Source of the DNA: Elmis aenea
Lineage: Eukaryota > Arthropoda > Insecta > Coleoptera > Elmidae
Direction of reading: 5' to 3'
DNA length: 64,000 nt
NCBI GenBank assembly: GCA_947652605.1
Contig: OX393577.1
Location: 22,323,466 to 22,387,465, forward strand
The translations under genes and the position numbers were made by a program. Shown here one piece after another: positions 1 through 64,000 of the stretch (its first letter is position 1; the number at the start of each line of letters is the position of its first letter). Below the pieces are notes generated by a model. The model was given only the letters and a program-made list of their open reading frames with translations. It was not told the DNA's origin and did no database searches.

Positions 1-1131
1 AATACTTAACTGACCCCAAACTTGAAGATAAGAATTCAATAAATTTGCATACTTTTAAATAAACGTTATACATTACATGTACCTAATAAAAAAATGCGAA
101 AATGTTAGAAGTTAGACTTTTAGTCGTCATGAAAAACAAATGTAATACATACAATTTATCAATAATTCCCTGAACAATCTTGCAAAATGCCATCAAAATA
201 AGTATATTATAGCAAATACTTAATTTGTGATGACAAAAAAAGTAAAAAATATAAAATAATAACAATTAGTGTTGAGTGATTAAATTTATTGGCAAACTGC
301 AGAAAAAATACCACAACTCCTAAACAAATCAAGTTAGCACCAATGTTGATGCACCTTTCACTAAATATAGAACACTAAATTGCTTAAAGGGAAATAAAAC
401 CAGCATTTTAGCTTAAAATACACTAAACATCTTTAACTTTTTAATTAATTTGATCCAAACTTGTTTTGTAGTAACTGCGAAGTGCAAGTTTAATTGAAAA
501 TATTTAATTGCAAAAAATTAAAAATCCCGTACATTAATTACGCTTATAATCTTCAATAAATTTTATAGTTGACATTTTAAACAAGGGCATGAAGGTAAGT
601 TCCACTAAGTCATGTCAGCTGCTGATTAATTACCTGTTTGTACTAATTTAGCTACCTCATTACGAAAGTCATGTCAAATAATTCATTATTTACTAAGAAC
701 GTAAGTTGACATAATGCCAATTTATATACACATTTTATAAGGGAATAATTTTTTACACAGCAATTATTTGTTTATTTTTATATTACCTTCTTAAGAATCC
801 CTCTACTTTGTTTACAGTAAGCAGAAAAGTTTTGCTAAATTTAAAATTGTTTCAGCAATTTTTACATAATATACCCAAGTGTCCATAAGCTAGTTAACTA
901 GTTTACTATACTAAAAAACAAGGTAATGTTATAAAGAATCGTCTTTGTACAACTTTTTTTAACTCAAAGCTGAGCTAAATAGTGCTAAAAATACGCAACA
1001 ATGTGTTCAGGGTGGTGAGTGACTATATTTTTTCAAAGAAAATGAGTCGCAAATTGCGTTTTGGCTGCAAAACATAATCAGAAATTAATAATAGCATAGA
1101 GAAAACCACATCAATTAGCACTCTTTGCTCA
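1..1131. other. Unique AT-rich non-coding DNA
   Basis: No open reading frame of convincing length or composition and no terminal repeat was found here. The short ORFs are rich in Phe, Ile, Tyr and Leu, as expected from AT-rich non-coding sequence. Confidence 0.6.
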
Positions 1132-1140
1132 CAAAAATAC

Positions 1141-1766
1141 GGGTCTAGGAACATTCTTCGCCCAAAATTCTTCGCCCACAATTCTTCGCTGCTACAAATC
1201 TTCGCCGCCACCATTTTTCACCCACAATTCTTCGCCCAAAATTCTTCGCCCACAATTCTTCGCTGCTACAAATCTTCGCCGCCACAATTTTTCGCCCACA
1301 ATTCTTCGCCCAAAATTCTTCGCCCACAATTCTTCGCTGCTACAAATCTTCGCCGCCACAATTTTTCGCCGCTTACAAGCATATCACAATTTTTTTTTGT
1401 AAATGTGATTGTTTTTATTTATAACGTAATTTTTACAGATTATTTTACATTAGCCTAAAGTTGTTTCTGTTGTATATTAATACTTCTTCTTTTAAAATTA
1501 TGTTTAAAAATTGCTGCATAAATAGCGTATGCTGTGATTTTTGATCCTGTTTATGTTATTATAGTATGAATAAAAATTAAGTAAACCTAACCTAACGTGA
1601 CCCGACCTATGTAAAATAATCTGTAAAAATTACGTTATAAATAAAAACACATTTACAAACAAAATTTGTGATATGCTTGTATGCGGCGAAAAAATGTGGC
1701 GGCGAAGTATTGTGGCGCCGAAGAATTGTGGGCGAAGAATTGTAGGCGAAGAATGTTCCAGACACG
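1141..1766. mobile_element. Foldback-like element, copy 1, with tandem-repeat inverted arms
   Basis: The left arm (about 1141-1375) is a tandem array of roughly 15-bp units of the type ATTCTTCGCCCACAA, with variants reading GCTGCTACAAATC. The right arm (about 1681-1766) is the same array in reverse complement. The ends match as inverted repeats: GGGTCTAGGAACATTC on the left and GAATGTTCCAGACACG on the right. The flanks are CAAAAATAC (1132-1140) and CGAAAATAC (1767-1775), a 9-bp target duplication with one mismatch. Long inverted arms built of short tandem repeats plus a 9-bp duplication are the known hallmarks of Drosophila Foldback elements. The core encodes nothing recognisable. Short ORFs through the arrays are repeat translations. 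A second copy lies at 31596-32183 and shares the core. Confidence 0.85.
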
Positions 1767-1969
1767 CGAAAATACGACTAGAAGCCAATAATGCGTAAAA
1801 AGAGTACCACCCCAATAAATTTGGGGGCATTATTACGTTAAATAAAATATTAACAGATTGGAAATTCAATAAAAAAAAAAGTAAGTAAATGGTACGTATA
1901 AAAAAGTATAGTAAAAAGAATATATCGGCTACACTGTTACAAAATAAATTTCATGAAGTAAAATAAAAA

Positions 1970-2231
1970 TCTATAGGTACCAACCTATATAAAATATAAA
2001 AGAGCTTGTTTGTTCGTATGTTTGTTTGCTCGCTATAGCATCCTAGGTCCGTTGACCGATCGGGACCGAATTTTGCACAGTTACTATTTAGGACCCAACG
2101 GATTAAACGTCGTATAAAGAACGGCCGGGAACGTTTGGGAAGGTCCGCCGAACGCGAGCGCGGAGCGCGAGCAGTCTGGGATTGATAAAAGAGAATTGTA
2201 ATCATCTGGCAACGCCGGGTAAATCAGCTAG
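1970..2231 (+). mobile_element. Short non-autonomous Helitron
   Basis: The element begins TC (1970-1971) after an A and ends CTAG (2228-2231) before a T, which is the Helitron signature of insertion between A and T without duplication. The 5' end reads TCTATAGGTACCAACC, and the 3' end carries the short GC-rich motif GGCAACGCCGGGT about 10 bases before CTAG. At 262 bp it is far too short to encode Rep/helicase, so it must have been mobilised in trans. Its GC-rich body (for example around 2130-2180) stands out from the AT-rich surroundings. Confidence 0.75.
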
Positions 2232-2643
2232 TTTATTATAATTTAGGGAAACAAAATAAGTTTGAGTAATTTCATCCCGCACTTTTTAATGAGTGAGTAC
2301 ATCGTAAAATAAAGTTTCTGGATACCACTCGAAATGGAAATAATTTTGGAGAATTGCTTATGTTTTCCGCGGAAACATTGACTAAATTTACTTCACAAAA
2401 TGCTCCACACATTTATAGACGCCTTTTGTATCGTCACATTGTTGTGACTTTTCAAGAAAACGACAAACAACTATGGATAATTATATTTTTAGTTTTGAAA
2501 TCAGTGCATCAGTTTCGGAGATATTTATTAAAATAGCAGTAGGAAAATTAAGCAAAATCCAAATTTTGCTTTTTATCATGTTAAACTATTAAAAGTAAAA
2601 AAATATTGTAAAGGTTTCTTATATTTTTACTGCAGCTTTCAGT
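2232..2643. other. 3' flank of the RPGRIP1-like gene
   Basis: This is AT-rich sequence downstream of the minus-strand gene. It should contain the 3' untranslated region. No separate gene is seen. Confidence 0.5.
2524..2529 (-). promoter_or_regulatory. Candidate polyadenylation signal
   Basis: On the minus strand this reads AATAAA, about 115 bases after the stop codon of the gene at 2644-4206. The position is sensible, but the hexamer is common in AT-rich DNA. Confidence 0.4.
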
Positions 2644-4206
2644 TCATTCTAACAACCGATAATCATGAGGGGCCAATAATTTCAGAGCTATCTTTCTCAT
2701 AGCTAGAATGCCATCGACAGTAACCAATAAATAGCCCATTTCTTCTTCAGCTTTAAAACTTTTTACGGGAATTTGTTCCGTAGAATTATTAACTTCCAGT
2801 TGGACCAGTTTAAATACATCGAGTTCGCCAAATACAATCTCCTCACAAGTCTGAATTTGGTTTGCATCGGGAATCGGTTCACTAACAACATCGAACTGTA
2901 TGTTTTGTTGGTTTTTAATCATATCAGCCAGAAGCATACAATCAGAGTGATGCGTATCTTGGTCGATACTAAAACTTTTAGTGAAATTAAAGACGAGTTT
3001 CCCGCTTTGGTTTTTGGGCAAACTAACAGGAGTTTCCATTTCAGCACCCTTATGGGATAAGAACGTGTAAGTGACGAAAATTTGCTGAATATTTTCATTC
3101 CGCATTACCTTGCTCTCCGCATATAGCGACAAGTAGTGAATAGTGATGGTGACTTCTGGGTCGTACTTGTTCGATGGGATGGAATAATCGCGGATCCTGA
3201 CATGTAAGGTATCCGCATCTCTCCACTGGCGCCACTGGACGGTCGCCGGATTTTTTCCTCGAAGTATAGCGTACTCTTCCAAAGTTCTTCTCCAGTTGCA
3301 CTCCTCGAATAACCATTTGGTCCTTTCATGGAGCTCATTTGAAATTTCAGATTGCGTCGTCCGTAGTGCTTTATTACGGTTTAAAACTAGATCTAGTGCT
3401 TCTTTAAAGCGAAGTACTTCTGAACGTTGGGGGATCGTCAAAGCCGAAAGGCTTGACGCGCTGTCTAAAAGTGGTTTACTTGTATGCGAAGATTCTTCGT
3501 CAGCTTCTAATGCTACGCTATGTCTGTGGGCGGCTTCTGCTTTAAGCAAATTTAACTTTTCCTCATTACATTCCAACATATACCAAACAGATACTCTTGC
3601 AAAAGTCGATTGCCTATTTTCGGTATTTTCCTCGTTGAAGTTGATTTGATGACGTATTTTTGTATTAGGGCGTGTCAATACGTCATCAATATGCACTAAA
3701 GTGCTGCCAATAGTAGGTGGTTTATCTTTATCTGCCGAAAAAACGTGTAATTCAAATAGTATGAACTTGTCTGCCACGTAAGTGTAAAACTTGCCATTAA
3801 GCGGTATTTTATAAGTCCTAGAATAATTTAATACATTAATTTTGTGGTTAACAATAATTAGAGGAGTGCATGACGTTGGAAAATTCATGAACGTCCAGCT
3901 TACATGAAGGTTGCCGTTCTCACCAATGTTTTTTTTCAATCGTTTAAAACTCTGCTCTGCAAATTCGATGGACGACACATGTAATTGAAATGTACACTGT
4001 TCGACTTCCTCATCTAACGCTTCTGGTGCAGATGTTGAGGCGTGTTCTTCTTTAAACTGTTGCAGTTGGGACTTTGGTGGTTTTACATTTCTCACTAACT
4101 TTCCAGGATAAACCTTAGTTTTTGGCGTCATTTGATAATGACCTGTAGGTGTCAAAATTTGTTTGCTATTTTGTTGTGACAGTGGATTTAATTGATGTTC
4201 ACTCAT
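2644..4206 (-). CDS. RPGRIP1/RPGRIP1L-like (fantom) ciliary transition-zone protein
   Basis: This single uninterrupted 520-residue ORF is the only convincing host gene. Residues about 350-510 match the C-terminal RPGR-interacting C2-type domain of RPGRIP1 and RPGRIP1L: IFVTYTFLSH, ETPVSLPK, KLVFNFTKSF, IQFDVVSEP, TCEEIVFGELDV and GYLLVTVDGILAMR occur in family order. Residues about 71-213 (from CTFQLHVSSIEF to ARVSVWYMLEC) look like the preceding C2 domain. Residues about 258-310 are charged and probably helical. Family members are scaffolds of the ciliary transition zone, where they help gate entry of proteins into cilia; in insects that would mean sensory neurons and sperm. Vertebrate members exceed 1,200 residues with an N-terminal coiled coil, which is missing here. 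The Met at 4206 is the first in frame. I cannot tell whether this is a naturally short gene, the last exon of a longer one, or an intact retrocopy. The reading frame and codon use look maintained. Confidence 0.85.
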   Translation of the reverse strand: MSEHQLNPLSQQNSKQILTPTGHYQMTPKTKVYPGKLVRNVKPPKSQLQQFKEEHASTSAPEALDEEVEQCTFQLHVSSIEFAEQSFKRLKKNIGENGNLHVSWTFMNFPTSCTPLIIVNHKINVLNYSRTYKIPLNGKFYTYVADKFILFELHVFSADKDKPPTIGSTLVHIDDVLTRPNTKIRHQINFNEENTENRQSTFARVSVWYMLECNEEKLNLLKAEAAHRHSVALEADEESSHTSKPLLDSASSLSALTIPQRSEVLRFKEALDLVLNRNKALRTTQSEISNELHERTKWLFEECNWRRTLEEYAILRGKNPATVQWRQWRDADTLHVRIRDYSIPSNKYDPEVTITIHYLSLYAESKVMRNENIQQIFVTYTFLSHKGAEMETPVSLPKNQSGKLVFNFTKSFSIDQDTHHSDCMLLADMIKNQQNIQFDVVSEPIPDANQIQTCEEIVFGELDVFKLVQLEVNNSTEQIPVKSFKAEEEMGYLLVTVDGILAMRKIALKLLAPHDYRLLE

Positions 4207-4446
4207 CGATACGAAAAATAAGTAATAAGACTACTAAAATTTTTACGAGCAAGTAATGTCAAAATGACATTCAATGCAGCTTAAATTAGCGGCTAACCTA
4301 AAAAATTTCTTTGTTTATTATTAAATCACAAACTTCAACATTTTAGGCTCGGCTTTCATATGAGGAATAAGCAGAAATTAATTAATATTTTAAAGCACGC
4401 CTAATATTTTCTTAAATATTCTCTTTCAACAATGCTTTACATAAAA
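4207..4446. other. Upstream region of the RPGRIP1-like gene
   Basis: This short AT-rich region should hold the promoter and 5' untranslated region of the minus-strand gene. No TATA box was assigned with confidence. Confidence 0.4.
4285..4297 (-). promoter_or_regulatory. Weak RFX (X-box)-like motif upstream of the ciliary gene
   Basis: The near-palindrome ATTAGCGGCTAAC lies about 80-90 bases upstream of the start codon at 4206, the usual distance for RFX X-boxes in ciliary genes. It deviates from RYYRYY-N-RRNRAC at two positions. The location makes it worth noting, but the sequence match is weak. Confidence 0.2.
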
Positions 4447-4600
4447 GTAAATTCCAGTCCTTCAAAATTCCAACAAATCTTTTTTCGGGATACCTGCAAA
4501 ATAATCATGAAGAGCGGTATCAGTAAACTCCTTAACAAGATCTTTCTACCCTGTACGTTCCTTTCAAGTACAAAAAATAACTAAAAGTCGAAAATACGGT
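4447..4600 (-). pseudogene. Mariner transposase C-terminal remnant
   Basis: Reverse-strand translation gives DTALHDYFAGIPKKDLLEF with stops just upstream. This resembles the segment after the third catalytic Asp of mariner transposases and is similar to the remnant at 26911-27213. It is too short and broken to be active, and no terminal repeats were found. Confidence 0.55.
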
Positions 4601-5500
4601 AGATGCACAGTGCACACAGATGAATAATGTTATTTTTAATTCTGCTTATAACAATCAACCATAAAGTTGAATAACACTTTAATAATAAATAAAAAAAATT
4701 GATAAGAAATTGATAAGTTTTGAATAAACTATGGAGCTACAATAACGCGCATTGTTAGATTTTTAAGAAATATCAAATTGCGGGGGTCGCTCCGCTTGAA
4801 TAACCAGAGGACGATAAAGTTTAGAAGAAATAAAATTTTAAATAATTCAGGCAACACATGTTATTCTTTCGGGTTCTCTGCTTCGTCTTAAATAAATCCA
4901 TCATAGGTAGCGCAGTAAGTGGAGGATAATGGTGTACGTGGTGAATATTTCATAGCACGGTTCCCCCGGGGAGCTCATTAGAGGGGGCGCTGTCACGGAC
5001 TGCTGCGATTCCCACATCGCGCCACTCTCGTGATTGGCTCGCATCGGAAATATGATGGCGTTCTAATGCTTTTATAACCTAATGATTTCTTATCTTGTAT
5101 ACAAACAAATATCTTATTACTGAATTATGATATGCAAAAGAATGGACTAATCGATTTCCTTTTCAAACCAACTTCTAAAAGGATCTGTTACTCAATACGG
5201 TAGTCTTGTTGACATTTTCTTCAGAATCAATTAGACTTTTAGTTGACATTCGTAGCAATTATACAAAGCAAGACGCATATTAATTTAATGGGAACTACCC
5301 ACTCTCCTGCAGTTCTTTAACATAATGGAGCTACAATATGTATTTTTAGTTACCCACTATTTCGTTGATTTAAAAAAAAGTAAGACTCCTTTTATAACTG
5401 TGTAACGTCTTGTGTTTTAAATACTGTTTATTGCAACAATCTAACACTATTGTCAGTCGTGATGGATTTAGCGATCAAAATAGCTAAACATGTTATCTAG
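4601..5500. other. Non-coding DNA with a GC-richer block
   Basis: No gene was recognised. The block at about 4955-5060 is GC-rich compared with its surroundings and contains a reverse CCAAT (ATTGG), so it could be regulatory or the trace of a repeat. Confidence 0.4.
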
Positions 5501-5509
5501 GTAGGTAAC

Positions 5510-5735
5510 TGGAAAATGGAAAGAATAAAAATAATAAGCTCTTGTTCGCAAATGATATGGGAGAAAGAATTAAAAAACAAAATAAGACGCGGACGACCCA
5601 CGAATACGTAAAACAATGAGGTAGCAAACATACAAGGACGGACATGAAACCAAGCTAAAAAAAAAGGCGACGAACACGAGAAAATGGAAAGAAGCCATCC
5701 CCTCGACACCGCTGGTAGATAGAAGAGGCTGACGG
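5510..5735 (+). pseudogene. Non-LTR retrotransposon (LINE) RT C-terminal remnant
   Basis: Broken frames give RRGRP, then after frameshifts RKWKEAIPSTPLVDRRG followed by a stop at 5730-5732. This is the typical C-terminal tail of insect LINE endonuclease-reverse transcriptase proteins. Several stops and shifts show it is dead. The TA-flanked element at 5770-7595 sits immediately downstream. Confidence 0.6.
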
Positions 5736-5769
5736 ATAATACTAGTAATAAAATCAGAAAGGAAATATA

Positions 5770-7595
5770 CAGGGTGTCCTAAATTCGAGTAAATGCATGG
5801 GGATCTCGCTTATTTTAAGAGCTACGAGGTCGGTTAAAACAGGACAAAGATGCAAAATAAGATGCTCATCAAGTGTATTAGTTCAAAAGTTATTCCTGAA
5901 AAACTGAAAAAGTAAATTTTCGTTTTTTTGCACTACATATTTTGTAAATTGTTTAAGATACCGACAATCTGGAAGCACTTCTCCATGGCAACTTCCTACG
6001 CTTGCTATTTTGAGATAACATAAAATTTCCAACAACGTTTCGTCCCTTCAGAACCATCATCAACTTAATTTTTTTAAATACGGCGAAAAAATTTTAATCC
6101 CATAGTCGGTTAGCATTTTGTCTTCTGATTTCATTGATATATGACACTTAATATCTAAAATGATATTTTACCACAAAAATTTGAGAAAAACTCATTTTGT
6201 CCAATTTTTTAATCAAATGATCTCTTACAAAAAAAAAACAATTTTGTTGTTCTTTTGTTAAAACTGTCATTTTGACATTAATATGATCTTGATTAATTGT
6301 ATAATTTGCAACCAGCTCGAAATTCTTTGATATTTGTGCTTTAGTTCGCAATTTTTATTGTCACTTTGTTCTGGAAGAACATTTTTAATTTATTTATTTA
6401 TTCGCTATCCCTTCGTGTATTGCGGACTATTGTTAAAATAATTTTCGTCAATTATGGAAAATAAAAGGTGTTACAAATATGATATTGTAATTGATTTCAA
6501 TAAAATATTAAATAAACTGTTGAAAATTAAAAAGCATGCCATGAGAAAACAAAATTTTGTGTATTATGACATTTCTCGAATTCCTTAAAATGTGTTGATT
6601 ATCATATTTAATAAAATGGATTTAACAAACAAAGAAAAACGGGAAATGTTACAAATTTATTATTCTTCACATAGAAATTGTGATAAATCTGTTCATAATT
6701 ATCTTGAACTGTACCCAGAAAGACAACAACCATTTCGATGTTATTTTTATCTATTGCACAAAAACTCATCAAAGTATGGATCGTTTAAAAACCTGGCAAA
6801 TCTTATGGCAGCAGAGTGTCCAATGAAACTACAGATATTATTTTAGAACAGGTATATTGTTTTCATAAATATGAGCTTTGTTTATAAAATTATAAATATC
6901 ATACATTACGGTTCAAAACAACGCTTCGGTGTCCACAAGAGAAATTGCGGCAACGAATAGGTACTACCAGAAGTACAAGAACATCGTGAAAATTACAATT
7001 GCGAACAAAAGCACAAATATCAAAGAATTTCTAGCTGGTTGCAAATTGTACAATTAATCACGATCATATTAATGTCAAAGTGACAGTTTTAACAGAACAA
7101 CAAAAATTGTTTTTTTTTTGTTTTTGTTTGTATAAGATCATTTGATTCAAAAATTGGACAAAATGAGTTTTTCTCAAATTTTTGTGATAAAATATCATTT
7201 TAGATAAGAAGTGTCATATATCATTAAAATCAGAAGACAAAATGCTAACCGACTATGAGATTAAATTTTTTTCGGCGTATTTAAAAAAAATTAAGTTGAT
7301 GTTTCTGAAGAGACGAAACGTTGTTGGAAATTTTATGTTAACTCAAAATATAAAGCGTAAGAAGTTGCCATGGAAAAGTGCTTCCAGATTGTCGATATCT
7401 TAAAAAAATTAAGAAATAGGGCAAAAAAAATGAAAATCAATTTTTTCAGTTTTTCTTGAATAACTTTTGAACTAAGACCACTATTAAAATTTTCTTTGCA
7501 GATGCTTGATGAGTATCTAATTTCGCAATTTTAGACCTCGTAGCTCTTAAGATAAGCGAGATCCCCATGCATTTACTCGAATTTGGGACACCTTG
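5770..7595. mobile_element. TA-flanked palindromic DNA transposon with DUF4817-like ORF
   Basis: The element starts CAGGGTGTCCTAAATTCGAG and ends with the inverse CTCGAATTTGGGACACCTTG, flanked by TA at 5768-5769 and 7596-7597. The arms are long inverted repeats (about 5770-6340 and 7020-7595). Its interior holds the 84-codon ORF at 6592-6846. TA duplication and a helix-turn-helix ORF suggest a Tc1/mariner-type origin, but no DDE/D catalytic domain remains. A shorter relative, arms only, lies at 49193-49989. Confidence 0.8.
6592..6846 (+). CDS. DUF4817-like helix-turn-helix protein within a transposon
   Basis: The 84-residue product is best read from the second Met (MDLTNKEKREMLQIYYSSH), because that is where DUF4817 proteins start. 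It continues with NYLELYPERQQPFRCYFYLL. The LTNKEKREML and YPERQQPF blocks match the DUF4817 family, a small helix-turn-helix domain abundant in insect genomes and linked to mariner-like transposases, where it would bind transposon ends. The reading frame stops soon after the domain, so only the DNA-binding part is left. It lies centrally between the inverted arms of the element at 5770-7595. No host function is implied. Confidence 0.6.
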   Translation: MLIIIFNKMDLTNKEKREMLQIYYSSHRNCDKSVHNYLELYPERQQPFRCYFYLLHKNSSKYGSFKNLANLMAAECPMKLQILF

Positions 7596-7603
7596 TATAG
7601 AGG

Positions 7604-7737
7604 TCAGTTAAAGATGAAGGCGATAGAAAAAAAAAACAGGGAAAAAGGGCAGCTAAGTTGGTTAGAACACATACAAAATAACAGATGAAAAAATAACTAG
7701 GAAGGAATATAAAAGGAGACCACAAGAAGATGTAGAT
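7604..7737 (+). pseudogene. LINE RT C-terminal remnant, left part, cut by a hAT element
   Basis: Translation gives REKGQLSWLEHIQN and, after a shift, DEKITRKEYKRRPQEDVD, resembling the QLRWFGHVQRM and GRPRK region of LINE reverse transcriptases. A hAT remnant interrupts it at 7738, and the sequence resumes at 8563 with RPRKIW. It is degenerate. Confidence 0.5.
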
Positions 7738-8554
7738 TAGGGTTTCTCATATTTGACCATTTTGCTTGTCCCGGGATTCCGGGAAGAAATCGGCCTTTGT
7801 CCCGGGATTTCCCGTGATCCCGGGATGTAATAAATTATGTCAATATTTTAAAATTAATAACCCAAAAAATTAAGGGAACGGCTTATTACTTAAAGACCAA
7901 GTCATATATGTAATGCATTTTGCTCCATGATTATTACAAATAATTCAATAATATTGGTGAGAGAAACATACATTTGGGAATTATAACCTTTCTATTGCAA
8001 TTTCATATTTATGAATACAATAATATAATTTTTACAATGAATTTTTGTAATGTGATTTAAGAAAACAAAGGTGATCTGTGCTTCAGTCAATTAGTCTTTT
8101 TCTTAATTTATTAAACAAAAAGTCCTGCTGCATAAAATGCTCTCTCAGTCTCTATTGATGTAGGTGAAATTGTCTTGAGAGCATCTAGCAGCAAAGAAAA
8201 ATCGTTATTATCAATAAAATTTCATTTATAAACTATTTTGCTTTGAATTATCAGGGTACACCAAAATAAAACTGTAAAAGTATTTTGAAGATATTAACTT
8301 TGTAATGGAAACCGGGCTTCTTTGCGCCATACTAAAAAAAATAAATTATTTTGAAGTTTTTCCATAATTTACTGTTAGTAAAGACATTTTAAGCATAAAA
8401 TTCTGATAAGTTATGATAGTATTACAAAGATCTTAGCACAAAATAAACGAAAACAACACTTTTTTTAAATCCCGGGAAGTCCCGGGACAAAAAACATTTC
8501 CCGGGAAATATAAAATAGCTTAAAATGGACCGGGATCCCGGGAAAGAAACCCTA
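7738..8554. mobile_element. hAT element remnant with 8-bp target duplication
   Basis: The ends are TAGGGTTTC and GAAACCCTA, with CCCGGGA-rich subterminal repeats on both sides. The flanks are ATGTAGAT (7730-7737) and ATGTAGAC (8555-8562), an 8-bp duplication with one mismatch, as expected for hAT. It carries a decayed transposase C-terminus on the minus strand. Its TIR is related to that of the hAT element at 19474-23089. Confidence 0.8.
8085..8205 (-). pseudogene. hAT transposase C-terminal dimerisation domain, frameshifted
   Basis: The minus strand reads DFSLLLDALKTI then SPTSIETERAFYAAGLFV, and one extra T shifts the frame into NKLRKRLID. The block S-x(4)-ERxFxAAG followed by KLRxRL is the conserved core of the hAT C-terminal dimerisation domain of the ZBED-like group. 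It lies inside the hAT remnant at 7738-8554. The shift and the missing catalytic region make it inactive. Confidence 0.75.
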
Positions 8555-8562
8555 ATGTAGAC

Positions 8563-8700
8563 CCAGAAAAATCTGGTAAAAAGACAAGAGAAAAACAACT
8601 ATGGAATTAAGGAGGAGATTGAAAGACTACGAAAGAATGTGTGGATAGCCAAATGTGATGATGAAATGACTACATTAGTGGAAATTATATAATTTCTAGT
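8563..8700 (+). pseudogene. LINE RT remnant, right part
   Basis: This continues the LINE fragment after the hAT insertion. RPRKIW followed by a stop and Lys/Arg-rich sequence fits the basic tail of LINE reverse transcriptases. It is decayed. Confidence 0.4.
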
Positions 8701-9334
8701 CACTTTTTTAATAAATATAACAAAAGATTACCATTCAATTTCTGCGAATGACTCAAAAAGTTATGTTATTTGTTTTTAAGAGCATTTTACCATGTTCTGA
8801 ACTGACACGCTTTTCTGATGATAGTGATTAAAATGAAGCTATTAATACGTAACTGGGTTAACTAAAGACGCAGAATGATAATTCTATGTCAAACTATTAT
8901 TTCCAAATATATTCATATACTTACATAGACTTCATCACGAATGCTCATTTATCAGGCACATTTCCAATAAGTAACATTTCCCGTTACAACTCGGGTTGTG
9001 TATATAAATATATAGACCGCAGATAACTTCCATCCATGACAAATACAACGCTGTCGATTTAATATGACGTGCGTGCATCATGAAATATAAAATAAGATAT
9101 TCGGAAAAATGGTCGAAGAATAATAACTTTAAATTACATACTAAAATTGTCATCGACTGAAACACGCATCGCCTTCTATCTTAACTACATGTTGATACTT
9201 TTTGTACTAGCTCATTTCTTAGATTGTTAAATAATGCAATAGGAAGACGAATTAGCTGTCACGCAACAATTCAGACGTGTATTTTGACAAACCTTAAAAT
9301 ATTAATAACATACAATTCAATTTATTCGAGACTA
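8701..9334. other. Non-coding DNA
   Basis: I see no gene or terminal repeat in this stretch. Confidence 0.5.
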
Positions 9335-9594
9335 TACCAGGTGTCCCAGATTAGATTTCCAGCATAGGGATTTCGCTTATTATAAGAGATACACATTTGT
9401 TTAAATTAAATGAATTATTCTTAAGTGTGAGAGGAGCCACAATCGATTTTTAAAAGTACAAAATTCCTCGTGCTTCAGATGTTATAGCAAAACATATGAA
9501 AATGTCCAATTTCTGTTTTTTTCTCATAACTTGTTTGTCTTACTTATTACAACAATTCTAATTGCACCTCCTTTAGGTACGTTTTTACGTAGAA

Positions 9595-9935
9595 CTAGCG
9601 ATTCCGGAGCCCCTTTGGGGCTCCTTCACCGCTAGATCCCGGCTTGCGCGTAGAAGGTTCGAGCGTTTAAACGTTACGTCGAATTGACAAATTGTCAAAT
9701 TTTGACGAAATTCTCGCTCCAGACGACCCGATTTAAATGTTGTGTGTAAGATTTTGGCACGTTTTCCTCAATATCTTTTCCGGACGATTTTTTTGGGAAT
9801 TCTCATATAGCCTATGTTCTTTCCATGGTCCTATAGATTGTCTGTGCCAAATTTGGTCAGGATCGGATGAATGGTATAGGAATGCATAAAGGACAAACAT
9901 CCATACAAACATACATACATTCATTTGTATAGTAT
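9595..9935 (-). mobile_element. Non-autonomous Helitron A
   Basis: On the minus strand the 3' end is CTAG (9595-9598) followed by T. It is preceded by a perfect GC hairpin, GGAGCCCC-TTT-GGGGCTCC (9608-9626), as expected at Helitron 3' ends. The body shares with Helitron B the block around 9800-9900 (TGTGCCAAATTTGGTCAGGA). Its 5' end abuts the 3' CTAG of Helitron B and seems to lack the canonical TC. Confidence 0.7.
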
Positions 9936-10288
9936 ACTAGCGTAGTGACCCGGCTTCGCTCGGTGAATTTTTTTATCAATCACAGACGACTCGCGCTTCG
10001 CGCTCGCGCCCGGTGGACGTTTTTGACCTTTTGAGAATTTTGGATCTTTTGGGAATTTTTGTATCTATTGAGAATTTTTGTATCTATTGAGAATTTTGAA
10101 ACTTTTGTGATATTTGGATCTTTTGGGAATTTTGGTTCTTTTGGGAATTTTTGGAACTTTTGGGAATTCTCATATGGCCTATGTTCTTCCCATGGTCCTA
10201 TAGATTGTCTGTGCCAAATTTGGTCAGGATCGGATGAGTGGTATAGGAATGCATAAAGGACAAACATACATACATTCATTTTTATATA

Positions 10289-10955
10289 CAGGGTGTAGAC
10301 TCGATCACGCAACATAGCAATTTCAATGGTAAAATTTTAAAAGTCGAATTCTTGCTCCGCTAATTATTTTAGAAAAAAAGTGCAAATACGTTTTTTGTAG
10401 AGAAAAAAATTCTGTATCCATAAATGTAATCAATATTACTTTTTCGTTTTCCAATAACTGAAAATTAAGCAAATTAAAAAACGCGTTTTCGCTAAAATCT
10501 GTAGTGCCTTGGAATTATGCTGTGACAACTGCCCATCTTACTAACACTTACTGTCACTTTGACGTTTGAAGTTTATTCTTAATTATCATTTTTATTATAT
10601 CTTGCAATGAAAACATAACTAATTGTGTAAAATAAATGTTTGATAAAATATAAAGTATAATTAAGAATGAATTTCGCGTCAAAGTGACAGTATAAGTGAC
10701 ATTAGGCTGGGCAGTTGTCACAGCATAATTCCAAGGCACTACAGATTTTAGCGAAAACGCGTTTTTTAATTTGCTTAATTTTCAGTTATTGGAAAACGAA
10801 AAAGTAATATTGATTACATTTATGGATACAGAATTTTTTTCTCTACAAAAAACGTATTTGCACTTTTTTTCTAAAATAATTAGCGGAGCAAGAATTCGAC
10901 TTTTAAAATTTTACCATTGAAATCGCTATGTTGCGTGATCCGAGTCTACACCCTG
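10289..10955. mobile_element. Palindromic MITE, CAGGGTGTAGACTC family, copy 1
   Basis: The ends are CAGGGTGTAGACTC and the inverse GAGTCTACACCCTG, flanked by TA. The arms form an almost perfect inverted repeat of about 280 bp, leaving only about 110 bp of unique centre. The match is so good that the copy looks young. A diverged second copy is at 35867-36533. It encodes nothing recognisable. Confidence 0.85.
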
Positions 10956-11049
10956 TATATAGATTTGGTTTGATTGTTTACCTTTTCGTGATGATAATAA
11001 TTTTTAATGTTTTTGGGTTGTAAGGTATAAATGATAGATTCCTGTTTTT

Positions 11050-11088
11050 TGCTACGTTTCGGTGTAGTTTTTCACCTGTTTTCAAGCT
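11050..11088 (-). ncRNA. Hammerhead-like motif in the left Penelope terminal repeat
   Basis: The minus strand reads CTTGAAAACAGGTG, a loop, then CACCGAAACGTAGC. The arrangement of a GGTG/CACC stem followed by GAAAC resembles the hammerhead ribozyme core reported in Penelope terminal repeats. The usual CTGATGA box is degenerate, so self-cleavage is uncertain. Confidence 0.35.
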
Positions 11089-11576
11089 GTTTTTATTTTT
11101 TCCTTTTTTACGTCGTAAACATTTTTCTACAATAATTATTAATTAACATAAATAGTTACATAAATCACATTAAAATTTTATCTTACCTAATAAGTATTTT
11201 GCACAAATGCAACGTGTTAAAAATATTTTTAAAAAAAGTTTATTACCATTAATAATTGTACTTGCTTTAATAAAAGATTAAAACAGATTAAAACAGATTA
11301 AACGAGATTTTATAAAGACGATCACAAAATATACAATTTAAAAACGTGGTCAATAGGCGGATGTGTACTGCAGTTTTAATTTTCAAACGACGATGTCGCT
11401 AACGTATTACTAATCATTTATAACAGGGTTGGACTCGGTAAAGTTTTGATTTTTAATCAATTTGGTTAGGTTTAATTAAATTGTTGTATATGGAGCTTAG
11501 CTTTTGAATGTCTGTTTTATCATTGATACAGTGTTTGTGTTGTTGAATTTCCAACATTTCAATAATTTACCTTGGT

Positions 11577-11858
11577 TTATCTTTGAATTCTTGTTTTAAA
11601 ATTGTTGTTTGTTTCATTAAAATTAAAAGTGTGTGATGCATTTTTTGTATGTTTATTTAACGCCGTGCTACAGTTTTTTGTATATTTGTGAGCTTGGATT
11701 CTTTTTTCGAGGTATTGTTTGGTTTGTCCGATGTAAATTCCCTTACAATTTTGACATGGAATTTTATACACAGTGTGGGTCTTTTTACAATCTTTAATGG
11801 AATCTTTAAGTTTAGTGAATAATTGTGTTAGATTATTGGAATTTTTATGTGCAATTTT
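11577..11858 (-). pseudogene. GIY-YIG endonuclease domain of the Penelope-like element
   Basis: The readable frame from 11771 down gives YKIPCQNCKGIYIGQTKQYL, then KRIQAHKYTKNC. The Cys pair and the IYIGQT block are the GIY-YIG nuclease signature that Penelope-like elements carry after their reverse transcriptase, where it nicks the target DNA. The open frame continues upstream to about 11858 (NSNNLTQLFTKLKDSIKDC), so the annotated Met is not a real start. It is out of frame with the RT ORF, indicating a frameshift that disables the polyprotein. The C-terminus is short. Confidence 0.8.
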
Positions 11859-12340
11859 TAGATTATATACGGCTTTACAATGCTGTTCAATTTTTCTGAT
11901 AGAGTGGCAATGTATGGTAATGGAATAAATTGAAATGTCTCTATTTTTTCTTTGTTTTTGCTGTTATTATTGTTGTTATGGTTGTTATAAAACTTGTGTG
12001 TTTGCTGTTTGATAATATTATTTATTAATTTGGTTGGATAATTGTTTTGCGTTAAAATGTCCTTTATTCTTTTTATTTGGTTGTGTCTGGTTGTAGAATG
12101 TGAAAGTTGAATTGCCCTTTTTGTTAAATTATAAATGACAGTTTTTTTATGGGCCAAAGGTTGGGTGGATTCAAAGTTTAAAAGTCTATTAGAAAAAGTA
12201 GGTTTTGTGTACCATTCTGTAATAACTTGGTTAGTTTTTAAGTGTATTAAGGTCATATCAAGAAAATGTATTTTATTGTCTTTTTCAATTTCAAGGGTGA
12301 ACTGTAGTTGTGGATGGAAAGAATTAAAGGTATTTACCAT
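11858..12340 (-). pseudogene. Penelope-type reverse transcriptase, C-terminal fragment
   Basis: The 160-residue fragment contains NKIHFLDMTL, WYTKPTFSNRLLNF, HKKTVIYNLTKRAIQLS and IIKQQTHKFYNNH. The order FLDxTL, then YxKPT, then HKxxVIYNLxxRAxxLS is typical of the segment after the catalytic site in Penelope-like reverse transcriptases. The catalytic YxDD region and everything upstream are absent, since the right terminal repeat begins almost at once. It is followed by the GIY-YIG domain in another frame. The Met at 12340 is a chance start inside the truncated frame. Confidence 0.8.
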
Positions 12341-12508
12341 AGTTTGTGTGGTAATAAAATTTTTTTAAAAATATTTTTAACACGTTGCATTTGTGCAAAA
12401 TACTTATTAGGTAAGATAAAATTTTAATGTGATTTATGTAACTATTTATGTTAATTAATAATTATTGTAGAAAAATGTTTACGACGTAAAAAAGGAAAAA
12501 ATAAAAAC

Positions 12509-12546
12509 AGCTTGATAAAGGTGAAAAACTACACCGAAACGTAGCA
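12509..12546 (+). ncRNA. Hammerhead-like motif in the right Penelope terminal repeat
   Basis: The plus strand reads CTTGATAAAGGTG, a short loop, then CACCGAAACGTAGC. It keeps more of the CTGATGA-like box than the left copy. Both arms conserve the GGTG/CACC stem and GAAAC. Stem III with a cleavable NUH triplet was not identified by eye. Confidence 0.35.
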
Positions 12547-12827
12547 AAAAACAGGAATCTATCATTTATACCTTACAACCCAAAAACATTAAAAATTCAT
12601 TTTTATATATATAGATGTAACCATTCTTTTAGATTTTTTTAACACCTACCATTTTTGAGATATTACCCCTAATTTCATCTTTTCTTTCGGGCCGCGAAGT
12701 TAGCTATGAAATAGTTAAATGTACTTTTTTTCCCTTTTCAATGAGATATTACTTGCTATATCTATTTTTATAAATAAGTCACAAAATGAAGAAAATCCGC
12801 ATTTTATCCATCACTTTTAAAGCTATA

Positions 12828-13450
12828 CAGGGTGTGTAAAAATTGGCGGAAGCGCTACACGTGGCGATGTTCTTCGTAAAATTCTAAGTCGAAAATCTTA
12901 ATACGATAATGTTGTACCATGCTTGCTGTGTCTGCAAGAGGTCCTCAAAGTTTTGACATTTAGTCCTTTAATAAGCGTTATTATTTAATACTTGCAAATG
13001 AAAAAGCTGCAATTTGGAATAAAAATAAATTTCGAATAATATTTTTTCCTAGATATTGTGTTCTTCTTTCAAAAATTGTTGTTGAAAATATGTAAATCAC
13101 TGATTTGAATGAAAATAATACATATGGCAACATTGTCATTAGCTGTCATCTCTGTTTTTCTCGTAATTATTTTTAGTTTGTGTTTTACGATACCCAAAAG
13201 TTTGCAGCTATGTTTACGAACTGAAGGCTTTCAGTTCAAACAAAAATTGTAAATACCTAAGTAAAAATTGCTGATAAAAAAATGTCCAAACGCAAATCAA
13301 TGTATGCAATGTTGCCAATTTTTTTTTCTTTAAATGGTTCCTGAGGCCATAGGAAGCATGGTACAACATTTTTGTATGAAGATTTTCGACTTAGAATTTT
13401 ACAAAGAACATCGTCACGTGTAGAGCTTCCGCCAATTTATACACACCCTG
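12828..13450. mobile_element. TA-flanked MITE, CAGGGTGTGTAAAAATTGGC family, copy 1
   Basis: The ends CAGGGTGTGTAAAAATTGGC and GCCAATTTATACACACCCTG are inverted, with TA on both sides (12826-12827, 13451-13452). It is inserted in family A copy 1 at a site that is uninterrupted in the relative near 57545. A closely similar copy, split by another insertion, is at 20450-21957. No ORF. Confidence 0.85.
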
Positions 13451-13568
13451 TATATAAAAATAAAACAAGAAACAAATAATTAAATGTCAAATTACAGTTA
13501 ACATTTGTCTGTGGTATAATTTATTAGAATTTTATTATTATTAGTCTTTGTAGTAGGTAATTGTTATA

Positions 13569-13823
13569 ATGATGGCTACATTTAAAAATAGCGAAAAATT
13601 TGACACGTTGAAGTGCTATAGCTATATTCTTTACCATAAAAACTGTATGGAAGCTGAGCAAATATACTTACACAGAAAGCAACGAAGGATGCGTAATTAC
13701 AGAAATTTGGAAATAAAGTTAAAAGCATATGTTTTTTTTTCGAGAACAAACAAAAATCCTAAACATCTCAATAGAAAATTAGAATTATCAGTCTTTACAC
13801 AGTTTCTATGGCAAAGAATGTAG
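13569..13823 (+). pseudogene. DUF4817-like helix-turn-helix remnant in family A element
   Basis: The 84-residue ORF starts ATFKNSEKFDTLKCYSYIL and continues KNCMEAEQIYLHRKQRR, similar to the start of DUF4817 helix-turn-helix proteins of insect transposons. The YPxRxxP block expected next is altered (HRKQRRMRNYRN), and the downstream catalytic domain is absent. The homologous, more damaged sequence lies on the minus strand at 59325-59470 and 57715-57837, split by another element. Confidence 0.45.
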
Positions 13824-14001
13824 CATTTCAACATATACAATTTTTAATTAGTTGTAAATGTGTCCATAATTATATGATAACAAACTCGCTACAAAAACTA
13901 TCGAATTACACAACAATACTATAAAATTTTAATAAATGATACCGCACAAATAGTAACTATCATTTGACATTTAATTAGTTGTTTTTGTTTTTATTTTCAT
14001 A

Positions 14002-14490
14002 GATAGCTTAATGGATAAAATACGATTTTTCTTCATTTTGTGATTTATTTATAAAAATAGATGTAGCAAGTAATATCTCATTTAAAAGAGAAAAAAAAAG
14101 CACATTTAACTTTTCCATAACCAACTTCGCGGCCCAAAAGAAAAAATTAAATTAGGGGTAATATCTCAAAAATGGTAGGTAGCTTGATAGATAAAATACG
14201 ATTTTTTTTTCATTTTGTTACTTATTTATAAAAATAGATATAGCAAGTAATATTTCATTTAAAAGGAAAAAAAAGCACATTTAACATTTCCATAACCAAC
14301 TTCGCGGCCCAAAAGAAAAAATTAAATTAGGGGTAATATCTCAAAAATGGTAGGTAGCTTGATGGATAAAATACGATTTTTTTTCATTTTGTTACTTATT
14401 TATAAAAATAGATATAGCAAGTAATATCTCATTTAAAAGAAAAAAAAAACACATTTAACTTTTCCATAGCCAATTTCGCAGCCCATAAGA
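14002..14490. repeat. Three tandem copies of a roughly 177-bp unit within a transposon arm
   Basis: The unit beginning TAGCTTGATAGATAAAATACG occurs at about 14002, 14181 and 14356 (the third is shorter). It includes ACCAACTTCGCGGCCCA and GGGGTAATATCTCAAAAATG. Copy 2 of this transposon has the unit once (about 59590-59775), so the triplication happened after the copies separated. Confidence 0.8.
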
Positions 14491-14732
14491 AAAAACGAAA
14501 TTAAAAAGTACTAATTAAATTGATCTAATGAAAGAAATAAAAAAGTTAATAGGGAAAAAAGAAATTCGACATTTTCATGTTTTGCTGTAACATCAGAAGC
14601 ACGATAAATTTTGTATTTTTAGAAGTTGATTGTGACTCATACTAAGGAATAATTCATCTAATTTAAACAAACCTGTATCTCTTATATTAAGCGAAATCCC
14701 CATGCTGGGAATATAATCTGAGACACCCTGTA

Positions 14733-16015
14733 TAGGGATCTCACAATATTTATTACTATTGCGATATAAAAAACTATAAATGATACATAGACGATTAAAT
14801 GTGCAATACATATTGTGGATTAAATTTGATAATTGGTGGTGAAATCCAAAAACAGAAATTTTAAAATGAAATTTTAAATATATATATTGCTATTAACAAT
14901 GAAGTTAAAGAAGTTCGTGTCCAAGAAGTTACTGAAATTTCGGTCAACCAAAAGTCTTAACAGTTCTTCTAGAAACGTCCCAAGCAATTTTATGGAAAGT
15001 ATAATAGTGTAATGATTTATTATTAAGAAGCGTTTGTAGGTAAGTTACCAATTATTTTTAATCGATTATTGCAAAGAATATACTTATACTACAAAAATCA
15101 ATTATATATACCTACAAAGAAGTCACCTGCATACTAAAAACAGTGTGAGAAGTGCCGTATGTTTTGTTTTTTATACAGCATAATAACCATTATCTTTTTT
15201 TTATGTTTAAACTTATCGTTATTATTAAACTGGTAATTAAGGTCCCTCGTGTTGTTTATTTTCACACTTCCAAAACACAATTACCAAGCGCACCTTACAG
15301 GAGATAAGATACGCTCAAATAAAATTACAATAAAACAAAAAAAAATACCTTCAATAAAAACTAATTCAATCTTGACGAGATAAAGTAATTAGCCTTATCT
15401 ACCAGTCGGTTACCAGCAAGCCGAGCGATTTAGTGGGCGCAGTAATAAATTTGATAGCCGTCGAGATTAATATGTCGATAAATTGAACTCGTTTTCAATG
15501 ACTAAAAAGTAATGAAATAGGACTTTTAATTAACAATAATTTGTAATTATTACGGTAGGCAATCGTCTGTCGAATACTATATTAAATTTTCAATTATGAA
15601 ATATGATTTTCAATTACAATTTTAAAACAGAAGTAATAAACGTTGGATTTTACGCTCTGTATTTTTTATTTATGCCTAGCAGAAGAGGCAACCAACTTAA
15701 TTAATTAATTAATTATTTTGATATGATGTGACGCAATAAATTATCGCTTATATGCTTTTTCCATAAAGAATCACCTTCGTTTTATTTGGACTCGTAATTG
15801 ACAAGTCAAGTCGGTTAAAATTTATTGTATTGATTTCTTGAAATAGTAGAAGTAGCGGAAAAATGTATTTCTCCCGAAAAAGATAACTGATTTTAATTAA
15901 GCTCATTTACTTTGAAATAAGAGATTCAAGGGTCGATATAAGTATGTATTAACAATAACTTTAAACGATTATTATAAATTTTTACTTATTAACAAATGAA
16001 AAAGTTTTTTGGGTA
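14733..16015. other. Unique AT-rich non-coding DNA
   Basis: No gene was recognised. A run of TTAA repeats near 15698-15715 and scattered TAAT cores are present. The stretch near 16201-16260 after the next element retains a trace of the GGTATTTCGCTTATCTTGA motif of the TA-flanked elements. Confidence 0.5.
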
Positions 16016-16198
16016 AAGGTCAACTCACACCGGCGCGATTTCGACGTGGTCGCGGGCGCGGGCGCGGTCACGATAATTGGTAACCAAGCGATTTCGACGC
16101 GGTCGCGGTCATGATAATAAGTAACCTTGGTTACCAATTATCGTGACCGCGCCCGCGCCCGCGACCGCGTCGAAATCGCGCCGGTGTGTGTGGACCTT
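16016..16198. mobile_element. GC-rich palindromic MITE
   Basis: The ends AAGGTCAACTCACACC and the inverse GGTGTGTGTGGACCTT enclose arms rich in CGCGGGCGCGGGCGCGG. The arms pair over about 68 bp, from CCGGCGCGATTTCGACG to AATTGGTAACC. The centre repeats a shorter version of the same GC block. The TIR type is like that of PIF/Harbinger-type MITEs, but the flanks (TAA and TAT) do not give a clean duplication. Confidence 0.65.
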
Positions 16199-16943
16199 AT
16201 AGAGATCCAATAGGTAACTGATTCCAAGTATTGGTATTTCGCTTATCTTGAATTTATACGTTCAATTTATCATCTGCTTTGGGAGTTGTCTTTAAAAGTT
16301 GTGTTTTATTTGAAATGGAAAAAAATAAACTATAATTCAAAATAATGTACTTAATTTATGTTGATTAAGTACCATCTTATCAAGATATTAGCATTTGGAT
16401 TTGGTGCTCTAATGGTTATCAGTTTGTAGGGGTATAGTAAAATTACCGTATTCTTTTAAATATCTATGTCTAATTTTAGAAAGAAAGGTCGTACCAATGT
16501 GGTTATTTCCCTTGCGGATATACATTTTTTTTAACGGTAAATGGTATATTTTTCTCTGTTAATGTCAAACATGATTGACAATCTATTGTTGTAAATAAGA
16601 ACTGACAGTTCCTAGACAAATGTTTTGTGTTTTTCGTAAGAACCATTTTCCATAGAAAAAAAGTAATTTAAGGATTTTTCGATTATTTTTAACAGTGCTT
16701 GCTTTTATGTATTCAGAATTTTTGCTGCTAAAGTTTATTGTAAAAATACAATATGCTAAAGACAATAAAGAAAGTTGATGATGGCGTGTTTAGTAAACAA
16801 AACGTCTAAGAAACAAATAATTGACTGACACACAAAAACCAAGTTTTTGTTTGTAGAAGGTTGTTTAGTTTTTTTAACACCCATTTAAAAAAAAAGTATT
16901 CAAGGTTTAAAATGGATTTTTTTGCTTATAGGTCAGCAGTACC
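16199..16943. other. Non-coding DNA
   Basis: I see no gene here. The start of the stretch may be a decayed end of a TA-flanked element. Confidence 0.45.
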
Positions 16944-16947
16944 TTAA

Positions 16948-18219
16948 CCCTAGGTTTACCGTTAAATTTTTCACCCTTCGTTTACCGTTAAGGTACCCGG
17001 GTACTTTCATTCATTTTGTGATGAAACTATAGTATTGTTCAAATGATACTATAATTGTCTCAATTTTCATTTAGGAAAATATTTATTATTGTTTAAAATG
17101 TATTAATCTACAACATTTATTATTCAAAAACATTTGTTATTTAACATTTGTTATTCATAAACATTTATTATTCAACTTATTATTCAAAAACATTTTTATT
17201 CAAAAAAAATTATCTTTCTAAAATATTACAATTAAAATTATTAAAAAATAACTAAAATCAACTATAAAATACCACACTGACGTTTAAATGATATTTGTTG
17301 ATTAAGATTTTTTTTGTTTTCCACGGCACACTTGAAAATTTTATGAAACCTAACCTATTTTAGCTAAACTTTTATTTTTTATTTCATATTAGTTTTGCAC
17401 TAAAATTAACATGATTACATCATTGAAGTCAGAAAAAAAGTGTCTACCAGATTAAGTAAAAAAAAATAAATAGATGGTGCTATTTGGAAAAAATATAGAC
17501 TATCGTTTGACATTTAAGTTCAACTTGAGAAAAATTGAAATCCAATTCAGTTTATAGTATTTGAGAAGCCATTTCATTTACTTTTTTGTTCACCAAAATC
17601 GGACCACAAACAACGGAGTTACAGCTTGCGGCGTTTTTTTTTTGTGACACCTTGTATGCATACCGTTCCTGTAATGCCATACGTTTCGAGTTCCCGGGAA
17701 CGCTTTTATTGTCACCATCGTCATGTCTTCTTTTACTAATGATGGAATAAATACCTACAAGAAATCTATTTCAAAAAAACAAACAAGTACACAAACAACA
17801 TACCATGGCAATTGACCTGTTGCGTTTGATGGTCCAGCTATTTCGTTATCCATAATTACAAAACTAATTATTGTTCACTTCACTAATCTAACTTTATTGA
17901 AACTGAATTTTTACTCGCGACACAGTCAAAACAAACGAAAAAAGCGTCCTACAGCTCAAATACCAAGCCGCGCGACGCGGCGCCTTGTACATAACGTTTA
18001 GTACCCGGGTATCCTAACGGTAAACGGCGTATAAAAATAATTCAAAATGATTTTACTAAAAATCTAAAAACGCAATTTATTTTAATTTTTTACATTATGT
18101 GTACAACATGTAGATTTAAGATGTCAGAGACGTTCAGGGTCCCAAATCGCCCCGAACACAAAAAATCGAATCAGTTAAAACGAAAAAGTTACCCGGGTAC
18201 CTCATTGGTAAACCTAGGG
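16948..18219. mobile_element. piggyBac-like non-autonomous element flanked by TTAA
   Basis: The ends are CCCTAGGTTTACC and GGTAAACCTAGGG, flanked by TTAA at 16944-16947 and 18220-18223. CCC ends and TTAA duplication are the piggyBac signature. A subterminal GGTACCCGGGTA block occurs on both sides, and a further copy lies at about 18000-18012. No transposase remains. An internal minisatellite lies at 17100-17214. Confidence 0.85.
17100..17214. repeat. AT-rich minisatellite
   Basis: Imperfect copies of a 16-18 bp unit, TTATTCAAAAACATTT, occur head to tail within the piggyBac-like element. Confidence 0.7.
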
Positions 18220-18223
18220 TTAA

Positions 18224-19465
18224 CCAGCATGGGGAAAAAACGTTATAAAGGCATTTAAATTACTTTGTTTTTATCCTTAAACTACCTTCTAACTTTTACT
18301 TTACGTCATTCATTTATTGATGTAAATTAAGAACACAAATACAGATTATATGACAACCCAAGTGGAACATCCTTTATTTTAGGAAATAAATCTTAAAGAA
18401 CCCCATTCATATCTCTGGAAAGAAATGGCAAAAGATTTATGAAGAATTTACAACAGATATTTTGGTGTGCAGTCAATTCTCATAGGTAACGTTGTTGCAA
18501 GTAACACTCTTGATCAAGATTCATATAATTAGAGCTTGTTACTTTATTAATTAAACCTCTGATGATGAGACCAACCAGTAATACATGACATCAGGAAACA
18601 TTAATTATCACTCAACGGTAGCGGGTATTATTCTATCATAATTAGTGTGCGCTGTTAATGATTACATTGCATGTAACTCTAATTTAAACTTAACCTATCT
18701 GGATACTTAGCGATTTACCGGCTTCAATATAATACTATTTACGATCGTATTAACGCTAATTAATTAACGCTTTTATATGCAAACTCCGATTACCTACTAA
18801 GAGCCGACGAATTATGAGGCGCATGCACCGCAGAAAATAGATTAATATCGTCTTTTTCGTGATTTTTTTTAAAAGTTATTTTAACATGCGATGGCAAAGA
18901 CATAGCTGTACAAATTACAAATGTCACCCACGCAAGGCTTTTGTTTCGACGCGCCTACTATTGTCTTTTACTTGACAAGAGAGTTGCAACGCGGGCAATC
19001 GAAGCTAAGGTCACCGCAAATGCCACCACAGATCCTGTGTTATGACATTTAACGTCTTAATGTAATTCGTTGTAGCTCGTCAAAATTGACTTGGTAAATG
19101 AATAGGTAGGCTAGGTACCATGACCTTTTCCGTTGTAATATATTGATACGCGATCAAAAAAAAAAAGCAACGATCTGTAACAATGCTGAAAAGTGCACGA
19201 TTGTCAGTTTGCAGCAATACAGAAAGTTTCAATATGAAGTTTTTCGAAAGAGATGAATATGTAGTTGCAAATACGATACATCATGAAGAACATGGAGATA
19301 TTGCAAATAAAAGGATCGTTAAAGTAGCAAAGAAGTGTTTTTTTTTGCTTAGTAAGAACATAAACTGTGCATTTCTCTGCAATATTTTTTTTTTTATCAA
19401 AAGGCAATTTACAGCCAAACTAAAGTGTAAAACATTAATTACAGCGCACATTTAGTCCATAAAAA
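18224..19465. other. Unique non-coding DNA rich in TAAT cores
   Basis: No gene is visible. The part at 18530-18840 is unique and full of ATTA/TAAT cores and palindromic TTAATTAA stretches, so it could be a homeodomain-bound enhancer. That is only a suggestion. Confidence 0.35.
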
Positions 19466-19671
19466 GTGCACATTAGGGATTCTGTGTCGAGACAACTCGG
19501 GAATTGATTCCCGGGAATTCCAAGACTTTTCGGTGTCTCGATTCTCGGAAATTTAAAAAAAAAATCCCGGGACTCAAGACTTTTCGATTCAAATTTTATA
19601 TAATACACCAACATTTATTGTTTTAAAATAAAACCTGTAAAGGTCTCCACAGACCGAAGCGGTGGCGGTGG

Positions 19672-19739
19672 CGGTCAGATTTAACCTTAGGAAACAAGTG
19701 GGACGCACGCTCACTCACTCACTAAGGTTAAATCTGACC
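19672..19739. repeat. Short inverted repeat
   Basis: GGTCAGATTTAACCTTAG and CTAAGGTTAAATCTGACC form an 18-bp perfect inverted repeat around a spacer of about 30 bases. It begins next to an AAGGTCTCCACAG motif, so it is probably a tiny MITE remnant inside the hAT element. Confidence 0.6.
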
Positions 19740-19812
19740 AAAAAATTTGGACGTTAGAGTCCTGTCGAAAGTCAACTCTGCTTAAATCACGCAATTCATC
19801 TGACCGTAATAA

Positions 19813-20340
19813 ATGTCATATCAAAAAGAGGATGAACATCAAACAACTGAAGATTCTGACGAAGATGACGATAACGATGGTGATGATGAACAAAATATAG
19901 AGAAAAATGACAGTGAAAATAATAAGAGTGTAGAATTTCAAAATGCAAACCCGTGTATAAAACCGAGCTTTAATAAAGCCCTAAATGAAACTCGAAAAAT
20001 TATCAGATTGTTTCGAAAAAGTGCATTAAAAAAAGCGATTTTACAAACACATGTGAAAAGCGAATTTGACGTTGAGCTTAATTTATGCCTCTACGTGAAG
20101 ACCAGATGGAATTCCTTGATTCTCATGATCGACAGATTTTTTAAACTACGAAATTCCATCAGAAAATCTCTGATTGATCTCGACTTTGGCGATATCTGGA
20201 GTGAATCAAACATTTACGTATTGGAAAATATTTCCAGAGTACTCGGTCCTATAAAACATCAACGGAAAGTGAGCGAACATTTTCTATTGGAGGAATATTT
20301 ATCACAAAAATTAGAAATAGGCTATCTGACTCCTCCTTAA
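19813..20340 (+). pseudogene. hAT transposase fragment
   Basis: The 175-residue ORF begins with an acidic stretch rich in Asp and Glu (residues about 5-40). It then has ALNETRKIIRLFRKSALKKA and, near residue 100, LYVKTRWNSLILMIDRFFKL. The block KTRWNSxxxMIxRF is characteristic of hAT transposases, just before the last part of the catalytic core. The N-terminal BED finger and the C-terminal dimerisation domain are missing, and after LLEEYL the frame runs off the family pattern, so the gene is deleted at both ends. It lies between matching hAT ends (19474, 23089) and is certainly part of that element. Confidence 0.75.
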
Positions 20341-20449
20341 ATGCATTGGAATTTTTGAAATCCTATTTTGCCATGCAAAAGTAAAATGCATTAATTTTTT
20401 TTATCATAAACTTGATGTAATAATTTCATTTAAATATGTATTTTATATA

Positions 20450-21957
20450 CAGGGTGTGTAAAAATTGGCGGAAGCGCTGCACGTGGCGATGTGCTTCGTA
20501 AAATTCTAAGTCGAAAATCTTTATACGAAAATGTTGTACCGTAGAATAGGGCTACTTGGGACGGTAGGGTAACTTGGGACAAAATGATATTCTCACCTAA
20601 AAATTTTGTTTACAACTGTCAACTTTTGAGATAATCAAAGTTGCTTAGTAGAGTTTTAAAAGTATCATATAAGCTTAGAAAAACGTATTAGTTTCTGAAA
20701 TTACTACAAGCAGGTAAGTTGTTACATCCATTTTTTTAATTATTCTAAAATGGCCGAATTAAGAACTGTTTAAAACTTCTCTTGTACTTTTGTTCTGAAA
20801 ATATACATTTAATATTAAGTCTTGAATAACTTATTTAATTTTTTTATTTAATACTACCCTCTGTTCAAAAATGATCCATTTTGGTGAAAATTTTTATTCG
20901 ATTAATATATTGAATCCTGCTTTAAACAATTTTTTTACTTTCTAAATATCTCGTAATAATTACGAGCAGTTTCAATTGCTTCCAGATTAAATGACACAAT
21001 CATTTTTGAACAGAAGTAGTACAATTTGTTTAATTTTTTAATCAAAATATCGTTTAGTTTAAAATTTTTGTAACCTGCGAATTAAAGTTTTATTTTCTTT
21101 ATTTTCGATATTTTTTTCATGCTGGATAATTGTGAAAGATCAATTTAATATAAAAAATATAATATAACTGTCCCAAGTAGGACTTTTTAGGCTAAACTTA
21201 AGTCAAACTACTGAAATTCATATGTGTCCCAAGTTGCCCGGTCTTAAGTATTACTTGGGACAGGAAGTTTTTTTTTTTGGTACATATAAATATATATATT
21301 TATTTATTCTTTACATAGAATATTGTTCAATGGTACCTCACCCAATTACATAAGAAAAATTAAAGTTTTTAATTAAAAAATGAACCTGGTACACGCTTTC
21401 AAATGTTGAAACTGTCCCAAGTAGCCCCATTCTACCGGTACCATGCTTGCTGTGTCTGCAAGAGGTCCTCAAAGTTTTGACATTAAGTCCTTTAATAAGC
21501 GTTATTATTTAATACTTGCAAATGAAAAAGCTGCAATTTGGAATAAAAATAAATTTTGAATAGTATTTTTTCCTAGATATTGTGTATTGGTGTTGAAAAT
21601 ATATTAATCACTGATTTAAAATAATACACATGGCAACATTATCATTAGCTGTCATCTCTGTTTTTCTCGTAATTATTTCTAGTTTGTGTTTTACGATACC
21701 CAAAAGTTTGCAGCTATGTTTACGAACTGAAGGCTTTCAGTTCGAACAAAAACTGTAAATACCTAAGTAAAAATTGCTGATAAAAAAATGTCCAAACGCA
21801 AATCAATGTATGCAATGTTGACAATTTTTTTTTTCTTTAAATGGTTCCTGAGGCCATAGGAAGCATGGTACAACATTTTTGCATCAAGATTTTCGACTTA
21901 AAATTTTACGAAGAACATCGCCACGTGTAGCGCTTCCGCCAATTTTTACACACCCTG
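20450..21957. mobile_element. TA-flanked MITE, CAGGGTGTGTAAAAATTGGC family, copy 2, split
   Basis: The same ends as 12828-13450, flanked by TA (20448-20449, 21958-21959). It is interrupted after GTTGTAC at 20539 by the element 20540-21437 and resumes with GTACCATGCTTGCTGTG, which is continuous in copy 1. This gives the exact insertion site. Confidence 0.85.
20540..21437. mobile_element. Inverted-repeat element with CTACTTGGGAC motifs, GTAC target duplication
   Basis: The ends are CGTAGAATAGGGCTACTTGG and the inverse reading CGGTAGAATGGGGCTACTTG. The target GTAC is duplicated (20536-20539, 21438-21441); the uninterrupted site is in the MITE copy at 12828. The motif ACTTGGGAC (and inverse) recurs at about 20568, 21170, 21226 and 21250. 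No ORF. The superfamily is unknown to me. Confidence 0.7.
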
Positions 21958-22120
21958 TATACTACTCATTAAATAAATAGCATAGAAAATATTTTCCATT
22001 TGTTTATAAACCTTCATACCTACTTACATACAGGTATATTGTTATTTCATTAATAATGTAATTTGATTTTTTTTACCGTTCAAACAAAAAATAATCAAAG
22101 TCTCGAATCCCGGGAATACT

Positions 22121-23009
22121 ACCCGCGTTACTTTAGCAATAAAAATTGGCAATATTAAATATCTCCGTTAAAAAAAAAGGCATAACCTTCATTTTTGCAG
22201 GGTAGCTATAAATTCACAACCTCTATATGCCCATCATGTTAAAAAAATATTGGCCACCCCCGGAGACGGAAGCCCAATTGTCAAATTTTAACAAAAGACC
22301 CTGCCACCTTCAAATTTACACCAAATGTACCTTTTATAATTAGTAGACGATCCCCTATCTCAAAATCGTTTAGGCCACGTTTCTTCGGCGGCGGCGAATT
22401 TTCAAAGATTATTTCAAAAATCTATTGCTGGGTCGAACGGAGGATCCTGCCACCTTCAAATTTACACCAAATGTACCTTTTATAATTAGTAGACGATCCC
22501 CTATCTCAAAATCGTTTAGGCCACGTTTCTTCGGCAGGATCCTCCGTTCGACCCAGCAATACATTTTTGAAATAATCTTTGAAAATTCGCCGCCGCCGAA
22601 GAAACGTGGCCTAAACGATTTTGAGATAGGGGATCGTCTACTAATTATAAAAGGTACATTTGGTGTAAATTTGAAGGTGGCAGGATCCTTCGTTCGACCC
22701 AGCAATAGATTTTTAAAATAATATTTGAAAATTCGCCGCCGCCGAAGAAACGTGGCCTAAACGATTTTGAGATAGGGGATCGTCTACTAATTATAAAAGG
22801 TACATTTGGTGTTAATTTGAAGGTGGCAGGGTCTTTTGTTAAATTTTGACAATTGGGCTTCCGCCTCCGGGGGTGGCCAATATTTTTTTAACATGATGGG
22901 CATATAGAGGCTGTGAATTTATAGCTACCCTGCAAAAATGAAGGTTTTGCCTTTTTTTTTAACAGAGATATTTAATATTGCCAATTTTTATTGCTAAAGT
23001 AACGCGGGT
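22121..23009. mobile_element. Palindromic Foldback-type element with perfect 9-bp duplication
   Basis: The ends ACCCGCGTTACTTTAGC and GCTAAAGTAACGCGGGT are perfect inverted repeats, flanked by GGGAATACT on both sides (22112-22120, 23010-23018). The inner part holds a roughly 90-bp module (CTGCCACCTTCAAATTTACA to CCACGTTTCTTCGG) twice forward (22301, 22447) and twice inverted (22597, 22742). The whole 889 bp can fold on itself. ORFs on both strands give near-identical peptides only because of the palindrome. Confidence 0.85.
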
Positions 23010-23097
23010 GGGAATACTTACCCGAAACTTTTTAAAATTGGTGTCTCGAGTCCCGGGAATTGAAAAAACCCGAAACTTCAGAATCCCTAGTACACAT

Positions 23098-26000
23098 ACA
23101 ATTAAGTCATTTAGAAGTTTGAATATGAACTTTCCAAAAGGCAAAATTTTATGAAAGTATAAATTTAGTCTGAATAAAAAAGAAATATGTCGACGATTGC
23201 CTGTAAAAGTACTTCACGACTACCTAGGTAAAAACTGACAGAAAAATTAATGGTTAACAATACAGGATATTTAAAGATCACATAATATTCCGCATTCTTT
23301 TTTTTCCGCTAGTTACAAACTTAATCAATCAGAAATTATGACAATGGCTATCAATTCACTTTGTGTTATTACCAGACGAAGTTCAATGCGAGCTACAGGT
23401 ATTTTGTTTCAATCAGCTAATTCCTCTCTGTTCGAAAGTAATGATAAAAGTTTTAAGAAAAACCATTGAATTCCAAGGAACTAAACTTCATTTGTCTCGT
23501 TCTATTCTATTTTTGTCCAAACAAGGAAATTATCATTAGCTTGGGTAAATTATTTAAGTACAAAACAACTAAAATTCAATCTTACATGATAGGAAACAAG
23601 AGCAGTTTCCACCTTTTCCAAATAAAATAAAAAGTATTTTCACGTTTGCTTCTGCATAATTAATCTACATAATAACCCAAATGCTAATGATTCCACTTTT
23701 TGTTCAACCTCGTCTACTGCGATTAGCTGCTAATATGTTGATGTAATTCTTCTGTAATCTGTAAGTCGTAAAAGGTCTAAAAATCTTCCCTCCTACACCC
23801 AAGAGACTCAAAATACAAGGGCTTCTTTACAAACCCCAACGAAACACTGCACATAATACCAGCCAATATGTTTTCCCCACTTCGTTTCCCATGAAACAAT
23901 TCTTAAGGATCGCGTGGTTTACACATATTATTTTTGACTGTGAAATAATGAAAACCTAAAAAATCATGAAACTACAATAATTTATAGCCACCATGAGAGC
24001 GTACAAGTGTAAGCAATTTTTAGTTTACAAGACCAACTAAGCGATTGTAATTTAAACGAGCCTGACAAATTGACATCATTAGTTTTAAAAATACAGGTGA
24101 TATTTTATTAGCCTTTACCGAGAACCTAATTTTACTAATTAATAAATTCTATTTTGTTCCAAAAATAAAATTAAACCAAAAGCAATAAAAGTAACAGGTA
24201 ATAGGTATTTTCTAATGAACTTTAACTGCAATAAAATTAATCACTTACACATCTCTTTTATCGATTTTGACTTAATTTTAACATCATTCTCTCTAATAAA
24301 AAAATCAAACACAGTTTCTTTAAAGACTGGTTTATTCATCGTCAAACTGCTACAAATTCTTAAACACTACAACTGCCAAGATTAACTGAAACGTGGAAAC
24401 TTAATGAAATTAATTTATTTTCGTTTGATTCCAATCGGATAGCAAACTGGGGTAGAAACTTAAGAAGTTTATAGCCACGTAAATACACCAAAAAACATGT
24501 GCCTAATCAAACTTCTAGGCTTGTTATGAAAGAATAGGGAACGGACGAAATGGCGGACATTATTTTTATATTTGAGACTCCCCTGTTTTTGTTCGCCTGA
24601 TCCTTAATTCGGTTTCCACCCCTACGTCAGGCGGCCACCCACTTATTGCTATTCCATCTATGACTGCGGGCGTCGCACATTGGAGCTGATCGATAACTCT
24701 CCCTATTCTAAACGAGATTTCAACGTAAGCCCCATTCGCAATATTCAGTCAAGACCTCATCCAAACTGAAATATCATTTTCGTAATCTGATTCATGTAAC
24801 ACCGTATGTTTGGCAGCAAATCATAGCTCCAGGCAAGAAAACCAAGCATATTTCTTGTGAATATCAGATAATATGTTGCGTATTTTGGTCTCCATCATTA
24901 ATATGATAATGAGACTAAGTTTACAAGTGAAAATCAGTAATACGCTTGATAAAAAATGCGTTAAAATAAATAAAATAAGAGAAGAAATGTTTATCGTTAC
25001 AAAAAATCTTTATCTAAAAAATCTAAAATATAGCGTTCTTCTCTATTGAAAGAATAAGAGAAGATTTTCTTGGAGAAAAATTTAAGTGTTTTTTAATAAT
25101 AAACGAATCACGAAACAATCCACCAATTTATCAAATCTTTAAACAAGCTTGTTCGTTTTTTAATATTACAACTCTTGTAAAATAAAGAAGTTAAAAAAAG
25201 TATTGACGTTTAGAGTACTGCTACAGATAAGTTTCTTGCAAAACAATTAGCAGCAATGAAGTACAATGAAATATAAATCTGTATTTATAAGACATTTTTT
25301 GATTTGTTATCGTAAGGACATTAAAGCAAAAATAAAATTGTTTGCACTTTATTTTTTAAGAAATTTCAAGAAAATTCCATCACTTGAGTATTACAAGTAT
25401 GTTCATTTCTTTTTAAATTTAGCAGCATGTGCAATGGCCCTGTATACATGGTTCAATTAGTTCTAACCTTTTTTTTAAATTTTAATTTAATTGTTCACAA
25501 AGTTAAAGTTTTTTGGTATTAAGTTCTCCCACGAGATACCAAGGTACACCTAATTAACATATCAAGTCTAAGCGTTAATGTACTTACTGTAAGTTAGTAA
25601 AAAAGGTAACCCAAATTTATGTGTGTTATGATTGACGTCATACTCATTATAACAAACAAAAACTGTAACAAATGACCGCGCAAGTTATAATTAAATAGAC
25701 GAACGAGTTCATGCACCAGTTATTTGTTTTTCCACCGGCTACTATAATTCAAGGCATCCTATATTCGTTAGAAATTTATTCAGAACAAATAAATCAAGTA
25801 TGCATGGAGGCTATAATTTAGCGAATAAAAATCGCGGATAGCAATAAATAAAACTGATCCAATATTATTCAAATTATGACGTAATTAATGTGCATGGAAT
25901 CTTAAATTGAATTTCCACCTCTAAGGCCGTGATTTACTACAATGAGCCGTTTACAGCTACAAATTATAAACTGTTTCGAAGAAAGGTAATAAAACACTTT

Positions 26001-26628
26001 CAGCAACTTGTATTAAACCGCCGCCTCTAATCCGCGATCGTGATCACGTTTAAACGAGGTTTACCAATTTTGGAAAGTCAGCCGAGGTCCGCGCCGGACC
26101 CGTGAGGGTGGCCTGCCTATCCTCGAATCATTAACGAGGCACCCGAAGCTAAAGCCATTAATAACTTGTTCAGATATTTCCTACAGAAACTTGCAAAATA
26201 TCATAAAAGATCTAAACAAATTTAAAGCCTGCGGGATTGTCTCGTTATTAAATTTAATAAAATCCTCTCTCCGAGAGATTGTCGTCGAAATGATATCGGA
26301 TTATAAATTTTAATTTGTCTTTGTCAGACGTTTTTAATGATAATTTACTGTAATTGCTTGTAATTGTTTTATTAAATAAATTTCGGCCGACTACCCAAAG
26401 ACTTCTTTGATTTCGTCCTCGTCAAATCGAAGCGGTGTGAGGTGAATTTGTGCCCTTTTCCGCGAATTCAGTTAGAACAGATTAATGATGTGTGCTCTTT
26501 TTTATTTAGTTTTCTCTCTTCATCAATGTCACAATGTCTTCCCGTTTGCGTTTTACCAAGCAGGACGAAGATAAGGGGGTGAGATTGTGTATAGAGATGG
26601 GTAATAAAAAAAACTTCTAATTGGCGCT
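23098..26628. other. Long unique non-coding region with GC-richer islands
   Basis: No repeat ends and no convincing gene were found. Two blocks are GC-richer than the rest: about 24540-24740 and about 25990-26145. Such islands in AT-rich unique DNA may be cis-regulatory elements or untranslated exons. Confidence 0.4.
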
Positions 26629-26728
26629 TTTCAAATTTAACATTTTAAAACCCGGTTGATTGATTTCACTAGCAGTTGACATTTTTGCTTTCACATAATA
26701 TTACATTTTTTTGGCGCTTTCGTTGCAG

Positions 26729-26800
26729 AAAATACCATCAAAATACGAATGTGGATGGATAAATAGAAAGGATGATATGCAGGAAGACCTGAACATCACA
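26729..26800 (+). other. Candidate 72-bp internal exon
   Basis: A pyrimidine-rich tract ending CGTTGCAG (26721-26728) is followed by 72 bases open only in one frame. They read KIPSKYECGWINRKDDMQED and LNIT, and are followed by the consensus donor GTAAGT at 26801. The length is divisible by three, so skipping would keep frame. I do not recognise the peptide and see no neighbouring exon, so chance is a serious alternative. Confidence 0.3.
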
Positions 26801-26910
26801 GTAAGTGTTAGGAGTTTCCTGTGGATGGGTCAAGCTGAATTAATTAAGAATAAAAATTACAGTTAATATTTGTCTAAGTATTGAATTTTAAATATAAATA
26901 TTCAAAGTAC

Positions 26911-27270
26911 CTAATTCTCTTTTGCAATACACTCTGCCATTCTTATTTTCCTATCTTCAAAAGCTCCCATCCTGTCTTGTTTCGTCATACTTGCAAAATA
27001 ATAATAAACTGTAGTATCTATGTCCTCTTTATCCAAAAACTTTATACTCTGCAAAGTTCTTTCAAGTTCAAAAAATAACCAAAAATCGTACAATGGCAAG
27101 TCAGGCGAGTACAGTGGAAGCCAAAAACTGGAGAGTGAATGCTGCCGCGTTAGATGCATTAACAAATGGAGCAAAATCTTTTTCTCAAGAACTCTACTGA
27201 ATAATTTTTGCAAACATTATGCTGTGTAGCGTTTCGCAGAAAATTACTTCTGTGCATCTACCTTAATTGC
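26911..27270 (-). pseudogene. Mariner transposase C-terminal fragment
   Basis: The minus-strand ORF 26911-27213 contains LPLYSPDLPLYDFWLFFELE followed by RTLQSIKF and a tail DKEDIDTTVYYYFASMTKQD. The YSPDLxxxDFWLF block carries the last Asp of the DD34D triad of mariner transposases. The region before it (MQKLFSRVLEKK) is out of frame with the expected HDNARPH block, showing a frameshift, and the first two catalytic Asp residues are not found. It is a dead fragment without recognisable ends. Confidence 0.75.
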
Positions 27271-27537
27271 TCCTCAAGAAAATGCGTAGAAAACTTTTTC
27301 CAATGCTCGCTGCTATTTGGTCATTGCCGAAAAATTGAATGTCTATTTCATTACCTGGAAAAATTTTAGAAAAGGAATTTTCAAAACTTATCATTGTAAT
27401 CGCCGGTTATTACAATTAGCCGCTTTATAGAATCTATTTTGGAAAAACCAATACATTGCTCATCGTTAATTAGAATCATTTTTTTTTAATATACCTAATC
27501 AATCATTCATTGTTTTACATTAACGAGTTATATTTTT

Positions 27538-27922
27538 CAGGGGTTTGGAGCAGTCCAAATTTTTAATTGCTCCGCTCCGGCATCAAAATGCCTGCTCCAG
27601 CTAAGCTCCGTGCTCCAAAAATTGTTAACATTTTCAAAAAAAGTTTTTTGATTAAAAAATTGTTAAACAAAGTTTTAATTTTATCGGATATGTAGAAGTT
27701 GGTCAAAAATAACAATATTTGACCCTAACAAACAAGTGAAGTTAAATAAATGTTTGAAAAAACCAATTATTGATCTTCAAACGTTAAAAAAGTAGTTTTT
27801 AAAAAAAGTGTACACAATAAAGTGGAGCAGTGAAGCAATCAAAATTATTTGCTACGGACTCCGCTCCTGCTCCGGACCAAAACCCATTGCTCCACTGCTC
27901 CGTGTTCCACTCCAAACCCCTG
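27538..27922. mobile_element. hAT MITE with perfect 8-bp duplication
   Basis: The ends are CAGGGGTTTGGAG and the inverse CTCCAAACCCCTG (one base off at the right terminus region). ATATTTTT is duplicated exactly (27530-27537, 27923-27930). Subterminal regions are packed with GCTCCG and CTGCTCC hexamers in both orientations, which may be transposase-binding repeats. It encodes nothing. Confidence 0.85.
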
Positions 27923-27930
27923 ATATTTTT

Positions 27931-29201
27931 AGCACTTCGATAAAAGATTACGATAACTGCTACCATTAAACAATAAAACAACTATTACAAACAGTATTTT
28001 TAGGAACAGGTTTATTTATAAAAATTAAAATGGTATGTAGGTATATGATTTTAAAATTATCTGTATTGCTTGAATACTAAAGCTATTTTTATGTTCATAC
28101 AAATACATACATATACGTCATACGGTTAATGTTCTGTGTTTCAGATTACCGAAATTTACATTTACAAATGCGGCCACAATAAGCAACGCTTACTGTTACA
28201 GTAATTTACACTAAATCATAATATAAGAGAACTTAGGTATAAGTACTACTTTATAAAGCTATGAAACATTCAAAAATTGGAGGAAAAAGCGCAAATATTT
28301 GCTTTACAAACAAATTTTCACTGCTTTAAGTGTAGAGATACAAGTGGCAATTTTAAGACTAATTTATCGCGTTAGCAAATGAGGACAAGTAATCTTTACA
28401 AACACAGGGAATTAAATATATTCATGAATTATATAATGACTTAAACGGAAAACAATTCAACTAGAAAACAAGTGTACAATTTACATTTTGCGCGCATCTC
28501 TAACATTCGCGGAGCACGGCAGCGGTTTGAAGTCCAATTAAATATCAGCTGAATTGCAGAGAGTGCCAGTACCTGCAGAGTTATGTGTCGCTGACGAAGA
28601 ATCAGACCTCATTTAAACTTTTGAACATGTTTAGTTGATTTTTATATATTGTAAGGATGATTGCTTGCATTTTTACCCAGGCATAGACGCTGATTTGCGA
28701 TGATAAAATGTTTCGCTTCGAATACCTAATTGGAATTTGATCAAGCGTCTTTAACTTTCGAGTATTGACAATTTCATTTTACATAACGTCAAGAAAATTA
28801 CTCGAGCTAAAGTTTTAACAGTTCCGAATTACATGTTTGTACTTTTATTCGTTTAAATTTAAAACTCCTGCACAACAAACGTGCAGCACTTATTAGACCT
28901 AATTAGAGTAGTTAGAATACAATATGTAGCTTCACAAAATGTCGATTAGGGATAAACTTTCAACACGTTTTTTATGAGTAAATCACAAATAATTAAATCC
29001 TTTTATTATGTTGAGACTAATTTTGATGATAAAAAGTACAGTATTACTCAAAGAAAACAATTGATTGGAAATTGCAGTATTTTAAAACAACAAAAACCCA
29101 ACACGTATTAAGCTTAACATGCTATATAAAATAACCGAATGCTGTACAAAATTTCATATTAAATGCTGATAAATTAAATAACTACATAACATATTTTTAG
29201 C
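27931..29201. other. Unique AT-rich non-coding DNA
   Basis: No gene or repeat was recognised. Confidence 0.5.
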
Positions 29202-29402
29202 TTAGCGTCCCTTACTACTAGACCAAATTTTAGTCATTGCTATCGCACACTGCTATAGGCACTATTTTTAGAAAAGGGTGATAGGGTCAGGTTATATAAT
29301 ATTGGTAACAGTTTTTTTTTTTAATGCTTTGTTAAGTTGATAAAATATGATTGTGTACGATGGCAGCGAATAAAAGTTTGGTATAAAAATAAGGGACGCT
29401 AA
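29202..29402. mobile_element. Small inverted-repeat element
   Basis: TTAGCGTCCCTTA at the left and TAAGGGACGCTAA at the right make a perfect 13-bp terminal inverted repeat around about 175 bp. A target duplication could not be fixed. Confidence 0.55.
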
Positions 29403-29412
29403 AACAATGGAT

Positions 29413-29897
29413 TACCTACGGGGTGGTTGATTGGAACCGGGCATTAAAAATATATGAAGAATGAAAAAGGGTATTGATCTGAAATTTTGGTTATGAGCAT
29501 AATGGAATCTGATCTGTTTAATGAAAATATTTTCAAGATGGCGATACTTCCGGATATACCGGAAGTTGACGTCTACTTTCTAATTTCAAACACAATGGTC
29601 CATTTTTTATTGCATTGTTGGATTTAACACGTTATTTTAGAAGGACTTTTGATGGCATTCCCTATACCTACTTGCAGTCGTTTTTAAGATTTTTGAACTT
29701 TTTTGATTTTTTTTGACTTTTTTTTTATTTTCAGCGTGATGCTTAATATTATCTACCGCCGCCAGTTTTGATGAGAAAAGGCTTAAATTTAGAACATGCA
29801 TAGAAGAAACCTTGAAGTTCATCCTGGAATTTTTGGAATCGATGCACTACTTACAGGGTGTCCAAAATTTAATTTTCTTTTAATACAACTTTATTTT
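29413..29897. repeat. Decayed repeat traces, including one CAGGGTGTCC end
   Basis: The stretch has CTTCCGG-ATAT-ACCGGAAG at about 29549 and a single CAGGGTGTCCAAAATTT end after TA at 29852. The matching opposite end was not found, so the element is incomplete. Confidence 0.4.
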
Positions 29898-30090
29898 TAA
29901 TACAATATTGGTTTCCGGGTTTGGAACCGCGTCTTTTATATTTAGAAGTAGTTGACGTTTCGACCATTGTGTCTTGGTCTTTTTCAAAACGACAGTCGTT
30001 TTGAAAAAGACCAAGACACAATGGTCGAAACGTCAACTACTTCTAAATATAAAAGACGCGGTTCCAAACCCGGAAACCAATATTGTATTA
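29898..30090. repeat. Perfect 96-bp palindrome with hammerhead-like motif
   Basis: Positions 29898-29993 and 29995-30090 are exact reverse complements around a single base (29994). The right half contains AAGACC, a loop, then GGTCGAAACGTC, the same stem-plus-GAAACGT arrangement as in the Penelope terminal repeats at 11050 and 12509. It is probably the head-to-head junction of two Penelope terminal repeats. The ORF across it is a consequence of the palindrome. Confidence 0.75.
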
Positions 30091-31172
30091 TGGATAACGG
30101 CCGCGAAAGCCTCAAGAATAAAATAACTTTATTTTTTTTTAAATTTCTAATGCAAAATTAAATTCTGCATCTATCTGTTTAAGCGTTTCCTATACCTACC
30201 TATCTGCAACAATTTTCGAGTTATTAAGAATTTTTGATAAAGGTATTTTTAAATAGTAGATAAGCCTTGGAAATAACACCAAATGCCAATATTGATAACT
30301 GTCAACCACTTTTATTGCGTTTGTCTGAAGTATCCATGAAAATGGAATATCAAGAGTATTCAAACACGGATATTTTGAACTTAATATATCATACAACAAG
30401 CACAATTTTTTCCTACAGCATTTACATTTTTATGTAGCGTTTTGGTATTTTTATACAAGTTTTTTTAATTTTTACACAACATTGGATCACGTGTAATTTA
30501 TGTCTGAGATAGGGGGCTGCAAGTATAAAAACTTTGCGCACCAGGCCAAAACATAAGCTCAGTTTTTTCTTTAATTTATATCATAATGATATATCCACGT
30601 ACTACAGTATTCGACATTCTCAACTAGATTCTTCCGGTTTCTAGCAATTATCCGGGCTAATAAATCGTAAACAAACTGCCAAAATATATGCATCAAACGC
30701 ACATTTATTTTTAGTTTAACTTCTGACCGAAACGCTAATAATAAAGTATTCGTTTCTTGCGATCGCCTTGTAATCATGCGTTCGTACGAACGCTGTAATT
30801 TTTCATATCGGGTTATTAATGTTATTAAACGCCTATAAATTCTTGTATAATACGAAACACATTAACATCTACGCAGCAACTACAAATTTATTCGTAAGTT
30901 ATAATGATTAAACGTGAAAACAGCAAAGAATTATTAAACATTCTTTTAATGCACACGTTTAATCAATATGCTGTGATGAAATGATTAGATCGTGTGCATA
31001 CGCAGTGTAAAAATTGCTGTTCCTTATAGTATAATACATTAATTAATAATTAATCCTAACATACAAACTTAGGGTACAATAGACCAATAGGTCGCAGTAC
31101 AGGAACCCGAAAGGGGACCACCTCCGCGGAATAATAATAACATACAAACTTCACCACAGTTAAAAAATAGAA
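30091..31172. other. Non-coding DNA
   Basis: No gene is recognised. The first 50 bases may be the rest of the Penelope-like sequence. Confidence 0.45.
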
Positions 31173-32255
31173 ATATGAGCCGCTTATTTTGAAAGTGGCA
31201 TAAGTTAATTGTATGTTATTTTGAGATATTAAATGTTTTGCATTCCAATGTGCATAAAAATATTTTATGCAAACTATGAAGAAATTTCACTTAAATTTGT
31301 TATCACAGTTGCTTCTATTTTTCTCAGTACACATAATTTCGCACAGACGTTAAGGAATTGCTAATTTTCTTAACTGTAAAGTGACTTAAGCCACTTTCAA
31401 AGTTAATACTTTATAAAAACTACGGACATGTTGATTTTGTCCGATGTGTTTTACTGAGGTGAGATTGATTATACAGGGAAGCAAATCCATCTTTATGCCA
31501 TTTTCAAAACATTTGCACTTATGGTCAAAAATAAAATTCCTATTGAAGAAATTAATAATAATTTTGAAATATTTCAAGCAAAATTAGATAAAAATGGGTC
31601 TAGGAACATTCTTTGCCCACAATTCTTCGCCCACGATTCTTCGCCCACAATTCTTCGCCTCCACAATTCTTCGCCCACATTTCTTCACCTACACAATTTC
31701 TCCCCGCCACAATTTTTTTCCCCGTACATTTTATTTGCAAATGTGATAGTTTTATTTATAACTTAATTTTTACAAATTATTTTACATTAGACTAAAGTTG
31801 TTTCTTGTATATTAATACTTCATCTTTTAATATTATGTTTAAAAATTGCTACATAAATAGCGTATGTTGTGATTTTTAATCTTGTTTATGTTATTATAGT
31901 ATGAATAAAAATTAAATTAACCTCACCTGACCTGACCTAACCTAACCTAATGTAAAGTAATCTGTAAAAATTACGTTATAAATAAAAACAATCATATTCA
32001 CAAACAAAATTTGTGATATGCTTGTATGCGGCGAAACATTGTGGCGGCGAAGAATTGTGGCGGCGAAGAATTGTGGCGGCGAAGATTTGTGGGCGAAGAA
32101 TTGTGGGAGAAGAATTGTGGGCGAAGAATTGTGGGCGAAGAATTGTGGGCGAAGAATTGTTGGCGAAGAATGTTCCGGACACGGATAAAAATACAAAACC
32201 TTTTGTAATCGTGAATACCTTTAACTGATTTTTCGCAAAAATAAAAGGCTCATAT
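31173..32255. repeat. Unclassified repeat unit, copy 1, carrying Foldback-like copy 2
   Basis: The ends ATATGAGCCGCTTATTTT and the inverse AAAATAAAAGGCTCATAT suggest terminal inverted repeats. The sequence aligns collinearly with 33240-34920 over many blocks, for example CATAATTTCGCACAGACGTT (31331, 33403), CTTAAGCCACTTTCAAA (31385, 34315) and ATGCCATTTTCAAA (31495, 34750). Removing the Foldback-like element restores the alignment. Confidence 0.65.
31596..32183. mobile_element. Foldback-like element, copy 2, with perfect 9-bp duplication
   Basis: Same ends and core as copy 1 at 1141-1766. The arms are arrays of TTCTTCGCCCACAA (31605-31720) and the inverse (32035-32175). GATAAAAAT is repeated exactly at 31587-31595 and 32184-32192. 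The target is a repeat unit whose other copy (about 34850-34875) lacks the insertion, confirming the boundaries. ORFs in both directions over the arrays are artefacts. Confidence 0.9.
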
Positions 32256-33239
32256 GTCTAATTTTTTTGTAGTGCAATATAAGGTATGACACAAGTATTG
32301 TACTATATTAAATCTTTATAAGTGAGACTTTTTTAAATTAAAGTTATTGCACAAAACTAACTTGAAGAATTCGTCTTAAGTGGGCAACCTGTATAAGTAA
32401 TACTCTATTTTGACAAGCTTTTGCTTACTGCACTTAAATAAACTTTTAATTCACACCAAATTCGTTTTATTTCCCAGTAAATAGTATTTTTAAATAAAGA
32501 TTTACTTAATATAACCACATACACAAACAATAATTAATAGGTGTCACTATAAAGTTGTATTAGCTAATAAAAGAATCACATTAATTAACTCCACTTTACC
32601 GAAAAATTCTTCAATACAAAGTCGCTCAATATTTTTTTCGTTTATAATGACCCCATGTACCAGCTCTGTAATTCAGTATTATTAATTACAGACTTTTCGA
32701 ATGAGTCCCGAACCGCATTTGTCGGTAGCTGCAGGCTGTTCTAATTAATGATGTCGTTGAAATACGGACATTTTCAGCAGCGCATATAAAAGAAGTTCGT
32801 TACATAACCATTTTAGTTTCATAATTATCTTGCATTACGTTAAGTAACAGGCAAGTTCATTATTAACGTCATTGTAAATAAAACACGGCATTCAGAAAGT
32901 AATTTGATGAGCAGCATAATAAACTAATACACGGTTTTAGTGTGTTGGGATACATTTCGCGTTTAATATTCGGTATGTCTAAAGTAAACGGCATCGTAAA
33001 CTACAGCATAACTGCTTTAAATTATGTTTCAGCTGTAACACAGTTTCATTATGGGATATTGCAGCAAAGGATAAAGATTAGTTTGAATATTGTGCACGGA
33101 AATACATGGAGACTAACGCACAATGTGGCTCACAATATAATATATTTTGCTTATAACTAATTGAAGATGACAAAAATGTTAAGCATTAAAAATGTGCAGT
33201 TCTCAAAGACCAAGTCCAATTTCAAAACACTTTAACACT
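32256..33239. other. Unique AT-rich non-coding DNA
   Basis: No gene is recognised. The ORF at 32942-33160 has no family resemblance that I can see. Confidence 0.45.
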
Positions 33240-33453
33240 TTCAGTTTATTAATCGAGCAGTTTATTTTAATGTGGCTTAAGTCACTTGTATGTAATTTTA
33301 ATATTATGTTTTGCATTTTAATGGGCATACAAATATTTATGCTAAATATAGATAAATGTCACTTATATATGTTATCTCCGTTACTTATATTCTTCTCTAT
33401 ATACATAATTTCGCACAGACGTTAACGAATCGCCATTTTTCATTACTGTAAAG

Positions 33454-34304
33454 CAGGCCTGTGCGACCTGCGGCCCGAAGGTCATATGCGGCCCCTCTGA
33501 TATTTTTTTGCGGCCCGCGGCCCTGTAGTTCTATATTACAAGCATTGCTGTTTTCAAAGATTATAACATTTATTGTCATTACATGTCAAAAAGTGCCAAA
33601 TAAATATGATAAATTATCAGGTGATTTAAAAAGGGACAACAAAATTTAAAAATGGGTATAAACAACAAGACCCCACAACAATAGCAAGTTATGAAATTTT
33701 TAATATTTTAATTAAACAGCTAAAACCATTCTTTGATTGTAGTTTAATAAAAGTATGTATTAAAATAGCTGTGAACTTTATTTGCCCGAATAAAGGCGTT
33801 TTTCTAATATTAGTTTATTACTGTGGCAAGATAAATTGATGAAATGGCAAAAAAAAATATTAACTTTTAAATATAGGTACTGCTAATAACTTTTTATCTT
33901 ATTCTCTTTGTCTCGATGAATTAACGGATGTATCTAATACTGCTTAAATTGTTTTTTTGTTCGTGGAATAGATATAGTTAAATGTTACTGAAGAATTATT
34001 AAATTTGTAAAGGATGAAGGAACTACAGCAGCTGAGAATCTCTATATTGTATCAAAAACTAATTTAGAAATAAAAAATGAGGAAATCGCTTCGAGGAGCG
34101 CTGTTAGCTCCTGGCTAAGAAATTTAATGCCGAAATTTTTTGTATGTCACTGCGTTGCTCAGATTGAAAATTTATGCGCGAAAAAAAATCAGTTTTAAAT
34201 TTACTCCAAACCATTCAAACAAAGAATCTTCAAATCAACTAGAAAGTTACGATTTCATAAAATTTGCAATTGGCCCTTTGGCTTAAAAGGTTTGCAAGGG
34301 CCTG
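33454..34304. mobile_element. hAT element with perfect 8-bp duplication
   Basis: It starts CAGGCCTGTGCGACC and ends AAGGGCCTG, with CTGTAAAG exactly repeated at 33446-33453 and 34305-34312. The empty site CTGTAAAGTGACTTAAG is present in the sister repeat unit at about 31375-31391. It contains a decayed transposase. Confidence 0.85.
33990..34220 (+). pseudogene. Decayed hAT transposase of the GTF2IRD2/ZBED5-like group
   Basis: With frameshifts the plus strand gives KDEGTTAAENLYIVSKTNLE and later VCHCVAQIENLCAKK. The order GTTxAExLY, then CHCxxxxxxLCAKK matches the region GTTTGEDIF to IHCIIHQxxLC of hAT transposases domesticated as GTF2IRD2/ZBED5-like proteins. It is short, frameshifted and lies inside matching hAT ends, so it is not a host gene. 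Confidence 0.5.
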
Positions 34305-34920
34305 CTGTAAAGTGACTTAAGCCACTTTCAAAATTAATTAATTATAAAAACTATGGACTAATGCTTTTTGTCCGACATGTTTTACTTAAGTGATGTTTAA
34401 TAATTAGATGCAATTTAAAAAAAAATTGAGGAGTAAATTATACAATATAATTATTTTATACAATGTATTTTATTATTTTTTCATTATTATTAATATTCAT
34501 AAAATACATAAGTAGTAGGTAAGTAAATTTGTCAGTACGTTTTGAAATAAATTTAAAAAAAGTTCATTTATGTACTGAAATATACGTAGCTACAAGCAAT
34601 TTATGTAACGTACTTCATAATAAAAGTTTATTGACGTATTGAATAATTGTCATTAATAAGAGTGATGAAGCCTTCGGACATTTGACTTCGTTTTAAATTT
34701 TTAAAACAACTGATTAAATTGGGGGCATATAGGAAAGCAAATCAATCATTATGCCATTTTCAAAGTAAATGTATTTGCACTTCTGTTTAACAATGAAGTT
34801 TCTATTGACGAAAATAATAATGATTTTGAAAGAAATTGCAAGTAAAATGTTTAAAGTTAAAAATACCAAACTTTATTGTAATCGCGTAACTCATGCCACT
34901 TTCAAAATAATCGGCTCAAT

Positions 34921-35474
34921 TAAAAGTATTTTTAATATTAATATTGTGTTTTATCGTCGATAATTTTATAGTTATTTAAAAAAAATGGAGATTTTTTTAT
35001 TAATAATTTAATAACCTCAAATTTTCATGGCTTTTTTTCAAGTTTAGGCAATATTAAATTTTTCTTTGATACAATTGGATAAATTTTCGATTTATCTAAG
35101 CGATTGGTTTGTACTGTAAAATTAATAACTATAAAATCGCCTACTTTATTAGTTTGCTGTGTATGTGGTAAAAATTTCTTGAAAATTATTCAGATTGTTC
35201 ACTTAAAAAATTGAATTTGGGGAAATAAAAATACGCAAAACTTTTCCCGTACTAACTAACAAGTAACAAAAATAACTAGTTATTGTCAAAAGTATGAAAC
35301 CCATAATGTTGGCAACATAATACAATACTTAATAAATCTTCAGGGCTGAAATTGCCCCACATCTTAATATTAGTATTTTTCCTCTCAGTTAACATCCCGC
35401 ATATGAAATTTTTTGGCACGCGACGCGTTCAAATTGCAAACTTATCTAATAAGTTCTTGCGTAAGAATTTAATA
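34921..35474. other. AT-rich non-coding DNA
   Basis: No gene or repeat was recognised. Confidence 0.45.
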
Positions 35475-35690
35475 TTTGTCGGCCATTTTAAATTTCATTA
35501 ACCGTCACATGCACATATGTATGACGTGGGCCAGGGGTCACGTTGGGGTGGTTCACACACCCCTACGCTTGCAGTCGACCCCCGCGACCCGCGGTCGCCA
35601 CGACGACGCGCGGGGTGTGCGTACGCAAGCGCACACACGCGACGCCCTGCGTCACTGCGTATGACCACGCTGAAATGGCCGTTAGGTATG
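35475..35690. other. CpG-rich patch, possible promoter or first exon
   Basis: About 200 bases are strikingly CpG-rich (for example 35575-35650) in DNA that is otherwise about 70 percent AT. At its right edge TGAAATGGCCGTTAG (ATG at 35675) is followed directly by the strong splice-donor sequence GTATGT at 35686. This would suit a short first coding exon encoding Met-Ala-Val on the plus strand. No downstream exon was identified. The ORF through 35476-35664 is not supported. Confidence 0.3.
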
Positions 35691-35866
35691 TGATATTATT
35701 TTAATTCGGTGGTTTTAACGTGATATTTTTTTAAATGTTACGATCAAAAATTTTTGATGTCGCTTGCGAATTGGATGATCTACGCGAAAGCTTTCGAGCC
35801 TTTGTAATTTAAGCGTTGCGTATTTGTTTGCGGCTGTAATTTAGTATTTTAGGTTATACTTGTATA

Positions 35867-36533
35867 CCGGGTGTAAAAAAGGATCACGCAACATAGTAAT
35901 TTCAACGGTAAAATTTTAAAAGCTGTATAATAGCTCCCTTAATTATTTTAGAAAGAAAGTTTATTAAGTTTTGGCAGAGAAAAAAATTTTGAATCTACAA
36001 ATAATGTAATCAATTTTCAGATTTCCAATAACTGACAATAGAGAAAATTGTAAAACGCCGTTTTGACCTATATCTGTAATACCTTGGAATTATATTGTGC
36101 AATTGCCCAGCTTTATGTAACTTTGACGCGAAATTTATTCTTAAAAGTGGTTTATATTTTATCCAACATTTATTTTATACAATTTGTTGTTTTTATTAAA
36201 ATAAAATCTTGTTACAACAATAAAAACCTACGATGACGAAGTTTACATTCGCGTCCAAGTGACACTTTAAGTGACATTAGGATGAGCAGTTCACAGTATA
36301 ATTTCAGGGCATAACAGATTTTTGTCAACACGGCGTTTTGAAAGTTTCTCAATTTTCAGTTATTGGAAAACTAAAAATTAATATTGATTACATTTGTGAA
36401 CACAGAATGTTTTTCTCTACAAAAAAAGACTTAATTGCAATTTTTTTCTAAAATAATTAAGGGAGATATTATACAACTTTTAAAATTTTACCATTTAAAA
36501 TTACTATGTTGCGTGATCCAATTTTAAACCCTG
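35867..36533. mobile_element. Palindromic MITE, relative of 10289-10955 (copy 2)
   Basis: The ends CCGGGTGTAAAAAAGGATCA and the inverse ending AAACCCTG are flanked by TA. The arms are long inverted repeats, more diverged than in copy 1. Shared blocks include GATCACGCAACATAG, TTCCAATAACTGA and CTTGGAATTAT. Confidence 0.8.
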
Positions 36534-36767
36534 TATACAGAGTGATCATTATAAGCTTATCAAATGAATGATTTATTAACAATTTTGTTGTTTATGCATA
36601 ATTATGCACGATATTTATATTTTGGAAAACTTTTAATTTTTTTTTATAATTAAATAGCTTATTCAATTATTGTCAAGAAAACTGGAACGTGAACTTGGTA
36701 AATTTTTTGAACAAAATTTCGTACAAATCATTGAACATTGTATGAAAATAATAATAATAATAGAATA

Positions 36768-36964
36768 AAAGCTGTATTACATTATACAATTTCTTGTTCA
36801 AGAAATTTTATACTAGATTGTACAGCTGTTGCCAAGTTACAACACGTCTTATGACACTTCGCGTATGTCAATTTACGACATAAGACGTGTTGTAACTTGG
36901 CAACAGCTGTACAATCTAGTATAAAATTTCTTGAACAAGAAATTGTATAATGTAATACAGCTTT
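36768..36964. repeat. Perfect 86-bp inverted repeat (hairpin) with 25-base loop
   Basis: 36768-36853 and 36879-36964 are exact reverse complements. A transcript would form an 86-bp duplex, the structure of hairpin RNAs processed into siRNAs in insects. It could equally be a young foldback MITE. The minus-strand ORF 36782-37057 merely reads through the palindrome. Confidence 0.85.
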
Positions 36965-39900
36965 AACAAATAAATTTAATGCACATGTCCTTATTAAAAC
37001 TATTCCAAAATTAACTAGAGATAAAAGCAATAACAAATTTGATACGGAATTCTGCAAAAAAAAATTAATTAATATCTAAAAAACGCGAATAAACAAATTT
37101 GTGATTATAATTTTTGTGCATAGAATTATATCGATTTATGTTATTTTATTCGCCAAGTTTTGGTAAAATTTAAATCCTTTGGTTTTCTTTTTTCTGTTCT
37201 GTTCTGTTACGTAAATAAATTTTAATTCAGCTCCAAAAAATCTGTTGTTAATAATACAATCATACAAAAAAAAAATAGTTTCTTTAAAACTTGTTTTTCT
37301 AAAAAATTAAATTTCTGAAAAATATGAGATAAATTGTCTAAAATCCCTTTAAAATATATATCTATATGCAAGTAATGTTAAATTTTACTGAATTTGACTC
37401 CGCTAAATCTTATTTTAAATATTTCTTTGCTAGTTAAAGAGTTTCTGAATATCAAGTGCTAAATATTTCATATTTTGGTTTGAAGTTTTCAGTAAATGTT
37501 GTGCATTTCTTTAGCAATATTTTGACTGTTTTTAATAATTTTAGAAACAACTTTGTTAGTAATAATTAAGCAATTTCTAGCAGTTTTTATATAGCAATCT
37601 ATTACTACATGACTGGATTATTTTATTTAATAGACCCAATTTGGATTTTGCTATTTCTCATAATTTTGTTGGTACTTATTAAATAGTACCTACAATAAAT
37701 ACAAAATAATCGCAATATATGTATATACTTTTTTTAACGTTTATATTTATTTTAACACTCATACAGAAAGTGGAAATACGTTTTAACGTTTGATATTTTT
37801 TGTTTTTCTTAAAAATGTAAGTATCCAGTTCTTTCAAACAGAATCAAAACCGAACCATTTCTGCTGGGGCGGTTACAGAATCGTTAGGTATAGAATTTAA
37901 AACTATCATTAGCAAACGAAACCGAAAAGTTAAAATACACCGAACCGGTAACCGAAACATTTTGCGGATCGGGTCTCTGACATCAATTAATATTGAGAAA
38001 AATAATATTCATACTAATGGGCAGACGCGTCTACACGAGTCTTTCAAAATTTAATTGCAGTCTCGAAGCAATTTACTTTAACAAGTACAACAATAAATAA
38101 GAAAATATATTATATCTTCTGAAAATACGTATCCCACGTTAACGAGATGAATGAATGCACAAAGACGTACAAAATCCAACTGTTTTATAAGTAATATTTG
38201 AGTTATATTGTTTTCTGTGTTGCCTTCGAAAATAATTTCGTAATATTACACGTAACATCTCAATTCTTCTCGAGAGACTTTCAAGAGGAACGCAACTGTG
38301 CATGATTTGATATCCGAAACCTTTTTAATTATTTATTTTCTGCTAGCGATTCAAAAGGTATTTTCGTAATATCACAATATTGTATTTGAAGGGCTCCATC
38401 ATATCAGCACCGAGTGCTCTTCTCATTTCTTCTCGTTTACTTCGATTCGCCCGGCCCCTCACGTATTTGTGGATTTTAAATTTGTGTGTGTTCTCCTTCC
38501 TGCGAGTTTCCAGGGGAACTATGACAGAACCTGGGCCTGAGCCGCTATAATCTTACCGCCTCGCACCCTAATTTCTCTGTCTTCTTTAATATATTTGTCC
38601 CCCACTCGGGCTTTGGATTTGAAACGAAAATAATGAAAAATAATCTGAGTCGTTTCTTATCCACGCATCTCGAGGACGCTGCCATCTGGGCGCGTTTTGA
38701 ATATGCTATACAAAAGTCGGCCGCAATATTCGCACGTCAGGCCGTACCATGTGAATGTTGCCGAGAAATGAATAATAATGCCGCGTCTTTATTAAACTGC
38801 CCGCCCACCGCGAGATTACAGGATGGCGAGCGTGCAACCGCCACGCCACTATATCATTCTTATTTTCATCTAGATGTTTTGACGCGATGATGAACTCTGG
38901 AATAAGTTTTCAAAGGCACCACAAGCTAAACTTCAGACGGCTTAAATGTAATGCATTATGCGGGTGACAGCATGAAAAATAGTCGCATTTACCAGTCGTA
39001 AGATAGTGCTGCTGAAACGACTTAGTGACGTGTTAATCAGGATTGATGGCTCTAGCGGCAGGAAAACCGCCGAATGGGAATATTGTGGGTGGACGCATCG
39101 CCACCAACCGCCACGGTGCGTCCTCTCCATATCCCGAATGCAGCTTTATCAAATCGATTCTCGCACAATCTCGAACTTAGATATCGTAATTACTGAAATT
39201 TTTAGAATTCGCTAAGCGAAGATTGATCGAATTTTTATGTAAATGGTGTATTTCGGGCATTAGCGTTCCAGCGATAACGCCGACCGCTAATTGGAGCACA
39301 ATTTATTACAACTTTGCAGTCACTGACTCTGATTCACATACCACAGCTTAAATTCTTAAAATGCTCCGCCACAGAACAGGTATCATCAATCACCTTGACT
39401 TATAATTAAAATATCGTTAAGTTCACATCGATTTACATATATGTATAACTAGAAAACAGGAAATCGCTTGGAAGTGTAGATAATCAATAAAGAAGGGCGC
39501 GTCGCGTCCAGCTGGTGTCCAGCGATGACCAACGGCCAGCTGATGTGTTCTCTTACACATTGCACTCTCGCGATCGGAACACGCACTGCACTCGGGCACC
39601 AGGCCACGCTCTGGGACGCTCGTAAAAGGAGCGTTGTTTTTGTCAGGTTTTTTGTCGCTTTTTGTTCTTGCCTACACATGGTGTAACCGGTCCCCGCCAA
39701 TACCCTCAGTTATCCTAAGGACGTACGTGCAGGGCGCACATTAATGCGATCTACATACGCACATGTGTATCCTGTAGCGCAAGACACAGCCTCATTTGCA
39801 TACGCATCAAATGTATGCGCGCTCACAGCGCTACCAGTCTGCTCTATTGTAACCCTTTCTTTTCTCCAAGTCGTTCGTCAGAATATATGTGACCCGAGTC

Positions 39901-40050
39901 CCGGAAACGGGCCACCACCTCATTTACCTACTTAACAAGACTGTTTTGTTGCATATTAAAAACCTTTATATACAATAAGCGACGATATATCTTCCACGAT
40001 AAGTCGACAATTTCATGAATATAACTCCAATGTGGATTCACAACAAGATA
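36965..40050. other. Unique non-coding DNA, with a GC-richer part at 38370-39930
   Basis: No gene with recognisable homology was found. The block 38370-39930 has higher GC content and non-repetitive texture than its flanks. ORFs at 38633, 39006, 39449 and 39744 are short and resemble nothing known to me. The block may be regulatory or contain untranslated exons. Confidence 0.4.
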
Positions 40051-40052
40051 TA

Positions 40053-40790
40053 CGGGTGTCCCAGTAAGAACTCACCAACCCCATAACTTATTTATTATAA
40101 GAGATAAAGCTTTCGTATTTATTAGAAAATATTTAGAGTCTCCACAAGTTTTCAAGAATTTTATACAGATTTAATATTAAAAACCACAACAACAAAATGA
40201 TCCAAATTACTATTACATAGTTTTAAGTTATGTATGAAACTAACTTTGGCCCGATATAATATTTTGCTGAAAATATACCGGATGATTTAAAATCATTAAA
40301 AAAAATTGTTTTATTATTTGATTATAAGTAACAAATACAACAACCACAAGCCAAAATGCGTTGCTTAGGGTCTTTAAACCTTTTAAAAAATTTACGTTCT
40401 AGTACAAAAAGAGGTGGTAATGCATTGCTTAGTGTCTTTAACCTTTTTAGAGTACATAAAAGCTACTGCAAAACATTGGACTTTTTGCCCATAAAAAAAT
40501 GGTACACTGGGAACTTTTTCAAAATTTGAAAGAGCCATAAAAATAATTTTAGATGTTCTTTTTAACAAATTACAAATGCTTTGCTCAGGGTATTTTAGAC
40601 ATTATAAAGGCAATTGCAAAAGTTTCGAATTTTTACTTAAACAAAATGTAATTATACATTTGAAACTTTTTAAAGAGCTAAAAAAAATTGTTTTAGGACG
40701 TTTTTGATCAAACTAGTGTTGAATATACCTTCATTGTTTTTGAAAATAAGAAAATTAATCAGCTAACGAAAATTTTAATGCAAATTGAAC
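40053..40790. repeat. Partial TA-flanked element end and degenerate direct repeats
   Basis: CGGGTGTCCCAGTAAGAACT after TA at 40051-40052 looks like one element end; it matches CAGTAAGAACTCCCAAATC at about 46740. From about 40350 to 40690, degenerate direct repeats of AATGCNTTGCTTAGGGTCTT type follow. The opposite end was not found. Confidence 0.45.
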
Positions 40791-42800
40791 CACCCCACCT
40801 ATCATTACAAAAAAGTAATTTGGATAAACTCTATGTTAATATCGTACCAAATTAATGTACAACACAAATATTGAACGAAACTAAATCATATAACCATTCA
40901 ACTTCCTAACAGATTCAATAAAATGGTTTAAATGTATACATTAATTGACATTCCACTTCCTGTAACTACAATTTACATTTAATTATCGTTTGTTCAATTT
41001 CATTTTTAATAAGTGTATCACTTATGCAGTACACCGTCAGAATTACAGACCTGGGGTTATATTTTCCCGCTAAATTGGTAATTAAACTGGTTATTAATGG
41101 CTTGTGTTACAAAAACTTTTGTACTAACTGGCTATAAACAATATCGATGACTTTTGACATATAACTGGGCGCATAAAAAGGGAAGAATTCATTATTAAAG
41201 CACAGACAACACATTGCATAATTTTATTCAAAACGCTCTTTTTCAAAATATATAAAAAATATAAAAAACTTCATTTGCCTACGTTAACAATTTTCAAGTT
41301 TCTCCCTAAGGATTTTAGAATCTAATTTAAAGGCTAATAACCATAATTTAAATTTTTACTTACGTGTGTATTAGTTTTACGCGATTTGCTTTACCTCAAA
41401 CTCAAACTCAAAACGGAAGAGGTGTAAAAATAAGAAGCTTTGGCTCAAACTTTTTTTTTTTTTTAAATAATGTGCAAAGACTATAAAATTTGCACTTTTT
41501 GCATAATTAATGTAAATTTTCAAATCGTCATTTATATGATTTAAGGATTAAGGATCAAGCTATAAATAACGCATGCATTTATAGTTTTGAGCCTTTTGCT
41601 ACAGTATAAAAATTTTATATTTTTTCCTGCACTTTCCACGTTCTAGAAAAATTTACAAATCGTAATTTAAATAATTTGAGGTTTCTTAATCATTATTAAA
41701 GCTATAAATATTAAGTCATTTGCTGTAGTTTAAAAAATTTCATTTTATTTTAAGGAAACATTTAAAATAAAAATTTAATAATATATACCTAAGGTTATTA
41801 AATGGTCAGACTAGTTTTCACACAATTTTCAAGAACATTGTTGTTTTAAATCTCCTTATAATGTTATAAGTTGGAAATACACACGTATATGAATTAATGA
41901 ATAATTAGATTCTTAGCATTGCACAATAGGTTTACACTTTCATCTAATCATACATAAATGTGCTAGAAATACAAATATCGCTTTAAAAATTTAATTTAAA
42001 ATAGCCAAAATGTTCCTACCGTAATCTGTTACCATTGTGCTGACCGCTACACGAGGTATGCTATCCAACAGCTGATTGAAGTTACATCATTTAAATCGAG
42101 ATATTTTAATTTTCGGAGCATTTTGAGTTTAATAAACAGTTTATGTCTATAATCTAACATGTCATGGGTAATTGACACTAACGCAAGGAATTGGATTAAT
42201 AAAAAACACTAAAAACACTATGAACGTGAAAAGTCAAGACCGCAAACACACACAATCTGTCAAACACTGATTAACTGCGCACGCATCCTTTACTAGGAGT
42301 CTTTGGCAGCGGCTGCAAATAAAAGATTATTTTACGCATTTTTTGTAACAAAATTAATTAATTAATGAGCCACAAAAAATTATAAACTTTCGTTCAAGTA
42401 AATCAGGACATGAAACCATATCGTTTTTCTAAACATTAAACAAATAGTACATAAAAGTATACAAACACAAAATCAGGAACAGATAAAGTTTATTCAATAG
42501 AGAATAGACGATTAACAAATTTACTGGTAAATGTGAAATAAAAAATATTTGTATGTTACTGTTGACGTGCAATACGGAATACTTGGCGAGTGTTGTGATC
42601 ATGTTTTACGAAAGAATTTTTTTTTGAGTATTATAATTCACTTTTAGGACAATGATTAGACAGTTTCTGTGTCCTAAAAGACAAAAAAAAGACTTGTATT
42701 ATTTTATATTAAGAGAGCGTTCTGCAGGTTTGATTCAATTAACAAATTTGCAAAATTCCTGTGTTCTTAAAGGTAAAGGTTGCTAAAAGACAAAACTTAA
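40791..42800. other. AT-rich non-coding DNA
   Basis: No gene was recognised. Two diverged direct repeats occur at about 41480-41610 and 41620-41760 (CAAATCGTNATTTAN, AAGCTATAAATA). Confidence 0.4.
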
Positions 42801-42819
42801 ATTATCATAACTACATCGA

Positions 42820-43165
42820 TCCTAACATGGGCCGTGGCCCCGTGGTCAAAAAACCGATCAGAAGTATCAAATGAGCTTTTCGAGAAGGATTGAAGAGAAG
42901 ACGTGCGGAAACAACAAAAAGAAGAAATGAAGCCATAAAAAATTTCACAAGTACGAGTACAATCAATGGAACACAACAACCAGGAGGCACAACTAAGATG
43001 GCTATGTTATGTGCCACGAATAGAAGAAGACAAGATGCTCAGGAAAGCCTTTAAAGCTGGGATTGAAGAAAAAAGCCAAACGGAAAGACCCGGAGGACGT
43101 AAAAGAACCTTTACCGACCAAAGGGATCGAAGTAATGTTAGAGTTAGGCAAAGGTAAAAAGACGG
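42820..43165 (+). pseudogene. LINE reverse transcriptase C-terminal remnant
   Basis: The frame 42966-43157 reads EAQLRWLCYVPRIEEDKMLR, then KAFKAGI and ERPGGRKRTFTDQ. QLRWxxxVxRIEEDKMLRKA followed by RPGGRxR is the conserved tail of insect non-LTR retrotransposon reverse transcriptases (QLRWxGHVxRM ... GRPRKxW). The upstream Lys/Arg-rich sequence from 42880 is probably part of it but broken. No poly-A tail or target duplication was identified. The minus-strand ORFs overlapping it are shadows. Confidence 0.65.
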
Positions 43166-43494
43166 AGTCAAACATTGTCCACATACATAGGAAAAAAAAA
43201 GTCATTTTACTTAACGGTAGACAGGCATAAGAATGGGAAGAAGAACATACATTTAGGCAATTGTACCAAAATTTAAACCTATACTTGATCACCCTCAATA
43301 GCGTGACTTTATTGTTGGGATTGGGACACGCCATTTGATCATCCTGTGCAAAGATAGTAAAAAACAGTTTTAAGAACTTAATTAGTGGTCTCAATTAGAC
43401 AGTAATATACTTTTGCTAGCATTATCAACTGTTCAAAAACTTGCAGCTTAAAGAACAATAATTTTATTTTTCTTGACATATACCCAGAACCGAC
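43166..43494. other. AT-rich non-coding DNA
   Basis: Nothing was recognised here. Confidence 0.4.
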
Positions 43495-43645
43495 GATAGG
43501 GGGGGAGGCCGATGGGGTAAAATTACCTTGGCCCAGGACTCATAGAAGCACGGACATCCTCCCACAATTTATTTTTTACGCGCTAATTAGCCGTAGAAGG
43601 ACGGGGCCCATATAAATTCCCCGTCCGTCCGTCGGCGCTCCTGCA
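43495..43645. mobile_element. Possible small hAT-type MITE
   Basis: CAGAACCGACGATAGGGGGG at the left and CCGTCGGCGCTCCTG at the right form a poor inverted repeat. The GC-rich ends and 150-bp size are typical of small hAT MITEs. The flanks CATATACC and CATAAGCA only partly agree. Confidence 0.35.
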
Positions 43646-46600
43646 TAAGCATTTATTAAATTGACTATTTGTGTAAATTTTAATTAGTCTAAGACACTAA
43701 AAACATAAATCGCCTATCATTTTGCACAATAAAAGTTCTTCTGCAAATGTAAATAACTCCCACTCGCGTTTTTACAATCCAAAGAAACCAGACATCATAA
43801 AATTATCTCGTTCTATGCAAACAGAGATTGGCGGAGCTGTGCAGAGGCGCTATGAAATTAAGAATTAGCAGGGATTAGCGAACAATGCTGCCGCGGCACG
43901 GTTTTGTACATGGCGGGATTGTCTCAGTAATCTCCAGATAATGAGCAGCTTCTCTTCTGTTACAGTAATGCAGACAACGGTCGGTATTGTTATGGAGTGG
44001 TCGTAAAACTACAATGCCACTTACTTGGCGTTCAACAAGTGGTTTAAATTTAAATTTCTTAGAACCAAATTAATTTTCTCAACTCCAGTTTGTAATTACA
44101 TTCGCTGATTCTATTAGGATGGAGCAGAAGTGATTTCGTATCTCAATAGTGCTACTTACTATGACTTTTTTATTTCCAAGAATGTTTACCTTTTATTCCT
44201 CCATATTCAATAATTTTCTCCAAGTATGCAACTGATTACCGTTGATGCAATCCACACCCTTTGAAACAAATATTATGGATGGCAAGGATTTAAAAAAATG
44301 CCATTTTGCTTGCAAAAAAACATTACATAGTTTCACATGATTCGTTTACAATGCCCTAAGCAGCAGCCAGCAGCAGTTGAGATAGAATTCAATTTATTTC
44401 CAGCAAAAAATGGTTAAATAATGTATGCATGCGCATATTTAATTTTGCCGGTATAGTTTCAGCGAAACCAGTTAGGATTCAATGGGGTTGCACAAAAACT
44501 AAACTAACAAAGCCGCCTAATGCAGGGACGGTCCACGTCAGATTCCCATCACCTAACTACAACCGTCGTATGCAGATTTCTTTTTTTCTCATTAGCCGTA
44601 CATGTAAGTGATACCTGAGCATATGCTAATCACAATGCGTTCATCCCGGCGTAATTGTTACGAATGTTAATTTTCATTTCTTATTAATCAGACAATGATT
44701 TACATACATTCAGGGTATGATATGGTAATGCATGTAGAAAGAATATTAATGTCCATGCACAGCCAAGTCACACGATGTAGATACGTTCTGTGAACACGAA
44801 CGTATTAACCAAAAGTAATTGCTGATCTTTATAAAATGTTTAACTGCATGCTTATGTTGATTTCCTGTACATTCAAATGCGATTCATTTCGAATTGATAC
44901 TACAAAAGAAAATCAAGTAACACAATTTTTCCTGCCCAATCAATCAGCATTTAAAAGCTGCATAATCTAGACATGCGGGCAAAACAAAAAATAGATTTTG
45001 ATCATAAATATAACTAGGAAAAAAGCAATGGTTGTCGCGAAGTTATTTTAGAACAAGAAGGGATAGAGCTGGTAGCAAATTTTAAATGTTAAGTAACAAT
45101 AATTGCAGAGAATGACAGCGAAGAATTTTTACCATGCTGCTAATTAAATGTTTCAATAAATAAGGAGATCTCGAACGAAACGCGAGTATTTATTGGGTGC
45201 GAGTTGTGCGTACCAATACTGAGAGTTCAAAAGCTCGGACACTAACACCAAGCAAAAACGAAGGATACAGACGAAGAAGATTAGATTTAAAAAAAAAAAT
45301 GAATGCATTATTTATCTGCGAGACAAAATTTATTTCTTCATATGCTAATGAAACATAACTTTTATGTTAATGATAATTAAGCAACGTATTATTCGTTATT
45401 CCCAAAGAGGACCAAATGATTTACCTGGAGCAAACGCAAAATGAACACGTCATAGAAATGTAAATCTCACAGAAGCTCGCCGTTCAACCCATTTCATTTA
45501 ACTAAGAAAAAAAGCCCATTTAGTTTTTACTTCATGAAAGGGTTAGTCCAATGTCTTCCTGTTAATGTATACATGCCCTTGCATATTATTAAAGCTGGAT
45601 GGGCCACTATGCTTATTATGCTAGGGCACATAATAACCATTTGTATGCATCGTGAGAAGTCCACGACTGCTACTCAGGTATACATAACGTTTTCTGAGGC
45701 ACGTTTGATTACTGTATGAGTGCATGGCGAGGGAGAACAGTTTTTGTTAGCCCCATACAAAGTTCTGCTCTACGGTTGATACCAGTTCTAAACAACTGTA
45801 ACACATTAAATAATAATTTGGAATCCTACTACGAGTTTTAAACACATTTTAGATTGATAAAATATAATTACAAATAACCAACGACAATAAATACAGTTTT
45901 ACGTAAAATGCTCTCAATGAGTCTGTATGTCTGTATTTCTGTCTGTATTATAAGAAATTTAACATTACATTGATGGTATAAATCGCTGTACAATACGATT
46001 TTTTGTAAGAAGGAATTAATACACGATATTAGATTTTTTACCCCTCTGTACCTTAGGCATGAAGAATTTCTTTAACATTGTCCTTTTCAAAACGTAGTAA
46101 GTCATTACAATACTTTGCTGCAGTCCCACTATAATTTAAGGGCAAAATTCAAACAAAATACCATACTAAAATTAAGCTATACATCCCTGAATTTCAAATT
46201 CTAACAAAACATAACATCATCTATAATAATTATTACTCCATCAAATGTAAATTTAAGTTCGGGTCAGATCCCCAGAACAGCAAATATTAGGAAAGTAACA
46301 AATTGTAAATACCCTTATTAATCTCAATATTTACATCGTTACCGCAAGTGTTTGAAATTCGGGGTAGGTAGATCCCCAAAATCAGGTTGTAACAGGTTAA
46401 TACCGAAAGGTAAAGGTGCCGATAGAACCTACCCAATAGTTCGATTGTATACATTCATCATATTGACAGGCCCTAAAATGACCTGTTATATATAAAGAGG
46501 GTGTATTTGAATTTGTATCGGAAGCTTTAAATGGCAAAAGTGGTTTTTAAACGCAGGTGTCCTGATTGAAAAGGTTCACACTTTTTTATTTATCTTAGGT

Positions 46601-46725
46601 GAGGACTGTTTACTAACAATCCTTGGTCGTATTGTTTCAAACAGAATAAATTGTACCACTTTTCGGTCGAATTATCCTTAAAAACGATTTACTAGGGACT
46701 TTAGTTATGAAAAAGGAAAGTTTGA
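43646..46725. other. Unique non-coding DNA
   Basis: No gene or repeat pair was found. The GC-richer stretches at 43790-44000 and 44430-44600 stand out. The ORF 44429-44611 follows a possible acceptor (TATAGTTTCAG, ending 44461) but has no recognisable family. Confidence 0.4.
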
Positions 46726-46734
46726 TCTGTTGCA

Positions 46735-47200
46735 TATTCCAGTAAGAACTCCCAAATCTTGTACTTCTTTATTTTAAGAGATAGGACAACGGTGTATACC
46801 ACAAAATATTTATAGCCTTTTTATTATACAGGGTGTTAAAAAGTGTGACCCCTGTTTGTTTTTCTGAAGTTTTCAGCCCCCTGTGAAGGTGGGACTTGAT
46901 TGAAAATATTACTTTAGGAAACCTTTCAATAAGTGTATAACATCTACCAAATATCATTCTCCTGCGTTTATCCAAATTTGAGAAATAAAATAAAAACCTA
47001 ATTTTACCGCTCCCCTTTAGGGGGGTGTTACTCCAAAAGGAGACGTCTAAAAAACAAATTTTATATAAAAGACCTCCCTTTATTTTTCGATAAGGAACCA
47101 CCTACCTAATTTTTTCGCATTTTTTACGAAACAGTGTATAATAAAAGGCTCTAAATAGTTTGTGGTACACACCGATGTTCTATCTCATATGTTATTGAAT
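46735..47200. mobile_element. Inverted-repeat element with an inner CAGGGTGTTAAAAAG insertion
   Basis: The outer arms (about 46775-46827 and 47139-47195) are inverted: ACCACAAAATATTTATAGCC faces GGCTCTAAATAGTTTGTGGT. Between them lies DNA starting CAGGGTGTTAAAAAGTGTGA and ending with CAGTGTA, probably another TA-flanked element. The boundaries are approximate. Confidence 0.55.
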
Positions 47201-47555
47201 ACTATTGGGTGAAGTCACAGAGAAGGACAAGAGTCGTTTTAGCTTTTATTACAGTCTTACCAACGTTGACGATAGTATCTCACTACACCATAATTAAAAA
47301 GTGATAATGTGCATTATATATTCAACTTATTACGTGACAAATTTCACAGCCTGCTTGTCTAATTAATTTTACTGGTTGGGTCGAGAGATTCCGTTAACTC
47401 CTGTTACTGGTTAATTTAAAGATAATCCACAAGTTTACTGCCGGCTTGCGCATAGCCATAATTATTTTTATTACTCCACGTAGGTACATTTCTTTGCACT
47501 TAATGCTTGTACAAAAGGTGGGTGCATTTTATTTATTTTCATTAATCTATCTTAA
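47201..47555. other. Non-coding DNA
   Basis: Nothing was recognised here. Confidence 0.4.
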
Positions 47556-47559
47556 TTAA

Positions 47560-48163
47560 CACTCCAGTGCTCGCGCGGGATACTATAGTATCCCAGTGAT
47601 GTATTTCTGCAAATTTTTGTCAAATGGCACAATATTATGGCTTCGTCATTTCAGCACCTTTTCATCTTATCTTGTAGACTTAGTTAGCCTTATTGCTTAT
47701 CAGTGACCAGTGCTATAAAAGCTGACAACTTAAAAAAATTACGCTTGGGATACCTCAGTATCCAGCGCGATCACTAACGTGATTTTTATTTTTATAGCTC
47801 GAGTTTTGTTCGTAAGGTATTTTTCATGTTATTTTTGTTTTTACTTACAAAAATAACTTTACCCACTGGAGAAAGAATGTTTTTAAAAAAATAAAAGAAC
47901 AGCTGCACGTTATATAATCGCTGAATTGCCAGAAACCAGGAGTGAGGCGAAAAATGCGACTACCTATTTAGAAAATTGTAATAAACATTAACGCTACCTT
48001 TTTTGGTAATGAATCTCTGTCATAATTGTAATGTTCATGTTAAATATATCAAACAACCAAAAATAATTTTTTAAATGTCGTTAAAATCTATTATTGCGAG
48101 TGGGATACCATAGTATCCCACGCGAGCACTAACGTAACAAAAGTGAGCGCGAGCAATGGAGTG
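47560..48163. mobile_element. piggyBac-like MITE with subterminal palindromes, TTAA flanks
   Basis: The ends are CACTCCAGTGCTCGCGC and GCGCGAGCAATGGAGTG, flanked by TTAA (47556-47559, 48164-48167). Just inside, GGGATACTATAGTATCCC (47577-47594) is a perfect palindrome; GGGATACCATAGTATCCC (48103-48120) is its near copy, and a third version lies at about 47747. No ORF. Confidence 0.8.
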
Positions 48164-48457
48164 TTAAAAGGATTTTCAGATAAAACTCAACCGGCACAAA
48201 CTGAAAGATCGATTATTATAAAATATAATGGGCAAAAAAGTGAGATAAAACCACCTGCTGAAAACAATCAGGTTTAAAATAATGTTTTTCAATTCAAATA
48301 AGACAATCAATCCTACTTAAAACTTATTTTTAAATGTGTTAATAAATATTTAAAAAATTCGTACATTTCAGTTTTTTTACACTAAGTGAGCTTTGAATTT
48401 ATTAATGAACCTAACAAGAACATCATCTTGTTTTAAACACATACAGAAAGCACGTAA

Positions 48458-49005
48458 AGTCTGTTTTATACTATACTATTTTTTCGTTTAAGAAAATCGT
48501 ATACGATTTTCTAGTACGGTGTCAATCAGAAATTGAACGAAAAATTCATACGAAATTACTACGTGCCCTAAATGCGTCCAATTTTAGCATGGGCGCATGC
48601 GTATTCTACTGTAACTGTATCTGACCGCATGTCATTTGTGTGTTAGGTTAACTGAAATAATCAAACGATGTTAAATACTACTTATTACCGTTATAATCCC
48701 TCACAATTTATTTTGTAGGAATAAATATGTAGAATGGAACAAGCGTTAAATATACGTTAAATTTGAAAATGATTCGCTTTCTGTTCTGTGATCAAATTGA
48801 ACATTTGACATGGTTACTCAAGGTGTCAACAAAATATGATAAAAGTTACTAAAAAGTAACCAAAATATATTGGAGTTTTCGTACCAAAAAATAGTACAAT
48901 GTAAATGGTTCATATTTTCCATGCTAAATTCTTGAACGAAATTTTTGTATTAAAAATTGTATATGATTTTCTTAAACGAAAAAATAGTATAGTATAAAAC
49001 AGACT
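48458..49005. mobile_element. PIF/Harbinger-like MITE with TAA duplication
   Basis: The terminal inverted repeat of about 42 bp starts AGTCTGTTTTATACTATACT and is matched at the right end (ending 49005). It is flanked by TAA on both sides (48455-48457, 49006-49008). A 3-bp TWA duplication is the PIF/Harbinger hallmark. The interior is non-coding. Confidence 0.75.
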
Positions 49006-49059
49006 TAAGAGAACCAAAAAGAAATTGTTTTTCTACATTATTACCTTCAACACTTACCT

Positions 49060-49190
49060 ATACACTTAATACAACGTTTCTCGAGTTGCCGCAACGCTTC
49101 AAGAAAAATTTGTGTCGGAATCTCCGCAAAATAGGCATCAATAGCTATCTTTAGCTCATTACTGGCGATGAATTTTCTGCTCCAGATGTA
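49060..49190 (-). pseudogene. Mariner transposase C-terminal remnant
   Basis: The minus strand reads RKFIASNELKIAIDAYFAEI and then FLEALRQLEKRCIKCIG, with stops after. This is the tail of a mariner transposase: helical region and the RxxKCI ending. The element at 49193-49989 is inserted just upstream of it. It is closely related to the plus-strand remnant at 53030-53445. Confidence 0.65.
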
Positions 49191-49192
49191 TA

Positions 49193-49989
49193 CAGGGTGT
49201 CCCAAATTCGAGTAAATGCATGGGGATTCCGCTTATCGTAAGAGCTACGAGGTCGGTTAAATTAGGGCAAAGTTGCGAAATTAGATGCTCAACAAATATC
49301 TGCAAAGAAAATTTTTATAGCTGTCTTAGTTCAAAAGTTATTGAAGAAAAACCGAAAAAATGGATTTTCGTCTTTTTGCTCTATATCCTACATTTCTTAA
49401 GATATTGACAATCTTGAAGCACTCCCCCATGGCACTTTATATTTTGAGACAACATAAAATTTCCAACAACAGAACAAAATAACAAAAAAATTGATTTGTT
49501 TTTTATTTTTTTGTATAAGATCGTTTGATTCAAAACTTGGACAAAATGAGTTTTTCTCAAATGTTTGTGGTAAAATATCATTTAAGATATTAAGTGTCAT
49601 ATATCATTCAAATCTGAAGAAAAATGCTATCCGACTATGAGATTAACATTTTTTCGACGTATTTAAAAAAATTAAGTTAATGATGTTACTGAAGAGACGA
49701 AACGTTGTTGGAAATTTTATGTTATCTTAAAATATAAAGCGTAAGAAGTTGCCATAGAGAAGTGCTTCAAGATTGTCGATATCTTAAAAAATTTAGAAAA
49801 TAGGACAAAAAAACGAAAATCAATTTTTTCAGTTTTTCTTGAATAACTTTTGAACTAAGACAGCTATGAAAATTTTCTTTGCAGATATTTGATGAGCATC
49901 TAATTTCACAACTTTGCCCTAATTTAACCGACCTCGTAACTCTTACGATAAGCGAGATCTCCATGCATTTACTCGAATTTGGGACCCTG
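49193..49989. mobile_element. TA-flanked palindromic element, arms-only relative of 5770-7595
   Basis: The ends CAGGGTGTCCCAAATTCGAG and the inverse CTCGAATTTGGGACCCTG are flanked by TA. The two arms of about 400 bp are inverted copies and share subterminal GGTCGGTTAAATTAGGGCAA and the CTGAAGAGACGAAACGTTG block with the longer element. The DUF4817 interior is lost. Confidence 0.85.
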
Positions 49990-51077
49990 TATACATCACT
50001 AAATATTTTTTTAAAAGGAGATTTTTATCAGTTCTTTTCAAATGGCAAGACTTATGATTTAACCTTTGTTTTCATTTTGCATTGTTGGTACGTAGTATTT
50101 CATCAAAAAACGTTTGACATGATGAACTATTACTATTTCCAGAATTTTGTATATAATTGTGTGCAGAATTGTGTATATGATGTAATACAGCGTCTTAATG
50201 TGAAACAAAAGTATTTTAATAACAGTCTTCACACAGTCGCCTTATAATTAATGAAATAATTAATTTAATTTATCCTTTGTATGTGCTCCGTTAGTAACAA
50301 GCTATTTTGTATTACCAAAATATTTCTCAGTCAGAAAACACACTTTAATAATTCGGTAACAATAAAACTTCCGCGTAATTAGCAGCCATCGCAGGAAGAA
50401 ACGTAATAACATTTGTCACTATCTTCGCACGCACTCACCTAATTTATAGGCCGCTGAATTCGTTCCTTTCATGTGTCATTGTACACTTATACTTTGTTGT
50501 ATTATGTTCATGAGAAAAATATGAAGCTAGTATTTTGGGCGTCATAAATCGTGTACGCTACCTTATTAGTTATATTTATGTAGGAGCATTTAAACAGTTT
50601 TAAAACAGGCAGGTGGAAGTTTTAGGTGATCTTAATAGCATTAATTATCACAATATTTCATGTTATAAGACGTGTTTTTTATGGTCGATATGGTTGAATA
50701 TAATGGTGCATACACATATTTTATGGTAATGTTTTACACGCTATCTTAAATCTAATTTATAATGATTAAATTACAACGTCAACGTTATTTTATACTTTTT
50801 GTTCGTTTTTCAATTAAACGCGCAATGTATGATGAAGAAAAAACTTATTTTGTTAGGGGTAGTGTGTTATTAATAATTTTTGCCTAATAAATTATAAATA
50901 TCCTTTAATCTAATGCCGATTGGTTGTTTTTGATTATTAGCAAATAATACTGAAACCAGCACAATCATTTGGGCTTTATTTCTAACTTACAATCTATTGA
51001 AAGTTCAATATCATTCTAAACGTTTTTGTCTTTTAAACCTTCAATGTATTATTTAAGCAAAAATGAGCAGAATTATA
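49990..51077. other. AT-rich non-coding DNA
   Basis: The ORF at 49879-50247 starts inside the repeat arm and looks random. Nothing else was recognised. Confidence 0.45.
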
Positions 51078-51829
51078 CCGGGTGATTCAGTTTGACTGAC
51101 ACCCCTATAACTTTTTAATTATTGAAAATAACCACAACAAACCTCATATTTTTGGAAACGGCACAAATTCTCCATTTAGTGATGTGCATTTGTTATCTCT
51201 ACGATGATGTATGTCAAATTCGCGATAGGCAAGTGTTTTTCTTTAAATTCTTTTGTTGATTCGGATAGAGAATTTAATTCTGAATCCGACCATGTATTAA
51301 AAAAGTATGCATACACAAGAAAATTTTCGAGAAAAATCAGATCAAAGTTTATTTCTTCCACACTCTTCGTGCATTAAATCATTTCTAACTTTTCTTGGTT
51401 AGTATAAAATTCCATTTTCACTTAACAATTAACAACTAACAATATTGACAACATAGGTTATAAACTCTAAACTTTCATTTACCGAGGTGATCGGTTTTTG
51501 TTATGTTAAATAGACTGGTTGCTATAATTTGATACATAAACTTTGATCTGATTTTTCTCAAATATTTTCTTGTGTATGCATACTTTTTTAATACACGGTC
51601 GGATTCAGAATTAAATACTTTATCCATTTTAACAAAAAAAATGTATACTATGTAATTTAAAAAAAAAACAGTTGCCTATCGCGGATTTGACATACGTCAT
51701 GATAGAGATAACAAATGCACATCACTAAATAGAGAATTTGTCGCCGTTTCCAAAAATATGAGATTTCTTGGGGTTATATTCAATAATTAAAAAGTTATAG
51801 GGGTGCGACAGTTAAACTGAATCACCCGG
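51078..51829. mobile_element. Inverted-repeat MITE, CCGGGTGATTCAGTTTGACTG type
   Basis: The ends CCGGGTGATTCAGTTT and the inverse AAACTGAATCACCCGG face each other. The arms of about 280 bp are inverted copies (51078-51360, 51535-51829), for example GTGATGTGCATTTGTTATCT. The left flank is TA and the right TT, so the duplication is imperfect. No coding capacity. Confidence 0.8.
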
Positions 51830-51966
51830 TTCAATGCATTTATTGCCATTTAAAAATCAGTCCTGCTACATTTATAGAAAAGTAGAAAAAAACTAAAAAT
51901 CATCTTGAATCTGGTATTGCATTTCGACTGAAGATTCTTTAAAAAGAAAAGTGATTTTATCTTTAA

Positions 51967-52630
51967 CCCTCCTATTGTATTCGGGTCAATATGACATGGT
52001 TAATATATTCTGACCACTGCAAATTGTTTCATTATTAAAATATTACCTCATTTAAAAGAGAAAAAAAGCACATTTAACTATAATCCATAGCCAACTTCGC
52101 GGCTCATAAAAAAAAACGAAATAATATCACAAAAATGGTAGCTGATTAGAAAAATATAAAATAACAGTTACGTTCTCCATTAAAAAGTACCTTTAGAAAG
52201 TACTTATACCTAATATTGATCTAATGAATAAAATAAAAAAGTTATAAGAAAAAAGAAATTCGACATTTTCATATTTTTTGCTATAACATCTGAAGCACGA
52301 GGAATTATGTACTTTTAAAAATTGATTGTGACTTTTCTCATACTAGGGAATAATTCATCTAATTTAAACAATGCTGTATCTCTTATAATAAGCGAGATCC
52401 CTTCGCTGGAAATGTAATCTGGGACACCCTGTATAAAGTTGTTAATCAAATTTAGCTTCTTCCAATAAAATCCTTGGTTACTAAACATTCCATATTTGTT
52501 TCTTACATTACTTAACAATTAAGAAGCTAAATTATAGCACAGAAACGCAATAATTTTAAAATAGCAGCTATTCGGATCATATTGACCCGAACACCATACG
52601 TGTTACCAAAACGCAAACACAACAGGAGGT
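51967..52630. mobile_element. piggyBac-like MITE flanked by TTAA, with a nested transposon arm
   Basis: The ends CCCTCCTATTGTATTCGGGT and the inverse ACAACAGGAGGT carry TTAA outside (51963-51966, 52631-52634). GGGTCAATATGAC and its inverse ATATTGACCC occur inside both ends. A partial arm of the family A transposon (52040-52431) lies within it. Confidence 0.7.
52040..52431. mobile_element. Solo right arm of the family A TA-flanked element
   Basis: It matches the right arms of 9337-14730 and 57078-60057, including CCAACTTCGCGG, AAATTGATTGTGACT and the terminal AATCTGGGACACCCTG followed by TA. The left arm and interior are gone. Confidence 0.75.
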
Positions 52631-52634
52631 TTAA

Positions 52635-53029
52635 GCTGTTTGTAAATTGTTCATAAATACTATCAAGATAAAATGGAACGTGTTTACGTTACACACATGG
52701 CCCTAGCTTGACGGTTAAAATCGGCAACTAGATTTTGCAATTCCAATTAACTCGCTTTACTTAACCGCTTGACTAACTTTAGTACCAAACTTAGTTTGCA
52801 GTTTAAACTTGATACATCAAGCGTATGAAACTTGTATTAAGACTAAATTACAGTTAAGTAGATAAGTAAATGTTTATTGGAGATCAAAATTATGTGCGAA
52901 ATAATATGGGGTCCGTTTAAGTTAACTTGAAATCGATTAGAATCTGATAAAACACGAGGGCGTATTTTTATTAATCCACCAAAGAATGACCGACGTGTGT
53001 AGAAATGAGTCCCCATCTCTAACCCTAGT
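52635..53029. other. Non-coding DNA
   Basis: Nothing was recognised here. Confidence 0.4.
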
Positions 53030-53445
53030 AAAATTTTGCTCTAAGCAGTTTCCCTGGAGTCGGGACTTTATACAGGATGATGCAAAATCAGGTCGACCAG
53101 TTGAGGCAAAGACAGGGTTGAAATAATTAAATATTTGGTGCTGTCAGATCGTTCAAGGAAGTTGGGCTTCTGCACGACCGTTACAGGGTCCATAAAGCAG
53201 GCAATGTTCAGGCTATAATTCAAGAATGTCGATTCTGAGCTACGTCATCCACCTTACAGCCCTGACTTAACACCCTAGTTCTTTTTTTTTCAGAAACCTA
53301 TTTAAAAAAATTTTGGTGCAAAAAATTTACCGTCAATAATAAGCTAAAGATAGTTGTTTATGCCTATTTTGCAAAGCTCTCGAAAGAATTTTTGTTGAAT
53401 GGATGCGGCTACTCGAGAAACGTTGGATTAAGTTTTGTAGTATAA
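53030..53445 (+). pseudogene. Mariner transposase remnant with internal deletion
   Basis: The plus strand gives FIQDDAKSGRPVEAKTGLK, like the end of the mariner helix-turn-helix region (DDPRSGRPVE). After a gap it gives LRHPPYSPDLTP, then a stop where CDF is expected, then FFFQKPI and a C-terminal tail. The deletion removes most of the catalytic core. Stops and shifts make it inactive. Confidence 0.7.
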
Positions 53446-54389
53446 TAATTTTTGTTTGTTGTCTCACCTGTTTTCTTTTACGGCTAGGTAGATAACATAA
53501 AAATATGCGCTGGTAATTTCAATCGCTTTGCATGACAGTTGCCCATCGTTCAGCCAATTTTAAATCCTGTGCTTGTAAAATTGGTTAAATTTTAAATTAA
53601 ATAAAAGTTTGTACGCATAAAGCAACGTTGTTCTGGTTTTATAAAATCGATTTGCAAGGAACGAAAAACAAAACTAGTTTGAAGGGGGCAAGATCTGGTG
53701 AAATAAGGGATGTGGCAAAACTTCCAAATTCAGATAAGAGCTTAAATTTATAGGTTAATATTTGAACTAAATACAGTTTGTTCGCCTGTAAGATAATGCG
53801 TTTCAAAACGGCCCAACCTGCGTACGCGTGTTAAAGGAAAATAAATTTAACCCAATAAATTTAAAGGAAAAGCGTCAATAAAGTAGTAGATAACATCACT
53901 CCCTGCAACTTTTAGTTAACCGTCCTGTTTCATGTCCCAGAGACATTAGTAACTTAAAAAACATTAACTGATATCTTTTGTAATTTCATTTCTTATATTC
54001 CTGTTATTACAATATGTATTATTAATATTATAGACAATTAAAATTGTCAGTATTCAATGGTAAATAATCCTTGAGCCTTTCCGAAAGAAAACCAACAGTA
54101 AATATCACACCTGTAGTTTTCGTGGTGTTTTTTTTAAATATTAATAACTGGGGAAGGTTTATTATTATGTACTTAAGTATAAAGTTTGTTTATTTTAAAG
54201 AGTGTGTACCTTAGTTGAGTTTAATTAAAATGCTAATTAGCAACTAAAGTATTCATGTTTGTTTGTTATTAGTACTTAGCCGAAAAATATAACAAGCATT
54301 CACGTTTCACGAGAAATTTATTTATAAAAAAGTATTTAAAGTTACTAGTTATACGGATTAAAATTAGATTATTTTTTAATATAGTTCAC
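53446..54389. other. AT-rich non-coding DNA
   Basis: No gene or repeat was recognised. Confidence 0.45.
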
Positions 54390-54680
54390 TGTTTGCAAAT
54401 GCGCTTTAGTCATAGATCTCCGATTCATAGCGGGAAAAAGCATTTTGACTCCATGGTCACTCGATCCAGAACAGCTTCTATAACTTTATCATTTGATCAA
54501 AACTTTTCCCTTTTAAAAATTGTTTCAGAGGTATAAACAAATGATAATCTAAGGAAGCAAAATCCGGACTATATGTTTCAAAATTAAGGCATAATTTTCT
54601 GTTTATTCTCCTGGTTAACCGAAGTTTCAGATCGTAGCACATGAGGCTCATTTTTGACAATGATTCTTCCTCCCCCAAAG
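54390..54680 (-). pseudogene. Mariner transposase C-terminal fragment
   Basis: Minus-strand ORF 54478-54678 reads NFETYSPDFASLDYHLFIPL and KQFLKGKSFDQMIKL. The YSPDxASxDYHLF block holds the third catalytic Asp of mariner DD34D transposases. The sequence downstream on the minus strand (about 54390-54478) looks like the continuing, broken tail. The N-terminal two thirds are absent. Confidence 0.7.
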
Positions 54681-54796
54681 TTTTTGACTCATTTAAAAAC
54701 CGGACTATCGAAATAATTATGTGTTAATTATTAAAAAAAATTAAATTATTATTAAAATATTATTAATTATGAAATAATTATGTGTTACGTACAATA

Positions 54797-55381
54797 TTTT
54801 TTCTGCGTCCGCCACTGACAAAATCACTTTCGTCGCCATCCATAATTAAACAATCACTTAAACTACAGGTGAAAATTCGCTTGGTAGTATAATGACGTTT
54901 GTTTGACAGCGCAAACTTCTATGAGCGCAAATCAACAAAACAACTCATCACCATGGCAACCAGCTACTTTACTGGACCGGAAAGTGGTACATTACTGGAC
55001 GAGTGGCAGTTTTGGGAAGAGCCGTAGGCGAGTCCTGAAAGGATACGAGTCAAGTAAAGACACTTTACGGGTGTGTTAAGTACAATATTTATTCGTCCGC
55101 CACTGACAAAATCAATTTCGTCGCCATTCATAATTAAACAATCACTTAAAAAGCTCGCTTGGTGGTATAATGACGTTTGTTTGACAGCGCAAACTTCTAT
55201 GAGCACAAATCAACAAAACAACTCATGACCATGGCAACCAGCTACTTTACTGGACTAGGCCAGTAAAGTGTTGATTTGCCATGGTAACCATCACTTTACT
55301 GGACTAGTCCAGTAAAGATGTATTTTCCAGCCTAAAAACTGATCGGTAATAGCTGATTTTCTGGCCGGACGCAGAAAAAGA
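54797..55381. mobile_element. Inverted-repeat element containing two direct repeats and palindromes
   Basis: TTTTTTCTGCGTCCG (54797) and CGGACGCAGAAAAAG (55366) form the ends. Inside, a unit of about 180 bp (GTACAATATT to TTTACTGGAC) occurs at 54789-54976 and 55079-55255. A perfect 24-bp palindrome lies at 55294-55317 and a one-mismatch version at 55244-55267. The target duplication is not clear. Confidence 0.6.
55275..55288 (+). promoter_or_regulatory. RFX X-box-like sequence within a repeat
   Basis: TTTGCCATGGTAAC is one base from the classic X-box GTTGCCATGGTAAC. Half-sites CCATGGCAACC occur in the two direct repeats of the same element. It may be fortuitous. Confidence 0.3.
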
Positions 55382-57077
55382 CAATTACTCTCATATTGTG
55401 TAAACAGTAAAATTTTGGTTTACTTTACGCCTTTTTTGCTAAAATATTAATAATAGTACGTCGTTCCACGCTAAAATGGACAGAATTTTCATACGTAATA
55501 AGATATTATAAAGGGCCACAGTCAACCTTTACATTATTTGGTTTTATATTCGCCAATTAAGTTGGTATCTATGAAAGTTAAATCGACCCTTGTGGAACAA
55601 CATCAAATTCTACTTAATGTTTGTTATAATATGTCGACTAATTTGAAAAAAATAATCAAGAGTAACGAATCAAACGGCCACTATATCCGTTGTCATTTTT
55701 TATTTCTACTCTATTACGGTTGGGTGATTATCAGGATTTTATTAATACATCGTAAGGCAACAGTTTCCTGTATCAATTTTCAAAACCACACATTAGCTCG
55801 ATGGCCATTTAATAATAGACTGGGAGGGAATTAAAAACCACACGCAAGGTACGTCCTTACGATGAGGTCTCCACGACTTAAAGTTTGGTTCTAAAATAAA
55901 AGGGTAAAACTGTCAATGGTCTAAGTTTTTTTATACGTTTTAAAGTAACTGCTGCGTGGCTGGAAAGCAATAAAAACATAAAAATAAAATCAGTAATGGC
56001 CTATGTTGTTTCACAGATGGTTCGTAAATTAGCGCTGTACTTTTTATTAGTTCTTGTATCCGGAACAAATTTTGTTTGCTCGAACATAAAACGCTATTGT
56101 TTCTCGGTTACGCCTTTTATATTTCACGTTTACCAATTCAAATTAAAGCCTAAGTTTATAGTTAAAAAGACATTAAGTTAAATAACATCGTTTTAAAAAT
56201 AGACTTTACGAAATGCGTTTGGCAAACTGCAAATGAAAACGCTAAACACACGAAATGTTTTAAAGAATTTTAACGTAACTACAATATTCAGCTGAACATT
56301 AAAAGGATTTATGAAAAGTACAGTATATTTTAATTAATTATTCAAGAAAAATAATGAAAATATTTACATCTACGCTACTTTTCTTGCTAATTTTCACTTT
56401 CTTAAACACGTTAACATTTTTGTATAGTTTTGGTTGCAATAAATCTAACCAATGCTAGATAATTAGCGTAGATTAATAATTGGTTGCTACATTAGAGTAA
56501 AAAAAAATAATAATTTTCTTGTAGCAAGAACTTGTAAGTGTTTTTGGTCATGTTATACAGCCCAACTAATTAGAGTAATTTAAACTAAGAACAAAATATG
56601 TAGCGCCGGGTTGAAGATTTATTATATTCGTGTAAAAAACAACACCTTTTTTAGTGTCATGCGATTACAAGATTGCAAGGTTGCTTTATCATTTACTACA
56701 AAAATTAGTTACAAATTTTCCCTGATAAGCTAAACATTGTTTTTGAAAGCAAGATTTTCAAACCAAGTACTATTAACACGACTAACCTTGACTAGTCTTT
56801 CTAATTGAGTGTTTATTTATGCGCTTTAGCAAAAATCAAATTCATTCTACTACACAATGCTCTTTAAATATTCTTAATCAACACTTTTTTAAAGCAAAAT
56901 CACCAATATAATGCAAAAATAGCACAGATTCGCACCACCAGTGACTATGTCGTTGTTAGGATATTGAGTAGATGACGCCCCAATCTAAAAGCTAAGGACC
57001 CTTTGATGTATTAAGTTGATACGTCTTTTATAAATATACGGGCATCCTTAAAGGAAAAAATGTTGGCTAGTATTTAT
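55382..57077. other. AT-rich non-coding DNA
   Basis: No gene was recognised. The ORFs at 55538-55834 and 55996-56181 resemble no family known to me and have the composition of random AT-rich sequence. Confidence 0.4.
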
Positions 57078-57837
57078 ACAGAGTGTTCCAGATTACATTT
57101 CTAGCATGCGGATCTCGCTTATTATAGGAGATACAGGTTTGTTTAAATCAGATAAATTATTTTCAAGTGCGAGAGGAGCCACAATCAATTTTAAAAGTAC
57201 AAAATTCCTCGTGTCTCAAATGTTTTAGCAAAAAATGTGAAAATGTTAATTTTTCTCTCATAACTTTTTTATTTTATTCATTAGATCAGTTTTATTAGTA
57301 CTTTCTGAAGGTACTTTTTAATGGAGAATGTAATTATTATTTTAGATTTTTTTTATCACTTCCTGTTGTTGAGATATTACTCCTAATTTCGTTTTTTCGT
57401 ATGGGCCGCGAAGTTGGCTGTGGAATAGTTAAATGTGCTTTTTTTTTCTCTTTTAAATGAGATATACTTGCTATATCTATTTTCATAAATAAGTCACAAA
57501 ATCAAGAAAAATCGCATTTTACCAATCACATATCAAGCTATCAATGAAAATAAAAACAAAAAACAACTAATTAAATGTTAAATGATAGTAACTATTTGTG
57601 CGATATTATTTATTAGAATTTTATAGTATTGTTGTGTAATTCGATAGTCTTTGTAGCTGTTATCATATAATTATGTGCACATTTACTACTACTTAAAAAT
57701 TGTATTTGTTAAAATGCTACATTCTTTGCCATACGAACTGTGTAAAAACTGATAATTCTAATTCTTTATTGATTTGTTTTGGATTTTTGGTTAGTTTCTC
57801 GAAGAAACTATATTCTTTAAATTTTTATTTCCAAATA

Positions 57838-59324
57838 CAGGGTTATTCAAATTCGAGGCCCACCATGGGGATCTCGCTTATTATAATAGCTAGAGTATAG
57901 GTTTAAATTTGGCAAAGTTGCTAAATTTTGTGCTCATTAATAATCCAAAGAGAAATTGGAAATATCTCAAACGGTATACGAGAAAATTAGGAAAAACCGG
58001 AAAATGCGATTTTTGAAAATCGTCTATAACTCCTTTGGAATTTGAAATATTTTAAATGTGTAAAGACATTACCCAAGCAACTTTTTAAGCCGAATCGAAT
58101 GGTGGTCACAAATTTTTGCTAGATCGATTCGTTTTTGTTTTATGACAACCAACTTTGTTTTTTCTTATGGGAGCAATTTTCGCTATTTACATAATCAAAT
58201 AGCATTTATTTTTCTGAATCCATTGAGATATCACACATGGTATTTTACTTCTACATTAATTGTCAAATTTGAAAAAAAAAACGGTTTTAACAATAACAAC
58301 TATAAATCAGGTAGGTCGGTCATTTTAGTTTATGTTGTTTCCATGACTACCAATCAACAAACTAAAAGTCTGTTACTTGTCACATTAATAAATTCGTAAA
58401 AATGAACTTTAATTTTTTATTCATTGAATAGGAACTCTACACTGTCAAGTCAACGATATGCAGAAACATATCCAGATAGAAGACAACCCTCGCACACATA
58501 TTTTTGTTCGTTGGACAGAAACATAGGGAAATATGAGGCTTTTGCCAAAATTAGAGAAAAAAATGGCAGAAAGGTTTCAGATAACAATTAAAAAAAAACA
58601 TTTTTATTAGAAACATATCCGGAAAAAACACTATTTTTCTATGTTAAACAGAAACTTAAGTAAATTTGTATAAAGCATGTGATAAAGTATAACAAAACTT
58701 AAAAGAACGGTATAAAAAATTCGGAGCATATGGCGTTTTTCTTCATTATTAAAGTTAATATTTACGAATTTATTAATGTGACAAGTAATAGACTTTCAAA
58801 ACTTTGTTGATTGGTTGTCATGGAAACAACATAAACTACAATGACCGGCCTACCTGATTTATAGTTGTTATTGTTAAAAACGTTTTTTTTCAAATTTGAC
58901 AATTAATGTAGAAGTAAAATACCATGTGTGATATCTCAATGGATTCAGAAAAATAAATGCTATTTGATTATGTAAATAGCAAAGATTGTGCCCATAAGAA
59001 AAAACAAAGTTGGTTGTCATAAAACAAAAACGAATCAATCTAGCAAAAATTTGTGACCACCATTCGATTCGGTTTGAAAAGTTGCTTGGGCAATGTCTTT
59101 ACACATTTAAAATATTTCAAATTCCAAAGAAGTTATAGACGATTTTCAAAAATCGCATTTTCCAGTTTTTCCTAATTTTCTCGGTTACCGTTTGAGATAT
59201 TTCCAATTTCTCTTTGGACTATCAATAAGCATCAAATTTAGCAACTTTGCCAAATTTAAACCTATACTCTAGCTATTATAATAAGCGAGATCCCCATGGT
59301 GGGCCTCGAAATTGAATAATCCTG
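57838..59324. mobile_element. TA-flanked palindromic element with 560-bp arms (family C)
   Basis: The ends CAGGGTTATTCAAATTCGAG and the inverse CTCGAAATTGAATAATCCTG are flanked by TA. The arms (57838-58400, 58762-59324) are nearly identical inverted copies. The subterminal GGGGATCTCGCTTATTATAA motif is shared with families A and B although the rest differs. The centre holds a DUF4817 remnant. Confidence 0.85.
58430..58590 (+). pseudogene. DUF4817-like remnant in the centre of family C element
   Basis: The open frame reads QRYAETYPDRRQPSHTYFCS, then LDRNIGKYEAFAKIREKNG and stops at 58588-58590. YAExYPDRRQPSxxYF is the most conserved block of DUF4817. The N-terminal helix with the LTNEE motif is not found in frame, and no ATG precedes it. 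The frame begins right after TTGAATAG, which could be a splice acceptor, so an upstream exon may once have existed. Confidence 0.65.
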
Positions 59325-60057
59325 TATATGTAATTACGCACCCTTCGCTGCCTTTTCTCGAGATATAGCACTAAGTATATTCGCTCAGCTTCTACACAGT
59401 TTTTATGGTATAGAATAGAGTACTTATCTCAACAAGTCAAATTTTTCACTATTTTTAAATGTAGCCAACATTACAACAATCACAAAAACTATCGAATTAC
59501 ACAACACAAATATAAAATTCTAATAAATAATACCGCAGACAAATGGCAATTGTCATTTGACATTTAGTTAGTTGTTTTTTGTTTTTATTTTCATAGATAG
59601 CTTGATAAGTTATAGGTAAAATACGAGTTTTCTTCATTTTGTGACTTATTTTAAAAATTAGATACAGCAAGTAATATCTCATTTAAAAGAGAAAAAAAAA
59701 CACATTTAACTATTTCATAGCCAACTTCGCGGCCCATAAGAAAAAATGAAATTAGGGGTAATATTTCGACAATGGTAAGTGTTAAAAAATCTAAAATAAT
59801 GTTTACATTCTACATAAAAAAAGTAGATTCCGAAGGTACCAATAAATTGATGTAATGAATAAAATAAAAAAGTTATGAGAAAAAAAATTACATTTTCATA
59901 TTTTTTGCTAAACATCTGAGGCACGAGGAATTTTGAACTTTTAAAAATTGATTATGGATCCTCTCCTACTAAGGAATAATTCACTTAATTTAAACAAACC
60001 CGTATCACTTATAATAAGCCAGATCCCATACTGGAAATCTAATCTGGGACACCCTGT

Positions 60058-61615
60058 GCAGCAAACTTTAACAATTTTTAAACAAAAAAAGCTTAAACTG
60101 TGTATGCTTTAGGTGTTATGTGTTTAAGCTAGTTTTTTCACATAATCAGTCAAATTTAAAAATTCAAAAATTCAAAATAATTTCGGATTATGGAAAAACA
60201 CATTCAAGTTGTTATATAACGTAAAAATAATTCATATGCGACACGCAACACGCAAAGGACGAAAGTAAACTTTAAGATTTTGAAAAAAGGATAAAAGTGT
60301 ATGAGGTACCTACACAGGATGAAAATTATCCATCGTTTTATATGGGTGACTATGTAATTATAAGCTTGACAACGTCGGTTGAATTAGCAAAGTTGGGTGG
60401 AATTACAAAAAAAAAATCCCGATTAAAAAATTGTACAGTATTTTTAACTTTTTGAAAAAATGTATAGAATTTTGAATCGACAATCTCTTTAAAAAACAAG
60501 TACTTATTGGACCCGTACCCAGCTCTATCAAAATTGCTCGACACTATACTTAAGCCTATTAACAGGATCTCATATAAATCATACGTGTTAAATTTTACAC
60601 TAAAGCTATAATAATCTCACACCTAACTGACACATTTATTTTTTAATTCCCAGCAATTACATTTAAACTACGCAATCTTATCAAAGTACCGACTATCGAA
60701 CATTTTAAAGCTAGCCGTTGTTACATAACTCAAGTGTCCAGTTAAGACTCAAGGTGTTAAATATAAATATGGATTATACGTGAATTACGTATCATACATC
60801 AATCAACATAAAAATAGATTATAGGACCGGAACAATTGTTAATGGTAATTATAGAAATATCTACCACGGTAACCAGCCATTCGTCAATGTATCAATTTTA
60901 CTAATAATTATTATTCTATTTCTCTATTTCCTGTTAGGTCTACTTAGGAATGAAAAATACAGTGGCAATTAGGAATGATTGAACACCTGAACCGAATCCT
61001 ACGACTCCTGGGACAGGCACGACATCGGATCATTAGCTCTGATCCTAATCGCACAATCCTTTCTATATACAGAGATGGATTTTAAATTAAACAGGTCAAA
61101 AACCTAACGTTACGCCCTGACGAAAACTAACATGCTTTGGGGGGTTTCATTAGTAGAACTAGAAGCAGAAAAATCAACATTCGCGGCTTATTCATATGAG
61201 CTAGAAGATGCAAGCGTTTAAAATAATTTTTTCACTCAAACCAATCCTGCCTCTTGCCATCGTGTACAATCATAATTATATAATTTCAGAGCGACTTCGA
61301 AATCATAATAACCAATGTTATAATTTAATCTCCCTAATGCTACCGGCTTTTCTTATTAAAATATTAAAAAGTCCTTTCCATTTCTGTAATTTTGGTTGCT
61401 AAGAATAAGACGTTCCGTTCTTTAACATAAAAATCGGGTTTTGAAAATTTCTTAAGTGTGTACACTTGGAATTTATTTAGACAAATAATCAACAATTTTT
61501 TACTACTTGAAGAAAGGTTAGACAACGTTAATGCAATGCTCAAGACTAAAATATGGTAAAGAAACCGATTGAAAATATTTTTTATAATTATCCAAATAGT
61601 ATATTACATAAAAAG
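60058..61615. other. AT-rich non-coding DNA
   Basis: No gene was recognised. The ORFs at 60350-60544 and 61208-61402 are without family features. Confidence 0.45.
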
Positions 61616-61745
61616 AGCTGTAAGAAGCATATTACGCACGAGTGGAAAAGTTACGCGCGGAGCCGCGTAGCGGCGAGTGCGTATTTCCACGAGTGCGTAA
61701 TTGCTTTACTACTCGTGTTATGTAACTTATTTTTCTACGAACACA
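61616..61745. repeat. Short GC-rich imperfect inverted repeat
   Basis: ATTACGCACGAGTGGAAA and TTTCCACGAGTGCGTAAT flank a CG-rich centre (CGCGCGGAGCCGCGTAGCGG). It is compact and GC-rich in AT-rich DNA, so a small MITE is likely, but no target duplication is clear. Confidence 0.45.
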
Positions 61746-64000
61746 TAATACCTACGATTTTAAGGGCTTTTTGGCTAATATACACATGTAATTACGTTGT
61801 CAATTTTGACGTAAGCCTACTTTGACATTTCTAGCCAAGTGTGCGTTTTGCACACTCACTTACTATGCATGCAGGTAAGAGTCATTTCCATTAGTGGTAG
61901 TAGAAAAAATATCTTAAGTTAACCTTATTTCTTAAAAAAACTCAAGAGTTTTGCTGTAAGCCTAATTGTTTCTAGAAATGTTAAACAATATTTATGCCAT
62001 GCCATGTTAATACTTTCAAAAACCGATTAAAAATATTTTTTGTAGCTCTTAAAAGTTCTTAAAGATTTGCCAAGTGCAAACCGTTCATTTTTTTAAATTA
62101 AGAAATCAATTATCTGCACAATTCTTTGTCAAATTTAAAGATATTCTTACCTTTACTCAAGGGTTGAGACGAAGCTTGAAGTCTTTAGAAATGACCTGTT
62201 ATCTGAAATACAAAAAAAAAACTTTAGCAAATGTTTAAAATACACCAAGTATCTAAACATACAAGTATGTAGTAAAATGCTTGTTTTAAAAATTTAAAAG
62301 TAGGTCATAACCTTGGTTTCAATTTTTTTAGAAACCTTTTTGGTACAGTATTTCGTTTAATTTCTGAACGCAAATCTTCTATCTAATAGGCAAAATAATA
62401 AGGATGATACTTAACCATGCCTATTTGCCTATGTATATTGTTTAAACACCAAGTTCAAATAGTCGAAGTTAATTTCACAAAGTTATTTTACTTTGTATTT
62501 GCAGTACATGGTATAATTACTCAACTGTAACGGGCATTATTATAAATTACATGTTCATTTGTTAACAAGGGTATAATCAGAGAATTATGAACAATTCTGC
62601 TAATTCCGTTGACTTGGTTGTTTCAAAAATAAAAAGTCTGCATTGTGTACAACGGATGTCGTGACATTTCCACGTTTATCAGCTTTTATTTACAACTTGA
62701 CTTCCTATGAACCGATAAAATTTAAACCAGAACGTTTCCTATGTAACACGTAAAGACTAATGACTAATACGTTCATTATGACCTACAAAGATTAAAATCA
62801 AATAAATATAACAAGAAAATCATAATTTTCGAAATCATGAAAAAAGGAAGTTGACCAAACAATGTGGTAGCAAAAGTTTTACAACTCTTGTATAATACTC
62901 AAATTTTTGTATTGAGGTTTTAGCAAATTGTCACAACAACATAAATTTAGTGATAGTTTTTAATTTGTTAAAAAATGATAGACAATACAATTTTAACTGT
63001 TTCTAGTACTTTAAAATAAACTGTGATAAATAAGAATATTACTACATTACAAAAGTTTAATTTTAAAATAGCTTCTCGCTTCGTCGTAACAAAAATTGAT
63101 CTATTGACGAAACAGCACAACTTATATTATCATAAATATTTTCAAAATGTATTCTCAAAACCACTTCAAAATAAAAATAAAATTCTTGAGAAAGGTTGCC
63201 TTGTGCGCCACATTTAAAAACAACTTAAAAGTGTCCTAAAAATATTTGTCCTAATCGTCGACATCAAAACTTACTACCAACCCTAAATTATATATGTATG
63301 GTCCTGCATAAATTAATAACAAGAGGGTTGCACGTAGACAGTTTTTTTATATATCCTCTACGTAACTCGCATACCTGGACAAATCAAGGGCCCCCATTCC
63401 ACGATAAAGATTTATAATTATCGTACCGGGACAATTATTATCGCAACGTGAAAGAATTTCACCAATGCAAAAGCCCATTTCGTTTCAATCATCTCTGTAC
63501 GTTTAACTATAGGTTGTTCGACTAATTCAGCAATTACTTCGTGGTGATTATCAAGTTTGCACCGGGATATTTCAACTCGAACATGCAACCCTAATAGAAA
63601 TTTTTACAATTGCAATTAAGAAATGAAACAGTAATAAAAGAAAATGATATAGCTATTAGTTGAGCTATTTTCTAACATGTGGACATTAGTAATTGTCGTG
63701 GTGTATTAAAAAATCACACTTAGTCAACTATGAAAGTATACGTAAGCTAATTAAAAAGCTAAGTTAAAGGGGAAATATTTTGCGCATGACATATGGCGAA
63801 AATTATAGTACTAAAGTACTAAAACCATCATCTTCGTGCACCGTAGTTTTACACACAGAGAATTACATTAAAATTTTAAAGTATCCTCTGGACCATTTAG
63901 AACAAGAAAATTTCAATATTTGATGTTAAAAAAATAATTCGGCTAAGCTCCAAGATTTAAAAAAATATTTCTTGTGAGCAACTTTCAAGTTTTTATTGTT
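61746..64000. other. AT-rich non-coding DNA to the window end
   Basis: No gene or repeat pair was recognised. The ORF at 63023-63217 looks random. Confidence 0.45.

What the first reader, a model, noticed from the sequence alone, without database searches (positions are those of the whole stretch)
31587..32192. Second Foldback-like copy with a perfect 9-bp duplication and an internal empty site
GATAAAAAT flanks the element exactly, and the uninserted version of the same host sequence is present about 2.7 kb downstream (AGTTAAAAATACCAAAC near 34855). This gives insertion boundaries without any outside data. The two copies differ in number of arm repeats, so the arrays expand or contract.
Basis: seen in the sequence. 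Interest (0 to 1): 0.75.

Follow-up and report, generated by a model that had tools for sequence, protein, structure and literature searches.

The report
Beetle foldback transposon, Mutator type
This is one copy of a family of small jumping DNA pieces in a probable beetle genome, whose ends are stacks of a 14-letter repeat that grow and shrink; it appears to be a new member of a kind already known from mosquitoes and nematodes.

Summary
A 588-bp element (31596-32183) sits between two identical 9-bp sequences, GATAAAAAT. Its ends are inverted arrays of a ~14-bp unit: 8 units left, 10 right, against 15 and 5 in the window's other copy at 1141-1766. The host DNA is a dispersed repeat, and the "empty site" at 34856-34864 is another copy of it. 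Within the window the right side of that alignment is too short to beat chance; three other host copies cross the junction uninterrupted.

Each end occurs about 900 times in the genome. Of 37 sampled copies with both ends, 28 have a 9-bp duplication. The genome also carries FLYWCH-MULE elements, with frames open or decayed, of the same plan: 9-bp duplication, asymmetric 7-bp outer motif, GGA, tandem units. One of their ends is identical to this element's over 10 bp. I read the element as a non-autonomous Phantom/Muta-type MULE with Foldback architecture, like nematode Tm1 and mosquito Muta in plan. No transposase-bearing element with this arm unit was found in 33 loci read. Arm lengths of the two ends are uncorrelated and some arms show one-sided expansion. 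New member of a known kind.

The parts
31587..31595 (.). left target-site duplication GATAAAAAT
   Evidence: perfect match to 32184-32192
31596..32183 (+). non-autonomous Foldback-architecture MULE, 588 bp
31596..31605 (+). left end: 7-bp outer motif GGGTCTA plus GGA
   Evidence: 27 of 40 left ends identical; identical to one end of L064, L065 and L081
31596..31719 (+). left arm, 8 units of about 14-16 bp (CACAATTCTTCGCC type), inner units decayed
31720..32029 (+). core without a long open frame; mean pairwise identity 92% among 41 sampled copies; carries a short telomere-like CCTRA run
   Evidence: none of the 5 window frames of 130 aa or more overlaps the element
32030..32183 (-). right arm, 10 units in inverted orientation
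32174..32183 (-). right end: CGTGTCC plus GGA read inward
   Evidence: 22 of 38 right ends identical
32184..32192 (.). right target-site duplication GATAAAAAT
31170..32255 (.). host dispersed repeat (filled copy; the element and one duplication interrupt it)
33255..34918 (.). second copy of the host repeat, uninserted at the homologous site, itself interrupted by 33454-34304
34856..34864 (.). empty target GTTAAAAAT
1141..1766 (+). first window copy, 626 bp, 15/5 units, duplications CAAAAATAC / CGAAAATAC at 1132-1140 and 1767-1775; left arm holds a 74-bp block three times

Best explanation
The element is a non-autonomous DNA transposon of the Mutator-like (MULE) superfamily, Phantom/Muta/Tm1 type, with Foldback architecture. 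A FLYWCH-MULE transposase supplied in trans recognised the 10-bp ends and the iterated ~14-bp arm units (inferred), cut the element out and pasted it elsewhere (inferred). Insertion made a 9-bp target duplication (shown). Arm units then expand and contract locally, by single units and by blocks, independently at the two ends (pattern shown; slippage or unequal exchange inferred).
For: 9-bp duplications in 28 of the 37 sampled copies that have both ends: 20 in frame with at most 1 mismatch (15 of them perfect), 3 with 2 mismatches, 5 after a shift of up to 2 bases; control 1 of 370 shifted flank pairs. Empty host-repeat copies cross the junction. Copy number: the left 26-mer occurs 910 times and the right 895 times at up to 2 mismatches, 0 for the reversed-pattern control. 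FLYWCH-MULE elements of the same genome share the plan: family B (L064, L065, L081) has ends GGTATCC/T-GGA and GGGTCTA-GGA; family C (L066, L067, L072, L073) has GGATCTA-GGA and CGGAACC or GGCAACC-GGA; exact 9-bp duplications in 6 of these 7, and in the internally deleted C copy L083. FLYWCH and MULE both found in the open frames of L064 (B), L052 (A) and L062; FLYWCH hits lie beside the MULE hits of L065, L066, L067 and L072. Arm lengths of the two ends of one copy: Spearman -0.11, p = 0.51, n = 37. One-sided runs: the 74-bp block of the 1141-1766 left arm is present three times there and its three marker variants 0 times in the right arm; L035, L041 and L044 also have variant runs in one arm and none in the other. 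Published parallels: Tm1 (PMC3169594) and Muta (PMC5225508).
Against: No transposase-bearing element with this arm unit was found in the 33 loci read around MULE or transposase hits (L049-L056, L061-L085). These reach only about 1-2.5 kb on either side, were screened for exact TTCGCC/GGCGAA runs (decayed arms could be missed), and do not cover all 74 MULE hits. Several of the B and C relatives have broken frames. Unit similarity is weak: p = 0.034 for B, 0.052, 0.066 and 0.004 for three C unit variants, uncorrected for 9 comparisons, and none for A, L085, L080, L078 and Tm1. 9 of 37 copies show no duplication, and 4 of 41 lack a recognised end. The L016 block is not private to one arm: its partner arm matches 58 of 60 bases. 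That the units bind transposase is not tested here.
Confidence: 0.87

Rival explanations
1. A non-autonomous derivative of a NOF/Rehavkus-type element (the MULE relative with a PHD finger and a minisatellite), not of a FLYWCH-MULE.
For: Rehavkus elements are reported with 9-bp duplications and a mini-satellite before the 3' end (PMC6446971 passages). That Drosophila FB-NOF is filed near MULEs is recalled.
Against: The 10-bp end GGGTCTAGGA and the 7-bp-plus-GGA plan are shared with FLYWCH-MULE elements of the same genome. No Rehavkus or NOF protein was searched with, so this rival was not tested directly.
Confidence: 0.08
2. Galileo-like element: Foldback arms on a P-superfamily transposon.
For: Same arm logic; tandem repeats inside Galileo ends hold binding sites for its THAP domain (PMC3688188 abstract).
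Against: The duplication is 9 bp, whereas Galileo's is recalled as 7 bp; end motifs match FLYWCH-MULE elements.
Confidence: 0.02
3. A plain minisatellite pair or an assembly artefact, not a transposon.
For: TRF calls both arms as tandem repeats.
Against: Recurrent ends, 9-bp duplications, dispersed copies in different flanks and empty host copies.
Confidence: 0.01

Closest known systems
Tm1 (root-knot nematode Mutator/Foldback family, PMC3169594)
   Same: 9-bp duplication; asymmetric 7-bp outer motifs, then GGA, then a variable number of mostly 14-bp tandem units; arms of one element differ in unit number; coding partner is a Phantom-type FLYWCH-MULE; family described as senescent and mostly MITE-like
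   Different: Unit sequence no closer than chance by the test (7 of 14 matches, p = 0.64); 5-20 units here against 1-9 in Tm1; Tm1's GA-rich inner motif was not looked for; each end occurs about 900 times here, while the paper analysed 61 Tm1 elements in two species
Muta MULEs of Aedes aegypti (PMC5225508 passages)
   Same: FLYWCH-MULE transposases, 8-9 bp duplications, long ends with 9-15 bp subterminal tandem repeats in 10 of 12 long-ended families, non-autonomous derivatives with variable unit numbers
   Different: [quoted passage not shown] the partner of the present family was not found
FLYWCH-MULE families B and C of the same genome (L064/L065/L081; L066/L067/L072/L073)
   Same: End plan, 9-bp duplication, ~14-16 bp units; family B shares GGGTCTAGGA exactly
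   Different: Units AATTCACCGAA.. and AATTCCCCGAC.. instead of CACAATTCTTCGCC; they carry open or broken transposase frames
Drosophila Tetris and Foldback/FB-NOF
   Same: Foldback arms of tandem repeats; Tetris duplications 8-10 bp (PMC4079207 abstract and passages)
   Different: Tetris units are about 220 bp; FB-NOF details recalled, not tested

Membership tests
Foldback-architecture transposon | long inverted arms made of short tandem units, variable in number | tested here: met
MULE (Mutator-like) | 8-11 bp, typically 9-bp, target duplication | tested here: met
   28 of 37 copies with both ends; control 1 of 370
MULE (Mutator-like) | mobilised by a transposase with a MULE domain | tested here: inconclusive
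   No partner with these arms in 33 loci read; relatives with the same end plan have the domain
Phantom/Tm1 type | asymmetric 7-bp outer motif followed by GGA and ~14-bp units | tested here: met
   plan as described in PMC3169594
Phantom/Tm1 type | FLYWCH plus MULE transposase in the coding partner | tested here: inconclusive
   Present in related families A, B and C; partner of this family not found
Tm1 family proper | Motif C unit and A1/A2 end sequences | tested here: not met
   unit match no better than chance; end sequences differ from those printed in PMC3169594
Rehavkus/NOF | PHD-finger transposase | not tested
   no reference protein in hand

The most novel reading that the evidence does not exclude
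The arms are adjustable arrays of transposase-binding sites. The genome carries several related FLYWCH-MULE families, each with its own unit sequence and its own FLYWCH domain, plus families such as this one whose array may have outlived its enzyme. Read together they form a natural series from which the code linking FLYWCH domain to DNA unit could be worked out, and local block duplication would be the means by which an end changes its affinity.
Probability: 0.3. Interest if true: 0.5.

Novelty: new member of a known kind. Interest (0 to 1): 0.3.

Why it matters
It documents a Foldback-type MULE family with about 900 copies of each end in a probable beetle, and places it by its ends next to FLYWCH-MULE families of the same genome. 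That fits the published view (PMC3169594, Discussion part 1) that Foldback arms are an architecture which different transposon lineages adopt. The series of arm units beside transposase-bearing relatives would be useful for testing what the arms do. By itself the finding is ordinary.

Tried and rejected
Autonomous partner: the PF10551 search gave 74 hits, PF04500 gave 68, and searches with a family B and a family C transposase gave 100 matches (99 of 228 candidates scored, E up to 1e-5) and 80 (98 of 198 scored, E up to 1e-20). Thirty-three loci were read; none has arms of this family. Left and right ends were also paired by eye from the first 100 exact places listed for each: most pairs span 273-1323 bp; two on C1 span 5224 and 5851 bp and one possible pair on C2 about 10.8 kb. 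The 5224-bp one proved to be two separate elements, a 254-bp short copy with duplication ACTTAAACT and a full one. The 5851-bp one could not be fetched and the C2 one was not asked for, so both stay open. A 1030-bp form (L087) has a longer inverted core, no match to the MULE loci or their frames, and no clear duplication.

Sampling: the 41 copies are the 2 in the window and the 39 others scored best against the query (40 of 1424 candidates scored), so they favour copies like this one; the 92% core identity and the lack of very recent copies hold for this sample only. Four of 41 lack a recognised end and were dropped from the duplication and length counts. L048, a re-fetch of the first window copy, was not counted. 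In L033 the stretch taken as right arm contains an inverted piece of its own left flank and left end, so its unit count and length are not those of a simple element; it stayed in the counts. Block duplication was looked for only in the 27 of 78 arms of 175 bases or more.

Unit homology across families: weak for B and C, absent for A, L085, L080, L078 and Tm1, so I do not claim a universal unit.

Literature: what was seen. PMC3169594: abstract, Results part 1 of 3, the section on end motifs, Discussion part 1 of 2. PMC5225508, PMC6446971, PMC13359780: passages. PMC4079207: abstract and passages. PMC3688188: abstract. Other papers: listings only. The original Phantom paper (PMC2927773) is not held. 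No repeat library was searched, so I make no claim that the family is unpublished.

Full report
What is there. The window lies in a 516-Mb assembly (C2:22323466-22387465). The RPGRIP1-like frame at 2644-4230 matches 13 proteins; the 7 with an organism name are all beetles, at 32-35% identity, so the host is probably a beetle not close to any of them. At 31596-32183 is a 588-bp element between two perfect copies of GATAAAAAT. Its ends are inverted arrays of a ~14-bp unit; the strand folds far better than shuffles (z = -22). The window's other copy, 1141-1766, is 84% identical in a 516-column alignment.

The insertion. The flanks belong to a dispersed repeat with inverted ends (40 scored matches of 1019 candidates). 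A second copy of that repeat at 33255-34918 lacks the element at the homologous site (34856-34864, GTTAAAAAT). Inside the window the left side aligns well but the right side for only about 20 bases, and that short match alone does not beat chance (23 of 500 shuffles and 33 of 500 window pieces reach it). Other copies settle it: L058 has a single GATAAAAAT and aligns across 102 of the 113 joined bases, L059 across all 113, L060 across 72. All 39 non-self matches extend at least 15 bases past the junction; the alignments themselves were read only for these three.

The family. Left and right 26-mers occur 910 and 895 times at up to 2 mismatches, with 0 for the reversed control. In 41 sampled copies the core has mean pairwise identity 92% (range 86-98%), so no very recent burst is seen in this sample. 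Of 37 copies with both ends, 28 have a 9-bp duplication (15 perfect in frame) and 9 do not; control 1 of 370. The two ends differ: GGGTCTA-GGA is exact in 27 of 40 left ends and CGTGTCC-GGA in 22 of 38 right ends. Lengths of the 37 run from 558 to 812 bp; shorter (254 bp, L086) and longer (1030 bp, L087) forms exist.

The arms. Units number 6-15 on the left and 5-20 on the right (medians 9 and 10), equal in 3 of 37 copies and uncorrelated (Spearman -0.11, p = 0.51). Among the 27 arms of 175 bases or more, several hold block duplications: a 74-bp block three times in the 1141-1766 left arm, 60 bp in L016, 114 bp twice in L045. Variant units that run in one arm and are absent from the partner arm occur in the 1141-1766 copy, L035, L041 and L044; the L016 block is matched in its partner arm (58 of 60), the one L027 variant tested occurs in both arms, and L040 has no partner arm to compare. 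So at least some expansion happened in one arm alone, by blocks as well as single units.

Relatives in the same genome. Reading around MULE-domain and transposase hits showed elements with tandem-unit arms and transposase frames. Family B: L064, L065, L081. Family C: L066, L067, L072, L073, with L083 internally deleted. Family A: L052-L054. Other MULEs with different units: L078/L079, L080, L085. Some frames are open over 420 aa or more (L064, L065, L073, L052), others are broken. B and C have 9-bp duplications (exact in 6 of 7, and in L083), a 7-bp outer motif and GGA; family A has exact 9-bp duplications in 2 of 3. Family B's GGGTCTAGGA is identical to the left end of the window element. FLYWCH and MULE domains are both found in the frames of L064, L052 and L062. 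In L062 and L069, which have long inverted ends, I saw no short tandem unit by eye, and several MULE loci (for example L049-L051, L061, L063) show no such arms within the stretch read, so the architecture is common here but not universal.

What it is and how it works. Non-autonomous Phantom/Muta-type MULE with Foldback architecture. Shown: ends, duplications, empty sites, number of ends, arm variation, end plan shared with FLYWCH-MULEs. Inferred: mobilisation in trans by such a transposase; arm units as its binding sites, by analogy with Galileo (PMC3688188 abstract); slippage or unequal exchange as the cause of unit change. Not found: a transposase-bearing partner with these arms.

What is known. 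Tm1 has the same order of parts: 7-bp asymmetric motif, GGA, mostly 14-bp units, 9-bp duplication, FLYWCH-MULE partner. In Aedes aegypti 10 of 12 long-ended MULE families have 9-15 bp subterminal repeats, with non-autonomous derivatives of variable unit number, and Muta1 is called a type 2 Foldback element. A 2026 survey (PMC13359780, passages) reports MULEs in 52 beetle species; in its main text the words tandem, foldback and FLYWCH do not occur. The finding is therefore a new member of a known kind. Confidence was lowered from 0.88 to 0.87, and the Rehavkus/NOF rival raised from 0.07 to 0.08, on re-checking, because several B and C frames are broken and that rival was not tested directly.

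Noticed in passing
window 33454-34304: Insert in the second host-repeat copy, beginning CAGGCC and ending GGCCTG, flanked by an 8-bp duplication CTGTAAAG (33446-33453, 34305-34312); hAT-like by recall.
   Followed up: partly
window 31921-31950 and the cores of the 41 sampled copies: Core carries a run of CCTAA/CCTGA pentamers (longest run 2-6 per core in 41 of 41), resembling insect telomere repeats of TTAGG and TCAGG type (telomere motifs recalled).
   Followed up: partly
L078, L079, L080: Other MULE-domain elements with different tandem-unit arms (about 18-20 bp, TTGGATTTAATATTTGCTAC type; 15-bp GGGCGACGGTCAACT); the L078 frame ends in a cysteine-histidine motif that looks like a SWIM finger (by eye).
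   Followed up: no
L086 54-307: 254-bp short form of the family with perfect duplication ACTTAAACT, about 4.4 kb from a full copy.
   Followed up: partly
L087: 1030-bp form in which the inverted repeat extends far into the core; another exact left-right pair of 1030 bp lies at C1:5416881-5417910.
   Followed up: partly
L033 right arm: The stretch taken as right arm contains an inverted piece of the element's own left flank and left end, a rearranged copy.
   Followed up: no
window 22121-23009, 10283-10961, 35861-36539, 29898-30090: Further large palindromic repeats in the window (self-matches on the minus strand).
   Followed up: no
window 11858-12364: Open frame resembling a Penelope-like or other retroelement reverse transcriptase end (by eye).
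   Followed up: no
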